From an uncultured Gammaproteobacteria bacterium (lineage in GTDB: Bacteria; Pseudomonadota; Gammaproteobacteria; Eutrophobiales; Eutrophobiaceae): 64,000 nucleotides of DNA. The stretch lies in the NCBI GenBank assembly GCA_958295485.1, contig OY282354.1, positions 2,292,068-2,356,067 on the forward strand, read 5' to 3'. The position numbers and the translations under genes were made by a program. A model generated the notes under the pieces. It had not been told where the DNA came from. It made no database searches and worked only from the letters and a program-made list of their open reading frames with translations. The number at the start of each line of letters is the position of its first letter. Position 1 is the stretch's first letter. Below, one piece after another: positions 1 through 64,000 of the stretch.

Positions 1-265
1 CGCGATGACGTTCCGCAGCCGGCACGCTGCCCTCCCCTTCATCCAGCATCTTCACATACCCCCCCAGGGGAATTGCGGCAATGACGAATTCGCTGTCATC
101 TTCGCTGAACTTTCTCTGCCACAGGGGGCGGCCAAAACCGATTGAAAAGCGCAGGATTTTTACATTGCATTTCCTTGCAACCCAATAATGTCCAAATTCA
201 TGGATCGTTACCAGGATCCCCAAGGCGAGAATAAATGCAAGAATTGTCTGTATAAGGTCAATCAT
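1..265 (-). CDS. rseP: RIP zinc metalloprotease RseP, N-terminal part
   Basis: Site-2 intramembrane protease that cleaves anti-sigma factors such as RseA in the inner membrane. Only the first 88 residues are inside the window; the gene runs off the left edge. The first membrane segment contains the zinc-binding motif HEFGH (residues about 22-26), followed by the family block ending in IPLGGYVKM. The ATG overlaps the dxr stop codon (ATGA), so it is translationally coupled as last visible gene of the cdsA-dxr-rseP run. The motif and neighbours make the call secure. Confidence 0.95.
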
Positions 266-1446
266 GGGCACAGTTGTTCCCGGCAGCGCTCAGTCGCGTA
301 TTCCCTGGCTTGCTTATCGGCGTCTAAAACACGCCCTATGGAGTCAACGGGTTCGTGCCCGACATTGTCCAGGGTTTTTTCCACGATGCCGGGAATATCA
401 GTATACCGTATAAGTCCGCCGAGAAATTGCTCAACCGCGACTTCATTGGCGGCGTTTAATATTGCCGTAGCCGTCCCCCCCCGGTTCATCGCCTGTTTTG
501 CCAACCTTAAACAGGGAAACCTGCTCAAATCGGGTTTTTCAAAGTTCAGTTGAGTTATATCGAACAGGTTCAGTTTTTCAACGCCGGATTCCATGCGTTT
601 CGGCCAGGCCATGGCGTGGGCTATGGGCGTGCGCATATCCGGGTTGCCCAATTGCGCCAAAACCGAGCCATCAGCGTATTCAACCAGTGAATGAACGACG
701 CTTTCAGGATGGATAACGACTTCGACATTATCGACGGCGGCATTAAATAACCAACATGCTTCAATAATCTCCAATCCTTTGTTCATCATGGTTGCAGAAT
801 CTACCGATATCTTTCTCCCCATGTCCCAATTAGGATGGGCGCAGGCTTCATCGGGTGTCACATTTTTCAATTCTTCAAGCGTTTTTGTCCTGAACGGCCC
901 ACCCGATGCAGTCAATAAAATACGAGTCACGCCGGATTGTTTCAACCTGCCGCCGAAGTCCTGTGGCATGCATTGGAATACGGCGTTATGCTCACTGTCG
1001 ATTGGAAGTAATTCCGCGCCGTTTTCTTTTACTGCGTCCATGAATAATTTTCCCGACATGACCAATGCTTCTTTATTGGCTAATAATATTCTTTTCCCTT
1101 TTTTTGCGGCGGCAAGCGTAGGCATTAAACCCGCCGCTCCAACGATGGCCGCCATAACATAATTCGTCTCGGCGCAACTTGCGACCGTCTCTAACCCATC
1201 CTGTCCCGATAATACCTTGATGTCCGGGGCTTCCCGTTCGAGCGCATTGCTTAAATGCCTGGCAGACCCGGCGTCCGCCATGACCGCAAACTTCGGCTGC
1301 CACGCGAGGCATTGTTCTAACAGCCCATTTACATTTTTGTTTGCCGTAATTGCAATAAGCTCAAATAAATCTTTATGCCGGGATAGCACATCCAGTGTAT
1401 TGAACCCGATGCTGCCTGTTGAACCCAGGATGGTTACACCGATCAA
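262..1446 (-). CDS. dxr: 1-deoxy-D-xylulose 5-phosphate reductoisomerase
   Basis: Second step of the MEP isoprenoid pathway: DXP to 2-C-methyl-D-erythritol 4-phosphate with NADPH, in the cytosol. 394 residues, normal length. The N-terminal nucleotide-binding loop is GSTGSIG (residues 8-14). The metal/substrate block [11 protein letters not shown] contains D150 and E152, and a second block is [15 protein letters not shown]. The start codon is TTG, overlapping the cdsA stop (TTGA); the protein begins directly with the Rossmann strand [10 protein letters not shown] as in homologues, so this start fits. Three isoprenoid-related genes (dxr, uppS, and ispH farther on) lie in this window. Confidence 0.97.
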
Positions 1447-2267
1447 TTTACCTGCTCCAATAACCAGATACCGGCAAAAAATATCGGCGCCGCCGCGATC
1501 AAACTGTCGAGCCTGTCCATTACACCACCATGACCCGGAAAGAAATTTCCACTGTCTTTAACGCCCGCGCTTCTTTTCACCATGCTCAGCGTCAGGTCTC
1601 CGACAACAGACATCATTATCGTTATCAAACAAATGAGCAGAAACAGGATAAATTGGCTCATTGTCATTTTTAGCAATAACAACGACGCGGCGCCCATCAA
1701 TAAACCGGACGCAACGCCACCCAGCAATCCCTCCCGGGTTTTACCCGGACTGACAAGGCCGGCGAGTTTATTTCTGCCCCATCTTCGACCTGTATAGTAT
1801 GCCCCGATATCAGCAGACCAGATCAGTATGAAAAGACACGATACCCAAAAGGGGCCACCAAACCCCTGGGTGGAATGCAGCGCCACCAGGGTTATCCATG
1901 CAGGAACAAGGGCAATAACACAGATGCACAGCTGTAATAATGGCGCCGGGTTTAATTTTTTGCCTCTTTCCTGACGAATTATCAATATCAGGGCCAGTCC
2001 CCACCAGACCACGGCAACCCCCGCTATCAACAATGATAAAGCGATATTCCCGACAAGATAACAGGCTGCTGAAAGAAGTGATATGAACAAGAGAAAAAGG
2101 GTTTTCTGCCATTTTTGCCTGAATCCGGCCAGCCCTGCCCATTCCCATGCGCCTGATAAAACAACGATGGCAGACAAGCCGGCAAATACCCGGGTACTTC
2201 CATAAACCGTAACGGCGATAACCAACGGAATCAACGCCAGGGCTGTAACAATCCTTGGGTCAGGCAC
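1443..2267 (-). CDS. cdsA: Phosphatidate cytidylyltransferase
   Basis: Inner-membrane enzyme making CDP-diacylglycerol from phosphatidic acid and CTP for phospholipid synthesis. 274 residues with about eight hydrophobic segments. The CDS signature is seen near residues 150-185 ([17 protein letters not shown], then SPGKTREG) and again at [10 protein letters not shown] near the C terminus. The start is GTG and overlaps the uppS end by 8 bp; the stop overlaps the dxr TTG start. The order uppS-cdsA-dxr is the usual gammaproteobacterial one. Confidence 0.96.
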
Positions 2268-2988
2268 TTTTGCTCCGCGTTATTTGTTCGGAAGTACGGC
2301 CAAACCGGCGCTGTCTGCCGATATACCATTCTAATGCCTTATCGAATTCATCACTATTAAAATCCGGCCAATACACCTCAGTAAAATACATTTCCGTATA
2401 AGCCAATTGCCATAACAGGAAATTGCTGAGCCGTATCTCACCTCCCGTGCGAATAAACAGATCAGGGTCCGGATAACCAGACAAGTTCAGGTGTTGGCCC
2501 AGGGTTTCCTCCGAAATACAGTCGTCGCCCCCTTCCCCGGACGGCAAGGAAGCAAGCAGTTTCCTGCAAGCGGAGACTATCTCCCAGCGTCCGCCGTAAT
2601 TTGCCGCCACAACCAAATTCAAACCGTTATTCGCGGTGGTCTTCTGCTCGGCATGTTGAATCGAAGACTGTAATTGCTCAGGAAAAACAGAAACATCGCC
2701 GATAAAAGACAGTTTGACGTTGTTATTAAACAGTTCGTCAATTTCATCATTCAATGCAGTTATGAACAATTCGATCAGCAACTCGACTTCACTTCCTGGT
2801 CGTTGCCAGTTCTCACTACTGAAGGCATAGACCGTGAGTACATTGATTCCACGACGAAGGCCGTGCTCTACCACTTCACGCAACGCGGTTATCCCGGCCC
2901 TGTGCCCGGCGGCGCGGGGCAATCCCTTCGCCCTCGCCCACCTGCCGTTGCCGTCCATGATGATGGCAATGTGTTTCGGGGTGTTCAT
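2260..2988 (-). CDS. uppS: Undecaprenyl diphosphate synthase (cis-prenyltransferase)
   Basis: Condenses isopentenyl diphosphate onto farnesyl diphosphate to make the C55 lipid carrier for peptidoglycan and O-antigen. 242 residues. Visible family motifs are IAIIMDGNGRWA with catalytic D12, SSENWQRP, and the C-terminal DLFIRTGGEIRLSNFLLWQ. The ATG at 2988 lies 28 bp downstream of the frr stop, and the 3' end overlaps cdsA. Confidence 0.97.
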   Translation of the reverse strand: MNTPKHIAIIMDGNGRWARAKGLPRAAGHRAGITALREVVEHGLRRGINVLTVYAFSSENWQRPGSEVELLIELFITALNDEIDELFNNNVKLSFIGDVSVFPEQLQSSIQHAEQKTTANNGLNLVVAANYGGRWEIVSACRKLLASLPSGEGGDDCISEETLGQHLNLSGYPDPDLFIRTGGEIRLSNFLLWQLAYTEMYFTEVYWPDFNSDEFDKALEWYIGRQRRFGRTSEQITRSKSA

Positions 2989-3016
2989 TTAGTTTTTAGT
3001 TGCTGAAAACTATAAA

Positions 3017-3577
3017 CTAGCCGATTTCCATTAATTCCACTTCTTTGTCTTTGAGTATTTGATCAATGTCCCTGATATGCGAATCGGTTATCTTCTGTAT
3101 TTTATCCTCCTGTTTACGCTCTTCATCTTCAGTGACGATCTTTTCTTTCAATTCTTCTTTCAAGTGATGATTCGCATCACGCCGGATATTGCGCACCGCA
3201 ACCCTGGTTTTTTCCACCTCCGTCCTGACAACCTTGGCTAGTTCTTTCCTGCGTTCTTCCGTCAACGCCGGCAAAGGCACTCGCATCACATCGCCGACTG
3301 CTACCGGGTTCAGTCCCAGGTCTGAATTCAGTATCGCCTTTTCAATATCCGGCCAGGCGCTCTTGTCCCACGGCGATACACACAGCGTGCGGACGTCCAG
3401 CACACTGATACTTGCAACCTGATTAAGCGGAACCTCACTACCATAGTATTTAACCGTAACATGCTCCAGTAAACCTGGATGGGCGCGCCCGGTGCGAATT
3501 TTAGAAAGTTCACGTTGTAATGCTGAAAGGGTCTTGTGCATGCGTACATCTGCATCTTTAATTATATCTTCGGTCAT
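3017..3577 (-). CDS. frr: Ribosome recycling factor
   Basis: Splits post-termination ribosomes together with EF-G. The chosen start gives MTEDIIKDADVRM, which lines up with the family N terminus (M-x-x-D-x-x-K-D-A-x-x-R-M), for 186 residues. An alternative ATG 12 bp upstream (3589) overlaps the pyrH stop as ATGA and would add MRTA. Conserved KIRTGRAHPGLL and the alternating coiled-coil helices at the C terminus are present. Coupled to pyrH. Confidence 0.95.
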   Translation of the reverse strand: MTEDIIKDADVRMHKTLSALQRELSKIRTGRAHPGLLEHVTVKYYGSEVPLNQVASISVLDVRTLCVSPWDKSAWPDIEKAILNSDLGLNPVAVGDVMRVPLPALTEERRKELAKVVRTEVEKTRVAVRNIRRDANHHLKEELKEKIVTEDEERKQEDKIQKITDSHIRDIDQILKDKEVELMEIG

Positions 3578-3585
3578 GGCAGTTC

Positions 3586-4341
3586 TCATTCAGTGGTCAG
3601 ATAAAGAGGGGCTCTGTCTTCAGTTACCAGGGTACCTTCATTCATGCCCCTGGCAGTTCTCAACAAAGCGCCGGGCTGCATCATGTCCAACACCCGCAAC
3701 GGCATGTTATTTTCACGACACAATACAATGGCGGTCGTATCCATAACGGCAAGCTTTTGTTCAATGATTTCATCATAGCTCAAGGCGTCAAACCGTTTTG
3801 CCGATTTGTCTTGAACAGGATCAGCAGAATAAACCCCGTCAACCTTGGTTGCTTTAATCAACAAATCGGCATTGATCTCGATAGCCCTTAAACTTGCGGC
3901 TGAATCCGTAGTAAAAAACGGATTCCCCGTCCCGGCCGCAAAAATGACCACCCGACCTTTTTCCAGGTGGCGCACCGCCCTCCTCCTGATGTAATCCTCG
4001 CAAACCTCGTTGATTTTAATCGCCGACATGACCCTCGCATATGAACCGAGTTGTTCCAAGGTATCCTGCAGCGCCAGGGAATTTATTATAGTAGCCAACA
4101 TACCCATATGATCGGCTGTAACCCGGTCAATTCCCGCCGCCGCAAGACCCGAGCCACGGAAAAAATTTCCCGCCCCCAGCACTATGGCAATTTCAGCGCC
4201 GAATTTGCTCAGTTCACAGATTTCACCCGCCAACCTTTTTATAATCGCAGGGTCGATACTATATTCGGTCTCGCCCATTAAAGCTTCGCCGCTTAATTTT
4301 ATTAAAATCCTTCGATAGCGCAGACCCGGTAATTCAGGCAA
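3586..4341 (-). CDS. pyrH: UMP kinase
   Basis: Phosphorylates UMP to UDP for pyrimidine nucleotide synthesis; a hexamer of the amino-acid-kinase fold. 251 residues. The phosphate-binding strand [13 protein letters not shown] opens the protein, and the nucleotide-binding part contains [13 protein letters not shown]. The start codon appears to be TTG at 4341, preceded by AAGGG at a good distance; the next Met is inside the LSGEALM motif and would be too late. Lies 23 bp after tsf. Confidence 0.96.
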
Positions 4342-4364
4342 AGTAATTACCCTTTGTCGCTCTC

Positions 4365-5273
4365 TTACTCATTGGTTTCCCCTTTGGCCAACCCTGCCTG
4401 CTGCATGACTTCTCCTGCAAAATCATCCGATTTCTTTTCAATCCCTTCACCGACTTCATACCGGGCAAAACCATTCACCCTGGCATTATTTTTCCCCAGG
4501 AGGGTTGCAACGGAGACATCAGGATCTTTAATAAATGCCTGCCCTGACAATGTATTTTCAAGTATGAATTTTTTCATCCTGCCGGCAGCCATTTTTTCGA
4601 TGATGGCCGCGGGTTTTCCCGATTCCCTGGCCCTTGCAAGTTGAATTTCCCTTTCTTTCTCCAACAGGTCCCGGGGGACGCCTTGCTCATCGACGCACAA
4701 TGGGTTTGCGGCCGCGATATGCATCGCCAAATCTTTAGCCAGGCCGGGATTGTCTACGGACACGTCCACTATTACCCCGATCCGGTTGCCGTGCAGATAA
4801 ATGCCAAGAGCGCCGTTGTCTGGTTTTTTTATCCTGGCAAAACGGCGGATAGTGATATTTTCTCCCAACTTTGCCACCAACTGCTGCCTGGTTTCTTCCA
4901 CGGAACCGGAAGCGCCGTTACCCAGTCGCAAATCCTTGACCGTCTCAATGCTTTCCGGCGAATATTCCAGAACGGCCGCGGCAAGACGCTGTGAAAAATC
5001 CTGAAAGTTTTCATCCTTGGCGACGAAGTCTGTTTCGCAGTTGACTTCCAATAACACGGCCTGCCCCATGTTTTCATCTGTTTTTGCAACGATCGTCCCT
5101 TCAGCCGCGATGCGTCCCGCTTTTTTTGCCGCCTTGGCGATACCGGATTTGCGCATCACATCAATTGCAGATTCAATATCACCACTTGTTTCCTGCAACG
5201 CTCTTTTGCAATCCATCATCCCGGCCCCCGTCCTTTCCCTTAATTCTTTTACCATTGCCGCAGAAATTTGCAT
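4365..5273 (-). CDS. tsf: Translation elongation factor Ts
   Basis: Guanine-nucleotide exchange factor for EF-Tu. 302 residues. It opens with the UBA-like domain [19 protein letters not shown] and then carries the TDFVA core motif (CETDFVAKD, about residue 80) that inserts next to the EF-Tu magnesium site. It starts only 11 bp after the rpsB stop, the classic rpsB-tsf arrangement, and is probably transcribed from the promoter before rpsB. Confidence 0.97.
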
Positions 5274-5284
5274 AAACCTTGTCC

Positions 5285-6784
5285 TCAGCCCTGTTTGACT
5301 TCAGTAGCATCTTCAGAAACGGCGCCGTCACTCTTGACTTCAGCAGCGCCTTCAGAAACGGCGCCGCCACTCTCGACTTCAGCAGCGCCTTCAGAAACGG
5401 CGCCGTCACTCTCGACTTCAGCAGCGCCTTCAGAAACGGCGCCGTCACTCTCGACTCCAGCAGCGCCTTCAGAAACGACGCCGTCACTCTCGACTTCAGC
5501 AGTGCCTTCAGAAACGGCGCCGTCACTCTCGACTTCAGCAACGCCTTCAGAAACGGCGCCGTCACTCTTGACTTCAGCAGCGCCTTCAGAAACGGCGCCG
5601 CCACTCTTGACTTCAGCAGCGCCTTCAGAAACGGCGCCGCCACTCTCGACTTCAGCAGCGCCTTCAGAAACGGCGCCGCCACTCTCGACTTCAGCAGCGC
5701 CTTCAGAAACGGCGCCGTCACTCTCGACTTCAGTTACCGCTTCTTCCGTTTTTTTACTCAACGTTTTTCTCGTGGTCTTTTTCCTGGCCACTTTACTCCC
5801 GGTCTTTTTTTTCTTGACTGGCCCGGCTTCATCTTCATTTACAGATTTTTTCGTTGCAGCCGGCTTATCATCCTGAATTGCCGCGCTGGCCTGTTCCTGG
5901 TCTGCGGGTTGTGTTTCCACTCGGGGCCCTCCTTTTTCCCGAGATTCCTTATCTGTTTTTGCCACTACAACCTTTTTTGTCTTTTTCTTTGTTACCTTCT
6001 TTTTAGCCTGGATTTTTTCCCTTTTATTTTCAACAATCGGGGCGCCATCGGCATTAAGCTCCACAAATTCATCTTTATCGCCACCTTCGCCCAAGTGCGC
6101 GACAGAATCCCGGCCCGCTATAACAGCATCGGCAATCTCTTTTACATAGAGCTTGATTGAACGTATGGCATCATCGTTACCCGGGATGACATAATCAATA
6201 TTGTCGGGGTTGTTGTTGCTATCCACTACGCCAACAACAGGTATCTTGAGCTTAATCGCTTCGTTAACGGCAATATCTTCATACCCCACGTCAATAACAA
6301 ACAATGCATCAGGCCAGCCATTCATGTTTTTTATCCCTGACAAGTTCCGCTCCAGCTTTTCCAGTTCCCTTTCAAAATGCAGCGCTTCCTTTTTACTCAT
6401 CCTTTCCATGCTCCCGTCAGTCTTCATTTCTTCCAGGTCGCACATGCGTTTAATGGACTGTTTGACTGTCTTGTAATTCGTCAACAAGCCGCCTAGCCAA
6501 CGCAGATTGACGTAAGGCATGTCACAGCGTTGGGCTTCTTCCTTGATGATCTGTTGCGCGGCCCGTTTTGTTCCCACGAATAAGATAGTCCCTTTATTCG
6601 CCGATAACTTGCTAACGAAATTCAAGGCATCGTGGAACATGGGCAGGGTTTTCTCAAGATTGATAATATGAATTTTATTACGGTGACCGAACAGATAGCC
6701 GGCCATTTTAGGGTTCCAATAGCGGGTTTGATGCCCGAAATGGATCCCGGCTTCCAGCATATCGCGCATGCTGACATCAGACAT
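5285..6784 (-). CDS. rpsB: 30S ribosomal protein S2 with long repetitive C-terminal tail
   Basis: S2 binds the 30S head-body junction. Residues 1 to about 250 are canonical S2 ([20 protein letters not shown] at the start; later [19 protein letters not shown]). The protein then continues for about 250 more residues: a Lys/Thr-rich stretch ([14 protein letters not shown], later [18 protein letters not shown]) and about 11 tandem 13-residue acidic units of the type [13 protein letters not shown]. Ordinary S2 is about 240-270 residues. The start at 6784 is preceded by AGGAG seven bases upstream; in-frame upstream ATGs are too close to that ribosome-binding site. The 3' half is repeat DNA, so the copy number may vary between strains or assemblies. 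Confidence 0.95.
5288..5734 (-). repeat. 39-bp tandem repeat coding the S2 tail
   Basis: About eleven full copies plus a partial copy of a 39-bp unit, read on the minus strand as (A/T)EV(E/K)S(G/D)GAVSEGA. Units differ mainly at E/K, G/D and the last residue. Because 39 is a multiple of three, changes in copy number keep the frame, and all other frames also stay open through the array. Those overlapping frames are shadows. Confidence 0.93.
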
Positions 6785-7063
6785 AATCATACTCCTAACA
6801 GGGTTAAGCCTCCGCACACCTCGTATACTTCCAACTATTTACCCGCCCCGGGGAAACAAGTTGGACCCCAACATACGTTTTACCTGATGTGCGTGTGTAA
6901 TGTTGCCGTATCGGATTCTTCGCCGGCGCCTCAGAATGACGCCAGGGAATGCAATAAATACTACATTTGTTGCGCCACGCTTGCCATAACAGCAGGCGCT
7001 TTATAACATAGAAGTTACCAAACGACAAATATTCTTATAAAAACAGTCAGGTATCAGGCAGTT
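6785..7063. promoter_or_regulatory. Divergent rpsB / map intergenic region
   Basis: 279 bp with no gene, between divergently transcribed rpsB and map, so it must hold both promoters. On the plus strand TTGCCA (6981-6986) and TATAAC (7002-7007) form a possible sigma-70 pair with a short 15-bp spacer. A short stretch near 6915-6945 (GGATTCTTCGCC ... CAGAATGACG) looks like a piece of a dispersed repeat. No S2 autoregulatory structure could be assigned by eye. Confidence 0.4.
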
Positions 7064-7831
7064 ATGGCAATCTCGATAAAAACCGGAGACGAAATCAACA
7101 AAATGCGCGTGGCAGGTTCCCTGGCCTCATCGGTCCTGACGATGATAGAACCCCAGGTGCAGGCAGGAAAAACAACCGGGGAACTCGACAGGCTCTGTCA
7201 TGAATATATCACCGAAGAGCTCGACGCGATACCCGCTCCCCTGAACTACCGCGGCTTCCCCAAATCCATATGCACGTCGGTCAACCACGTCGTTTGCCAC
7301 GGCATACCCGGCGCTAAAAAGCTGAAAAACGGCGATATTGTCAACATTGATATTACGGTTATAAAAAATGGATTTCATGGCGATACCAGCAAGATGTTCT
7401 TCGTCGGCGAACCATCCGTCCGCGCCAAACGCCTGGTCGATACAACGCGTGAGTGCCTGCTGCTGGGGATCGGGATGGTCAGGCCCGGGGTGCGGCTGGG
7501 CGATATAGGTCATGCTATTCAAGTCTATGCCGAAGCGAAACAATTTTCAGTCGTGCGGGAATATTGCGGCCATGGCATAGGCAGGGAATTTCATGAAGAC
7601 CCACAAATCCTGCACTACGGCGAACAGGGTACCGGTTTGATGCTGGAGGCGGGAATGGCGTTTACCATAGAACCCATGATTAATGCCGGCAAACGTCATG
7701 TTAAATTACTGTCTGATAACTGGACTGTCGTAACCAGGGACCATTCCCTGTCCGCGCAATGGGAACACACCATACTGGTTACCGATGATGGTTTTGAAGT
7801 ATTAACCAAACGCCCTGAAGAAGATTTTTAA
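7064..7831 (+). CDS. map: Methionine aminopeptidase, type I
   Basis: Removes the initiator Met from nascent proteins; a di-metal pita-bread-fold enzyme. 255 residues. Metal-ligand motifs are present in order: NIDITV (Asp), GFHGDTSKMF (Asp), YCGHGIGREFHEDP (His), FTIEPM (Glu) and QWEHTILV (Glu). It lies 1 bp before glnD, with which it probably forms an operon. Confidence 0.97.
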   Translation: MAISIKTGDEINKMRVAGSLASSVLTMIEPQVQAGKTTGELDRLCHEYITEELDAIPAPLNYRGFPKSICTSVNHVVCHGIPGAKKLKNGDIVNIDITVIKNGFHGDTSKMFFVGEPSVRAKRLVDTTRECLLLGIGMVRPGVRLGDIGHAIQVYAEAKQFSVVREYCGHGIGREFHEDPQILHYGEQGTGLMLEAGMAFTIEPMINAGKRHVKLLSDNWTVVTRDHSLSAQWEHTILVTDDGFEVLTKRPEEDF

Positions 7832-7832
7832 C

Positions 7833-10487
7833 ATGTGGCCCGTTGAAGTTGAAGACCCGCAGTTATTCGACAAGAACAGCTTGTCAGGCGACCCGCCGAA
7901 AAACCCCCCGGATATTGGCCGTTTCAAAAATGCCCTGGCCCGGGGAGATAACTATTTAACGGAACAATTTGAAGCCGGCGCCCCGGTCAGGGAACTCATC
8001 TATAAACGGGCCTGGTTGATCGACCAATTACTTGTCGCCGCGTGGCGTCGCCATATCGATAGCGATGACATGGCGCTGGCAGCAGTCGGTGGCTATGGCC
8101 GGGGAGATTTACAGCCGGCCTCAGACATAGACTTGATGTTGCTCATCAAGCCGCGCAAACAAAAATACCTGAAATCAAACATCGAAATTTTTCTCGCTTT
8201 CCTTTGGGACATCGGGCTGGAAGTCGGGCACAGCGTAAGAACCGTTAAAGACTGTATGCGTGAAACAAAAGCCGACATCACGGTTGCGACAAACATCATG
8301 GAATCCAGGTTGCTTGTCGGCAATGCCGCGCTGTATGAAGCCGTATCCAAAATGACCAGCTCGAAAAAAATCTGGTCGTCAAGAAAATTTTTCGAGGCCA
8401 AATGGAATGAGCAGGTCGCCCGTCATTACAAGTATCACAATAGTGAGAACAACCTCGAACCCAATATCAAGGAAGGCCCCGGCGGCTTGCGCGACATCCA
8501 GATGATCGGGTGGGTGGCAAAAAGGCATTTTGGGGCAACCAGGCTGAGAGAACTGGTCAAACACGGCTTTTTATCCCGGGAAGAATACAACGCCCTGGAT
8601 AGTGGCCGTAATTTTTTATGGCGAGTGAGATATGCGCTGCATATTATCTCGGGAAGAAGGGAAGACAGGCTGTTATTCGACCATCAAAAAAACGTCGCCA
8701 AAAAGTTTGGTTACGATGCCCATGATAACTCCGGCGTTGAACAATTCATGAAAATGTATTACCGGCAGGTAAAAGAGCTCAGTCGATTGAATGAAATGCT
8801 CTTGCAACATTTCCAGGAGGAAATCCTGTATGCGCGCCGGCGGGAAAAAATCATACCCTTGAACAGGCGTTTTCAAATCAGAAATGATTTCATTGAAACA
8901 AAAAACAGGCAGGTTTTCAAAAGAAACCCTATTGCCCTGCTGGAGATATTTCTGCTGTTGCAACAAAACCAGAATATCAAAGGTGTCAGGGCCAGCACGA
9001 TCAGGCTTATCAGGGAGTCATTAAACCTGATTGATGATGACTTCCGGGAAGACATCAGGAGTCAAAGCCTGTTTTTGGAAATCATCCGACATCCGCACCG
9101 GGTCGGGCATGAGTTGCGGCGCATGCACAAGTACGGAGTTTTAAGCGCATATATACCTGAATTTGCGATGGTTGAAGGACTGATGCAATTTGATTTATTT
9201 CATATTTATACGGTGGATGAACACATCCTGTTCGTAATCAGGAATATGCGGCAATTCGGTTTGGCTGAATACAAGGACGCATTCCCATTATGCAGCCGTC
9301 TCCTGCAACAAGTGCCAAAACAGGAATTACTTTATTTTGCCGGCATGTTTCATGATATGGCAAAAGGCCGGGGTGGCGATCATTCCGAGCTTGGCGCCAG
9401 GGACGCATTTTCGTTTTGTAAAAAACACCACCTGAGCGACTATGACGCAAAACTGGTTGCCTGGCTTGTGGAACAACACCTGTTAATGTCGAAAACCGCG
9501 CAAAGAGAGGACATCAATGACCCGGAAGTCATCAATAATTTTGCCAAAAAGGTGGGGGATACCCTTCACTTGAATTACCTCTACCTGTTAACGGTTGCCG
9601 ATATAAACGGAACCAACCCTCAATTATGGAACAACTGGAAGGACGCCCTGCTCACCGACCTGTACGGCAAAACATTGTCGGCGCTGCGGCGCGGACTGGA
9701 AAATCCCGTAAACAAAAGGGAACTGGTAGAGGAAACAAAAGCGCGTTCCATGGAAATCATCAACAACGACATCCAGGTCGATATAAACGTCGGGGCCTTG
9801 TGGTCCCATCTCAGTGATGATTATTTCCTGCGCTACTCCGCCGATGAGATTGCCTGGCATACGCGGGCTGTCATGAAAAGCAAGGAAAATCGGCTGCCCT
9901 TGGTCCTGATACGGGAAAAAACCGATCGCGGCGCCACCGAGCTGTTTATTTACATGCATGACCATGACAATATGTTTTCAAGGACCACCAGGACCTTGGA
10001 CCTGTTAAACCTGAATATCGTCGATGCGCGTATCATGAACTCCAACCACGGTTATACACTCGATACGTTCATTATCCTGGAAAAATCCGGGGCCAATGTA
10101 AAAGGCCGGGAAAGAAAGAACGAGATCAGGACAGCGCTGAAACAAAACCTGATGTCCTTGAACAAACCCATAAGACGCCTGGATCGGGTCAGGTCGAGAA
10201 AATTGAAGCACTTTGCCATTCCCGCCCGCGTTAATTTCACTATCGACGCAAAAAATGAACGGAACGTAATGGAGGTCAGCGCATCAGACCGGCCCGGATT
10301 CCTGTCATCAGTCGGCATGGCCCTGGAATTTTGCGGGACCAGATTACAGGCGGCAAAAATCGCAACATATGGTGAACGGGTCGAAGACATCTTTTTTATT
10401 ACAGACCTGAATAATCAGGTCATTACCGATCAGGTAAAATTGGAATGCCTGACCAACACGATTACGCAGTCGCTGAACATGAACTGA
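7833..10487 (+). CDS. glnD: Bifunctional uridylyltransferase / uridylyl-removing enzyme GlnD
   Basis: Nitrogen sensor that uridylylates PII at low glutamine and removes UMP at high glutamine. 884 residues, normal length. The nucleotidyltransferase motif GGYGRGDLQPASDIDLML lies near residues 87-104. The HD-type removing domain has FHDMAKGRGGDHSELG near 508-523. Two ACT-like glutamine-sensing domains fill the C terminus (for example EVSASDRPGFLSSVGMAL). The 3' end overlaps mutH by 43 bp. Confidence 0.97.
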   Translation: MWPVEVEDPQLFDKNSLSGDPPKNPPDIGRFKNALARGDNYLTEQFEAGAPVRELIYKRAWLIDQLLVAAWRRHIDSDDMALAAVGGYGRGDLQPASDIDLMLLIKPRKQKYLKSNIEIFLAFLWDIGLEVGHSVRTVKDCMRETKADITVATNIMESRLLVGNAALYEAVSKMTSSKKIWSSRKFFEAKWNEQVARHYKYHNSENNLEPNIKEGPGGLRDIQMIGWVAKRHFGATRLRELVKHGFLSREEYNALDSGRNFLWRVRYALHIISGRREDRLLFDHQKNVAKKFGYDAHDNSGVEQFMKMYYRQVKELSRLNEMLLQHFQEEILYARRREKIIPLNRRFQIRNDFIETKNRQVFKRNPIALLEIFLLLQQNQNIKGVRASTIRLIRESLNLIDDDFREDIRSQSLFLEIIRHPHRVGHELRRMHKYGVLSAYIPEFAMVEGLMQFDLFHIYTVDEHILFVIRNMRQFGLAEYKDAFPLCSRLLQQVPKQELLYFAGMFHDMAKGRGGDHSELGARDAFSFCKKHHLSDYDAKLVAWLVEQHLLMSKTAQREDINDPEVINNFAKKVGDTLHLNYLYLLTVADINGTNPQLWNNWKDALLTDLYGKTLSALRRGLENPVNKRELVEETKARSMEIINNDIQVDINVGALWSHLSDDYFLRYSADEIAWHTRAVMKSKENRLPLVLIREKTDRGATELFIYMHDHDNMFSRTTRTLDLLNLNIVDARIMNSNHGYTLDTFIILEKSGANVKGRERKNEIRTALKQNLMSLNKPIRRLDRVRSRKLKHFAIPARVNFTIDAKNERNVMEVSASDRPGFLSSVGMALEFCGTRLQAAKIATYGERVEDIFFITDLNNQVITDQVKLECLTNTITQSLNMN

Positions 10488-11158
10488 CGGAAGCGCCGAC
10501 GTCCGAGCCTGAATTGCTCTCGCGTTGCGCTGAACTGGCCGGCAAGTCACTCAGGCAAGTCGCTGATGAATTAAACGTTGTCGTTCCTGAATCACAAACA
10601 AGAGCGAAGGGATGGGCCGGCCAACTCATCGAATGTTGCCTGGGCGCCACCGCCACTTCACATCCCGAACCTGACTTTCAGAACCTGGGCATAGAATTAA
10701 AAACAATACCCGTCAATCAAAAAGGCAAAGCAAAAGAATCGACTTTTGTTTGCACGACGCCCATGAACATTTCACCCGGTTCGGGTTGGCCCGATTCCAA
10801 TGTCAAGAATAAACTCGACCGGGTCCTTTGGGTCCCGATAGAAGCTGACCCGGCCATACTCCTGGGCAACAGGAGGGTTGGAAACGCCTTTCTATGGAGC
10901 CCGACGCCGAAGCAGGCGCAGGTACTTGAACAGGACTGGCGGGAATTAATCGAAATGGTGAGTTTTGGCGAGTTTGACAAGATCAGTTCAAAACACGGTG
11001 AATATTTACAGATAAGACCAAAGGCGGCTGACTCCGCCAGCCGGGTCAAGATAACACTAGCCAGCGGCGAGGTCGGGCTGACCCTGCCCAGGGGGTTCTA
11101 TCTTCGAACCAAATTCACTAATATGTTGCTTGATGAACAAGATAAATGTAAATCATAA
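10445..11158 (+). CDS. mutH: DNA mismatch repair endonuclease MutH
   Basis: Nicks the unmethylated strand at hemimethylated GATC sites when activated by MutS-MutL. 237 residues. The catalytic D-X6-E-X-K motif is intact as D77, E84 and K86 in PDFQNLGIELKTIP. KGWAGQLIE, RRVGNAFLWSP, HGEYLQIRPKAA and LPRGFYLRTKFT are all recognisable. MutH implies Dam-directed repair. The first ATG lies inside glnD; a slightly later start cannot be excluded. Confidence 0.95.
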   Translation: MPDQHDYAVAEHELTEAPTSEPELLSRCAELAGKSLRQVADELNVVVPESQTRAKGWAGQLIECCLGATATSHPEPDFQNLGIELKTIPVNQKGKAKESTFVCTTPMNISPGSGWPDSNVKNKLDRVLWVPIEADPAILLGNRRVGNAFLWSPTPKQAQVLEQDWRELIEMVSFGEFDKISSKHGEYLQIRPKAADSASRVKITLASGEVGLTLPRGFYLRTKFTNMLLDEQDKCKS

Positions 11159-12113
11159 ATTAAGCGTCGCCCCGATGATGTCCCACACGGACAGACATTT
11201 TCGTTACCTCCTGCGTCTCATGTCGAGACACGCCATGCTGTATACGGAGATGTTGACTACGGGCGCCTTGATCCATGGCGATGCGGACAAGCGCCTCAGG
11301 TTTCATGCCGCTGAGCGCCCCGTCGGCATTCAACTGGGCGGCAATAATCCTGGTGAGTTGGCCACCTGCGCAAAAATCGCTGAGCGCTATGGCTATGATG
11401 AAGTCAACCTGAACATCGGCTGCCCCAGCGACCGGGTCAAATCCGGGCGGTTCGGCGCCTGCCTGATGGCTGAACCTGAACTGGTTGCTGAATGTGTTCA
11501 CGCCATGTCGGCGGCGGTCGATATGCCCATCACGGTAAAGACCCGCATCGGCATTGACAGCCTCGACAGCTATGACCACCTGAGTCAATTTATTTCGACC
11601 GTTTTGACAGCCGATTGCCGAACATTTATCATTCATGCGCGCAAGGCCTGGCTGCAGGGTCTGAGTCCCCGGCAAAACCGGGAGATCCCTCCCCTGCAAT
11701 ACGCCATGGTCTATCGGTTAAAGCAGGACTTCCCTCAATTGGAAATCATCATTAACGGTGGCATCAACGACCTGGCCGAGGCGCAAGAGCACCTGCGCCA
11801 CGTTGACGGCGTCATGATAGGCAGGGCCGTCTGCAGCAATCCTTACCTGCTTGCCGAAGCGGACAAGACCCTGTTTGATGCAAACAACGCCACGCCTTCC
11901 CGTCAGGAAATACTGGATAGCTATATGCGGTATATGGAGACAGAAATTGCCAGCGGCGAAAACCTGTATGCCATGTCCCGGCACCTGCTGGGTTTATTCC
12001 AGGGGCGGCATGGCGCCCGCGCTTACAGACGTTATTTGAGCGAACATGCTCATAAAAAAAACGCCGGGCTGGAAATCATGGAACAGGCCATGTCACTGGT
12101 CAAAGCGGCATGA
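11130..12113 (+). CDS. dusA: tRNA-dihydrouridine(20/20a) synthase DusA
   Basis: FMN enzyme that reduces U20/U20a in the D loop of tRNA. 327 residues. It opens with SVAPMMSHTDRHFRYLLRL, a DusA-type N terminus. The catalytic-cysteine block NLNIGCPSDRVKSGRFGACL has C98, and TVKTRIGIDSLDSYD and INGGINDLAEA (FMN-binding barrel) follow. It overlaps the 3' end of mutH by 29 bp, so glnD-mutH-dusA are probably co-transcribed. Confidence 0.94.
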   Translation: MMNKINVNHKLSVAPMMSHTDRHFRYLLRLMSRHAMLYTEMLTTGALIHGDADKRLRFHAAERPVGIQLGGNNPGELATCAKIAERYGYDEVNLNIGCPSDRVKSGRFGACLMAEPELVAECVHAMSAAVDMPITVKTRIGIDSLDSYDHLSQFISTVLTADCRTFIIHARKAWLQGLSPRQNREIPPLQYAMVYRLKQDFPQLEIIINGGINDLAEAQEHLRHVDGVMIGRAVCSNPYLLAEADKTLFDANNATPSRQEILDSYMRYMETEIASGENLYAMSRHLLGLFQGRHGARAYRRYLSEHAHKKNAGLEIMEQAMSLVKAA

Positions 12114-12165
12114 AGCGTTAACCCCCACATCCCACAAAATAACTGAGAAAATCCGAGAAACCGAA

Positions 12166-12846
12166 ATGAATAAACACGATATTGCAGGAATCTTTATTGC
12201 GCTTATGGTTATAGCGTGTATTGCCCCGACCCATGCCGGAGATACCGGCATGACCGACAAACAAAAATTAAGTTATGCGCTGGGTGTCTTTTTCTCACAA
12301 AGCGTGGTGCAACAAAAAATGGATTTGAATGAAGAGTATTTCTTGATGGCGGTGGAAGACGTGTTGAAGAACAATAAGCCGAAACTGTCCCAGGAAGAAA
12401 TCCAGACCATATTTGCAAGGTTTCAAGAACAAGAGCAGGAAAAACGGAATTCAGAGGCTGTCAAAAACAGTCGGATCGGAAAAAAGTTTCTCGATGAGAA
12501 TAAAACAAAAGAAAGCATAGTAGCGCTTGACAGTGGCTTGCAATATAAAATCCTGAGACCCGGGGAAGGGAAAAGTCCAGACCCTGACAGCGAAATCACC
12601 GTTCATTATCGGGGGACACTAATTAACGGCGAAGAGTTTGATAGCTCCTATGCTCGCAATGCGCCGGCAAAACTGACCCTTAACCGCGTTATCAAAGGCT
12701 GGCAACAAGCGCTGCCCCTGATGAAAACAGGCGCAAAATGGCAGCTCTATATCCCGGCGGAACTTGCTTATGGCCCTGTGGGGCAAGGCTCCATCGGCCC
12801 TAATGAAACCCTTATCTTCGATATAGAATTAATCGCGGTACACTGA
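12166..12846 (+). CDS. FKBP-type peptidyl-prolyl isomerase, exported (FkpA/Mip-like)
   Basis: Probable periplasmic proline isomerase and chaperone. From the ATG at 12166 the protein is 226 residues with a signal peptide (MNKHDIAGIFIALMVIACIA, cleavage probably after THAG). An N-terminal helical dimerisation region starts MTDKQKLSYALGVFFSQSV, and the FKBP domain covers about residues 125-226 (ITVHYRGTLINGEEFDSS, RVIKGWQQALPLMKTGAKW). An upstream in-frame ATG at 12046 lies inside dusA and would bury the signal peptide, so I reject it. Confidence 0.92.
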   Translation: MNKHDIAGIFIALMVIACIAPTHAGDTGMTDKQKLSYALGVFFSQSVVQQKMDLNEEYFLMAVEDVLKNNKPKLSQEEIQTIFARFQEQEQEKRNSEAVKNSRIGKKFLDENKTKESIVALDSGLQYKILRPGEGKSPDPDSEITVHYRGTLINGEEFDSSYARNAPAKLTLNRVIKGWQQALPLMKTGAKWQLYIPAELAYGPVGQGSIGPNETLIFDIELIAVH

Positions 12847-12850
12847 AACA

Positions 12851-13270
12851 ATGGCGTCTGTGCATTATTCGGTGGTGGCCGCGGCCCTGATCAGCCTCGG
12901 CGCATTTGCCGCCGGCAATTATGAGGAGGCGGTTAACGTCGGCATCAAGGCATACGAAAACGGCAAATACGAAGAAGCCTTGAATAATTTTAAAAGCGCC
13001 CTCCAATCATCACCGAATGATTCAACCTTGCACCATTGGCTGGGCAAATGTTACGCGCGCATTGCCGAGAACAGCCCTTGGTTCAAAGCCGTGACTTATT
13101 CGAAAAAAGCCCTGAAACAATTTCAACAAGCGGTCGAATTGGATCCTGACAACCTGGAGGCCATACGCGACCTGATCAGTTACTATACGAAAGCGCCGGG
13201 ATTTCTGGGTGGCAGTAAAAAGAAGGCAGAACGCCTGACGGCGCACTTGGAAATGCTGGAAAAGCAGTAA
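12851..13270 (+). CDS. Small exported tetratricopeptide-repeat protein
   Basis: 139 residues starting 4 bp after the FKBP gene, so co-transcribed with it. A short hydrophobic N terminus (VVAAALISLGAFAA) suggests export or anchoring. Two or three TPR helices follow (AYENGKYEEALNNFKSALQ and KALKQFQQAVELDPDNLEA). It probably acts as a protein-interaction scaffold; the partner is unknown. Confidence 0.75.
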   Translation: MASVHYSVVAAALISLGAFAAGNYEEAVNVGIKAYENGKYEEALNNFKSALQSSPNDSTLHHWLGKCYARIAENSPWFKAVTYSKKALKQFQQAVELDPDNLEAIRDLISYYTKAPGFLGGSKKKAERLTAHLEMLEKQ

Positions 13271-13282
13271 CCCCCGCTGTTT

Positions 13283-13431
13283 GTCGAAAGTGGGTTTGGG
13301 GGCTGTTTTGGAGTGACTTCGCGCGGAACAGAAAAACAGCCGCCAAACCCACTATTTGTTGAAAGCGGGTTTGGGGGCTGTTTTGGAGTGACTTCGCGCG
13401 GAACGGAAAAACAGCCGCCAAACCCGCTTTC
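13283..13431. repeat. Tandem hairpin repeat, two copies, 75-bp period
   Basis: Two direct copies (GAAAG starting at 13286 and 13361), each an inverted repeat. The outer arm (A/G)(A/C)GGGTTTGGGGGCTGTTTT is mirrored by AAAACAGCCGCCAAACCC, with a GC-rich loop GGAGTGACTTCGCGCGGAA. The second copy pairs over about 22 bp. Single-stranded, each would fold into a long hairpin. It fills most of the 262-bp gap between the TPR gene and prc and could act as a terminator or as a REP-like mobile repeat. A half arm recurs at 54720. Confidence 0.85.
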
Positions 13432-13532
13432 AGGAGCTGCCGAAAAAATAGTGGATTTCCTATTTATTAACTATACGGATATAATCCTGAGATAATGACA
13501 ACTCCCATATTGCAACCTCGATACTTCTCAAT

Positions 13533-15658
<2,126 letters not shown>

Positions 15659-15662
<4 letters not shown>

Positions 15663-16171
15663 TCCTGAATAAAGCCGGGGACAGACCTCGTTTTCTACGC
15701 TATTTCTTCCGGGGCAGGCCGGGAAAAGCAGCGCAACCGGGGCTCGTCCCCTGTCTCCTGCTGCTGCTCTGCATGTCACCGCAGCCATTATTGGCTGATG
15801 ACGTAAAAGGCACGATCCAGTATCGGCAGAATTATATGGGCGCTATTGGCGGTCATACCGGCGCGCTTCGGCGGCTTAAAGATGGTCGCTTTACCGCAGA
15901 AGGACACCTGGGAATGCACGCCGAGGCCCTGGTGAAACTGACAAAGGACATAACCCTGTTGTTTCCCGAGGGAACGCTGGAAGGTAAAACCGATGCGAAA
16001 GCGGAGATCTGGGAGGACTGGGCGGATTTTGAAGCCCGGGCCAATGAAAGTCAACAGGCGGCGCAAGCCCTGCTTGATGCAGTGCAATCGGGTGATGCGG
16101 GTGTTATTGACACCAGGTTCGGAGAATTGGCGCAAACCTGTAAGGCCTGTCATAAACCGTTTCGGAAATAG
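15659..16171 (+). CDS. Cytochrome c' (class II c-type cytochrome)
   Basis: Periplasmic four-helix-bundle cytochrome with the haem site at the extreme C terminus (CKACHKPFRK), as typical for the family. 170 residues, ending in the usual W-x-x-F-E-A ... L helices (EDWADFEARANESQQAAQAL). The N-terminal 45 residues look odd: a basic stretch MILNKAGDRPRFLRYFFRGR precedes the hydrophobic signal core. Its DNA resembles a dispersed repeat (CCGGGGACAGACCTCG), so part of the leader may be repeat-derived. Coupled to prc by a 4-bp overlap. Confidence 0.88.
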
Positions 16172-16230
16172 AAACAGGGAAGAGGATTTTTTGGGGGATA
16201 CTGCCCTCGATTTGTCGGCGGGCATAAGTG

Positions 16231-17130
16231 ATGCGCAGGTGTCTCTTAATACTGTTTTTCCTGCTCGTCACCCTCTGGTGGCTGTCGCGGCCAGGCAGCC
16301 TTCCCGCCCTTGCCGATTCAAATGAAACGCCGACTGAAGAGGAGATCAGGCGCGGCGAATATTTAATCAATGTCGCCGGCTGCGTCAGCTGCCACACGGA
16401 TGCAGGCAACGGGGGCGCATACCTGGCCGGCGGATTGAAGCTGGACACCCCCTTCGGCAGTTTTTTTGCGCCCAATATTACCGCGGATGAAGAAACTGGC
16501 ATTGGTTTGTGGAGTTTCGGGGATTTCGCCGGGGCAATGCACCTGGGAATAAGCCCCGCGGGAGAGCGCTATTACCCTGCTTTTCCCTATACCTCCTACA
16601 CGCAAATCAATTCCTCCGACTTGCGCGCCATGTATGCTTACCTGCAAACAACAACGCCGGTCAAACAACGAAATGAGCGACACGATACGCCCTGGTACAC
16701 CAACCGTTTTGCCCTGCGCGGCTGGCAAACAATATTTTTTAAACCCGGCGTTTTCCAACCTGCCGCCGACAAAGACGAAACCTGGAACCGGGGCGCGTAT
16801 ATCGTTCATGCCTTGACACATTGCAGCGAGTGTCATACACCAAGGAATGCCTTCGGCGCCAGCCGCCCGGCGTTGTTTTTAGGCGGCGTCGGGGAGGGGC
16901 CGGACGGCGACCCGGTCCCTAACGTAACGCCGTCAAAATCACATGGCATCGGGGACTGGGATGAGGATGAATTATTACTCTACCTGGAAGAAGGTGAATT
17001 ACCCGATGGTGATTATGCCGGCGGGGCCATGGTCGACGTGATCGAAAATTCCACCAGCGCGCTGACCCCGACCGATCTACAGGCCGTGGCAAAATACCTG
17101 TTTACTGTTCCGGCCCTGGACAGCAATTAG
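16231..17130 (+). CDS. Di-haem c-type cytochrome, exported
   Basis: 299 residues (GTG at 16228 or ATG at 16231) with an N-terminal signal segment ([15 protein letters not shown]). It has two haem-attachment sites, CVSCH at about residue 53 and CSECH at about 197, each followed by a cytochrome c fold with a Met-ligand candidate. It resembles the cytochrome subunits of membrane alcohol or gluconate dehydrogenases, but no dehydrogenase gene is adjacent. It probably acts with the upstream cytochrome c' in periplasmic electron transfer; the partner is unknown. It overlaps ispH tail to tail by 4 bp. Confidence 0.85.
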
Positions 17131-18128
17131 CAAGGGGCGGCCCCTGCCCCCTGTCTTCCGTCTTCCAGCCCCTGACTCGCCGATTGCTTTCTCCTCAAGA
17201 GTTCTTTCGGCAATGAAAATACCACGCTTTCCCTTATTCCCGGCGCTTCCGTAACAATATCAACACCCCACTCTTTCAACTTTTCAATGACTTCTTCAAC
17301 CAGGACTTCCGGCGCGGAAGCGCCGGCGGTCAATCCGATGCTGGACCTGCCATCCAGCCACCCTCGCTGGATTTCAGCGGCATTATCTATCAGGTAAGCA
17401 GGCACGCCTTTCTTCTGGGAAATTTCCATCAACCTGGTTGAATTGGAACTGTTTTGCGAGCCGACGACCAATATCAAATCACAATCATTGGTCAGTTTTT
17501 TTACGGCGTCCTGCCTGTTTTGCGTGGCATAGCAAATATCTTCCTTTTTCGGGCCGACTATTTTCGGAAATCGCTGGCGCAGCGCATCAATCACTTCCGC
17601 AGTATCATCCATGGACAAGGTGGTTTGCGTCACAAAAGCTAAAAACCCGGCGTTCTTCACGTCCAATTTCCCAACGTCTTCAACCGACTCCACGAGATAT
17701 ATGCCACCGTCGCCGTTTATGGGACGGTATTGACCCAGGGTTCCTTCCACTTCAGGATGTCCGGCATGGCCAATAAGTATACATTCCCTGCCCTCATCCT
17801 GATAACGGTCTACTTCCATGTGCACTTTTGTTACCAACGGGCAGATAGCGTCATAGACCCGTAATTTTCTTTGCGTCGCCACCTGCCTTACCGCCTTGGA
17901 AACACCGTGGGCGCTGAAGATGACCGTCGATTCATCCGGGATTTCATCCAGTTCCTCGACAAACACGGCCCCTTTGCCTCGCAACGTATCGACTACGTAT
18001 TTGTTATGGACCACTTCATGACGCACATAGACCGGCGCGCCGAACAAATCCAGCGCGCGCTCGACAATCTCAATCGCCCGGTCCACGCCGGCGCAGAATC
18101 CCCGTGGGTTTGCCAATGTTATCCGCAT
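17127..18128 (-). CDS. ispH: 4-hydroxy-3-methylbut-2-enyl diphosphate reductase
   Basis: Last step of the MEP pathway, an iron-sulphur enzyme giving IPP and DMAPP. 333 residues. The three cluster cysteines sit in [26 protein letters not shown] and [14 protein letters not shown]. The C-terminal 20 residues ([14 protein letters not shown] region) are Gly/Ala-rich and coded by GC-rich sequence that looks appended. It follows lspA in the same direction. Confidence 0.97.
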
Positions 18129-18209
18129 TTATATTTCCTGCCTTATTTTCAGTGGTTGTCAGTTTATCACGCTTATACGCAAATGACGCAGATTTCCGCA
18201 GATGAAAAA

Positions 18210-18240
18210 CCAGCCTGGCATCCACGGATGCCCAGGTTGG
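18210..18240. other. Hairpin between lspA and ispH
   Basis: CCAGCCTGGCATCC followed at once by GGATGCCCAGGTTGG, a nearly perfect inverted repeat with a very tight loop, in the 150-bp lspA-ispH gap. No T-run follows on either strand, so a terminator role is weak; it may be a processing or repeat structure. Confidence 0.5.
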
Positions 18241-18278
18241 TATCCACCTGGCGCCCGTTCACCTGCGCAACCTGTGGA

Positions 18279-18764
18279 TTATCCATTGCGCGCCTCCCGG
18301 TTCAACCGGAATGCGTCGATGATCAACATGATGGCGCCGGCGGTAATGGCGGAATCAGCGATGTTGAATACCGGCCATGACCATTTATCGTAATACACTT
18401 CTATAAAGTCAACTACGTAGCCATATTGCAACCGGTCCCACAGGTTTCCGATTGCCCCGCCCATGATTAAAGCCAGGGCGCAGGGCAACCATGCCCGGTT
18501 GGCCGGCAAGCGCGTCAACCATATCAACAGGGCGATGCTTACGCCCGTGGTTAAAATGATAAAAAAGTAACGTTGCCAGCCACCCGCGTCCCGGAGAAAA
18601 CTGAAAGCGGCGCCGGGATTGTGGACCAGGGTCAAGTTGAAGCCCGGGAACACCGGCCAGGCCTGATTAAAAAGCAACAACTGGCTTGCCGCCTGTTTGC
18701 TTGCTTGATCGAGAATAACGATTAGTAAAGTCAGCCACAACCATTTCAGGTTTGTCGTCTTCAT
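18279..18764 (-). CDS. lspA: Lipoprotein signal peptidase
   Basis: Inner-membrane aspartic protease that removes signal peptides from prolipoproteins. The ATG at 18764 gives 161 residues with four membrane helices. Catalytic Asp residues lie in GYVVDFIEVYYD and FNIADSAITAG; the family block LVHNPGAAFSFL is present. An upstream in-frame ATG would add 52 residues coded within the end of ileS and is unlikely. The order ileS-lspA-ispH is standard. Confidence 0.95.
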   Translation of the reverse strand: MKTTNLKWLWLTLLIVILDQASKQAASQLLLFNQAWPVFPGFNLTLVHNPGAAFSFLRDAGGWQRYFFIILTTGVSIALLIWLTRLPANRAWLPCALALIMGGAIGNLWDRLQYGYVVDFIEVYYDKWSWPVFNIADSAITAGAIMLIIDAFRLNREARNG

Positions 18765-18804
18765 GTTTCTTGCGCATGAAAGCGCGCTACCCTTAGCTGC
18801 CCCA

Positions 18805-21693
18805 TCACGAAAAGCGGCGCGCTTCTCCGTCGCCTTCGACGTTGAGCACACAGCGTCCACAAAGCGCCGGGTGCGTTGCGCTGCTGCCGACGTCTTCGCG
18901 GCGATGCCAACAACGGACACATTTAGCGCGGGTCGATGCCGTCACCTTGATCCATAGACCATCCAGTTCACTCTGACCGGCGTCTTCCGGCCTGTCCACG
19001 TCCACGTGAACGCCGGCATGGGAGGTAATAAATACAAAGCGTAACTCATCCTCTAAATAATCAAGGGACGCCTTGATTTCACCATTGCAATATAACTGCA
19101 CTTCCGCGTCCAGGGATGAACCTATATCACCTGCAACGCGCAACTGTTCCAGCTCCCTGCTGACTTCTTCACGCACTTTTATGATCCGGGGCCAATGCTC
19201 TTTGACGGCGACAACGGGGAAACCGTCATACCAGTCTTCCAGAAAAACCGAGGCGCTGCGTTGACCAGGCAAGCGCTGCCAAATCTCATCGGCGGTAAAG
19301 CTGAGGACCGGCGCCAACCAGCGGACAAAGGCCTCGGCAATATGAAACATGGTCGTCTGGGCCGAACGACGGGGCAAGCTGTCTTCTTTCAGCGTATAAA
19401 TACGGTCCTTGATGATGTCGAGGTAGAACCCCCCCAATGTCACAACGCAGTAATGGTGCAGTTTTTGATAGATTAAATGAAATTGATACTTGCCATATGC
19501 CTGTATGATTTCTTCCTGCAACCCGATCGTCTCGGCCAGCGCCCATTTATCCAACTCAAGCAGCTCGCTCTCATGGACACAGTGAACAGCCGGATCAAAT
19601 TGATACAGGTTTGAGAGCAGGTAGCGCGCGGTGTTGCGAATCCTGCGATAGGCGTCAGCCATGCGCTTGAGGATCTCATCGGAAACATTCATCTCACCCC
19701 GGTAATCGGTTGCCGCAACCCATAACCGCAGTATATCGGCGCCCAGGGTTTTCATTACCTTTTGCGGCGATATCACGTTGCCTAATGACTTGGACATCTT
19801 CATGCCTTTCGCATCCACGGTAAATCCGTGGGTGAGCACGCCGCGATAAGGCGCCCGGTTGTTTATCCCGACCGAAGTCAATAGCGACGATTGGAACCAC
19901 CCCCGGTGCTGGTCGGAACCCTCCAGGTACAGGTCGGCGGGAAAAGCCAATCTTTCATCGAGCTCCAGCACGGCGGCATGGGTGACACCGGAATCAAACC
20001 ACACGTCCAGGGTATCCATCACTTTCTCATATCGTCCGACATCCTCACCGGGCAATTCCCCGGCTTCGCCCGCAGGGGCAGGGCCCTGCGCCTGCCCGGT
20101 CCCGGATACCCCCCCAACTTCGCCGAGAAATTCCGCAGCGTCGAGGTCGAACCAGCCGTCTATACCCTCCCGCTCGATCTTTCCCGCCACTTTTTCGATC
20201 AAGGCGGGCGTTTCGGGATGCAACTCCCCTGATTGTTTATCGACGAACACCGCAATCGGCACGCCCCAGGTGCGTTGCCGGGAAATACACCAGTCCGTGC
20301 GCTCAGCCACCATCCCATGAATTCGTTGCCGGCCCCATTCGGGAGTCCACTGCACCTTGTCGATTTCCTTCAATGCCTGCCGGCGCAAACCCCGCTCATC
20401 CATGCTGAAAAACCATTGCGGCGTAGCCCTGAAGATGATGGGAGATTTATGCCGCCAACAGTGGGGATAACTGTGTCGAATCGTCGTTTCAACCAACAGG
20501 TTGTTATTGCCCATGATGGTTTCGACAATGTGGGCATTCGCCTTGAAAACATGCTCACCGGCAAACAGCGCCGTGTCCTCGCGGAAACAACCGTTATCGG
20601 CGACCGGATTGCTTATGGGCAATCCATACTTTTTCCCGGCGTTATAATCATCCACCCCGTGCCCCGGCGAAGTATGCACGGCGCCGGTGCCGGCTTCCAG
20701 GGTGACGTGGTCGCCTGAAATCAAAGGAACCTGATAATCGTAAAAAGGATGTTGAAGCGCTACGCCTTCAAGCGCCGCGCCTTTCACTGAAGCTGAAATT
20801 TGATAATCTTCGATGCCATAACGATGCAATGCCGAGGTTGTCAGTTTTTCAGCCAGTACCAGCCTTTCCCTGCCGCGGGGTGAATCACACTGCACGACGA
20901 CATAATTCAAATCCGGATTAAGCGCTACTGCCCGGTTCGCCGGCAAAGTCCATGGCGTCGTGGTCCAGATAACGACAGCTAAGCGGCCTTCGCCTTTATT
21001 ATCAGGTTTTCGCGGGCACCTGCGGAAAAAGTCATCTTCGTCAACGACGGGAAAACACACGTCTATTGCCGGCGATTGTTTATCGATATATTCAACTTCC
21101 GCCTCTGCCAGGGCCGAACCGCAGTCAGTGCACCAATACACGGGTTTGAACCCCCTGCTCAGGTGTCCGGCGGCAATCATCTTGCCCAGGGCGCGAACGA
21201 TCTCGGCTTCGGTTTTATAATTCATGGTCAGGTAAGGCTCTTCCCAGTCGCCCAATACACCCAACCGTTGAAAATCAATCTTCTGTTTATCTATTTGTTT
21301 TTGCGCGTACTCGCGGCAGGCATTACGAAACGCCCTTGCGTCAGCCTTGTCGCGGGCCCTGCCGATTTTCTTTTCCACCTGGTGCTCGATGGGCAACCCG
21401 TGACAATCCCAACCCGGCACATAGGGGCAATCGAATCCATCCAGGCCATGGGACTTGATGATGATGTCTTTCAGGATTTTATTGACGGCATGGCCTAAAT
21501 GGATATCACCGTTCGCATAGGGCGGACCGTCATGCAGGATGTATTTCTTTTTACCGGCCTTATGCCGCCTGATCCGGCGGTAAATGTCCTGGTCCTTCCA
21601 GCGTTCCAATATTTCCGGCTCACGCCGGGCAAGGTTCCCTTTCATGGGAAAATCCGTTTTCGGCAAATTCAGGGTATCTTTATAATTGGTCAT
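18805..21693 (-). CDS. ileS: Isoleucyl-tRNA synthetase with an in-frame insertion
   Basis: Class I synthetase charging tRNA-Ile, with editing. 962 residues. The HIGH-type motif is GPPYANGDIHLGHAVNK, KMSKS is intact (KGMKMSKSLGN), and the C-terminal zinc site has CVRCWH and CGRC. Residues about 522-548 (GGVSGTGQAQGPAPAGEA region) are absent from the usual sequence, where the Leu-Gly-Glu of the catalytic-core linker runs straight into the Tyr-x-Lys-Val-x-Asp-Thr-Leu-Asp-Val-Trp-Phe block. The stretch coincides with a GC-rich dispersed repeat. It overlaps ribF by 14 bp. Confidence 0.96.
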   Translation of the reverse strand: MTNYKDTLNLPKTDFPMKGNLARREPEILERWKDQDIYRRIRRHKAGKKKYILHDGPPYANGDIHLGHAVNKILKDIIIKSHGLDGFDCPYVPGWDCHGLPIEHQVEKKIGRARDKADARAFRNACREYAQKQIDKQKIDFQRLGVLGDWEEPYLTMNYKTEAEIVRALGKMIAAGHLSRGFKPVYWCTDCGSALAEAEVEYIDKQSPAIDVCFPVVDEDDFFRRCPRKPDNKGEGRLAVVIWTTTPWTLPANRAVALNPDLNYVVVQCDSPRGRERLVLAEKLTTSALHRYGIEDYQISASVKGAALEGVALQHPFYDYQVPLISGDHVTLEAGTGAVHTSPGHGVDDYNAGKKYGLPISNPVADNGCFREDTALFAGEHVFKANAHIVETIMGNNNLLVETTIRHSYPHCWRHKSPIIFRATPQWFFSMDERGLRRQALKEIDKVQWTPEWGRQRIHGMVAERTDWCISRQRTWGVPIAVFVDKQSGELHPETPALIEKVAGKIEREGIDGWFDLDAAEFLGEVGGVSGTGQAQGPAPAGEAGELPGEDVGRYEKVMDTLDVWFDSGVTHAAVLELDERLAFPADLYLEGSDQHRGWFQSSLLTSVGINNRAPYRGVLTHGFTVDAKGMKMSKSLGNVISPQKVMKTLGADILRLWVAATDYRGEMNVSDEILKRMADAYRRIRNTARYLLSNLYQFDPAVHCVHESELLELDKWALAETIGLQEEIIQAYGKYQFHLIYQKLHHYCVVTLGGFYLDIIKDRIYTLKEDSLPRRSAQTTMFHIAEAFVRWLAPVLSFTADEIWQRLPGQRSASVFLEDWYDGFPVVAVKEHWPRIIKVREEVSRELEQLRVAGDIGSSLDAEVQLYCNGEIKASLDYLEDELRFVFITSHAGVHVDVDRPEDAGQSELDGLWIKVTASTRAKCVRCWHRREDVGSSATHPALCGRCVLNVEGDGEARRFS
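20053..20127 (-). repeat. GC-rich repeat inserted in frame in ileS
   Basis: The insert contains CGCAGGGGCAGGGCCCTGCG and CCTGCCCGG (20071-20100). A close copy lies at 27050-27078 upstream of obgE. Its length keeps the ileS frame open, adding about 25 Gly/Ala/Pro-rich residues. Confidence 0.65.
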
Positions 21694-22633
21694 TGCTTTG
21701 AGGATTTATTCCGGCAAAAAAATCCCTGGCCGCTTTTATATCCGTTGCTATCTGTCCCACGAGTTCATCAATCGAGGAGAATTTCTGTTCATCGCGCAAG
21801 CGTTTGAAAAACTCGACGCTGATATGTTTTCCATAAATCATTTTATCAAAATCAAACAAATGCGCCTCCAACAACAATTTTTTTTCATCAAATACCGGGC
21901 GCGTGCCCAAATTTGCAACACCCAGGTGGGTGGATTCATCAGCCCCCTTGACACTGACGGCAAACACGCCCCGCAACGGGACAAAGCGTTTATTGAGATC
22001 GATGTTCGCCGTGGGAAATCCCAATTCCCGGCCACGCTTGGCGCCGTGAACAACGCGCCCGCTGATGCTGAAATAACGGCCTAATAATAATTGCGCTTCT
22101 TCAAACCGGCTGCTGTTCAGTCTCTCTCGAATTATGCTGCTGCTGACCCGGTCACCATCCAGCATGTGAGTTTCCGTCAGGATAACGTCGAAATCCAATT
22201 CCTTCCCGTATTCCTGCAACATGCGAAAATCACCCCGCCGACCTTTGCCGAACTTGAAATCATCGCCGATAATGAGCCGCTTGATGCCCAAATCATTTAC
22301 TAAAATCTGCCTGATGAATTGCTCCGCGGACAGGTCGGCAACGGTTTGCTGAAAACGCAGACAAAGTACGCGATCTATATCCTGTTGTTTGAGTATTTCC
22401 AGTTTTTCCCTGAAGCTGGTTATCCTGGCAGGCGCACCTCCTGATTTAAAAAACTCCTGGGGGTGGGGCTCAAACGTAATGACCAGCGCCGGTAAATCCA
22501 TCATCTCCGCCTGTCGCTTGAGCTGTCTGAGCACGGCCTGGTGCCCCAGGTGGACACCGTCATAATTTCCAATGGTGGCGACGCAACCACGATGATGTGA
22601 TTTCAGGTTATATGAATATCTAATCAGTTCCAT
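21680..22633 (-). CDS. ribF: Bifunctional riboflavin kinase / FAD synthetase
   Basis: Makes FMN and FAD from riboflavin. The start at 22633 gives MELIRYSYN, matching the family N terminus; an ATG 18 bp upstream would overlap murJ. The adenylyltransferase motif is TIGNYDGVHLGHQAVL; GDRVSSSIIRERL and the riboflavin-kinase block GRELGFPTANI are present. It sits between murJ and ileS as in most gammaproteobacteria. Confidence 0.95.
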   Translation of the reverse strand: MELIRYSYNLKSHHRGCVATIGNYDGVHLGHQAVLRQLKRQAEMMDLPALVITFEPHPQEFFKSGGAPARITSFREKLEILKQQDIDRVLCLRFQQTVADLSAEQFIRQILVNDLGIKRLIIGDDFKFGKGRRGDFRMLQEYGKELDFDVILTETHMLDGDRVSSSIIRERLNSSRFEEAQLLLGRYFSISGRVVHGAKRGRELGFPTANIDLNKRFVPLRGVFAVSVKGADESTHLGVANLGTRPVFDEKKLLLEAHLFDFDKMIYGKHISVEFFKRLRDEQKFSSIDELVGQIATDIKAARDFFAGINPQSNDQL

Positions 22634-22643
22634 GTTTATCGTC

Positions 22644-24203
22644 TCAATCACCCGTACGTAACGGTTGCATCGCCATCTCGCGCGGGCGAATTCCCGTTAT
22701 CCACAAAACCCCAAAATAAATCAGGAGGCCGATAACGACCCATAACGATGCATTCAATATGCGATCATACACATTCCATTCAAACCAGACGAAATTATCA
22801 GGAATAAAGTAAACCAGGCACAATGCCATGGCAAACACCGCCAGGGTGATTTTAACCAGGTAAGCGGGCCAACCCGACTCCGCCGTGAAACCTTTATCTT
22901 TACGCAGTATCCTGTAGAGCAAAGCGGCATTGATATACGCTGACAGCGACGTCGCCAAAGCCAGGCCGGCGTGGGCCAGGGGAAAAACCAGCACCAGGTT
23001 CAGGACGACATTGGACAGCATGGCGACCACGCCGACTTTTACCGGCGTTTTCGTATCCTGTCTTGAAAAGAAACCTGTCGATAAAACCTTTACCATGATG
23101 ACTGCCGGCAACCCGGCCATGTACGCCATCAAACTGCGCGTCGACATCTGCACGTCATATTGAGTAAATTCATTGTACTGGAATATGGTGGTAAGCAAAG
23201 GCGCCGCAAGCAGTATCAATCCTGCTGCCGCCGGCAGGGAAATCAGGAATACCCAGCGAAAGGCCCAATCCAGTGTTTTGTTGAAAGCGACCGCATCACT
23301 GCCGGCGTGCCGGGCTGACAGGCTGGGCAGTATGACCGTGGCCAATGCAACGCCGAATACTCCCACGGGAAACTCGAACAGTCGATCCGAGAAATACAAC
23401 CATGAAATACTGCCCGTCTCTAAAAATGAAGCGATGATGGTATCGACAAGCAGGTTGATCTGGGTGATGGAGACTGCAAACAGGGTCGGGATCATCAACG
23501 TGATAATTTTGTTGACGCCTTCCCGGTCCCGGTTAAACCGGGGCGCTGGCAGGAGTTTGAGCTTCAGTAAAAACGGGAATTGAAAAAGCAATTGAACCAC
23601 GCCGGCGATTAATACGCCCCAGGCCAGCGCCGTCACCATTTTTCCCGGTGGGAAATAAGGCGCCAACCAGACGGCGCAACCGATCAGGGATAAATTGAGC
23701 AACACGGGAGTCAATGCGGGTATCGCAAATTTCTGGTACGCGTTAAGGACCCCCCCTGCCAACGCCGTCAATGAAATAAACAGGATATAAGGAAAGGTAA
23801 TTCGCAGCATTTGTGCCGCCAGGGCCTGTTTTTCCATATCCCCACTGAAACCCGGAGCAAAGAGCCATATCAGCAAAGGCGCGGCTAATATGCCAGCGAC
23901 TGTGGTAATCAACAAGGCAATGCCTAAAACCGCAGAAGTATGATCAACCAGGGCTTTGACATCCTCCCGGTTGCGTTGCTCTTTATATTCCGACAAAACC
24001 GGCACAAATGCCTGCGAAAAACCACCCTCGGCAAATAATCGGCGTAAAAAATTCGGAATGCGAAAGGCAACGATAAAGGCGTCGACGCCCGCGCCGGGAC
24101 CAAACATGGCGCCGATGACGATATCCCGAAGCAACCCGAAAATACGGGAAATGCCCGTCATCGAACTGACTATCAAGGTTGATTTCAATAATTTCTGTTG
24201 CAT
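22644..24203 (-). CDS. murJ: Lipid II flippase MurJ
   Basis: Flips lipid II across the inner membrane for peptidoglycan synthesis. The start at 24203 (MQQKLLKSTLIVSSMTGISR) gives 519 residues with about 14 hydrophobic helices. The MVF-family opening RIFGLLRDIVIGAMFGPG and FAEGGFSQAFVPVL are clear. An in-frame ATG 72 bp upstream would add a non-homologous leader. Confidence 0.95.
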   Translation of the reverse strand: MQQKLLKSTLIVSSMTGISRIFGLLRDIVIGAMFGPGAGVDAFIVAFRIPNFLRRLFAEGGFSQAFVPVLSEYKEQRNREDVKALVDHTSAVLGIALLITTVAGILAAPLLIWLFAPGFSGDMEKQALAAQMLRITFPYILFISLTALAGGVLNAYQKFAIPALTPVLLNLSLIGCAVWLAPYFPPGKMVTALAWGVLIAGVVQLLFQFPFLLKLKLLPAPRFNRDREGVNKIITLMIPTLFAVSITQINLLVDTIIASFLETGSISWLYFSDRLFEFPVGVFGVALATVILPSLSARHAGSDAVAFNKTLDWAFRWVFLISLPAAAGLILLAAPLLTTIFQYNEFTQYDVQMSTRSLMAYMAGLPAVIMVKVLSTGFFSRQDTKTPVKVGVVAMLSNVVLNLVLVFPLAHAGLALATSLSAYINAALLYRILRKDKGFTAESGWPAYLVKITLAVFAMALCLVYFIPDNFVWFEWNVYDRILNASLWVVIGLLIYFGVLWITGIRPREMAMQPLRTGD

Positions 24204-24447
24204 TATCCTTATCACTGCCAGCTGTATGAAAAAACAGGCGCAAAAAATTTTCGTTCCTGTCAGTCCCCCCGGCAAGGGGATTTACGGGGTGGATTTTACC
24301 GGACAAAGGATAACACAGGGCTGACAAGGAATGTCAGGATAGATCTGCATGGAAGGGGGGGCCGAACATGCCGATAAAGATTGACAAAATGACTTCGCGC
24401 CTGCATAGTGGCGAACCCTTGAACAAACTGAATTCGGGAGTTAAATC

Positions 24448-24711
24448 TTGGCTAACATCGCATCGGCAAAAAAACGCGCCAGGCAGGCAAACAAGCGCCG
24501 CCTGCACAACAACGCCCGCCGTTCCATGCTGCGCTCATCAATCAGGAAAGTGGTCGATTCCATAGCAAAAGGCGATAAGGCCGAAGCGACTGTCGCTTAC
24601 CAGGCAGCCGTGCCTATCATAGATAAAATGGCAACCAAGGGTTTAATTCACAAAAACAAGGCCGCCCGCCACAAAAGCCGCCTGAATACCCAAATCCGGG
24701 CGCTGTCGTAG
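24448..24711 (+). CDS. rpsT: 30S ribosomal protein S20
   Basis: 87 residues, Lys/Arg-rich, beginning [18 protein letters not shown]. The start codon is TTG at 24448, preceded by GGGAG. In E. coli rpsT the UUG start and leader take part in S20 autoregulation, so the same control may operate here. It is transcribed divergently from murJ and convergently with proB. Confidence 0.96.
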
Positions 24712-24766
24712 GAACGCCGGTCAACCACAAATGAGGATTGCCGGAGTGGATGGTGGGTCATCGTCG

Positions 24767-25900
24767 TCACAGCAGGACCAGGTTATCCCGGTGGATTAAT
24801 TCCGGCTCGACGACGTAGCCTAACAGTTGTTCAATTTTGTTGCTGGGTTGTCCCATGATTGTACGCGCTTCCCCGGCATTGTAGTTGACCAGCCCACGGG
24901 CAATTTCATTGCCGTCCTTGTCAACGCAACCGACTATCTCGCCCCGGTCGAATTCACCTTTCACAGCCGTGACGCCGACGGCCAACAAGCTCTTGCCTTT
25001 TTCAGTCAGCACGTGACAGGCGCCGTCATCCAATGCCAATTCACCGTTCAATTGCTTGTGTCCCGCCAGCCATTGTTTACGGGCAGCCAATGGCGACTGC
25101 CCGGCGCTGAGCACTGTCCCCCCTATTCGCTCAGGCTCATTTGCGGCGATTTTCAGCAGGATATCCTTCTCCAGACCGGAGCTTATGATCGTGTCTGCAC
25201 CGGATTTCGCGGCAACTTCAGCAGCCCTCAGCTTGGTGAGCATCCCTCCCCGACCCAGTGCGCCGCCTTCACCGGCGTAGCGCTGCAGGGAGGCATCGCC
25301 GGCGTTTCCCGTTTTAATCAGCGTGGCGTCCGGGTGCCGCCGCGGGTCGCGATCATACAAGCCGGCCTGGTCGGTCAGGATAATCAATAAATCCGCTTCC
25401 ACCAGGTTGGCAACCAGGCCGGCCAATGAGTCATTATCCCCAAAGCGTATTTCCTCGGTGGCGACGCTGTCGTTTTCATTGACGATTGGAACAACGCCCA
25501 GGTCGAGTAAAGTGCGCAAGGTGGAACGGGCATTCAAGTAACGTTCCCGGGCGGAGACATCATCGTGGGTCAGGAGTATTTGCGCAGTGCGTATGGCGTA
25601 TTTCTGGAAACCGGACTCATAGGCTTGAACCAGTCCCATCTGGCCTATTGCCGCGGCTGCTTGTTGCTCGTGCAGGGTAATCGGTTTCTCATTCCAGCCT
25701 AATCTCGCTATTCCTTCCGCGATGGCGCCGGATGACACGATGATGAATCGATAGCCCTGTTCCCGTAATCCCGCCATTTGCCTTACCCAGTCGCCAATAG
25801 CGTCAACGCGCAAACCGCAACCGTTATCGGTCAACAGGGCGCTGCCGATCTTGACTACCCAACACTGTTTCTTCTTAGCCATGGAATGCGCTTCTGTCAT
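24767..25900 (-). CDS. proB: Glutamate 5-kinase
   Basis: First step of proline synthesis: glutamate to glutamyl 5-phosphate. 377 residues: an amino-acid-kinase domain ([37 protein letters not shown]-like block [18 protein letters not shown]) and a C-terminal PUA domain ([20 protein letters not shown]). The ATG at 25882 ([13 protein letters not shown]) is an alternative start. It lies 3 bp after obgE. proA is not in the window. Confidence 0.94.
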
Positions 25901-25903
25901 GAT

Positions 25904-27043
<1,140 letters not shown>

Positions 27044-27049
27044 TCATTC

Positions 27050-27078
27050 CGCAGGGGCAGGCCCCCGCGCCTGTCCCG
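27050..27078. repeat. Copy of the GC-rich repeat found in ileS
   Basis: CGCAGGGGCAGGCCCCCGCG followed by CCTGTCCCG matches 20071-20100 at nearly every position. It lies in the 275-bp rpmA-obgE gap; the rest of that gap is GC-rich with two GTGG(C)GGGTTTTTT stretches on the plus strand near 27145-27185. Confidence 0.65.
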
Positions 27079-27204
27079 CTCAATGCCGGGGGGTCAAGGC
27101 AACCACAGGGGGGCGCCCCTATGGGTCATCGCCAACGGCAACGGTGGGTTTTTTGCGGCGCCCTCCAGTGGCGGGTTTTTTTGTTCATTGCGCTCAGGTT
27201 CCGG

Positions 27205-27462
27205 TTAAACCGTCACAACGCTGACGAAAGTCCTCTTCTTTGGTCCTTTTTGCTCAAACCTGACCGTGCCATCAGCCTTTGCAAACAAGGTATGGTCTTT
27301 GCCGCAACCCACGTTGACGCCAGGATGAAACCGGGTTCCCCGCTGCCTGACTATAATATTCCCGGCCTTTACCGATTCACTGCCATAATGTTTGACGCCC
27401 AATCGCTTTGATTGGGAATCACGGCCATTTCGTGTACTGCCGCCTGCTTTTTTATGCGCCAT
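27205..27462 (-). CDS. rpmA: 50S ribosomal protein L27
   Basis: 85 residues, [20 protein letters not shown] at the start, the flexible N terminus that reaches the peptidyl-transferase centre. The ATG shares one base with the rplU stop codon (TGATG), so translation is coupled. Complete and canonical. Confidence 0.97.
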
Positions 27463-27797
27463 CAGTCATTCTCCCCGCGCGGTGATTGCATATTGATGCC
27501 GGTGATTTCCAGTTCAGTGTAAGCCTGACGATGCCCCATCTGTTTTTGGTAATGTTTACGTCGTCTGAATTTAATGACCTTGATTTTCGGCCCCCGGCCA
27601 TGGGATTTCACCGTCGCCGCGACCGTCGCGCCTTCCACTACCGGAGCGCCGATTGAAACGCCGTTGCCGTCGGCAACCATCAGCACGTCATCCAACTTGA
27701 CTTCAGCCCCCTCCCCGGCATTGATTTTCTCTACCCGGACAGTGTCTCCTTCCTGTACCTTGAACTGCTTTCCACCGGATTTTATGACCGCATACAT
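27462..27797 (-). CDS. rplU: 50S ribosomal protein L21
   Basis: 111 residues beginning [18 protein letters not shown], with the L21 signature [20 protein letters not shown]. It heads the rplU-rpmA-(obgE-proB) run, divergent from ispB across a 183-bp gap that should hold both promoters. Confidence 0.97.
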
Positions 27798-27980
27798 TAA
27801 ATCTATACTCCGCTATAGTTATTTCGAACCAGTTTGGGACTGAAAGGAGCGGATTTTAAGGAATTGGGCCGGTTTATACAAGCGCCAATTACGCAAACAG
27901 ATAGAATTAATTGGCAATCCGCTCCAGTCTTGGCAGAATGTTTTAATTATATCGGCGAAGCAACGAGATATTAAGAAATA

Positions 27981-28973
27981 ATGAGTGCAGCCATAGAACA
28001 AGAAACGGATATACAGGCGATCCGGGCCCTGGTCAGGGACGATATGCAGGAAGTAGATAAACTGATACATGAAAAACTGCATTCGGAAGTCCAACTGATC
28101 GATCAATTGAGCAGCTATATTGTCAACAGCGGCGGTAAAAGACTGCGACCGGCATTAGTCTTGCTCAGCGCCAATTGCTTTGCTTATCGTAAAAACCACC
28201 ACATCGCGCTGGCAGCCATTGTTGAATTTATCCATACCGCTACCCTGCTGCATGATGACGTTGTAGACGCATCCATGTTAAGGCGGGGTAAAGCGACAGT
28301 GAATCAACGCTGGGGTAATGAAGCAAGTGTATTAGTCGGTGATTTCCTCTATTCCCGCGCCTTTCAAATGATGGTGGAAGTAAAATCCATGCATGTCATG
28401 GAAATCCTGGCTAACGCCACCAATACGATTGCCGAGGGAGAGGTGCAACAACTCATCAATCGGCATGATCCCGAGACGACAGAAAAACGTTACCTGGAAG
28501 TCATACATAATAAAACCGCCAAACTGTTTGAAGCGGCCGCGCAAGTCGGCGCTGTCATTGCAGGGCAAGATAAAGAAACAGAACAGGCCATGGCCGTGTA
28601 TGGCAAACACCTGGGCATTGCCTACCAACTGATAGACGATGTACTGGATTACACGGCATCCAGCGAGGGCCTGGGCAAAAATATCGGCGATGACCTGGCT
28701 GAGGGCAAGCCCACATTACCATTGTTGTATGCCATGTGGTATGGCTCACACAAGCAGATTGCTATTATAAAAAGCGCTATAAAACATGGCGGCTTACACG
28801 ACATGGAGCAAATCAGCGCAGCTATTGAAGCGACCGGCGCAATTCAATATACGGCGGAACGCGCCCGGGAAGAGGCCGCCATCGCCGTGAGGGCAATCGG
28901 GAAGTTGCCTCAATCCGAATGCCTGGACGCCTTATTTGCCCTTGCCCACTTTGCCGTCGGGAGAAAATATTAA
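27981..28973 (+). CDS. ispB: Octaprenyl diphosphate synthase
   Basis: Trans-prenyltransferase making the long chain for ubiquinone. 330 residues with both aspartate-rich motifs, LLHDDVVDAS and QLIDDVLDYT, and the upstream GGKRLRP. Divergent from rplU, the usual arrangement. The stop TAA is followed by 45 further open codons in the same frame (see next entry). Confidence 0.96.
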   Translation: MSAAIEQETDIQAIRALVRDDMQEVDKLIHEKLHSEVQLIDQLSSYIVNSGGKRLRPALVLLSANCFAYRKNHHIALAAIVEFIHTATLLHDDVVDASMLRRGKATVNQRWGNEASVLVGDFLYSRAFQMMVEVKSMHVMEILANATNTIAEGEVQQLINRHDPETTEKRYLEVIHNKTAKLFEAAAQVGAVIAGQDKETEQAMAVYGKHLGIAYQLIDDVLDYTASSEGLGKNIGDDLAEGKPTLPLLYAMWYGSHKQIAIIKSAIKHGGLHDMEQISAAIEATGAIQYTAERAREEAAIAVRAIGKLPQSECLDALFALAHFAVGRKY

Positions 28974-29111
28974 ACTAAAGAATACCTGCCGAAATATCAA
29001 TTGAGCGAATCAGGATTAAAAGGCTTGCCAAGGAAATTACGTGAGAAAATCAAAGAAGAATACGATAAAATAAACATCGATCGGTCGTATGATGACGTCC
29101 CCGGTTTGTAA
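28974..29111 (+). other. Open frame directly after the ispB stop, no start codon
   Basis: In the same frame as ispB and straight after its stop, 45 sense codons read like protein (LSESGLKGLPRKLREKIKEE, ending SYDDVPGL). There is no ATG or GTG; one TTG opens LSESGL. It could be a remnant of another gene or chance. A short perfect hairpin CCGGTTT-GTA-AAACCGG (29101-29117) covers its end. Confidence 0.3.
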
Positions 29112-29123
29112 AACCGGTAACAT

Positions 29124-29200
29124 CGGGGTGTAGCTCAGCCTGGTAGAGCACTGCCTTCGGGAGGCAGGGGTCGTAGGTTCAAATCCTGTCACCCCGACCA
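29124..29200 (+). tRNA. proK: tRNA-Pro (anticodon CGG)
   Basis: 77 bases including an encoded CCA. The acceptor stem CGGGGTG pairs with CACCCCG, the D arm contains TAGCTCAGCCTGGTAGAGC, and the anticodon stem CTGCC/GGCAG holds the loop TTCGGGA, so the anticodon is CGG. GGTTCAAATCC forms the T arm. No integrase or duplicated 3' end was seen nearby. Confidence 0.96.
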
Positions 29201-29410
29201 ATCAAATCAGCAAACAGTTCCATTTCGCTGGCTAACGCTCAAAAAAGCTGGCCAAAGATACTCGCTTACCTTAAGTGCATAAATGATTTGGATGTTGGTT
29301 GCCTCCACCATCGCGCGCGGTTCCGTTTTTACCGCTATAATCTCACAATAACGCGCCTCCCAAGAGCAAGGTCATCGATTGATAGTCCGCCCCAGGTTGC
29401 CGCTCCCGAC

Positions 29411-30382
29411 CTAATCGAGGAAAAACTTGAGGCCCACCGAAACGGACCAGAAACCGAAATCGTCCGCCTTGATGCCATAGCGAACGGGCGCGCCGCCCGG
29501 CCCTGTCGTAGAGGCGTGGTCTCGCAACGGTTTCCACTCGTTGTCGTCATCTTCGAAATCGCCAAAGGCGTCTCCGTAGCGAAGTTTGACCGTCAGCGCG
29601 CTGGCCGGACTGAGGGAGTAATCCAGCCCTGCGATCAACTGGTAGCCCCACAAGGTGTCCGACAGGGACTCGTCGGCGCGGGAGGTCGTGCCGGCGGCGT
29701 TAGGGTTGCGCCCCAGGGCCAACAGCGCGTCCCGGTCGCTGTTCCTGATGGAAGTCGCCGCGTAATCGAGTTTGACGCGCATAGCGCCCAGGCCAACGCC
29801 GACATAAGGCGTGAAGCGGGAATTCCCGTTGCCAAAGCCATAATAGAGGTTGGCGAAGAGGTGATGAGCGCCCAAGTCGTCGATGCCCTCGTTGCGCTCG
29901 ACAAACTCCTGTTGCTTGTCATCCCCCGGCACCACCAGGGGCAGGGACTCGCCGCCTTGCCGCCGGTGAAAATACTCGGCTTCAACGCGAACCCGGTCCA
30001 AGGCGTAGCCGACCTGAACGCCGGCCAGCCAGCCGGCGTCCAGGTCAAAATCGTTAGGGCTGGACGGCAAAACCCGGGGCTGGCACTGACCAGGCGGCAA
30101 CGGCACGGAGGTCCCGTCGTTGAGCACGGCGGGGCCTAACCATTGATCGCAGTTGGTCGGAACGCCGGTATTGACGCGTGTGGATTGGAGCTTTTGCGCC
30201 ATGGCGACGCCGGCTTCCGCGCCAACATAGAGGCCGCCGGCGGGATGGGCAAGCGGCGCGACCAACGCCAACATCACGGCGATGAAAGGCGGGGCGACGC
30301 GGCGACCCGGCCACGGGACGCAACGCCTGGACAGGGCCGCCCTGCCTGCCCCAGTAGCTTGCGCAAAACTAAATCGATACAT
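29411..30382 (-). CDS. Outer-membrane beta-barrel protein (opacity/OmpA-like barrel)
   Basis: 323 residues from the ATG at 30382, which has GGAG upstream (a more distal in-frame ATG at 30445 lacks one). The signal sequence core is FIAVMLALVAPLAHPAGG. The mature part has the alternating aromatic/glycine strands of an eight-stranded barrel (LYVGAEAGVAM, GWLAGVQVGYAL, FTPYVGVGLGAM, YQLIAGLDYSL) and ends in the outer-membrane signature WSVSVGLKFFLD-type, with a final aromatic pattern. No ligand can be assigned. It lies just downstream of the TonB receptor on the same strand. Confidence 0.8.
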   Translation of the reverse strand: MYRFSFAQATGAGRAALSRRCVPWPGRRVAPPFIAVMLALVAPLAHPAGGLYVGAEAGVAMAQKLQSTRVNTGVPTNCDQWLGPAVLNDGTSVPLPPGQCQPRVLPSSPNDFDLDAGWLAGVQVGYALDRVRVEAEYFHRRQGGESLPLVVPGDDKQQEFVERNEGIDDLGAHHLFANLYYGFGNGNSRFTPYVGVGLGAMRVKLDYAATSIRNSDRDALLALGRNPNAAGTTSRADESLSDTLWGYQLIAGLDYSLSPASALTVKLRYGDAFGDFEDDDNEWKPLRDHASTTGPGGAPVRYGIKADDFGFWSVSVGLKFFLD

Positions 30383-30516
30383 TGCTTCTCCTGCTCTGTT
30401 GTTCATCTGCCCTGCTATTATGCCATCAGGATAGATTTCGATCATGAATTTTCAGTGAATTTTCAGGGCCTGACCCCGACGCCTTTTGCGCATTCCCAAG
30501 ACCCAAGGCGGGTTGC

Positions 30517-33150
30517 TTAGTAATAATCGAAATCGTAGCGGACCCGCGCATACCAGAAAGTCCCGTCAAACCCCCAGGGCGTCCACTGGCTGTACTGGGC
30601 GCCGAGACGGTCTGCCGCCATGGGATCCTTGTCCCCTTTTTCGTTGAAAAGATTCTGCGCCCCCGCCATGAAGGTCAGATTGTCATCAAAGCTATAGGCG
30701 GCTTCCAAGTCGAACAGGGCCTCGCCGCCAAAGTCCAGCGCCGCCTCCGGGTCATACCAGCCGCTGTAATAGCTGGCGCGGGCGAGCAAACGCCAGTCTC
30801 CCAAGTCATGCCCCAAGGCAACAGTCCAGCGGGTGTCCGGCACGCCGTTCTGGATCTCCCTGATCCGGTCGGCGTCAACGGTCTGAAACTCCCCTGGGCC
30901 AACGGCCCGCGGCTTCACCTTGGTGTGGGTGTAGTTGTAAGCCAGGCTAAGCTCAGTGGAACCCCAACGCCAGTCCCAGGGCCAGGTCGCCACCACATCG
31001 ATCCCTTGGGTTTCGGTATCGAAGTCATTGATGAAGAATCTAAAGGTCTGGAAACCCCGGGCGCTACTGATGCCCTCCGCCAACAAAGCCTGCGTCTGGG
31101 ATTCCGTCAGGACGATGTTGCGGGTCAGGTTCAGCCGGTTTTCAACCTCGATGTTGAAATAATCCACAGTGAGATCCAGCGGCCCCAGACTCAACAGGAC
31201 GCCCGCAGTCAGGTTGAGGGATTCCTCTGGTTGCAAAGGCTCGCCGCCAAAACGCGAGGCCAGTTCCGAGGTGGACGGGATCACGCCCTCGTTCGCCACA
31301 TCGCCCAACACGGCGTTAAACGCGGTGGTGATGTTAAGCGAATTAGACTGGCCAGGGGTCGGCGCCTTGAAGCCGGTGCTGGCGGTGGCGCGCACTCCGA
31401 AGCTATCCGTCATGCGCCAGTTGCCAGCTACCTTCCAGTTGGTAGTGCCGCCAAAGTCGCTGAATTCCTCGTGGCGAAGGGCCGCGCCTAACAGCAGGTC
31501 GCCGGTAACATCCCATTCGATGTCGCCGTAAACCGCGTGATTGCGGCGGGAAAAGACGCCGGCGGCCAGCGGGCTAAAGCCCGAGAAACCGTTGGACCCC
31601 GGCAGGAACCCTTGGGCGGTGAGAGACCCCGTCGCGTACGAGGCCGGCCCGCCCAAGCGAATCTCAAACTCCTCCTCGCGCCATTCATAGCCTAAAGCGA
31701 AGTTGAAATCCCTCCAGGCGTAGCTGAAATCCGCGTTAATATTGATGTCGGTCTGTATGTTGGCCCCAGGGTCGAAGGACAATGGCGTATCCGGCCCCAG
31801 GGAAGCGTTAATGGTATTGTAGATGAAGTAATCCACATTGTTCTGGCCTATGCCCGCGCTGAAATCCCAGCCTAAGACGCCATCTCCCAGATCGGTCTCG
31901 CCCTCCAGCCCCCCCACCGCCGAGAAATCCACCAGGTCGCCGCCGAAGCGCGGGGTGAAGCCGCCGGGAAACAGCTTTTGATAGGTGAAACAGTTGGGAT
32001 TGGCCAACACGGCCGCGTGTTCATCACGGTCTTCCTCCAGCACCAAGGCGCCGCTGACGCGCACCTGAGGGCAACCGGCGGAACCGTCCAATATCCCGTC
32101 CGCGGCATCTAACAGATCGCCCACGAGCAAGAGACGCAGGGGGTTGCCGTTGGCATCAAGTTCGGGAATGGGACTGCCGTTGTCATCCAGAATCAAGTCG
32201 CCGTTCGCGTCTTCGCGCAACAACGGGGAGCCGAATACGCCCGTGCGCCGGTTCGGATGACGAAAATAAAAGCCGCCATCGACGGTCTTGGAGACATAGT
32301 TGCCTTGGGCGTAAAGGCTGTTGGAAGCGTTGATGTCCACGCTTGAGTTGAACCAGAGTTTCAGGTCATCTTTCACTTTTGGACTGCCCCAGATCTGCGC
32401 CGGCGCCGGTATTTCCATGTTGCCCCGGTCTATCAGCGCCTGGGCGTCGTTGCGTTGTACGGCGCGGTCTGTAGGGTCGGAATGGCCGTATTCCAGGCTG
32501 GCGTTGATAAAACCGGCAGCGGTCAGCGGCAACCCGATATTGCCGGAAAAGCGATACTGGGCGCCGTCCCCAGCGGAAGTCTCCCCATAGCGGACTTCCA
32601 CAGAACCGCCATCGTCATAATCTTTGAGCTCGAAATTCATCACCCCGGCAATCGCATCGCTGCCGTATTGCGCCGCCGCGCCATCGCGCAACACCTCAAC
32701 TTGTTTGATGGCAATGGCGGGTATGGCGGAAATATCAGGCCCCTGGGAACCATCGGAAATGCCTGAGCCGAGCCAGACAATGACCGCGCCGCGATGCCGC
32801 CGCTTGCCGTTGACCAACACCAGGGTATGGTCGGGCGCCAAGCCCCTCAGGTTAGGCGGGCGAACAATGGTGGCCCCGTCGCTGATAGGTTGCGCATTCA
32901 CATTGAAAGAGGGCGCCACATTGCGCAACAGGTTGGACAGGTCGCTGTCCCCTTGGTTGGCGAATTCGTCGCCGGAAATGACATCCACCGGGGCCAGGGA
33001 GTCCTGCACGGTGCGGCCCTTGGCGCGAGTGCCTATAGTGACAATTTCCTCAATGGGGCCGGCCGCCTGCGCTGCCGCCACAACCGGCGCTAAAGCCGCC
33101 GATACGCCAAATCCCAGAAAAATGAGGAGAGTAAATAAACGGTTATTCAT
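30517..33150 (-). CDS. TonB-dependent outer-membrane receptor
   Basis: 877 residues from the ATG at 33150. Signal peptide LFTLLIFLGFGVSAALAPVV; plug domain about residues 45-165 (PVDVISGDEF, LRNVAPSFN, LRGLAPDHTLVLVNGKRRHR); then a 22-strand barrel ending in WYARVRYDFDYY with the terminal aromatic residue expected for BAM insertion. It imports a scarce ligand with TonB energy; the substrate cannot be read from the sequence, and no transport or siderophore genes adjoin it. The companion barrel protein follows after 134 bp. Confidence 0.9.
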   Translation of the reverse strand: MNNRLFTLLIFLGFGVSAALAPVVAAAQAAGPIEEIVTIGTRAKGRTVQDSLAPVDVISGDEFANQGDSDLSNLLRNVAPSFNVNAQPISDGATIVRPPNLRGLAPDHTLVLVNGKRRHRGAVIVWLGSGISDGSQGPDISAIPAIAIKQVEVLRDGAAAQYGSDAIAGVMNFELKDYDDGGSVEVRYGETSAGDGAQYRFSGNIGLPLTAAGFINASLEYGHSDPTDRAVQRNDAQALIDRGNMEIPAPAQIWGSPKVKDDLKLWFNSSVDINASNSLYAQGNYVSKTVDGGFYFRHPNRRTGVFGSPLLREDANGDLILDDNGSPIPELDANGNPLRLLLVGDLLDAADGILDGSAGCPQVRVSGALVLEEDRDEHAAVLANPNCFTYQKLFPGGFTPRFGGDLVDFSAVGGLEGETDLGDGVLGWDFSAGIGQNNVDYFIYNTINASLGPDTPLSFDPGANIQTDININADFSYAWRDFNFALGYEWREEEFEIRLGGPASYATGSLTAQGFLPGSNGFSGFSPLAAGVFSRRNHAVYGDIEWDVTGDLLLGAALRHEEFSDFGGTTNWKVAGNWRMTDSFGVRATASTGFKAPTPGQSNSLNITTAFNAVLGDVANEGVIPSTSELASRFGGEPLQPEESLNLTAGVLLSLGPLDLTVDYFNIEVENRLNLTRNIVLTESQTQALLAEGISSARGFQTFRFFINDFDTETQGIDVVATWPWDWRWGSTELSLAYNYTHTKVKPRAVGPGEFQTVDADRIREIQNGVPDTRWTVALGHDLGDWRLLARASYYSGWYDPEAALDFGGEALFDLEAAYSFDDNLTFMAGAQNLFNEKGDKDPMAADRLGAQYSQWTPWGFDGTFWYARVRYDFDYY

Positions 33151-33354
33151 ACATATCTCGTCTACCGCGGTTCTAACTACATTATATGACAAGCCACCTG
33201 AATTTTATTGATAATCAGGCGCTGACGTTCATTCAACGGATTTTGGTTAATGGTATCCCATAGCCAGAACATTGCCAAGCGCCGTTTCGGCATCCGTAGC
33301 GAACGGCGCCTTCAGGTTTCTCACTTCCAACAACGCGCTCATCAGGCCAGCCCC

Positions 33355-33439
33355 CCGTCCGGGGAGGGCGCGCCCGGCTAACAAATTGGCGTTTTCCCTC
33401 CTTAAACGACGGGTGGCTCAGATTACGGGGAGGAGGTCA
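33355..33439. pseudogene. Fragment of a DUF4143-type ATPase gene fused to an IS3-family end
   Basis: Bases about 33360-33413 repeat, with few differences, a piece of the ATPase gene at 35330-35372 (both contain GCGCGCCCGGCTAACAAATT and then GGCGTTTTCCCT). From about 33402 the sequence turns into the reverse complement of the left end of the IS3-family element at 45736 (GTGGCTCAGATTACGGGGAG, ending GGTCA at 33439). The bases TTAAACGACGGG are common to both parts, suggesting a deletion across microhomology. The rest of the 33193-33459 gap shows nothing else. Confidence 0.7.
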
Positions 33440-33459
33440 ATTGCAAACAGAGTTTACCT

Positions 33460-33963
33460 TTAACGGTTTAGACCAAATGTTTCACCAGCCAGATTAAGGC
33501 CTTTATGGTATATATCAGGACTTATACGAAATCCTAATCCTATCAGGTGATCAAGAGACGGTTTAATTGATGTAATCATTCCGCGTTGTTTCGCCGACAA
33601 TAATATTCCTACTGTTCCTGTCACCTTAAGACCGGATTTAGTTGCAAACTGTCGGGCAAGCCTGTCATCTAAAATGAGCACCTCATCCGGCATATTGAAC
33701 CCTGATGATATGACCTGTATTTCCCCCTTCCCCAAACCTGATGGGAATTGGGAGAGGTCTACATTTTCTTCGTTGGGTCTAACACTGAGCCAATATAAAT
33801 CTCCAAGATAAGGCAAATCGTTATTGTTTTGAAGTCCTGTTGCAATCTCATCTGCAACAGCTTGGGGTATTCGGATACTGCCGTATATTTTTGGCAGAAG
33901 GTCTATCTGATTGATTTGATGCAGGTATTGTAATGGAGAGGTGTTACAAATTGGATTGGGCAT
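33460..33963 (-). CDS. PIN-domain toxin-like protein (DUF3368 type)
   Basis: 167 residues. The PIN fold is seen as NTSPLQYLHQINQIDLLPKI at the start, GKGEIQVI in the middle, and EVLILDDRLARQFATKSGLK with the late acidic residues, then VTGTVGILLSAKQRG. PIN proteins of this family are putative RNases paired with small UPF0175 antitoxins, as here: its start overlaps the upstream gene by 20 bp. The first PIN aspartate is replaced by the N-terminal CNTS context, so nuclease activity is likely but unproved. Confidence 0.82.
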   Translation of the reverse strand: MPNPICNTSPLQYLHQINQIDLLPKIYGSIRIPQAVADEIATGLQNNNDLPYLGDLYWLSVRPNEENVDLSQFPSGLGKGEIQVISSGFNMPDEVLILDDRLARQFATKSGLKVTGTVGILLSAKQRGMITSIKPSLDHLIGLGFRISPDIYHKGLNLAGETFGLNR

Positions 33964-34210
33964 TGGCTACATCACGCTCAAGTTCCTCAGAAGGAAAATC
34001 AAATGTGTCAATCCCGTACTCAGACATCTTGCTCAAAAACGTTGTCTTCGGCATCTCGGCAAATTCGGCTGCGCCACCTGTTGACAGAGCCCCCATATTA
34101 TAAAGGATAACGGCAAGGCGAATTCGCAACATATCCTGAAATTCCTCCGGAGACATAGCAAGAGATTTCAGTATATTCTCGTTGTACTCAATGTTAAGGC
34201 TTCTGTTCAT
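33944..34210 (-). CDS. UPF0175-family antitoxin
   Basis: 88 residues with the family layout: an N-terminal strand, then ILYNMGALSTGGAAEFAEMP and KTTFLSKMSEYGI (helix-turn-helix-like). It precedes and overlaps the PIN gene, the normal antitoxin-first order, and should neutralise it and may repress the operon. Confidence 0.82.
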   Translation of the reverse strand: MNRSLNIEYNENILKSLAMSPEEFQDMLRIRLAVILYNMGALSTGGAAEFAEMPKTTFLSKMSEYGIDTFDFPSEELERDVANAQSNL

Positions 34211-34327
34211 GGTAATTTGCCGTCCGGCTATTTAATTTACAACAACCATTACCAACCAATATAGAATACGGGGTTGCATATTTCAACCGCATTTAATAGC
34301 CATCCTGTCCTGATATGTTAGTAACAA

Positions 34328-34472
34328 TGACCCTCTCCCCAATCTTGTACCACGAACCATTTAGGAAAATTCATCATATCAGGGTTGTGACCTTACACCG
34401 TAAAACCGCTCCATTTCAAACTTAGCGATTTTGCCCTATGGTAGCTCCTTAACAGAGAGGAGAAACACCATG
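34328..34472 (+). mobile_element. Relic of two abutted IS3-family ends
   Basis: 34328-34384 is the reverse complement of the right end of the element ending at 50806 (TGACCCTCTCCCCAATCTTG onward, 57 bp nearly identical). After three bases, 34388-34472 is the left end of the other IS3-family element (TGACCTTACACCGTAAAACC through the GAGAGG ribosome-binding site and ATG), as at 46940-47021 on the other strand. The transposase genes are gone. The remainder of the 34211-34482 gap has no gene. Confidence 0.85.
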
Positions 34473-34482
34473 AATGCGTATT

Positions 34483-35715
34483 TCACTGAAGCCTGCCACC
34501 TGTTTCACGTGAAGGCTGCCACCCGTCCGGGAATGGGAAGTTCAAAAACTCCCCGATGTTCTGAAAAAAAACCTGCGCCGGAATGATCTCCACGCCATCC
34601 TCGTGGTATCTGCGACTGCCCAAATAGACAAACATCAGCGCCGCCTCAGGGTGTTCTTCCTTGAAGCGCCTGAGGCCTTTGAAGTCCCCGGCCCTGGCGC
34701 GGTCTGAATGTTTAACCTCAATCGCCTTGAGACCTCGTTCCCCGTAAAGCACGAAGTCAACCTCGAAACCTTCCCGGGTGCGCCAATAATAGAGCCGATA
34801 CGCATCGTTTTCGTAACTATTGCGGGCGGTGATTTCCTGCAAAATTAGAGTTTCCAAGGCCAAGCCCCCCAATTCCGAATCCGTGTCATAGGGGCCGGCG
34901 GGCCGCAGGGCGCGAAACACTCCCGCATCGAAAAAGTAGAATTTCACCCTGCTTGTCAACTCGCGTTTGGCCCTTCTTGCGAACACCGGGAGCTCATAAG
35001 ACAGCAGCGTGTCCCTGAGAATCGAAAAATAGTTTTCCACGACCTTGCGGTTGACCGCGCAATCCCGGGCGACAGCGGAGAGATTGAGGGGCGCGCCCTG
35101 GGAAAAAGAAGCGGCTTCCAGGAAACGGCTAAAAGCCGGCAGATTGCGCGTCAATCCTTCCTGTTGCACTTCCTCTTGCAGATAGGTTCTCACATAGCTG
35201 CTCAGAAACAGCCTGGGGTCCTCAGAGGCGTAAGCGGCAGGCAGACATCCATATCTCAAGGCTTGCGCCAAATCGAAATCATCGCCCAACTCCGCGGCTG
35301 TAAGCGGATACAGATGGCGCATGAGGGCGCGCCCGGCTAACAAATTGGCGTTTTCCCTTCTTAAACGACGGGCGCTTGAACTCGTCAAAACAAAGCGGAA
35401 ACGCCGTTTTTCAATCAGGCGATGGACTTCATCCAACAGCGCAGGCGCCTTCTGCACCTCGTCAATGATGATCCAGTCGGTGAACCCGGCAGGGATTTGC
35501 CGGGACAAACGGCTTGGATCTGCCATGAGTTCATTAAAGACGCGGGCGTCAAGCAGATCAAAAAACAACCCATTTCGGTAGAAATCCTCCACAAATTGGC
35601 TCTTTCCCGTGCCTCTTGGCCCGAAAAGAAAATAGGACTGTCGCCCCCCCCCCCCCCCCCCGGAGGAGTGAAATGTCTGGGATACATTTGGACATAATAG
35701 TATGACAAACTCCAT
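34483..35715 (-). CDS. AAA ATPase with DUF4143 (archaeal-type ATPase family)
   Basis: 410 residues. Walker A is FGPRGTGKSQ at about residues 32-41, Walker B DWIIIDEVQK at about 80-89, and the DUF4143 nuclease-like C-terminal region contains EVDFVLYGERGLKAIEVKHS. The family is common in bacteria, often horizontally spread, with unclear function. The first 18 codons are not family-like and are joined to the ATPase by 18 consecutive G residues (six Gly). Any length change not a multiple of three would separate the ATG from the ATPase. The 3' end abuts an IS relic. Confidence 0.8.
   Translation of the reverse strand: MEFVILLCPNVSQTFHSSGGGGGGRQSYFLFGPRGTGKSQFVEDFYRNGLFFDLLDARVFNELMADPSRLSRQIPAGFTDWIIIDEVQKAPALLDEVHRLIEKRRFRFVLTSSSARRLRRENANLLAGRALMRHLYPLTAAELGDDFDLAQALRYGCLPAAYASEDPRLFLSSYVRTYLQEEVQQEGLTRNLPAFSRFLEAASFSQGAPLNLSAVARDCAVNRKVVENYFSILRDTLLSYELPVFARRAKRELTSRVKFYFFDAGVFRALRPAGPYDTDSELGGLALETLILQEITARNSYENDAYRLYYWRTREGFEVDFVLYGERGLKAIEVKHSDRARAGDFKGLRRFKEEHPEAALMFVYLGSRRYHEDGVEIIPAQVFFQNIGEFLNFPFPDGWQPSRETGGRLQ
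35644..35661 (-). repeat. 18-bp poly-G tract inside the ATPase reading frame
   Basis: Eighteen C in a row on the plus strand (G on the coding strand), positioned between the start codon and Walker A. Tracts of this length are prone to slipped-strand mispairing and also to sequencing error. On the same strand a second frame, shifted by one base, runs into the tract from an ATG at 35798. Confidence 0.9.
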
Positions 35716-35914
35716 TTTTTCATAAAAATTGGAGTTTCCAACTCCAAAATACCGGGGGAAACACTTTGCCGGCCTGCTGGTCTGTCGTTATACCGCAAAA
35801 CGGGACTGAACCCTGCCCCAAAGCGGGACTGAACTCCGCCATCCTCTCACCCCGCTGAACTTTGAATGGCGCGGTAAAGTCTATTAGACTATCTACCAGC
35901 TTGCGGATAAAGAA

Positions 35915-36031
35915 ATGTCAAAACCCTTGTTTTCAGGTTTCCTCCTCTTATTTCTGCTTGCTGCACCGACCAGTGCCGCGTTAGGGGACGATGGCGAGTG
36001 GGACTATGACAAAGGCGGCTTTCCAAACTGA
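35915..36031 (+). pseudogene. Truncated exported protein (signal peptide plus stub)
   Basis: A 38-residue frame: a clear signal peptide (SKPLFSGFLLLFLLAAPTSA) followed by LGDDGEWDYDKGGFPN and a stop. Mature parts like GEWDYDKG usually continue into a repeat domain, so I read it as the 5' stub of an exported TPR/Sel1-like protein cut off where the restriction-modification block begins. The 364-bp space 35716-36079 holds nothing else recognisable. Confidence 0.55.
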
Positions 36032-36079
36032 TTGCGAGCGTGCGCTTGAGGTGAGCGTTGACGATTTACTGCAATAATT

Positions 36080-37786
36080 ATGGCGAAAAATGATTACAAG
36101 AATTGGAGCAAAGACGATCTCGTAAAAGAGGTTGACCGTCTGCGAAAGCGCAAGAAATACGGACTTGTCTGGGAAGACAAGCCGGAGGATGTTGTTGAGC
36201 AGTGCAAAACCGAGCTTCCGATTTTGGATGAAGTGGAAGACAAAGAAATTAAGACGGACCCAGACAAGCCCGCGAATTTATTGATTGAGGGCGACAATTA
36301 CCACGCGCTTTCAGTTTTGAATTATACGCACAAGGGCAAAGTGGATGTGATTTACATTGACCCGCCGTATAACACAGGAAACAAGAGCTGGAAGTATAAC
36401 AATCATTATGTGGACAAAGAGGATAGTTTTAGACATAGCAAATGGCTGTCTTTTATGGCCAAGCGGTTAGAGCTCTCAAAGCACTTATTAAAAGACAGTG
36501 GAATGATAATTGTAACTGTCGATGACTATGAGATCGGTTCGTTACGACTATTGATGGATGAAATATTTGGAGAGCAAAATAGGCTCGGTCTTGTAACTAT
36601 AATGCACAACCCACGGGGGAGAAGCGATGATTTGTATTTCGCTAGCTCTCATGAGTACGCTTTGGCATATGGGCGCAGACAGGGAAAGACCACTACTTAC
36701 AAATTACGTCTCACGGAGGAGCAAGAAGAAAATTTTCCTCTTGAAGATGAAGTGTCTCGCTATCGCTTACTACCATTAAAAAGAACTGGTTCAAATTCAA
36801 CTCCGAATGAACGCCCAAACTTGTTTTACTCAATTTTCTACAAACCTGAAACAAACGAAATTAGTATTGGTGAGAAAAAAGATTTTGTAGAAATCATCCC
36901 ATTAGATAGCAACGGGGAAAAACGTGTTTGGCGATGGGGTAAGGAAACACTCAAGGAAAGGAAAGATACGGAGATAGTCGTTAAAAAAGGCCGTAATTAT
37001 GAATATGCTGTTTATGCAAAAGATAGGGTTAAAGGAGGTAGAAAACCAAAAACAGTTTGGGTTGATCCAAAATATGACGCTTCCTCTCACGGTACTCTGT
37101 TGCTCCAGAAAATTTTAGGTAAACGGAAAACTTTTGATTACCCCAAATCTCTGTATGCGGTAAAAGATATACTGGAAATAGGAGTTCGAGGAAAAAAGGA
37201 AGCGCTGATTTTAGATTTTTTTGCGGGATCAGGAACAACTGGACATGCTGTTATGGAGCTGAATAAAGAAGATGGTGGCAATCGAAAATTTATTCTTTCA
37301 ACGAACAATGAGGATAACAACGGAGAAGGGCTAAAAATTGCTACTGACATCTGCCACCCACGAATCAAGAGAGTCATAGAGGGATATAAAACCGGTAAAG
37401 AAAAGGTTGAGGGTCTGGGCGGCAACCTAAAATACTTCCACACTTCTTTTGTTCCCGCCGACCCGACGGACAAAAACAAAACAGAGCTTACCGAGAAAGC
37501 AACGGAAATGCTTTGTGTCCGCGAGGACACATTTGAGCCGATGAAAGATGAGGAGAAGTTTAAGATTTTCAAAGGTAAAGACCACTACACAGGCATTATC
37601 TTTGACCAGCTTGCGATTGATGATTTTAAGAAAGCCATCGCCAAAATTGACTCGCCGTTTAGCGTGTATGTGTTTTCGCTCGGCGATGACACGTTTGATG
37701 ACGAGTTCGCGGATGTAAAAGATAAGGTTACACTCTCGCCGATACCGGAGGCGATTTTGCGAGTGTATCGTAGAATTTTTAAATAA
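36080..37786 (+). CDS. Type III restriction-modification methyltransferase (Mod)
   Basis: Adenine-N6 methyltransferase and DNA-recognition subunit of a type III system. 568 residues in beta-class order: catalytic motif IV DPPYNTGN at residues 94-101, then a long target-recognition region (about 130-360), and the AdoMet motif I DFFAGSGTTGHAV at about 377-389. The central recognition region is more AT-rich than the two ends, compatible with domain exchange. Its TAA shares a base with the ATG of the nuclease gene. Confidence 0.92.
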   Translation: MAKNDYKNWSKDDLVKEVDRLRKRKKYGLVWEDKPEDVVEQCKTELPILDEVEDKEIKTDPDKPANLLIEGDNYHALSVLNYTHKGKVDVIYIDPPYNTGNKSWKYNNHYVDKEDSFRHSKWLSFMAKRLELSKHLLKDSGMIIVTVDDYEIGSLRLLMDEIFGEQNRLGLVTIMHNPRGRSDDLYFASSHEYALAYGRRQGKTTTYKLRLTEEQEENFPLEDEVSRYRLLPLKRTGSNSTPNERPNLFYSIFYKPETNEISIGEKKDFVEIIPLDSNGEKRVWRWGKETLKERKDTEIVVKKGRNYEYAVYAKDRVKGGRKPKTVWVDPKYDASSHGTLLLQKILGKRKTFDYPKSLYAVKDILEIGVRGKKEALILDFFAGSGTTGHAVMELNKEDGGNRKFILSTNNEDNNGEGLKIATDICHPRIKRVIEGYKTGKEKVEGLGGNLKYFHTSFVPADPTDKNKTELTEKATEMLCVREDTFEPMKDEEKFKIFKGKDHYTGIIFDQLAIDDFKKAIAKIDSPFSVYVFSLGDDTFDDEFADVKDKVTLSPIPEAILRVYRRIFK

Positions 37787-40011
37787 TGACTGTGCAGCTA
37801 AAAGACTACCAACAACGCGCCATACGAGAGCTACTGGAGGATTCCAAAAAGCTTTTGGGCCAGACCGGCAACAAAAGGCTCATTTTCAAGTCGTCCACCG
37901 GATCGGGCAAGACCATGATGATGGCCGAGTTTTTGAAGCGGCTTGCCGAAGACTCGGAAGCGCGCATGCCGTTTGCTTTCATTTGGACTGCTCCGCGCAA
38001 GCTTCACGAACAGAGCAAAGAAAAACTGGTGGGTTATTTTGAAAATTCCCGCGCTTTGGAATGTTCCGAGTTTGAAGATTTAGACGACAGGCAGATTCAG
38101 GAAAATGAGATCTTGTTCTTTAACTGGGAAAGTATCAACAAAAAGGACAATATCTACATTCGCGAGAACGAGAAGGAAAACAATCTTGGCGCGGTGATTG
38201 AGCGGACAAAAGACGCTTGGCGCGAAGTAGCGCTCGTCATTGACGAGAGCCACCACCACGCGACCAGCGAAATCTCACAGAACCTCATCAACGATATTGC
38301 GCCAAAACTGACAATTGAGGTTTCGGCAACGCCGGTGATTCAAAATCCCGACGAGATCGTTTCCGTGCCACTGGAAGACGTAAAGGTTGAGGGCATGATT
38401 AAGAAGTCCGTCATGCTCAACCCCAATTTTGAAAATGTGCTCTCTGGCGACAATATCAAAAGCGCGCTCGCCGATGGCGCTGACGCTTTGGTGCTTGAAA
38501 CAGCAATCAAGAAGCGTAAGGAATTGGCAAAAACCTACGAGGAAGAAGGCGCAAACATCAATCCACTTCTTTTGATTCAACTGCCCGACAGGAAAACGAA
38601 GATGGAAGACCAGATGAAAGCCGACATCATCCGCATTTTGAAAGACAAGCACAATATCACGACTGAAAACGGCAAGCTGGCGATTTACCTTTCGGGCGAG
38701 AAAGAAAACTTGGAAAACATCGCCAAGAACACGCACGAAACCGAGGTTTTGATTTTCAAACAAGCAATCGCGCTTGGCTGGGATTGTCCACGAGCGCAGG
38801 TGCTTGTGCTATTCCGCGATTGGAAAAGTTTGACATTCTCTATTCAGACCGTCGGGCGCATTATGCGTATGCCGGAGCCGGACAAAGGACATTACGAAAA
38901 CGAGAGTTTGAATCATGGTTATGTGTACACGAACTTGAGCGATATTGCGATACGCGAGGATATTGCCAGGGACTATGTAACGATTTACACCAGCCGCAGG
39001 ATTGACGAGTACGAGCCGATTGAGCTTGTGTCCGTGCACCGCAAACGACAACGAGAAAAGACACGCCTTGCGCCGCTCTTTATTCATTTGTTTTTGGAAG
39101 AAGCGGAAAAATACGATTTGGAAAAGAAAATCAAAACCACAGGGCAAAAGGTGCAGATCGGCTTTATCTCTGACTATAAAGCCGGAAGCGTGGACGAGCT
39201 TGGCGGCGCGGACATTGTGGCGGACAGAAGCGTTGATACGGACAATGAATATGACTTGCAGAAATCGTATGACTTCTTTGTGCGCCAGCACCTTACGCCG
39301 TTTTATCCCGAAGACCGCTCAATCGGCCAAATGAAAGAAGCTATTTACTACTTTTTCCGTATGAGGCTGGGCATTCACTACATGGAGCGGTTCCGAGACA
39401 TTATCAATATCGTATTAAGCGAGGATAATGTTCAGCATTTTGTAAATGTGCTAGACGCCGCAAAAGAAAGCTACATTGCCGAGGTGCAAAAGCGAGAAAA
39501 TGAACTTGAAGAAGATAAGGCGTGGGATGTACCTGAAGCGGTCAATTTTGGCGGCGATTATTCGGCGCTGGGCGCGAAGCTGTCCGTCATGCAGCCATTT
39601 TACTACGATCACCGCTGGAAGCCGGAGAAAGCGTTTATTGATTTTCTCGGAAAATCCAAAAATGTTGAGTGGTGGTTTAAGAACGGCGACCGAGACGCGA
39701 CTTATTTTGCCGTGCCCTATGAAGAAAACGAGGAGTGGAAGCCGTTTTACGTGGACTTTATCGTGAAGCTTAAGGATGGGCGCATTGGGCTGTTAGACAC
39801 CAAATCAGGATGGACGATAAAAGACGCACGAGAAAAGAGCGATGGCTTGCAGGCATATCTCAAAGAGCACGGCAAAAAGAAAAATCTGTTTGGCGGTATT
39901 GTCGCCAACACCAAGCTCCAGAACTCCAACGGCCGCTGGATGATTTATACTGACGCGAGCGCCAACCTTGTCGTTGATGATTTTAGTCATTGGAATATTT
40001 TGGAGATATGA
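37786..40011 (+). CDS. Type III restriction enzyme (Res), helicase-nuclease
   Basis: Partner of Mod; ATP-driven translocase that cleaves when two sites meet head to head. 741 residues. Walker A SSTGSGKT (36-43), DEAD-like VIDESHHH near 152, motif III SATPV near 180, helicase motif VI QTVGRIMRMPEPD near 358-370. A PD-(D/E)XK nuclease core lies near the C terminus (YVDFIVKLKDGRIGLLDTKS). All motifs are intact, so the system looks functional. Confidence 0.9.
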   Translation: MTVQLKDYQQRAIRELLEDSKKLLGQTGNKRLIFKSSTGSGKTMMMAEFLKRLAEDSEARMPFAFIWTAPRKLHEQSKEKLVGYFENSRALECSEFEDLDDRQIQENEILFFNWESINKKDNIYIRENEKENNLGAVIERTKDAWREVALVIDESHHHATSEISQNLINDIAPKLTIEVSATPVIQNPDEIVSVPLEDVKVEGMIKKSVMLNPNFENVLSGDNIKSALADGADALVLETAIKKRKELAKTYEEEGANINPLLLIQLPDRKTKMEDQMKADIIRILKDKHNITTENGKLAIYLSGEKENLENIAKNTHETEVLIFKQAIALGWDCPRAQVLVLFRDWKSLTFSIQTVGRIMRMPEPDKGHYENESLNHGYVYTNLSDIAIREDIARDYVTIYTSRRIDEYEPIELVSVHRKRQREKTRLAPLFIHLFLEEAEKYDLEKKIKTTGQKVQIGFISDYKAGSVDELGGADIVADRSVDTDNEYDLQKSYDFFVRQHLTPFYPEDRSIGQMKEAIYYFFRMRLGIHYMERFRDIINIVLSEDNVQHFVNVLDAAKESYIAEVQKRENELEEDKAWDVPEAVNFGGDYSALGAKLSVMQPFYYDHRWKPEKAFIDFLGKSKNVEWWFKNGDRDATYFAVPYEENEEWKPFYVDFIVKLKDGRIGLLDTKSGWTIKDAREKSDGLQAYLKEHGKKKNLFGGIVANTKLQNSNGRWMIYTDASANLVVDDFSHWNILEI

Positions 40012-40104
40012 ACTCAATACAAAAAGTGAGATCTTCTTTAAGGTGACCCTGTAGATCTTCATAGCAGTTCTTTTAGAAAATCCAAGAATGGAAAAATAAG
40101 CATT

Positions 40105-40146
40105 TATAATATTGGTGTTTACTTTGTTAGCTAACTATGTTAACAT
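40105..40146 (+). promoter_or_regulatory. Promoter and twin-palindrome operator of the CBASS operon
   Basis: A perfect -10 box TATAAT (40105-40110) is followed by two perfect 10-bp palindromes, GTTAGCTAAC (40126-40135) and ATGTTAACAT (40137-40146). Their centres are 11 bp apart, one turn of B-DNA, and they share the core GTTA-TAAC. They sit between the expected transcription start and the ATG at 40153 of a gene whose product begins with an HTH domain. This is the layout of an autorepressed operon. No good -35 box is visible. Confidence 0.65.
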
Positions 40147-40152
40147 TCAAAT

Positions 40153-41421
40153 ATGAAGACAAAAACTCTTGGTGAAAAAATTAAGCAAGAACGGGGAAAA
40201 AAGAAGCTATCCCTTCGAAAATTTGCTGAAACGCTAGGCATTTCAGCAGCTTATCAAGTTGATATAGAAAAGGACCGCAGACAGCCAAACGAGGAGCTCC
40301 TACAAAAAGCTGCTGATTTGCTCGATATACCCATATCCGAATTTGACGAATTTATGCCATCCCTTCCTAAACCAGTGAAAGAATGGATCGGTAAGAATCC
40401 TTTAATCGGAAAGGTAATAGAGTTACTGAACAGGGCTCCCTCCCCCGAAGATACTATTAAACAATTCGAGAGGTCATTATCGAAATCTACAGTCCGAAAA
40501 TATCCAATTGCGATTTATGAATCTGAGCTCCAGTCCATTGGCCTAGACAGCGCGTCATGGGAGACAGAAACAGGGGGTGATCTTTTCGGTATTTGGGGAG
40601 ATATTCCAGTCGTTTATTTTGCAAGTAAAGCCGGTCCGAAAGCACAACGTGATCATGCCCATTTTCGGTTGGATATTGAATATTTGATCCATCTCAGCAT
40701 TGTTCTAGAAAAAGACTGGGGTCTGAGGTATTTCGGTGATTGGCATTCTCATCACAGTCTTGGACTCAACAGTCCTAGTAATGGCGATAAGAAACGAATC
40801 GTCAGTGTGGCAGACAAGAACCACTTCGATGAAATGGCTGAATTCATCATTACCTTCAACACCTCCGGGATTGATAAGAAGAGAAAAATTAAAATCAACC
40901 CATATCTATATCTGGATCTGCCATCTAGCAGGTTGACTGATGCAATTATTATTGTAGTAAAAGGAATCAGTCCAGTGCGTTCCGCCCTGTTGGCCGCATC
41001 ATCGTTGCCAGAGCAGCAATTAGATTCGTATGGCTCATTTCCAATTGAAAATCTTTCTATTCCTAGGGAACCCATTGGCCGAGTTTCGGGTGCTGACGGA
41101 AACTCAGTGGCCCAATTCAGTGAGAGACTAGTTAACAAAATAGCAACTGAGCTTGCCACAATTTCACATGGCAACATCGAAATCTACCATAAATCATTTG
41201 GTCATGTCCTTGTCGTACCAGTAAACGACAAAGAATATGTTGCTTTTGCTCATGATAAAACATGGCCTCATTACATGCTGCAAGCAGACTGGATTAATAG
41301 GAGGAATGGCAGCATTACAGAGATTGACATTAATACAGACGGAATTTCGTTATTAAATCTGTCCGAGATAAAAAAGATGTTTGTCGATATCAAAAATATT
41401 AGAGCTGAAATTGAGAAATGA
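40153..41421 (+). CDS. XRE-type HTH fused to JAMM/JAB metalloprotease (Cap3-like)
   Basis: 422 residues. Residues 5-65 form an XRE/Cro-type HTH (LGEKIKQERGKKKLSLRKFA, then ETLGISAAYQVDIEKDRRQP). Residues about 115-235 are a JAB/MPN metalloprotease: Glu139 in ETGGDLFG, then H198-x-H200 and D212 in WHSHHSLGLNSPSNGD, the JAMM zinc motif with one extra residue. Residues 245-422 are a further domain I cannot name. In type II CBASS the JAB protein Cap3 removes conjugates made by Cap2. The attached HTH suggests it also represses its own operon through the palindromes just upstream. Its stop overlaps the next ATG (ATGA). Confidence 0.82.
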   Translation: MKTKTLGEKIKQERGKKKLSLRKFAETLGISAAYQVDIEKDRRQPNEELLQKAADLLDIPISEFDEFMPSLPKPVKEWIGKNPLIGKVIELLNRAPSPEDTIKQFERSLSKSTVRKYPIAIYESELQSIGLDSASWETETGGDLFGIWGDIPVVYFASKAGPKAQRDHAHFRLDIEYLIHLSIVLEKDWGLRYFGDWHSHHSLGLNSPSNGDKKRIVSVADKNHFDEMAEFIITFNTSGIDKKRKIKINPYLYLDLPSSRLTDAIIIVVKGISPVRSALLAASSLPEQQLDSYGSFPIENLSIPREPIGRVSGADGNSVAQFSERLVNKIATELATISHGNIEIYHKSFGHVLVVPVNDKEYVAFAHDKTWPHYMLQADWINRRNGSITEIDINTDGISLLNLSEIKKMFVDIKNIRAEIEK

Positions 41422-41864
41422 CATTTCTTGAACGATTAGATCTTGAAAATAAGATTCTTCAGAATAGTGGTATGTCACAATTTCAAATTTATCGTGGCTA
41501 TGGAAATACATATACCTTAACTGGCATATACAAATCAAACAGTGGGAACCGTTACACTTTGTATAGCCCAATACCAAGTAATTATCCCGTAGGACGGCCC
41601 GAGCTGTATATAAAGAATCCCAATCCACTTTACGGATATGCCAATCAGAGAACAATTAATAGCTACGGTTTGAGCCATTCTATGCATACATTGCCTAATG
41701 GTCCTTTTGGTGAGGTTCAAATATGCCATTGGCGCAGGGAGCGTTGGCACAGTGCCATAACCTTTAACAAAGTAATGTTGAAGGCCATGTTATGGCTAGA
41801 GGCATATGAACAGCACTTGTCGACAGAAAAGACGATCGACTCATATGTGAGAACTATGAATTGA
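41418..41864 (+). CDS. Stand-alone E2-like ubiquitin-conjugation protein
   Basis: 148 residues with the pattern of prokaryotic E2-like (UBC-fold) proteins: a curved sheet region (YTLTGIYKSNSGNRYTLYSP, then NYPVGRPELYIKNP), a conserved His90, the probable catalytic Cys103 in FGEVQICHW, Trp110, and the C-terminal helix AMLWLEAYEQHL. It should accept a modifier from the E1 gene two positions downstream. In known type II CBASS the E2 and E1 parts are usually fused in Cap2; here they are separate. Overlaps the HTH-JAMM gene by 4 bp. Confidence 0.75.
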   Translation: MTFLERLDLENKILQNSGMSQFQIYRGYGNTYTLTGIYKSNSGNRYTLYSPIPSNYPVGRPELYIKNPNPLYGYANQRTINSYGLSHSMHTLPNGPFGEVQICHWRRERWHSAITFNKVMLKAMLWLEAYEQHLSTEKTIDSYVRTMN

Positions 41865-41883
41865 AAATTAGAGATAAATACTT

Positions 41884-42066
41884 ATGTCAACACAAAAAGA
41901 GATGATCAAAGAAGCAATGCAAGCAATTGCACAACGTAGACCAGGACAAACCAAACTAGTTTATGACAAGGCTACTAAGACGATTGTTGCCGTCTCAAGC
42001 ACTGGTCAAAAACCAGCTGGCCTGATGATATCTAGCGAAGATGCAGATATGTTCTATTTATCATGA
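41884..42066 (+). CDS. 60-residue protein of unknown function between E2 and E1
   Basis: MSTQKEMIKEAMQAIAQRR is followed by a predicted strand-rich half (TKLVYDKATKTIVAVSS ... GLMISSEDADMFYLS). Its stop overlaps the E1 start (ATGA), so it is translated together with E1 and is unlikely to be chance. It could be the modifier, an adaptor or a substrate. It lacks a C-terminal Gly-Gly, so if it is a ubiquitin-like modifier the C terminus must be used as such or trimmed. I recognise no family. Confidence 0.7.
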   Translation: MSTQKEMIKEAMQAIAQRRPGQTKLVYDKATKTIVAVSSTGQKPAGLMISSEDADMFYLS

Positions 42067-43349
42067 TTACAATAACAACAGAATTTCTTGATTCGAATTG
42101 GAAGGTACTGCGAGAGACTTCTATTTTGCCTGTGCAACTTTCAGAATGGGACGATGGTGATGCCTACACTCAGAGTGACATTGGTGTGTTACCAAGTCGA
42201 AAAGTAGTACACGGCGCCATCGTAATGGGTGATATGTCAGTTTCTGACTTCTCGATAGTGATAAGGCTACGCAGGAGTACAAATGAAGAAAAAGAAATGA
42301 TGTATAACTCTCCAGATGGTCATCAATATCAAGCCGTTGCTGAACAATATATAGATGGAATGAATAAATCTATATCCGTTTGTATTGAAAACGTAGCCAA
42401 CACTTTGTCTAGTCGTAGACGTGGACTAATCGAAACTGATGATTTGAAAGATAGCTCAGTTCTGGTCGTTGGATTAGGTACAGGTGGAATCATTATTACG
42501 TTGGAACTAGCAAAAGCAGGAGTCGGTAAATTCATCTTGATAGACTCAGATCGGTTGGAGACCGGCAATGTTTCTAGGCATAGCGCTGGGATATCTTTAG
42601 TTGGGCGTAAAAAAGTCGCTGCAGCTAAAGATCTCATCTTAGAAACTAACCCATTTGCAGAAGTCGAAATTCACAGTGTAAAAGCAAATGAGGAAACTGA
42701 GGAACTTACCAAAAATGCTGTACTCCGATGCGACTTAATAATCTGTGGAACCGATAACCGACCAAGTAAGCTATTTTTGAACACATTATGTGTGAATGTA
42801 GAAAAGTGTGTAATATTTGCCGGCGCGCGTCGACGTGCGTTTGCTGGTGAAGTTCTTCGCGTTCGTCCTAGTGAATCTGCCTGTTATCACTGTTACGTTT
42901 TGAACAAGCCAGACGAAGAGGCTGATAGAGAAATCTCATCTCAAGAAGACGCCGATTCAATTGCATATTCAGATATGCCGGTTGCAATTGAACCTGGACT
43001 TTCCATTGATATTGCTCCAATTGCCCTCATGGTAGCAAAACTGGCACTGCAAGAATTACTTATCGGAAAAAAATCTACTCTTCAGATGCTCAATGAAGAT
43101 TTTAAGGCAAATTTATACAAATGGGGTAATAGGCCTGAACCAGACACAGAATATGCGTTATGTCCTCCATTAAGCGATAGTATTGATGAGATAACAATCT
43201 TGCGTTGGTATGGTATTTATCTTGATAAAGAAGCTGGCTGTCCAACATGTGGTGATTTTGAAAGTGCGATGCGGGAGGAATATGGCATAGATGGCGGAAT
43301 GGGAATACTACCGTTTAACCCGGACATTTTACAACAGGAAGATAAGTAA
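42063..43349 (+). CDS. E1-like activating enzyme (ThiF/MoeB fold)
   Basis: 428 residues. An N-terminal domain of about 120 residues is followed by the adenylation domain: VVGLGTGGI at 135-143 (ATP loop), IDSDRLETGNVSRHSA at 160-175 (the acidic and N-x-x-R residues of E1 enzymes), and CDLIICGTDNRPSK. Paired CxxC motifs (C274/C277 in ACYHC and C393/C396 in GCPTC) form a structural zinc site as in ThiF and MoeB. It should adenylate the C terminus of a protein and pass it to the E2. It lacks a fused E2 domain. The next gene starts 3 bp later. Confidence 0.85.
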   Translation: MITITTEFLDSNWKVLRETSILPVQLSEWDDGDAYTQSDIGVLPSRKVVHGAIVMGDMSVSDFSIVIRLRRSTNEEKEMMYNSPDGHQYQAVAEQYIDGMNKSISVCIENVANTLSSRRRGLIETDDLKDSSVLVVGLGTGGIIITLELAKAGVGKFILIDSDRLETGNVSRHSAGISLVGRKKVAAAKDLILETNPFAEVEIHSVKANEETEELTKNAVLRCDLIICGTDNRPSKLFLNTLCVNVEKCVIFAGARRRAFAGEVLRVRPSESACYHCYVLNKPDEEADREISSQEDADSIAYSDMPVAIEPGLSIDIAPIALMVAKLALQELLIGKKSTLQMLNEDFKANLYKWGNRPEPDTEYALCPPLSDSIDEITILRWYGIYLDKEAGCPTCGDFESAMREEYGIDGGMGILPFNPDILQQEDK

Positions 43350-43352
43350 AGT

Positions 43353-44240
43353 ATGGAACTCAACTCCTACTTTCGCGGCTTATTGTCGAATATTGAGCCT
43401 AATCAATGTGATATCGATAGGGCAAAACAAGCCCATGAAGATTTGCGTCAGTTATTTTTACTAGATGATGAAATATCGAAGGCTGACCCAGACAGTTATT
43501 TATCTGGCTCCTACGCTAGAGACACTGCATTAAACCATATTAAGGATGTTGATATTATCTTATTAATTGCTCTAGATTATAAATCAACTGAGCCCGAAGT
43601 AGTCTTGGCTTGGGTCCAGGCTGCATTACAACAATATTATAGTCAAAAGGTAATCCGACAGGGTCGTTCAGTTAAAGTTACAACAGATAACGGATTCGTT
43701 TTAGATGTTGTTCCCGCTGTCCCGCTTTACCATCGAGATGGTCCTGTTTGGATTCCTGATCGTGATGTTCGACAATGGGTCCTTACTCATCCGAAAGGTC
43801 AAATAGAATTTGGTGTTAATAAAAATAAAGCGACCCAAGGATATTATAAACACCTTGTTAAAATTATGAAGCACTGGCGCGATAGGCTCCCTACCGAAAT
43901 CGAACGCGCTAACTCTTATATCATTGAAAGTCTTGTTGCTAAGAGTCTACATTGGACACCATTATCATATGGTAGAGGAGTTGTAGATATATTTCATCAT
44001 ATCTACTCTAATTATGCTGCGTACCTAAATTTACACACGGTACCTATAATTGCTGATCCAGGCTACCCATCTGTTAATGTAGCAAAGAGGTGGAAATTTG
44101 AAGAATTCAAGGCATTCATTCAAGCAACCCGTTCTTCATTATCAATAGCTAGTTCTGCACTAGCTGATGAAGAAAAAGAAAAGAGTATTATGCTTTGGAA
44201 AAAGTTGTTTGGTGAAAAATTTAGTCCAAGAGAAGAGTAA
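43353..44240 (+). CDS. CD-NTase (cGAS/DncV-like nucleotidyltransferase)
   Basis: 295 residues. The active-site block is LSGSYARDTALNHIKDVDI: GS at 52-53 with D65 and D67, and the third acid D118 in GFVLDVVPAV. The polymerase-beta core is followed by the helical PAP/OAS1-like domain (HLVKIMKHWRDRLPTEIERA). It should make a cyclic oligonucleotide after phage infection and thus fire the SAVED effector encoded next (stop and ATG are adjacent). The C terminus is FGEKFSPREE, not the Gly/Ala ending typical of CD-NTases conjugated by Cap2. Confidence 0.9.
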   Translation: MELNSYFRGLLSNIEPNQCDIDRAKQAHEDLRQLFLLDDEISKADPDSYLSGSYARDTALNHIKDVDIILLIALDYKSTEPEVVLAWVQAALQQYYSQKVIRQGRSVKVTTDNGFVLDVVPAVPLYHRDGPVWIPDRDVRQWVLTHPKGQIEFGVNKNKATQGYYKHLVKIMKHWRDRLPTEIERANSYIIESLVAKSLHWTPLSYGRGVVDIFHHIYSNYAAYLNLHTVPIIADPGYPSVNVAKRWKFEEFKAFIQATRSSLSIASSALADEEKEKSIMLWKKLFGEKFSPREE

Positions 44241-45407
44241 ATGTCGGCACCAAAATACTTCTTAAGTTATAGCAGGAAAGATATCGAAGAAATTAGGGGT
44301 ATCGGTCAAACATTGATGCTTCATGGCATAGATATATGGCAGGATATCTCAAACCTAGGTACCGGTATCGCAGAAAGTAAGATCCGTAAGGCAATAAAGG
44401 ATGAGGTAAATGGTCTTTTGCTGCTAGCTACTCAACATAGTGTCTGCTCAAGCTTTATTAAATCGGTAGAACTACCCGAGGCTGATAAAAGATTCAAACG
44501 GGACGACGATTTTCAAATCGTTCCCGTGTTTGGGTTACCTATTGAAGATACCAACAAAGCATTGAGTGGATGTCTAACCGTTCCTATATCAAATTTCAAC
44601 GGCGCAAAAATCGAATGTATAGGCCAAGAATATAATGTAATTACAGCGGCACAGCGGGCTGCTGAGATTATTTTAGAAGATTCTATATTCAACGCATCAA
44701 ATCCCCTATGCATTGGAATATCATCGAAGCAAATCATTTCTAGCGATGTGAGTTTGCATCTAAATTTTATGAGCTTTTTTGAAGAAGGGCTACCTGACAC
44801 TAATATTTGGGACAATCGATTTACGGTAGCACTGACTAAAGTGAAATCTATTTTGGTAAAAAGAAATAGATTATCTATAAGGCTATACGCTTTCTGTCAC
44901 CTTTCATTAGGTATTCTATTCGGATACGTATTTAGGAAAACAGCAGGAACCAGGCTGGAAATTGAACAGTTTAGCAAAAATAAACGTTTAATCTGGATGA
45001 CTGACGCAAATCCTAAAGATAACCCACTTAATATGGTTGAAATTCCAGACACTCTGGGGTCAAGAAATTTATGCATTATTATCAATCTCATGTCTGCCGA
45101 CAATAATTCAGTAGCAAGATATGCGCAAGAAAACGCTTTAACATTTAGAGGAAAATTGGAATGTATCCCACCATCTTATCCTTACTACATTTCTGGGGAG
45201 CAAGCAGTCACAATTGCTGCTGAACTGGCGGATAAGATCAAAGAATTACATGCTCAGTATGACACAGATACTGTCCATTTATTTGCTGCAATTCCATTAG
45301 GGATCGCAGTACTGATTGGCTACAATCTGAATGCTTGTGGGACAATACAATGTTATGAATTTGATAATGCAAAACGCGTTTACACACCTTCATGTAAATT
45401 ACATTAA
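44241..45407 (+). CDS. TIR-SAVED effector (Cap12-like)
   Basis: 388 residues. Residues 1-125 are a TIR domain (YFLSYSRKDIEEIRGIGQTL; HGIDIWQDISNLGTGIAESK). Glu45 in GIAESKI aligns by position with the catalytic Glu of NADase TIR domains. Residues about 150-388 have the SAVED sensor pattern (GISSKQIISSDVSLHLNFMS; TAGTRLEIEQF; IINLMS; HLFAAIPLGIAVLIGYNLN). In known systems, cyclic tri-nucleotide binding to SAVED makes TIR subunits stack into filaments that destroy NAD+ and abort infection. Last gene of the operon. Confidence 0.9.
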   Translation: MSAPKYFLSYSRKDIEEIRGIGQTLMLHGIDIWQDISNLGTGIAESKIRKAIKDEVNGLLLLATQHSVCSSFIKSVELPEADKRFKRDDDFQIVPVFGLPIEDTNKALSGCLTVPISNFNGAKIECIGQEYNVITAAQRAAEIILEDSIFNASNPLCIGISSKQIISSDVSLHLNFMSFFEEGLPDTNIWDNRFTVALTKVKSILVKRNRLSIRLYAFCHLSLGILFGYVFRKTAGTRLEIEQFSKNKRLIWMTDANPKDNPLNMVEIPDTLGSRNLCIIINLMSADNNSVARYAQENALTFRGKLECIPPSYPYYISGEQAVTIAAELADKIKELHAQYDTDTVHLFAAIPLGIAVLIGYNLNACGTIQCYEFDNAKRVYTPSCKLH

Positions 45408-45411
45408 AAAC

Positions 45412-45498
45412 TCACAAGAAGTAACTCAACTGAATTTGTGAACCGTCCTGCAGGTTGGTGAACAGAAAGACCACTAACACCACATCGCCAAAATTATA
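45412..45498 (-). pseudogene. N-terminal stub of a MazF/PemK-like toxin
   Basis: On the minus strand, overlapping the end of the antitoxin gene, the frame reads YNFGDVVLVVFLFTNLQDG, close to the usual opening of MazF/PemK-type toxins (FGDVVLVPFPFT). It then turns into an unrelated SQIQLSYFL and stops. The toxin body is missing where the AT-rich CBASS operon ends (45407). It marks the right edge of the inserted or substituted block. Confidence 0.65.
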
Positions 45499-45694
45499 GT
45501 TGGTCGTAGATGGCATCGTCGTCGTTATCCCACGCCTTGCTGAAAACATCTTCAGAAGCCTGCGAGTAAGCTTGTCGCTGATGTTTATCCTGATCGCGCT
45601 GCTGTAAAAAGTCGATAAAGTCCTCTACCTCGGCGAGCCGCTCGGTTGTGAGGCGTCCGAGCTTTTCCCGTATCTGTTTCAGTTGCGGCTGCAT
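45494..45694 (-). CDS. Antitoxin-like protein, orphaned
   Basis: 66 residues from the ATG at 45694 (MQPQLKQIREKLGRLTTERL), helix-rich DUF2281-like N terminus (EVEDFIDFLQQRDQD) and the C-terminal pattern VFSKAWDNDDDAIYDQL seen in antitoxins that precede MazF- or PIN-type toxins. An in-frame ATG 39 bp upstream is possible but adds a Cys-rich leader that does not fit. Its toxin gene is reduced to a stub, so it is an orphan. Confidence 0.7.
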   Translation of the reverse strand: MQPQLKQIREKLGRLTTERLAEVEDFIDFLQQRDQDKHQRQAYSQASEDVFSKAWDNDDDAIYDQL

Positions 45695-45852
45695 ATCAAT
45701 CCTCCTGCATATTCCGGCACATGCGCATATCATAATGACCCCCTCCCCGTAATCTGAGCCACCCGCCGTTTAGGAATTTCCCTTAAAATGACACAGTGAC
45801 CTGCCCCCTGCAGCTGATCCATCCGGCGCTTAGAAATTCATTCCCAGGCAGC

Positions 45853-46821
45853 TCATTGTGGTTGAAATTGATCCGCATATTCCCTCGGCGTTAACTGGCC
45901 CAGAGAACTGTGCGGACGATGGTTATTATAGTCGATCCGCCAGGCTTCGATCTTCTTGCTTGCATCCGCCAGCGATTCAAACTCGTGACTGTTCAAACAT
46001 TCATCCCGAAAACGCCCGTTGAAACTCTCAATATACGCATTTTCAACGGGTTTTCCCGGTCGAATAAAGTCCAGCCGCACATCGTTCTCATGCGCCCAGG
46101 CATCCAGCCGGCGACTGGTGAACTGCGAACCGTTGTCACAGGTAATGGTCAACGGCAAACTCAGCTGGTTGCGCACCCGCGCCAACGCATCTATCACCTG
46201 GCCGGACGTCATCGACTGCGCCACCTTAATTAATGGACTTTGCCGACTAAAGTTATCCACCACAGTCAAGGCCTGAAACGCCCGACCATCCAGCAACCGG
46301 TCCGTCACAAAATCCATGCTCCAACATTGCCCCGGAGCGCTCGGCGCCGGCGCTGGCCCCCGGATCGCCGCCGCTCGTTGCCGCCGCCGTTTGATCCGTA
46401 CCCACAACTCCGCCTCGCAATACAGGCGGTAAATGCGCTTGTGGTTCACCGCCCAGCCTTCGCGCTGCAGCAACACATGCAGACGCCGATAGCCAAACCG
46501 CGGCCGGGCCAGCGCCAATTCCTTTAGACGCAAGGCCAACCCCCGGTCATCCAGACGACAAGCACGGTACCGCTGGGTTGACCGAGGGCACTGCAATAGC
46601 CGACATCCATGACGTTCGCTGAGCTGAAAAGCCGCCATTAAAAACGCTACCAACACACGCCGGTCTGCCGGCTTTAAAGTTTTTTTTGGATCACCTCCTG
46701 CAACATGTGCTTGTCCAGGGTCAGATCCGCTACCAGCTGCTTCAGGCGCTTGTTCTCCGCATCCAACTCGCGCAGACGACGCAACTCCGAGACACCCAGG
46801 CCCCCGTACTTCTTGCGCCAA
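45853..46821 (-). CDS. IS3-family transposase OrfB (element A)
   Basis: Catalytic rve domain with DDE residues in [21 protein letters not shown] and [18 protein letters not shown]; the C terminus [17 protein letters not shown] is typical. The open frame extends 5' through the orfA region; the true product is an OrfAB fusion made by -1 frameshifting on AAAAAAAAC at the end of orfA (near 46680), as known for IS3 elements. Complete. Confidence 0.92.
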
Positions 46822-46940
46822 GTGTAAAACGTGGCATCACTGATCCCATACTTGCGGCACACATTCGCTACTGAAGTGCCGCTCTCCGCCAGCTTCAGGG
46901 CATACACGATTTGCGGTTCGGTAAAACGGGTTCGTTTCAT
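46674..46940 (-). CDS. IS3-family transposase OrfA (element A)
   Basis: 88 residues: HTH ([40 protein letters not shown]) followed by a leucine-zipper coiled coil ([19 protein letters not shown]). GAGAGG precedes the ATG. It binds the inverted repeats. Eight A residues before the stop are the probable frameshift site. Confidence 0.92.
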
Positions 46941-47038
46941 GGTTCTCTCCTCTCTGTTAAGGAGCTACCATAGGGCAAAATCGCTAAGTTTGAAATGGCT
47001 CAGTTTTATGGTGCAAGGTCAACAGAGGAGGAATTCCG

Positions 47039-47305
47039 ATGAAACAAAAACGCTATTCAGAAGAGCAGATCATTCAAATCTTGAAAGAGGCGGAGGCCGG
47101 GCTACCGGTCGCCGATGTGTGCCGCAAACATGGGGTCTCGGACGCCAGTTTTTACACTTGGCGCCGGAAGTACGGCGGGCTGAGCGTGAGTGAGGTAAAA
47201 CGGCTGAAACGGCTGGAAGAGGAGAACCGTCAACTGAAGCGCCTGCTGGCCGAGACGCTGCTGGAGAAAACGGCACTGGAGGACATAGTCCAAAATAAGC
47301 TGTAA
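47039..47305 (+). CDS. IS3-family transposase OrfA (element B)
   Basis: 88 residues similar in plan to the element A OrfA but clearly different in sequence ([58 protein letters not shown]). The ribosome-binding site AGAGGAGG now lies next to the element A insertion. Confidence 0.9.
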
Positions 47306-48071
47306 GCCTGCAGAGCGACGGCAGTGGCTGGATCGCCTCATGGCGCGTCATGGATTAAGCCAACGCACGGTCTGCAGGCTGTTGAAACTGTCTCGCAGCA
47401 CGGCCCGGTATCGCTCGGTGCGGCCCCGGGATGACCTCATTCGCCAGCGCCTGCGGGAGTTGGCGTTGCGCTATCGACGTTACGGGTATCAACGGTTGCA
47501 CGTATTGCTGCGCCGGGAGGGGTTTAGGTTGAATCACAAGAAGACGTACCGGTTATACCGGGAAGAGCAACTCCAGGTCAGGCAAAGACAGCGGCGGCGG
47601 CGGGCGGCGACAAGCCGCTTGCCGTTACCGGCGCCGTCACAGCGTAACCGGCGCTGGTCCCTGGATTTTGTCAGCGACCAGTTGCTGGGCGGGCGGCGCT
47701 TTCGTTGTTTAACCGTGATGGACGATTGTACGCGGGAATGCCGGGGGATACTGGTGGACTTCTCGATCGGCGGCGCCCGGGTCACCCGGTACCTGGACAT
47801 GTTAATGACGTCCCAGGGGAAGCCCGCCAACACCCTGTCGGATAACGGCGCCGAGTTCACGTCAAAGGCGATGTTTGACTGGGGCCAGACGCACGGGGTT
47901 CAACTGCATTTTATTGAACCGGGCAAGCCGGCACAGAATGGGTTTAATGAAAGCTTCAATGGCCGGCTACGGGATGAATGTTTGAATGAGTTGCGTATTC
48001 CGGTGAAGATGAACACCGATTCCGGAGGAATGTGAACACCTGATTTCTCAACACATCCTGTTTACAGGTTT

Positions 48072-48830
48072 TTAACTCAACTGTTCACGTTCTGTCAACG
48101 TTGTCATCTTTTTTCGCATGGATTCTCCCTTCAGCACCAACCGGTGCGCATTGTGTATCAAGCGGTCCAGGAGCGCATCGGCCAGGGTGTTATCGCCGAC
48201 CGTGACATACCATTGGTCTACCGGTAACTGGCTGACCATCACGGTGGAGGCGGTTCCGTAGCGGTCATCCAGGATCTCCATCAGGTCATGTCGCTGGGCC
48301 GTGGTGAGTGCGCTCAGGCCCCAATCATCGATGAGCAGTAACCGGGTTTTGGCGGTCTGGGTCAGGAGTTTGTGATAGCTGCCGTCGGCCTTGGCCTGGG
48401 TAAATGCGAGCAGGAGGCGCGACAGGCGGTAATAGCGGGTTGTGTAGCCGTGCAGGCAGGCATTGTGCCCCAGGGCACAGGCCAGGAAGGTTTTGCCGCT
48501 CCCGCAGGGGCCGGTAATGAGCAGGTTTTGTGCCCGGTGCAACCAGTCTCCCTGGGCCAGGTGGGCAATCTGCTCAGGTTGCAGGTTGCGCGGGTGCTGG
48601 TAATCGATGTCCTGGACGGTGGCGCGGAGTTTGAAGCGGGCCTGCCGGATGAGGCGGTCCCGTTTACGCTGTTCGCGCGCCAGGCATTCCTGCTCGACCA
48701 ATAAGCCGAGCCGTTCGAGGAACGGCAGGGCCTCGTAGGTGCTGCTTTGTTCCTGTTGTTGTGTGAGGGCCTGGGCCATGCCGGACAGGCGCAGGTCATG
48801 CAATCGTGCAAGGGTCGTCGTTGTGGTCAT
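48072..48830 (-). CDS. istB: IS21-family helper ATPase IstB
   Basis: 252 residues. AAA+ P-loop LLITGPCGSGKTFLACALGH, Walker B RLLLIDDWGLSAL, and the IstB DRYG(T/R) segment (LMEILDDRYGTASTVMVSQL). It assists IstA in target selection and strand transfer. It follows istA after 11 bp. Complete. Confidence 0.93.
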   Translation of the reverse strand: MTTTTTLARLHDLRLSGMAQALTQQQEQSSTYEALPFLERLGLLVEQECLAREQRKRDRLIRQARFKLRATVQDIDYQHPRNLQPEQIAHLAQGDWLHRAQNLLITGPCGSGKTFLACALGHNACLHGYTTRYYRLSRLLLAFTQAKADGSYHKLLTQTAKTRLLLIDDWGLSALTTAQRHDLMEILDDRYGTASTVMVSQLPVDQWYVTVGDNTLADALLDRLIHNAHRLVLKGESMRKKMTTLTEREQLS

Positions 48831-48841
48831 GGTTCTCTCCT

Positions 48842-50383
48842 TCAGTGGAAGTGATGCCGGCCCCGGATGTTCTCGTGGTCCTGGGGCAGTTCGGTGGTCG
48901 TATCGGGCGAGTCGGGCAGTTGGTCCCGGTTGTTCTCCAGGATGTGTTTGACCTGTTTAAGCCGGGCCAGTCCGGCCTGGTTGGCGAGGCGACAGGCGCC
49001 ATTGAGGCGGCTGGCGGGGTAGCGTTTGCTGAGGCTCAGCAGGCCCAGGCAGACGCGGTACGCCTGTTCCGGATGGGCGCGGCGCTCGAGTTGCCGGCTC
49101 ACCCAGTTATCCACGTCCGGTCCTATGTCCCTGGCCCAGCGCAGCAGGCGCTCGGGTGACCACTGGTGTTGTGCCCGGTGGGGTGCGGGCATGTGAGCCG
49201 GGTTGGTGGTGAACCCGGGCCGGTCCCGGCGCGGGTGGGTGGCGATGCGTCGTTGCCGGTAGTAGAGTTCGACCAGCGTCTCGCCGGCGTGCAGGTCCAG
49301 CCGCTCGCCCACGTACTGGTGTGGCACGGAGTAATAATGCGTCTGGTATTGGACATGGTAGTCGATGTGGACGGTCACCGGTTTGATGGCGACGTAGCGG
49401 TAGGGTTGCCGGGGTAAGCGTTTTAATGCCGGTTTGTCGAGCGTCTCGAAGGCGGACCGGCGGCTGCCGGGTAATTGCTTGAAGGGACGGTTGTTGAGGT
49501 CGTCCAGCAATCTGGCAATACAACGGTTCACCTCGTGCAGGGAGAAGCAGCGGTGGTGGCGCAGCCGGGCCAGGATCCAGCGTTGTACCACCAGCACGGC
49601 CACTTCGGCCTTGGCTTTATCCCGGGGTTTGTAGGGGCGCGCTGGCAGGACGGCCACCTGGTAGTGCTCGGCCCATTGCTGGTAGCTGGGATTGAGGTCC
49701 GGGTCGTAGCGGCAGGCCGCACTCACCCCGCTGCGCAGGTTATCGGGAACGATGAGGGCAGGACAGCCGCCGAAGAAGGCCAGCGCCCGGCTGTGACTGC
49801 CCAGCCAGTCGGGCAGTGACTGGGTCCAGGTCGCCTCGGCAAAGGTGTAGTTGGAGGCGCCCAGCACCGCGACAAAGAGCTGGGCCTGACGCACCTCGCC
49901 GGTCTCTGCATCCATCACCGGCACGGTGGACCCGCTGTAATCCACGAAGCACTTCTCCCCGGCCTGGTGGGATTGCCGCAGGGTGCGGCGTTGTTGGCCG
50001 CGCCAGTGCCGGTAACGGTCACAGAACTGGGAATAACTGTAACACCGGTTCGGGTAATGCTGGGTATATTCCTCCCACAACAGCCGTTTGGTCACATGCG
50101 GCCGCTTCAACTCCTGATGCACCGCCGGCCAGTCCGGAACCTGATAGCGTGTGCGGCTGCCGGTATCGGCGCCGGGATAAAACAACTGGGCCAACCGGGT
50201 GTCATCCAGGTCGGTGGGGAGCGGCCAGCTCAGTTGCAGGGTCTCGGCCCGGCTCAGCAGCTTCTGGATCCCGCCCACACTCAGCTTGGTGCTGCGGCTG
50301 ATATCGCGGATGGACAGACCGGCAGTGTGCCGGAGTCGGAGTACGTCTCGTAGTTTACGCATTGTTGTCCTCTTGCCTGGCAT
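48842..50383 (-). CDS. istA: IS21-family transposase IstA
   Basis: 513 residues from the ATG at 50383, which has GGAGG eight bases upstream; a TTG 15 bp farther up is in frame. The N-terminal HTH (MRKLRDVLRLRHTAGLSIRD) is followed by the rve core (KCFVDYSGSTVP, LIVPDNLRSGV, KPRDKAKAEVAVLVVQRWIL with the Glu) and a C-terminal Mu-like beta-barrel. Complete. Confidence 0.93.
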   Translation of the reverse strand: MPGKRTTMRKLRDVLRLRHTAGLSIRDISRSTKLSVGGIQKLLSRAETLQLSWPLPTDLDDTRLAQLFYPGADTGSRTRYQVPDWPAVHQELKRPHVTKRLLWEEYTQHYPNRCYSYSQFCDRYRHWRGQQRRTLRQSHQAGEKCFVDYSGSTVPVMDAETGEVRQAQLFVAVLGASNYTFAEATWTQSLPDWLGSHSRALAFFGGCPALIVPDNLRSGVSAACRYDPDLNPSYQQWAEHYQVAVLPARPYKPRDKAKAEVAVLVVQRWILARLRHHRCFSLHEVNRCIARLLDDLNNRPFKQLPGSRRSAFETLDKPALKRLPRQPYRYVAIKPVTVHIDYHVQYQTHYYSVPHQYVGERLDLHAGETLVELYYRQRRIATHPRRDRPGFTTNPAHMPAPHRAQHQWSPERLLRWARDIGPDVDNWVSRQLERRAHPEQAYRVCLGLLSLSKRYPASRLNGACRLANQAGLARLKQVKHILENNRDQLPDSPDTTTELPQDHENIRGRHHFH

Positions 50384-50438
50384 GGTAGGTTCCTCCAAAA
50401 AGGAGAGAGCCTACCAAAGGGTTACAAGTTCAATGCGT

Positions 50439-50606
50439 TGAGAATGATTCCGGTTGATTGTGAACGGTGATTCCGGGAACGTGAACACCGATTCCGGAAA
50501 TAACCGGAAAAGTGTTCACGTTCAATCGGAACAGGTGTTCACGATGAACCGGAATCGGTGTTCACGTTCAACCAGAATGAGTGTTCACGATCAGCCGGAT
50601 TACGCA
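50439..50606. repeat. Repeated transposase-binding sites at the IS21 right end
   Basis: At least six imperfect units alternating between GTGAACACCGATTCCGG and its complement CCGGAATCGGTGTTCACG crowd the last 165 bp of element C; two more lie at its left end (48005-48040). Multiple internal end repeats are known for IS21 and serve as IstA binding sites. Confidence 0.8.
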
Positions 50607-50963
50607 ATGAGTCCGTGTTCCACAACATTCATCACGCCCAGGCCGTGATTGAAACCTGGCGTCAGCATTACAACCAGGCGCGGCCACACAGCAGTCTGGG
50701 GTATCTCACCCCGACTGAATATCGGCAACAACTGGAACGGGCTGCATAGCCCTGATATGATGAATTTTCCTAAATGGTTCGTGGTACAAGATTGGGGAGA
50801 GGGTCAATAAATCCAAAAAGCAAAAATGAAATTTTTACTTTGTTCAAAGGGTTATAATTTTGAATTGAGAGACTATTCAGGTAGAATTCATTTCCGCCAA
50901 CTTCGGTTAGTTGCTTGCCGATGACATTCAAAATTTTTGCCGCAGGCTGAGAGATAATTCAAC

Positions 50964-51599
50964 ATGGACAGCGTTTTCATTTACTGGGATAACTCCAACA
51001 TTTTTCACGAAGCGCAACGCTTGACCGGAGAACGGAACGAGGGCGCCGGCGCCCGCTACCGCGTACGCATCAATTTCGACAACATGTTACGCCTGGCGCA
51101 TGCAGACCGACCGACAGAGAAGGCGTTTGTCGCCGGTTCGGTGCCGCCGGAAATGCGCCAGTTATGGAACCGGATGGAAAGTAAAGGCGTCGAAGTCCAG
51201 CTGTTCGACCGTGGCAGCCCAGGTCGCGAAGAACAGGAAATACCTGACCGGGTGTTGCAGTTGCGCATGTTGGAAGATGCCCTGGACTACAACGGCGACC
51301 CCGGCATAGTGGTCTTGCTGACCGGCGACGGCGCAGGCTATCTTGAGGGCGCGGGCTTTCACAGCACTTTGGAGCGAATGCACAAGCGCGGGTGGCGGGT
51401 GGAAATCCTGTCATGGGCGCATTCCTGCAACCAGCGGATGCGCAAGTGGGCGGAAAAAAATGGCGTATTTATCGCGTTGGATGACTTCTACGAGGCCATT
51501 ACTTTTATGGAACCCTCCAGCCCCGGGTTCGAGCTTGCGCCTGCACGCGAGTCCGCAGAACTGGACTTGTTGCGGCGGCCGACGGCTCAATTACGTTAA
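50964..51599 (+). CDS. NYN-domain (PIN-like) putative ribonuclease
   Basis: 211 residues. The NYN/LabA pattern is visible: YWDNSNIF near the start (first Asp and Asn), KAFVAGSVPP, and the late motif VVLLTGDGAGYLEG followed by KRGWRVEILSW. NYN proteins are Mg-dependent RNA-processing nucleases or RNA binders. It stands alone, 157 bp after the transposon cluster; the gap has no other feature. Confidence 0.8.
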   Translation: MDSVFIYWDNSNIFHEAQRLTGERNEGAGARYRVRINFDNMLRLAHADRPTEKAFVAGSVPPEMRQLWNRMESKGVEVQLFDRGSPGREEQEIPDRVLQLRMLEDALDYNGDPGIVVLLTGDGAGYLEGAGFHSTLERMHKRGWRVEILSWAHSCNQRMRKWAEKNGVFIALDDFYEAITFMEPSSPGFELAPARESAELDLLRRPTAQLR

Positions 51600-51684
51600 A
51601 CGACAACAATTATCCGTATTGCCACTACGCTTTAAGCCTCTCAAGTATCTCCAAGTCGCCATCATGTAAGCGGAGGACATTCAC

Positions 51685-53037
51685 TTGCGGTTTTTTCAGT
51701 TGCTGGCGCGGCCTTTTGTCGCTTTTGTCGAGCGTTACTACCCGGACCCCTTTGTGTTCGTGGTATTGCTCTCCCTGCTTACCTTCCTGTTATCGGTCCT
51801 GCTTGCCGATGCCTCGCCTGAACTCGCCCTGACAGCCTGGGGCGATGGGCTGCCTGGATTGCTGGCGTTTACTACCCAGATTTGCATTACCCTGCTGACA
51901 GCCCATGCCCTGGCCCATACCGACAAGGTGCAAGACCTGTTAAGACGTATCGGCAACATTCCCAACAACCCGGCCGGCGCCTATGCGCTGGTGGTTTTCA
52001 GCGCCGGTATCGGTTCGCTTATCGCCTGGTCATTAGGGCTTATCGTCGGCGCAACCGTTGCGAAAGAAGTCGCCAAACAGTGTGCAAAGCGTGGCATACG
52101 GCTGCACTACCCGCTGCTTGTGGCGTCCGCCTACGCCGGGTTTGTCATCTGGCACATGGGCTATTCTTCCTCGGCGGGCCTGTTTGTCGCCACTGCCGGT
52201 CATTCGCTGGAAGCTGAAATGGGTATTGTTCCAATCACGGAAACCGTTTTTACCTTGCATAATGGCGTGCTGGCGCTGATTACCCTGGCGACGATCACCG
52301 TGATTTGCCCGCTGATGCGCCCCCCTGAGCAGGAGTTGGTGGAAATCGACCCGGCGTTGCTGAAAGAACAGACCCAAGCGACCGCTGCCGCAGTCAGCCG
52401 GAAGACACTTGGCCGGCGTCTCGACGGTATGCGTCCTCTCACGCTGATATTAGGCGCGGGCCTGCTTGGTTACATCGGCTACAGTCTCTACACCAAAGGG
52501 TTTCATCTCAACTTGAACCTGGTCAACTGGTCGTTTTTAGCGGCCGGTTTGTTGCTGGCCCGCTCGCCCCTCCATTACGTCCAGTTGATTAACAACGCAA
52601 GCTCGACCATAGGTCCCGTTCTCATCCAGTACCCGTTTTATGCAGGCATATTAGGGATGATGCAGGGCACCGGGCTCGCCAGTATCATTTCCGATTGGTT
52701 TACCTCCATTGCCAGCGCCCAATCACTGGGCTTTTTTGCGTTTTTGTCCGCCGGACTGGTGAACCTGTTTATCCCCTCGGGCGGCGGCCAGTGGGCCGTG
52801 CAAGGCCCGATATTCATTGAAGCCGCCCAAAACCTGGGGGTCGAACCGTCCATTATCGTCTTGGCCGTTGCCTACGGTGACCAATGGACAAACATGATCC
52901 AACCCTTTTGGACCATTCCCTTGCTGGCGATCGCGGGGCTGCACATGCGCCAGATCATGGGCTATACTTTCGTGATCTTCCTGGTGACGATGTTTCTTTT
53001 CGGCGGCGGACTGCTGCTCTGGGGCGCGGGTTGGTGA
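51685..53037 (+). CDS. AtoE-family short-chain fatty acid transporter
   Basis: 450 residues, highly hydrophobic, about 12 membrane helices. The family opening RPFVAFVERYYPDPFVFVVL and the conserved loops HMGYSSSAGLFVAT and NLFIPSGGGQWAVQGP are clear. It is predicted to import acetoacetate or short-chain fatty acids. The start codon is TTG at 51685 with CGGAGG upstream. It probably leads the operon continuing into the hydrolase genes (next gene 48 bp on). Confidence 0.88.
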   Translation: MRFFQLLARPFVAFVERYYPDPFVFVVLLSLLTFLLSVLLADASPELALTAWGDGLPGLLAFTTQICITLLTAHALAHTDKVQDLLRRIGNIPNNPAGAYALVVFSAGIGSLIAWSLGLIVGATVAKEVAKQCAKRGIRLHYPLLVASAYAGFVIWHMGYSSSAGLFVATAGHSLEAEMGIVPITETVFTLHNGVLALITLATITVICPLMRPPEQELVEIDPALLKEQTQATAAAVSRKTLGRRLDGMRPLTLILGAGLLGYIGYSLYTKGFHLNLNLVNWSFLAAGLLLARSPLHYVQLINNASSTIGPVLIQYPFYAGILGMMQGTGLASIISDWFTSIASAQSLGFFAFLSAGLVNLFIPSGGGQWAVQGPIFIEAAQNLGVEPSIIVLAVAYGDQWTNMIQPFWTIPLLAIAGLHMRQIMGYTFVIFLVTMFLFGGGLLLWGAGW

Positions 53038-53085
53038 ACATTGTTGCCGGGTTTATCCCATACTCGATTTATAAATAGCAAGCCA

Positions 53086-53826
53086 ATGAATCACAGACCC
53101 GTAATCGCAGTGACAGCCGATTGCATGATGATCAGGGACATTATGCCGGCTGCGGCTGTTTATACTGTTTACGTCGATGCCGTCATCCACGCTGCCGACG
53201 CCCTGCCCTGGCTGGTTCCGCCGGCCGGTGAAGCCATGGACCTGGATGCCTTGATGGATAGAATTGACGGCATTGTTTTTACTGGGGCGCGTTCCGATAT
53301 TCAGTCGCATCATTATCAAGGCGCAGCTGCGGCTGAAAATACCGTGCAGGACCCGCAGCGGGATAGCACGACCCTGCCGTTGATTCCAAAGGCGCTCGCC
53401 AGGGGGATTCCCATGTTATGCATCTGCCGCGGCATCCAGGAACTCAACGTGGCCCTGGGCGGGACCCTGCACCAGGATATAGCCGCCCGGCCGGGTAAAT
53501 TAAGCCATTTCCCCCCTGAAGATTGGACCGTCGAACAACGTTTTGCCGAGTCCCATGAAATTCAGCTTGAAAATAACAGTATATTGGGTAAATTAACCGA
53601 TGATAAAATGGTAAAAGTAAACAGCGTTCACCGCCAGGGGATCAACCGGCTTGCGGATGACCTTATCGTTGAAGCCACCGCCCCGGACGGCATCATCGAG
53701 GCAGTCCGGGTCAGGGGCAGCAAGGCATTTGCATACGGTGTACAATGGCACCCGGAATGGGATTGGCGGGATAATCCACTGAATGCCGGAATATGGAATA
53801 TATTCGGTGAGGCGTGTCGTAACTGA
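53086..53826 (+). CDS. Class I glutamine-amidotransferase-like hydrolase (peptidase C26)
   Basis: 246 residues from the ATG at 53086. The nucleophile elbow is MLCICRGIQELNVALGG and the His-Glu pair is YGVQWHPEWD; GIVFTGARSDIQ forms the oxyanion side. It belongs to the gamma-glutamyl hydrolase group (PuuD-like), hydrolysing gamma-glutamyl amides. Upstream TTG starts at 53041 are in frame but lack the family N terminus RPVIAVTAD. The substrate is unknown. Confidence 0.85.
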   Translation: MNHRPVIAVTADCMMIRDIMPAAAVYTVYVDAVIHAADALPWLVPPAGEAMDLDALMDRIDGIVFTGARSDIQSHHYQGAAAAENTVQDPQRDSTTLPLIPKALARGIPMLCICRGIQELNVALGGTLHQDIAARPGKLSHFPPEDWTVEQRFAESHEIQLENNSILGKLTDDKMVKVNSVHRQGINRLADDLIVEATAPDGIIEAVRVRGSKAFAYGVQWHPEWDWRDNPLNAGIWNIFGEACRN

Positions 53827-53829
53827 GGA

Positions 53830-54645
53830 ATGATAAAAATATCCATGGGCAACCAACTTGAAATTTCCGAAAACCTGCAACTTCATTACCTGGATAAAGG
53901 CAAAGGGCAACCCCTTGTCTTTATACCGGGATGGACGTGCACCACTGAATTCTTTTGCAACAATCTCGATGAGCTTGCAAAAACTTATCGCGTCCTTGCT
54001 TATGATCCCAGGAGCCAAGGGCAATCCTCTACAACGGAAACGGGAAATAACTACAAGCAACGAGGTGAGGACCTGGCGGCATTTATCGATATGCTTGGTC
54101 TGGAAAATGTTACCTTGATCGGTTGGTCATGCGGTGTATTCGATGCTTACAGTTACCTGTCACTTTTTGGAACTCACAATATAAAAGCCCTGGTATGTAT
54201 TGATGAATCTCCCCGCCCACTCAAGCAGACCGAACTTGATTGGGGCGCGGGAAAAGCGGCGGAGGTGAGAGAACTGCTGATAAGCGTCACGAACCCGGAC
54301 CAGTCGAAATTCATGCGTGAGTACGCGGGTTACATGGTTAAACGTCCATTGAGTGAAGCAGAAAGCAACTGGATAGTGGCCCAGTCGATGAAAACACCCG
54401 CGCACATAGCGGCATTGCTCATGGCCGACGCCGACTTGGCTGACTATACGAGCGTTGCCCGTGACATCGACGGCAAAATTCCGGTGCTCCAAATCCTCAG
54501 CGAAGATGTCGCGGATAGAGCGAAACCCTGGCTCAGCGAAAACACGCCTGATGCCCAGGCGCTGGTATTGGGCGGGCACATGATGTTCTGGGAATACCCC
54601 GATGAATTCAATAACAGCCTGCTGAAGTTCCTTGCTTCAATTTAA
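53830..54645 (+). CDS. Alpha/beta-hydrolase
   Basis: 271 residues. Oxyanion region FIPGWTCTTEFF, nucleophile elbow LIGWSCGVFDAY (Ser in GWSCG), and the catalytic His in LGGHMMFWEYP. It begins 3 bp after the amidohydrolase-like gene and precedes the hydroxyanthranilate genes, so it may act on an aromatic-pathway ester or amide; the exact substrate cannot be inferred. Confidence 0.85.
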   Translation: MIKISMGNQLEISENLQLHYLDKGKGQPLVFIPGWTCTTEFFCNNLDELAKTYRVLAYDPRSQGQSSTTETGNNYKQRGEDLAAFIDMLGLENVTLIGWSCGVFDAYSYLSLFGTHNIKALVCIDESPRPLKQTELDWGAGKAAEVRELLISVTNPDQSKFMREYAGYMVKRPLSEAESNWIVAQSMKTPAHIAALLMADADLADYTSVARDIDGKIPVLQILSEDVADRAKPWLSENTPDAQALVLGGHMMFWEYPDEFNNSLLKFLASI

Positions 54646-54648
54646 CCC

Positions 54649-54736
54649 GAAATTCCCTCTTTTCCGGAAAGCGGGAAATTTGGGAGGAATGGAGAATATC
54701 GCGCCGTCAATCGAGAGGATTTGGGGGCTGTTTTTC
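54649..54736. repeat. Small hairpin and half-copy of the prc-upstream repeat
   Basis: AAATTCCC...GGGAAATTT (about 54651-54680) can form a stem. TTTGGGGGCTGTTTTT near 54720-54736 matches one arm of the hairpin repeat at 13294-13309 and 13369-13384. It lies in the 130-bp gap before the dioxygenase gene. Confidence 0.5.
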
Positions 54737-54745
54737 CTTAATTAA

Positions 54746-56331
<1,586 letters not shown>

Positions 56332-57762
56332 ATGTCGGTTCATTTCAGCAAGATTTTACTTTTATTCCTGATCATTGCGGGGTGGCATACTAAAACTGCC
56401 GCGACAGAACTGCCCCCTTCTGTCAAGCTGGTTATTAAAGGTCATGAAATTCCGGCAAATGCTTATGCTCTTTACGTCAGGGAAGTCGGTAAAACCGAAC
56501 CGGCGCTTTCGATAAATCCGGAAATACCACTTAATCCCGCCTCTGCCATAAAAGTTATTCCAACACTCGCCGCCCTGGAATTGTTAGGCCCCGCCTTTCG
56601 ATGGAAAACCGAGGTTTACACCCTGGGAAATATCAATAATGGCGTATTAAATGGTGATATCCTGTTCAAGGGTTACGGCGACCCCCATTTTGTCACGGAA
56701 GAATTCCGGAAATTACTGGGCGAGATGAAACGGCGGGGGGTCAGCAAAATAAAAGGCGATTTATTAATCGATGATACCTGGTTTGAAGCGCCATACGAAG
56801 ACCCTGGCGCATTCGATAACGAACCCCATCGGGCATACAACGTTCCGCCTAATGCCTTCCTGGTCAACTTCAAGGCCGCCTCCTTTCACTTTTATCCCGC
56901 CGGGAACGGCAGAAACGTCGTGGTTTACTCTGACCCCGAACTGCCTAATTTAAAAATCGATAATCGGCTGCGTTTGCGAAAACGTTACTGTAGCGGATTC
57001 CAGCGGGGTGTAGCCATGACCATTCCCGACAGCCGGGCAGCCGACCATATTATTTTTGAAGGAAAATTCCCGACGGGCTGTGACCATTACATCATGTCTC
57101 GCACGGTATTGACCCATGAAACATTTGCATTCGGGGTATTCAAATCATTATGGGAGCAAGCCGGCGGCACGATTTCGGGAGAAGTCAAGACAGCCAGCGC
57201 GCCGGAACTTGCAAAGCCTTTCCTGGTCTGGCATTCAAAACCCCTGTCCGACATCATAAAATTAGCCAATAAATTCAGCAATAACGTCATGACCCGGCAA
57301 TTATTACTGGCGCTGGGGGCCGAACTGACCGGGCAACCTGGCACAGTTGAAAAAGGCATCGGTATCGTGGACGAGTATTTAACCGGTCTCGGCCTGGAAA
57401 CGGATACATTGACAATAGTCAATGGCGCCGGGTTGTCAAGGGACACGCGTATTTCCGTGAAACTCCTGGCGGATATTTTAGAATACGCCTGGTCCATTAC
57501 TTATATGCCGGAATTCATCTCTTCATTATCCATTATCGGCATGGATGGCACGGCAAAAAACCGGTTGAAGTTCAGCAAGGTCTCGGGATATGCCCATGTA
57601 AAGACGGGCACTATTGATCACGTTTCTGCCTTGACGGGTTATGTCAACGCTAAATCCGGCAGGAAATATATTGTCTCAGGCATACTGAACCAGCAGCAGG
57701 CTCACCAGGGGCCTGGCAAAGAACTGATGAACGCTTTAATCAGCTGGGCTCACGATCAGTAA
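56332..57762 (+). CDS. dacB: D-alanyl-D-alanine carboxypeptidase/endopeptidase (PBP4 type)
   Basis: Periplasmic penicillin-binding protein of the S13 family that trims or cuts peptidoglycan cross-links. 476 residues with signal peptide (KILLLFLIIAGWHTKTAA). Active-site motifs: SxxK in NPASAIKVIPT, SxN in FSNNVMTRQL, KTG in HVKTGTIDHV. It starts right after the nbaD stop with no gap, an unexpected partner for aromatic catabolism genes. It converges with the PPTase gene, overlapping 7 bp. Confidence 0.9.
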   Translation: MSVHFSKILLLFLIIAGWHTKTAATELPPSVKLVIKGHEIPANAYALYVREVGKTEPALSINPEIPLNPASAIKVIPTLAALELLGPAFRWKTEVYTLGNINNGVLNGDILFKGYGDPHFVTEEFRKLLGEMKRRGVSKIKGDLLIDDTWFEAPYEDPGAFDNEPHRAYNVPPNAFLVNFKAASFHFYPAGNGRNVVVYSDPELPNLKIDNRLRLRKRYCSGFQRGVAMTIPDSRAADHIIFEGKFPTGCDHYIMSRTVLTHETFAFGVFKSLWEQAGGTISGEVKTASAPELAKPFLVWHSKPLSDIIKLANKFSNNVMTRQLLLALGAELTGQPGTVEKGIGIVDEYLTGLGLETDTLTIVNGAGLSRDTRISVKLLADILEYAWSITYMPEFISSLSIIGMDGTAKNRLKFSKVSGYAHVKTGTIDHVSALTGYVNAKSGRKYIVSGILNQQQAHQGPGKELMNALISWAHDQ

Positions 57763-58499
57763 CGGGGCGCCTTCCACAGCCTGGCATCACAACCAGGGCT
57801 ATCGACGGCCAGGGCTGCCGCGTAATTCTCATTCATCGGAATATTTTTTATGACCCAATCGGCGGCTTCCTCGATATCCCCGCGTATATTCAACAGTCCT
57901 GTCGACCCACCCGGATCAATACTGACGTCAAATTCCTTGAGACCGTAGGCAATCCCATTTCCCACCGCTTTGACAAAGGCTTCCTTGCGCGTCCAACAGG
58001 TAAAAAAAGATTTTATGCGACAGTCATCCGGCTGCCGGCTGAGCGCCCGGAACTCAGCGGCGGAAAAAAAACGCCTGGCCAGGGCTTGCCATTCCACCTC
58101 CTGCCTGATCTTTTCCAGGTCAATCCCGAGCCTGTTTCCCAGGGTGATTGCCACCAGGGCCATGCCGTGGGAATGAGACACGTTAAACGCAACATTTTTC
58201 CCGGCTACGGTCCCGGCCAGGCAGGGTTTGCCATGCTCGCCATGAATAAAGTGGAGCGCTGACACGTCCAGCCCGGTAACTCTCGACAACATTTGCTTGA
58301 GCAACCCCCGGGTAACGACAAATTCCTTGTATTTAACGGCCACCGCCATTTTTTCCGCGCGGGCAAGCTCTGCGCCGGACAATAATTTTTTGTATTCCAG
58401 AACCTGCTCTTCCGCTAACTCCGTCGATGTCAACCAGACATCGACGCGCCTCGTGGAGATTTCAAGGTTATCCGGCGTCGTTTGCCAGTCGCCAGTCAC
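57756..58499 (-). CDS. 4'-phosphopantetheinyl transferase (Sfp type)
   Basis: 247 residues. Transfers phosphopantetheine from CoA to carrier proteins. The Mg-binding GIDLEKIRQ and the WTRKEAFVKAVGNG block are intact. The GTG start overlaps the stop of a small upstream frame (GTGA) and has no clear ribosome-binding site of its own, so translation probably depends on that frame. No polyketide or non-ribosomal peptide genes lie near. Confidence 0.87.
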   Translation of the reverse strand: MTGDWQTTPDNLEISTRRVDVWLTSTELAEEQVLEYKKLLSGAELARAEKMAVAVKYKEFVVTRGLLKQMLSRVTGLDVSALHFIHGEHGKPCLAGTVAGKNVAFNVSHSHGMALVAITLGNRLGIDLEKIRQEVEWQALARRFFSAAEFRALSRQPDDCRIKSFFTCWTRKEAFVKAVGNGIAYGLKEFDVSIDPGGSTGLLNIRGDIEEAADWVIKNIPMNENYAAALAVDSPGCDARLWKAPRY

Positions 58500-58666
58500 T
58501 TTTTCCGTGAAATTCCCGGGGACAAGTCAGGGACAGACCGCTGCTCGCCGGCGTCGATGTCTTCACGCTTGATGGCGGCTGGCCGGCAGTCGGGAAATTC
58601 CGGCGCGGGCCGCGGGGATAGTCGCGCTTGAGGCTGCGCCGGCGTGGAACCTGGGTGAAGTTTCAT
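58496..58666 (-). CDS. Small Pro-rich protein coupled to the phosphopantetheinyl transferase
   Basis: 56 residues (MKLHPGSTPAQPQARLSPRP ... VPDLSPGISRKK) with a very strong ribosome-binding site AAAGGAGGT six bases before the ATG and a 4-bp overlap with the next gene. No signal peptide, membrane segment or known family. It could be a leader that sets translation of the transferase, or a real small protein. Confidence 0.45.
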   Translation of the reverse strand: MKLHPGSTPAQPQARLSPRPAPEFPDCRPAAIKREDIDAGEQRSVPDLSPGISRKK

Positions 58667-58737
58667 TTCGGACCTCCTTTCTCCGTGTATGTTATGACTT
58701 CGTGCATGGCTGGTCAAACCAGGAGTTCCCGGTAGTG

Positions 58738-58783
58738 AAGTTTGAAGTTCCCACTGTTAGCGGGAACTGCTGTAGTCAAACCT
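58738..58783. other. Hairpin between the small Pro-rich gene and the AGCS symporter
   Basis: AGTTTGA-AGTTCCC at 58739-58752 is complementary to GGGAACT (58762-58768) and TCAAACCT (from 58776), giving a two-part stem. No T-run follows. It lies in the divergent gap 58667-58851 and may affect the symporter mRNA leader. Confidence 0.4.
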
Positions 58784-58920
58784 GTTGGGTTGAATTTTGA
58801 CGGTAAAGGTGATATTTTCAGGAAAAATCGAACAACTCAGGGAGAAAGACAATCAGTTTTCCAGACGCATTCAATTCTGCTATAGAATCCATCAGTGGAT
58901 TTATATATCAGGATGCGTTC

Positions 58921-60594
58921 TTGTTTACATTGCTTGGAACCGGGGTCCTGTTTACGGTTTGGTCCGGTTTTTGCCAGTACCGGGCCTTGACCCATGGCGC
59001 CGCCGTGTTGCGTGGTTTGTATGACGATAAAAATGATCCGGGCGCCATAAATCATTTTCAGGCCCTGTCAGCCGCGCTCTCGGCAACCGTTGGTTTAGGC
59101 AACATCGGCGGCGTAGCCATCGCCATTGCTTTAGGCGGTCCGGGCGCGGTTTTCTGGATGTGGATGGTCGGCATATTCGGCATGGCCCTCAAGCTGACGG
59201 AAGTCACGCTGGCCATGCTATACCGAAACACCGACAACCCGAACAATCCCCACGGCGGTCCCATGTGGGTCATTAGCAAAGGGCTGGCGGAATTGAATCC
59301 CCGCTGGGCCGGCCTGGGGAAACTCATGGGCTGGATTTTTTGCATCACCCTGCTGGTTTCCACCATTACCGGCGGCGTCATGTTCCAGGCCTGGAACGTG
59401 GGTGACGTAACACAGGCTTATTTTAACATTCCCTCCTGGAGCAGCGGGGTCGTACTGGCCATCCTGGTCGGGCTGGTCATCATCGGCGGCATTAAACGCA
59501 TAGGCGCGGTGGCGGGTCGATTAGTCCCCTTCATGGTCATGCTCTACCTGCTTGGCGGTTGCTTTGTCCTGGCGAGCAACTGGCAGCTCATCCCTGAAAT
59601 GATAAAACTCATCTTTGTTTCGGCGTTCAACCCGCACGAAGCCAGCGGCGCATTTATCGGCGGCACTATGGGTTATGCCATATTGATCGGCTTGCGCCGC
59701 GCCCTGTTTTCATCAGAGGCCGGTCAAGGTTCATCCCCCATCGCCCATTCCGCCGCCAAGACCAATGAACCCGTGCGTGAAGGCGTCGTTGGCGGGCTGG
59801 AGCCGTTTATTGATACGATTATAGTCTGCACCTTCACCGCCTTGATCATACTCGTATCCGGTATATGGGAACGTAGCGGCGAGGCCTCCTATGAACAGCC
59901 GCCTGAAATCATTCAAACCGATACGCCGGGGCATTGGACAATTGATGCCGGGGTCATCCCGGCGCCATCCGCTAAAGAAAACTGGTTTGATGGGGAGAAC
60001 GTCTTCGTGATACTGGTTGGCGACGCTAACCCCGATACCGGCAATCAATTACACCGCCTTAATGGAAAAGTCATCATCGCTGAGGATGGCGGCAGTCGTA
60101 TCGATTACTCTCAAATCCGGATGGATGTCAAACCTTCATTTTATGATAACGCCATTTATGCGGACTACACGGGAGCGACGCTCACCGCAAAGTCCTTCGA
60201 CGCCGCCTGGCCGGGATTGGGGAAATGGCTGGTCACCCTGGCGTCCTGGTTGTTTGCCATATCCACCGCCATCTCCTGGAGCTACTACGGCGAACAAGGC
60301 ATCGTATTCATGTTCGGCCAGCGCGCGGTGATGGGTTATCGTTACACGCTGTGTTTACTCATTGTTGTCGCAACGATGGGCTTCATAAAGACGTCGCAAG
60401 AACTGGATAATTTCTCCAGCCTGGGTACCGGGCTCATGCTATGGGCAAACCTGCCGATCATGCTGTTCTTCGGTCACAAGGCAATGCGCGCCTATAAAGA
60501 GTACATCAACCGATTGAAATCAGGCGAGATGCAGAGAAATCCGCAGGCGCCGTCTTTCTTCAAGGACGTGCTTACCGGCAAGGATATTGAATAA
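58921..60594 (+). CDS. Sodium/alanine symporter (AGCS family)
   Basis: 557 residues from a TTG, with about 11 membrane segments. Family blocks: LSAALSATVGLGNIGGVAIA, GMALKLTEVTLAMLYRN, GLRRALFSSEAGQGSSPIAH, and AISTAISWSYYGEQG. It imports alanine, glycine or related amino acids with Na+. A soluble loop of about 100 residues (around residues 325-425) before the last helices is longer than usual. Homology seems to continue 23 codons upstream in frame (SFPDAFNSAIESISGFIYQD) to an ATC at 58852 that follows GGGAG, but no ATG, GTG or TTG exists there, so the true start is uncertain. Confidence 0.88.
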   Translation: MFTLLGTGVLFTVWSGFCQYRALTHGAAVLRGLYDDKNDPGAINHFQALSAALSATVGLGNIGGVAIAIALGGPGAVFWMWMVGIFGMALKLTEVTLAMLYRNTDNPNNPHGGPMWVISKGLAELNPRWAGLGKLMGWIFCITLLVSTITGGVMFQAWNVGDVTQAYFNIPSWSSGVVLAILVGLVIIGGIKRIGAVAGRLVPFMVMLYLLGGCFVLASNWQLIPEMIKLIFVSAFNPHEASGAFIGGTMGYAILIGLRRALFSSEAGQGSSPIAHSAAKTNEPVREGVVGGLEPFIDTIIVCTFTALIILVSGIWERSGEASYEQPPEIIQTDTPGHWTIDAGVIPAPSAKENWFDGENVFVILVGDANPDTGNQLHRLNGKVIIAEDGGSRIDYSQIRMDVKPSFYDNAIYADYTGATLTAKSFDAAWPGLGKWLVTLASWLFAISTAISWSYYGEQGIVFMFGQRAVMGYRYTLCLLIVVATMGFIKTSQELDNFSSLGTGLMLWANLPIMLFFGHKAMRAYKEYINRLKSGEMQRNPQAPSFFKDVLTGKDIE

Positions 60595-60660
60595 TAACTT
60601 TAATCAATCCACAGGTGACGCAGCGCTGACCTGCGCCACCTGCGAATACAGGAGATAATC

Positions 60661-61293
60661 ATGCTGAAACTGTTCAGTTACCCCAAGACCCGCGGCACCC
60701 GGGTTACCTGGATGTTGGAAGAACTGGGCGAAGAATATGAATTCAGCCTGGTTCCATTCGGCAAGAATGGTTTTGCTTCCGGGGAATTTTTGAAGATCAA
60801 CCCGGGCGGCAAGGTCCCCGCGCTACAGGACGGAGAACTGATACTGACTGAATCGGCAGCTATCCTGACTTACCTGGGCGACAAGTTCCCGGATAAAAAA
60901 CTGGTTCCCCCGGCAGGCTCAGCCGATCGTGGAAGACATGACCAGTGGTGTTATTTCGTCCTGACGGAACTTGAACAGCCCTTATGGACAAAGGGAAAGC
61001 ATAGATTCATACTGCCGAAAGACAAACGCGTGCCGGCGGTGATTGAAACCGCCACGTGGGAGTTCGAAAAAGCGTTAAACGCGCTCAGCGAGGGCCTGGG
61101 TGGAAATGAATTTATTCTCGGGAGCGCCTTCACCGCCGCAGATATTCTAATCGGCCACACTTTATCCTGGGCGGCGCAGGCGAAACAAACCATAGATATT
61201 CAAAATGTCAAAGACTATGCCGACCGGGTCCTGGGCAGGGAAGCCTGTAAAAAAGCCAGCGCCAGGGAGGCAGGTTTCAAGGATAAGGCTTAA
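60661..61293 (+). CDS. Glutathione S-transferase family protein
   Basis: 210 residues. The N-terminal thioredoxin-like domain has MLKLFSYPKTRGTRVTWMLE and the glutathione-binding NPGGKVPALQDGELILTESA; the C-terminal helical domain has FTAADILIGHTLSWA. It probably conjugates or reduces electrophiles with glutathione; the substrate is unknown. GGAG is well placed before the ATG. Monocistronic. Confidence 0.9.
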   Translation: MLKLFSYPKTRGTRVTWMLEELGEEYEFSLVPFGKNGFASGEFLKINPGGKVPALQDGELILTESAAILTYLGDKFPDKKLVPPAGSADRGRHDQWCYFVLTELEQPLWTKGKHRFILPKDKRVPAVIETATWEFEKALNALSEGLGGNEFILGSAFTAADILIGHTLSWAAQAKQTIDIQNVKDYADRVLGREACKKASAREAGFKDKA

Positions 61294-61340
61294 CCTGCTT
61301 TTATTACTCCGGCCCCTTGGAATAATCCTGAAGCGCCTGC

Positions 61341-62291
61341 TCAGAAGTGTGAATATCCGGCTCCGGTCGGGATATAAACAGCGCCGTCATTGTTTTTACA
61401 CTGGATTCCCTTCCCTGCCGTAATTTTTCCAATACGAAATACCGGCTGGTTTATATTTTCCAATTTCCGCCGGTTGTCTTCCGGGACGGTAAAACACAAT
61501 TCATAGTCATCGCCGCCGGCCAGTACATATTGCCACTTTTCATCGGGCGCGCAGTCGCTGGTCAAATGCCCGTCAACGGGGATGTCATCGATATTGAGCA
61601 AGGCGCCGGCGCGACTGGATTTAATTACGTGACCAAGGTCAGCAAGCAGTCCGTCCGAGACGTCGATCATTGAACTCGCTATTCCCCGCAAAGCGATTCC
61701 CAGTTCGATACGCGGGGAGGGCCTGAGCAGTCGTTCAGAAAAACCCGGCCGGATATCTTTATGGCCTGACTTGAGCATTGCCAATGCACAGGCGGCGGCG
61801 CCTAACTCGCCACTCAGGTAAATTGAATCACCGGGCCTTGCGCCGTATCGATTGATTTCCCGGCCTTTCGGACACTCACCGATGATTTGAAGCGTAATCG
61901 CCAACGGTCCCCTGCAAAGATCTCCCCCCACCAGTGAAAGCGAATACCTGTCGGCCAATTCCGCCAACCCCTGGCTGAACCCGGACAACCATGAATGGTT
62001 CAGTTCGACGCCCGACAAACTCAGTGACAAGGTAATCCAGCGTGGCGTGGCGGCCATGGCCGCCATATCGCTGAGGTTAACGGCTAATGATTTATAACCA
62101 ACGTCATAAGGGTCCGCATCGGGGAAAAAGTGCACCGTGGAAACCAGGCTGTCGGTGGAGACGATGAGATTGCAATCGGCGCTGCCGGATAACACGGCTG
62201 CGTCATCGCCAATCCCGCGAATTACGTCGTCCCGGTCGGGGAGCAGCCCGGCGAAATACTTCTCGATGACGTCAAATTCATTTAACGACAT
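61341..62291 (-). CDS. thiL: Thiamine-monophosphate kinase
   Basis: Converts thiamine monophosphate to thiamine diphosphate. 316 residues: N-terminal GIGDDAAVL and SLVSTVHFFPDADPYDVGYK, GDLCRGPLAIT, DVSDGLLADLGHV, and the C-terminal LAGGDDYELCFTVPE, all family hallmarks. It overlaps nusB by 10 bp, as commonly seen. Confidence 0.95.
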   Translation of the reverse strand: MSLNEFDVIEKYFAGLLPDRDDVIRGIGDDAAVLSGSADCNLIVSTDSLVSTVHFFPDADPYDVGYKSLAVNLSDMAAMAATPRWITLSLSLSGVELNHSWLSGFSQGLAELADRYSLSLVGGDLCRGPLAITLQIIGECPKGREINRYGARPGDSIYLSGELGAAACALAMLKSGHKDIRPGFSERLLRPSPRIELGIALRGIASSMIDVSDGLLADLGHVIKSSRAGALLNIDDIPVDGHLTSDCAPDEKWQYVLAGGDDYELCFTVPEDNRRKLENINQPVFRIGKITAGKGIQCKNNDGAVYIPTGAGYSHF

Positions 62292-62737
62292 TGCAGCGCT
62301 GCAACTAGCTCAGACTCACGGAGTTGACGCGCCGCCTTGTCCAACACTCCGTTGATGTATTTGTAGGAGTCTTCAGCGCCGAACATCCTGGCCAGTTCAA
62401 TGGCCTCATTCAATGCCACCCGATAGGGCAGTTCCGGTTGATACTTGAGCTCGTACAGACCCAGGTGCAGGATGGCCCGCTCAACCGGCCCCAGTTCGTT
62501 CAAGGCCCTGTCTAAAAACGGTTCCAGGGTATTATTGATGTCATCGGAATATTTTTCACTGCCATTCAAAATGTCCTGAAAATAACTCTTGTCGGCCTTT
62601 TTTAACTCCGATCTCTCATTCTCGAACTCGGTTATGATTTCAGTCATGGGCCGGTCAGTTATAAACCACTGGTACAAGGCCTGGATTGCCGACCGCCTGG
62701 CCCTTGACCGCGCCCGCGAGGAACGGGACTGCTTCAT
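62282..62737 (-). CDS. nusB: Transcription antitermination factor NusB
   Basis: Part of the rRNA antitermination complex with NusE/S10, binding boxA. 151 residues from the ATG at 62737, which follows AGGTGAAAAAATA; a start 21 bp upstream would lie inside ribD. All-helical NusB fold: SRARRSAIQALYQW, YFQDILNGS, ERAILHLGLYELKY, LPYRVALNEAIELARMFGAE, FINGVLDK-type end. In the ribD-nusB-thiL run. Confidence 0.94.
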   Translation of the reverse strand: MKQSRSSRARSRARRSAIQALYQWFITDRPMTEIITEFENERSELKKADKSYFQDILNGSEKYSDDINNTLEPFLDRALNELGPVERAILHLGLYELKYQPELPYRVALNEAIELARMFGAEDSYKYINGVLDKAARQLRESELVAALQCR

Positions 62738-62744
62738 TATTTTT

Positions 62745-63866
62745 TCACCTGCGTCCATCCTCGGACTGGCCCGTCAAGGGCTTGAAAGTGAACCGCCAAT
62801 CAGCGTCAATCCGGCGATAATCGATTAACTCCAGTTCATACCGGTCATTCAGGCTTGCGACAACGGGCGTATTCATCATACCAGTTGCATTTGTCCCCAA
62901 TATGACCGGCGCCTGGTATACGATTAATTCATCGATCAAGCCGCTGCTCAGCAGGCTCCCGGATAACGTGGGCCCGGCTTCCACCAGCAAATCATTCACC
63001 TCATATTTCAACGCCAATTCCCGTAAAACGGAGGTCAGGAAACTGTTATCTTCCCCCTCAACATAATTGACAAGAGCGCCGGCTTTTTCAAGGGCCGCAT
63101 ATAACCCGTCATCCTTGCTCCTGGTAAACAGGATTGTCTTGCCTTCCAGGGGAAGCATTCGGGCGGCAACGGGAAACCGCAATTTTCTGTCAAGTATGAT
63201 CCTGTGGGGTTGCCTGCCGCCCGTATCGACTTCCCTGACGTTCAACATCGGATCATCAGCCAGTACGGTATTTATACCCGTCATGACGGCTGAACTTTCC
63301 GCCCTGAGTTTTTGCGCGTTCAGCCTGGAAGCCGCCCCGGTTATCCATTGACTTTCACCGTTGGCCAGCGCCGTCTTGCCATCCAGACTCACGGCCAATT
63401 TACAGCGTATATAGGGTCGTTGTCTTGTCATCCGGCTGATAAACCCTTTGTTCAGTTCATTCGCCTGCTCCGCCATCAGGCCCGCTTCAACCGCGATGCC
63501 CGCATTGGTCAACGCCTTGACGCCCCTGCCTGATACTTTGGGGTTGGGGTCTCGCGCGGCGATGACAACCCTGGCTATCCCGGCCTTGATAATGGCGGCG
63601 GCGCAAGGCGGGGTCCGTCCATAGTGATCGCATGGCTCGAGCGTGATATAAGCCGTAGCCCCCCGCAGGTCACAGGAAGCATTATTGATGGCATTTATTT
63701 CGGCATGGGGCCGGCCGGCTTCCTGATGCCAACCGGCGCTTACAAATTGTTCATTCTTCGTTATAACACAACCCACCCGGGGATTGGGATGGGTGGAATA
63801 CCAACCTGAACGCGCCAAATCCAGGGCGCGGGACATGCAAACGGAATCTTCCGCCGTCCACTTCAC
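62745..63866 (-). CDS. ribD: Riboflavin biosynthesis deaminase/reductase RibD
   Basis: Deaminates and then reduces the pyrimidine intermediate in riboflavin synthesis. 373 residues. Zinc deaminase motifs are HAEINAI and [16 protein letters not shown]; the C-terminal reductase has [20 protein letters not shown] and [14 protein letters not shown]. The GTG start overlaps the nrdR stop (GTGA); an ATG 30 bp downstream is a less likely alternative. ribE, ribBA and ribH, often placed between ribD and nusB, are absent here. Confidence 0.95.
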
Positions 63867-64000
63867 CTCACCTCATCCTCAGCCAGCAAGTCAAGCTGGC
63901 CTTCCCGCAATTCGGGCGGCAACTCATTTTGAAGCCTTTCTATCTCTTCCAGGAAAGCCTTGACGTCTTTGAAGCTGCGATACACGGAGGCGAATCGAAC
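63863..64000 (-). CDS. nrdR: Transcriptional repressor NrdR, C-terminal end
   Basis: The last 45 codons of Nrd[21 protein letters not shown] is the conserved end of the ATP-cone region. NrdR represses ribonucleotide reductase genes by sensing ATP/dATP. The 5' part lies beyond the window edge. Coupled to ribD. Confidence 0.93.

What the first reader, a model, noticed from the sequence alone, without database searches (positions are those of the whole stretch)
40153..41421. One protein joins an XRE repressor to a JAMM deconjugase
Residues 5-65 are an XRE HTH; residues 115-235 carry a JAMM site (E139, H198, H200, D212). Some CBASS operons are controlled by a separate HTH repressor cleaved by a separate Zn protease (CapH/CapP). 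Here DNA binding and a metalloprotease are in one chain, so loss of repression might be tied to deconjugation activity or self-cleavage. A third unknown domain fills 245-422.
Basis: partly seen in the sequence, partly recalled or inferred. Interest (0 to 1): 0.78.

Follow-up and report, generated by a model that had tools for sequence, protein, structure and literature searches.

The report
Self-regulating deconjugase of a CBASS operon
The first gene of a bacterial suicide-type anti-phage operon encodes one protein that probably both switches the operon off, by binding its own promoter, and acts as a ubiquitin-style deconjugating enzyme; relatives that lost the DNA-binding part instead have the binding site of LexA, the general DNA-damage repressor, which suggests the operon is meant to be switched on by DNA damage.

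Summary
ORF 40153-41421 encodes an XRE helix-turn-helix (residues 5-65), a helical linker and a JAMM/MPN domain with all five catalytic residues. It heads a six-gene type II-like CBASS operon (E2-like, 60-aa protein, E1, CD-NTase, TIR-SAVED). The fusion recurs in ten related loci with the same gene order as far as the contigs reach. All eleven fused loci have a palindrome in the same register inside the 17-bp promoter spacer, and an apparently leaderless start. The window's site, GTTAGCTAAC, occurs once in its 3.74-Mb genome. Nine alphaproteobacterial orthologs lack the HTH and that operator, and carry GTTC-N7-GTTC, their LexA box, at the -35 instead. The HTH is best read as a dedicated CapH-like autorepressor fused to a Cap3-like deconjugase, and the operon as damage-inducible. 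Self-cleavage is not supported: HTH-less orthologs keep the complete JAMM site. The claimed third domain (245-422) is the end of the MPN fold plus an alpha-beta5-alpha domain (318-421). The CD-NTase lacks the C-terminal Gly/Ala tail that known type II systems conjugate, so the substrate is open. New variant of a known kind.

The parts
40118..40146 (+). Operon promoter: -35 TTTACT (40118-40123), 17-bp spacer, -10 TAACAT (40141-40146); start codon 6 bases after the -10, so an apparently leaderless mRNA
   Evidence: Same layout in all 11 HTH-bearing loci, 5-8 bases from -10 to start (10 computed, L006 read by eye)
40126..40135 (.). Operator GTTAGCTAAC, centred at spacer position 7/8
   Evidence: 45 of 55 possible pairs across 11 loci at that centre; shuffles mean 15.5, largest 30 in 20000 runs; single copy in window and genome
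40153..41421 (+). HTH-JAMM protein, 422 aa
40165..40347 (+). XRE/CapH-like HTH, residues 5-65
   Evidence: HTH_3 7.4e-9, capH 7.9e-7
40348..40494 (+). Helical linker, residues 66-114; its last helix survives as the N-terminus of HTH-less orthologs
   Evidence: A1 alignment and model
40495..41025 (+). JAMM/MPN domain, residues 115-291; E139, H198, H200, S209, D212
   Evidence: Invariant in 16 of 16; fold matches
41104..41418 (+). C-terminal alpha-beta5-alpha domain, residues 318-422
   Evidence: Own model pLDDT 87; only weak fold matches
41418..41864 (+). E2-like protein, 148 aa, invariant C103 in QxCHW
   Evidence: A3, 16 sequences; weak E2/RWD matches
41884..42066 (+). 60-aa protein, fused to the N-terminus of E1 in most relatives
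42063..43349 (+). E1/ThiF-like adenylating enzyme, 428 aa
   Evidence: ThiF 2.2e-34; PADLOC E1-E2 2e-25
43353..44240 (+). CD-NTase (SMODS), 295 aa, without the long C-terminal tail
   Evidence: SMODS 9e-25; PADLOC cyclase 1e-77; nearest PDB 9sa4
44241..45407 (+). TIR-SAVED effector, 388 aa
   Evidence: SAVED 9.1e-28; PADLOC SAVED_TIR 8.3e-49

Best explanation
The protein is a two-function regulator of a type II-like CBASS operon. Its CapH-like HTH end binds one operator in the -35/-10 spacer of its own leaderless promoter and represses the whole operon, itself included (inferred from DNA anatomy and comparison). Its JAMM end is an active Zn isopeptidase that reverses the modification made by the operon's E1 and E2-like proteins (inferred from family, invariant active site and operon). 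The operon is released on DNA damage or phage attack; this rests on the swap of the HTH for a LexA box in alphaproteobacterial orthologs. How the HTH lets go is not known. I favour loss of DNA binding through the CapH-like helical linker, by cleavage or by partner binding, without JAMM self-cleavage.
For: The same fused protein heads ten related operons with the same gene order as far as each contig reaches. All 11 promoters hold a palindrome centred at spacer position 7/8, with different sequences in two clades (GTTAGCTAAC against GTATGCATAC-like), so both arms changed together. The 17-bp spacer fits steric repression rather than MerR-type activation (general knowledge). One GTTAGCTAAC in 3.74 Mb. 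Stand-alone relatives of residues 1-107 lie beside CapP-type peptidases. Nine of nine HTH-less orthologs have GTTC-N7-GTTC overlapping the -35, 17 bases before a -10-like hexamer; background about 0.005 per 120 bp; the same motif lies near lexA in the eight such genomes tested. GTTCN7GTTC is the Caulobacter SOS box (PMC9578287). CapH/CapP, CapW and CapK/CapS control immune operons in response to DNA damage (PMC13373217). Catalytic residues are invariant.
Against: No binding, expression or enzyme data. The linker alone does not match CapH-like proteins (1 bit or less), so homology beyond the HTH is not shown separately. The CD-NTase ends in E in the window, K or N in its clade, and mostly Q elsewhere, not Gly/Ala, so what would be deconjugated is unclear. 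The LexA swap shows that the operon can be under SOS control, not that the HTH form answers the same signal. The nine HTH-less loci form one group on the tree, so the swap is probably one event.
Confidence: 0.7

Rival explanations
1. The JAMM domain is the release switch: on a signal it cuts its own chain between HTH and JAMM, as LexA cuts itself or CapP cuts CapH.
For: HTH and metalloprotease in one chain; residues 110-113 between them are a low-confidence, perhaps flexible, stretch; the LexA swap makes a LexA-like logic attractive.
Against: HTH-less orthologs keep all JAMM residues; the connection is short; JAMM enzymes are usually specific isopeptidases (general knowledge); I saw no CD-NTase-tail-like motif in the linker (by eye).
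Confidence: 0.12
2. A separate ImmA/IrrE (M78, CapP-type) protease elsewhere in the genome cleaves the CapH-like part.
For: Relatives of residues 1-107 pair with CapP; the own genome has four M78 genes elsewhere.
Against: I saw no CapP gene beside the fused genes (ORF lists); three of the four own M78 genes look like HTH-M78 fusions; a CapP query found none in seven of nine genomes, including the own one. The M78 profile missed a CapP-type protein in G402, so absence is weak evidence.
Confidence: 0.18
3. Feedback by titration: the JAMM/C-terminal part binds the cyclase, E1/E2 or their conjugates, which pulls the HTH off DNA, so the operon senses its own conjugation state.
For: One chain carries both functions and is the first gene of the operon; the C-terminal domain is kept with or without the HTH.
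Against: No direct evidence; the LexA swap points to DNA damage rather than conjugation state.
Confidence: 0.25
4. The HTH is only a leftover or an oligomerization aid with no promoter role.
For: It is absent from the alphaproteobacterial orthologs.
Against: The palindrome register is kept in 11 of 11 promoters and its sequence differs by clade; HTH-less promoters lack it and have a LexA box instead.
Confidence: 0.04

Closest known systems
CapH/CapP (CBASS-associated repressor and M78 protease)
   Same: Related XRE HTH (PADLOC capH); first position in an immune operon; operator at the operon promoter
   Different: Here the HTH is fused to a JAMM domain; no CapP in the operon; JAMM is unrelated to the HExxH peptidase
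Cap3 (type II CBASS JAMM isopeptidase)
   Same: JAMM/MPN fold and catalytic residues, PADLOC JAB match, partners E1, E2-like protein and CD-NTase
   Different: Added HTH, linker and C-terminal domain; one residue more between the second His and the Asp; CD-NTase without Gly/Ala tail
Rhizobial CBASS operons (for example Bradyrhizobium plasmid NZ_CP088281, L031)
   Same: Orthologous JAMM, E2-like, E1 and CD-NTase genes in the same order; the Cap4-type effector of L015 matches PADLOC PDLC00744 at 8e-215
   Different: No HTH; LexA box in the promoter; DUF4297-like nuclease-SAVED effector
XRE-ImmA/IrrE (M78) fusion regulators
   Same: HTH and Zn metallopeptidase in one chain; three such proteins appear in this very genome
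   Different: HExxH peptidase of another fold; not part of a conjugation operon

Membership tests
CapH-type repressor | N-terminal XRE HTH of the capH family | tested here: met
   PADLOC capH 7.9e-7 window, 2.6e-9 L001, 4.8e-8 L005
CapH-type repressor | Dimerization domain after the HTH, the part cleaved in the DdrO relative | tested here: inconclusive
   Profile of 1-112 matches CapH-like L044 over 1-107 with 70 bits, but the linker part alone gives 1 bit or less
CapH-type repressor | Operator in the promoter of the adjacent immune operon | tested here: met
   Conserved palindrome in the -35/-10 spacer, 11 loci; binding itself not tested
CapH-type repressor | Adjacent CapP (M78) protease gene | tested here: not met
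   None seen beside the fused genes; M78 genes only elsewhere
Cap3 JAMM isopeptidase | JAMM residues and MPN fold | tested here: met
Cap3 JAMM isopeptidase | E1, E2 and CD-NTase in the same operon | tested here: met
Cap3 JAMM isopeptidase | Cleaves CD-NTase conjugates | not testable with these tools
   Needs biochemistry
Type II CBASS | CD-NTase, effector, E1/E2 and JAB genes | tested here: met
   the E2 assignment rests on an invariant Cys and weak matches
Type II CBASS | CD-NTase tail ending in Gly or Ala, the conjugated residue (PMC10449767, PMC11153139) | tested here: not met
   Window ends SPREE, L001 EVK, L002 VTQSN; of the other 13 listed, most end in Q, three in A, one in V; about 30-40 tail residues missing against the nearest profiles and 9sa4
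Type II CBASS | Fused E1-E2 protein (Cap2) | tested here: not met
   E2-like and E1 are separate genes in window and relatives
Alphaproteobacterial SOS regulon (HTH-less orthologs) | GTTC-N7-GTTC at the promoter | tested here: met
   9 of 9 loci, overlapping the -35; 8 of 8 genomes tested have the motif near lexA

The most novel reading that the evidence does not exclude
An anti-phage operon in which one polypeptide is repressor, sensor and deconjugase: the repressor leaves its operator when its JAMM or C-terminal part engages conjugates or damage signals, so transcription is wired directly to the state of a ubiquitin-like conjugation system.
Probability: 0.25. Interest if true: 0.85.

Novelty: new variant of a known kind. 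Interest (0 to 1): 0.62.

Why it matters
It is a further wiring of a CBASS operon to a damage-type regulator: a fused repressor-deconjugase, with orthologs under LexA instead. It makes testable whether type II-like CBASS is switched on by DNA damage and whether transcription and deconjugation are coupled in one chain. The CD-NTase without a Gly/Ala tail also asks what these E1/E2/JAMM sets really modify.

Tried and rejected
JAMM as the repressor's protease: rejected as its main role because HTH-less orthologs keep the site. M78 presence or absence as a test of a trans protease: inconclusive, the Pfam profile missed a CapP-type protein in G402. Linker-only homology to CapH: not detectable. Fold of the C-terminal domain: only weak matches (capping protein beta Z 8.4, secretion chaperone SycT 6.9, Ubc9 6.3), no assignment. 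Wider genome sampling (398 genomes of the own phylum, 297 of the Bradyrhizobium family, 376 and 334 of two other phyla) added only two full-length relatives not fetched before, L020 and L030; L030 may or may not be the genome of L002, which I did not check beyond seeing that the proteins differ. Operator pattern in viral contigs: none. Named phages: no full-length relative. The 60-aa protein as a ubiquitin-like modifier: unlikely, it is fused in front of E1 in most relatives. Literature searches found no HTH-JAMM fusion, but the library lacks most subscription papers, including Lau 2022.

Full report
Observation. The ORF at 40153-41421 encodes 422 aa. An XRE HTH lies at residues 5-65 (Pfam HTH_3 7.4e-9; PADLOC capH 7.9e-7). 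A JAMM site (E139, H198, H200, S209, D212) is invariant in a 16-sequence alignment whose members are 35-51% identical to the window. The AF2 model (pLDDT 84.9) places 115-291 in the MPN+ fold: Rpn11 homolog 6fju Z 16.5, rmsd 2.9, 158 aligned; BRCC36 5cw4 Z 15.4; Cap3 with CD-NTase 9ild Z 13.4, 138 aligned.

Operon. Downstream, on the same strand and tightly packed, lie an E2-like protein with an invariant Cys103 (weak E2/RWD matches), a 60-aa protein, an E1/ThiF protein, a SMODS CD-NTase and a TIR-SAVED effector. Fifteen loci, by record title from Omnitrophota, Planctomycetota, Acidobacteriaceae/Terriglobia, Cyanobacteria, Steroidobacter and alphaproteobacteria, one viral contig, one genome drawn from the phylum of L001, one from the Bradyrhizobium family and a Bradyrhizobium plasmid hold the same order as far as each contig reaches. 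In most relatives the 60-aa protein is the N-terminus of E1, and the effector is a DUF4297-like nuclease-SAVED protein.

Operator. Eleven loci carry the HTH (window, L001-L008, L019, L030). In all of them the promoter is a TTGACA-like -35, 17 bp, then a TAACAT/CATAAT-like -10, and the start codon follows 5-8 bases later (10 computed; L006, GTG after 6 bases, read by eye), as for a leaderless mRNA. A palindrome is centred at spacer position 7/8: GTTAGCTAAC or one mismatch in the window's clade, GTATGCATAC-like and less perfect in the other. Over five positions each side, 45 of 55 pairs match; other centres give 7-24, and 20000 shuffles average 15.5 with a maximum of 30. I picked the promoter register by eye before scoring, and the sequences are related, so this is not 11 independent events; but the arms changed together between clades. 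GTTAGCTAAC occurs once in the window and once in the 3.74-Mb genome.

Swap for LexA. Nine alphaproteobacterial orthologs (L009-L015, L020, L031) lack the HTH; most start at the last helix of the linker. All nine have GTTC-N7-GTTC, whose second half overlaps a TTGTTC -35, exactly 17 bases before a CAAAAT/CAGAAT-like -10. In these loci the background rate is about 0.005 per 120 bp, and the same motif lies near lexA in the eight such genomes tested. GTTCN7GTTC is the SOS box of Caulobacter (PMC9578287). In the concatenated tree the two groups are separated by one branch (99/95). Midpoint rooting puts HTH forms on both sides of the root, so one loss is the simplest reading, but the root is not inferred. 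L013 appears frameshifted near its N-terminus.

CapH connection. A profile of A1 picked up stand-alone HTH proteins in other genomes. Four of the five examined (L044, L045, L047, L025) lie next to an M78-type peptidase; by PADLOC, L044 is capH plus capP in an HNH-SAVED CBASS, L047 is capH plus capP, and the L045 peptidase is capP. ssDNA activates CapP to cleave CapH, and CapH/CapP, CapW and CapK/CapS control immune operons on DNA damage (PMC13373217; PMC10904395). So the HTH of the fusion is CapH-like. Homology of the linker on its own was not detectable.

Mechanism. Shown directly: domains, operon, conserved operator register, LexA motif in HTH-less orthologs, invariant JAMM site. Inferred: autorepression, isopeptidase activity, induction by DNA damage. 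Unknown: how the HTH lets go. Self-cleavage by the JAMM is not favoured, because the JAMM is kept complete where no HTH exists. A trans CapP-type protease is possible but no gene for one was seen in the operon.

A problem for the deconjugase reading. Known type II CD-NTases end in Gly or Ala, which is conjugated (PMC10449767; PMC11153139). The window's CD-NTase ends in SPREE, its clade in EVK and VTQSN, the others mostly in FGQ. The best PDB relative, 9sa4, aligns up to residue 303 of 340 at window residue 291 of 295. Either the JAMM trims the end, or another protein is conjugated. E1 has no invariant Cys between its CxxC at 274-277 and the CxxC at 393-396, where I would expect the catalytic one.

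Verdict. A new variant of a known kind: a CapH-like repressor fused to a Cap3-like JAMM protein, with orthologs that use LexA instead. Interest 0.62.

Noticed in passing
window 43353-44240: The CD-NTase lacks the 30-40 residue C-terminal tail and the terminal Gly/Ala of known type II enzymes (ends SPREE); relatives end in FGQ, LGQ, FGA, FGV, EVK or VTQSN.
   Followed up: partly
window 41884-42066: A 60-aa protein of unknown role, separate in the window clade but fused to the N-terminus of E1 in the other relatives; no family match.
   Followed up: partly
window 42063-43349: E1 keeps the adenylation motifs and two CxxC pairs but has no conserved Cys between them, where a catalytic one is expected.
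   Followed up: partly
L013:9365-11677: In one Afipia MAG the 60-aa part, E1 and the CD-NTase are a single 770-aa ORF, which suggests that E1 and cyclase form a complex.
   Followed up: no
L019:1-7877: The start of the same operon lies on an IMG/VR contig after terminase-like and recombinase-like genes (by eye), so a prophage or mobile element may carry it.
   Followed up: partly
L002:4662-5165: Here the gene after the CD-NTase is a 167-aa protein with a hydrophobic N-terminus instead of TIR-SAVED.
   Followed up: no
L044 (G402, the genome that also holds L008): One genome carries both an HTH-JAMM CBASS and a separate CapH/CapP HNH-SAVED CBASS.
   Followed up: partly
window 36080-40011: DNA methylase and ResIII-type helicase genes (type III restriction-modification-like) lie immediately upstream, and transposase-like genes follow downstream (45853-50398), as in a defence island.
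   Followed up: partly
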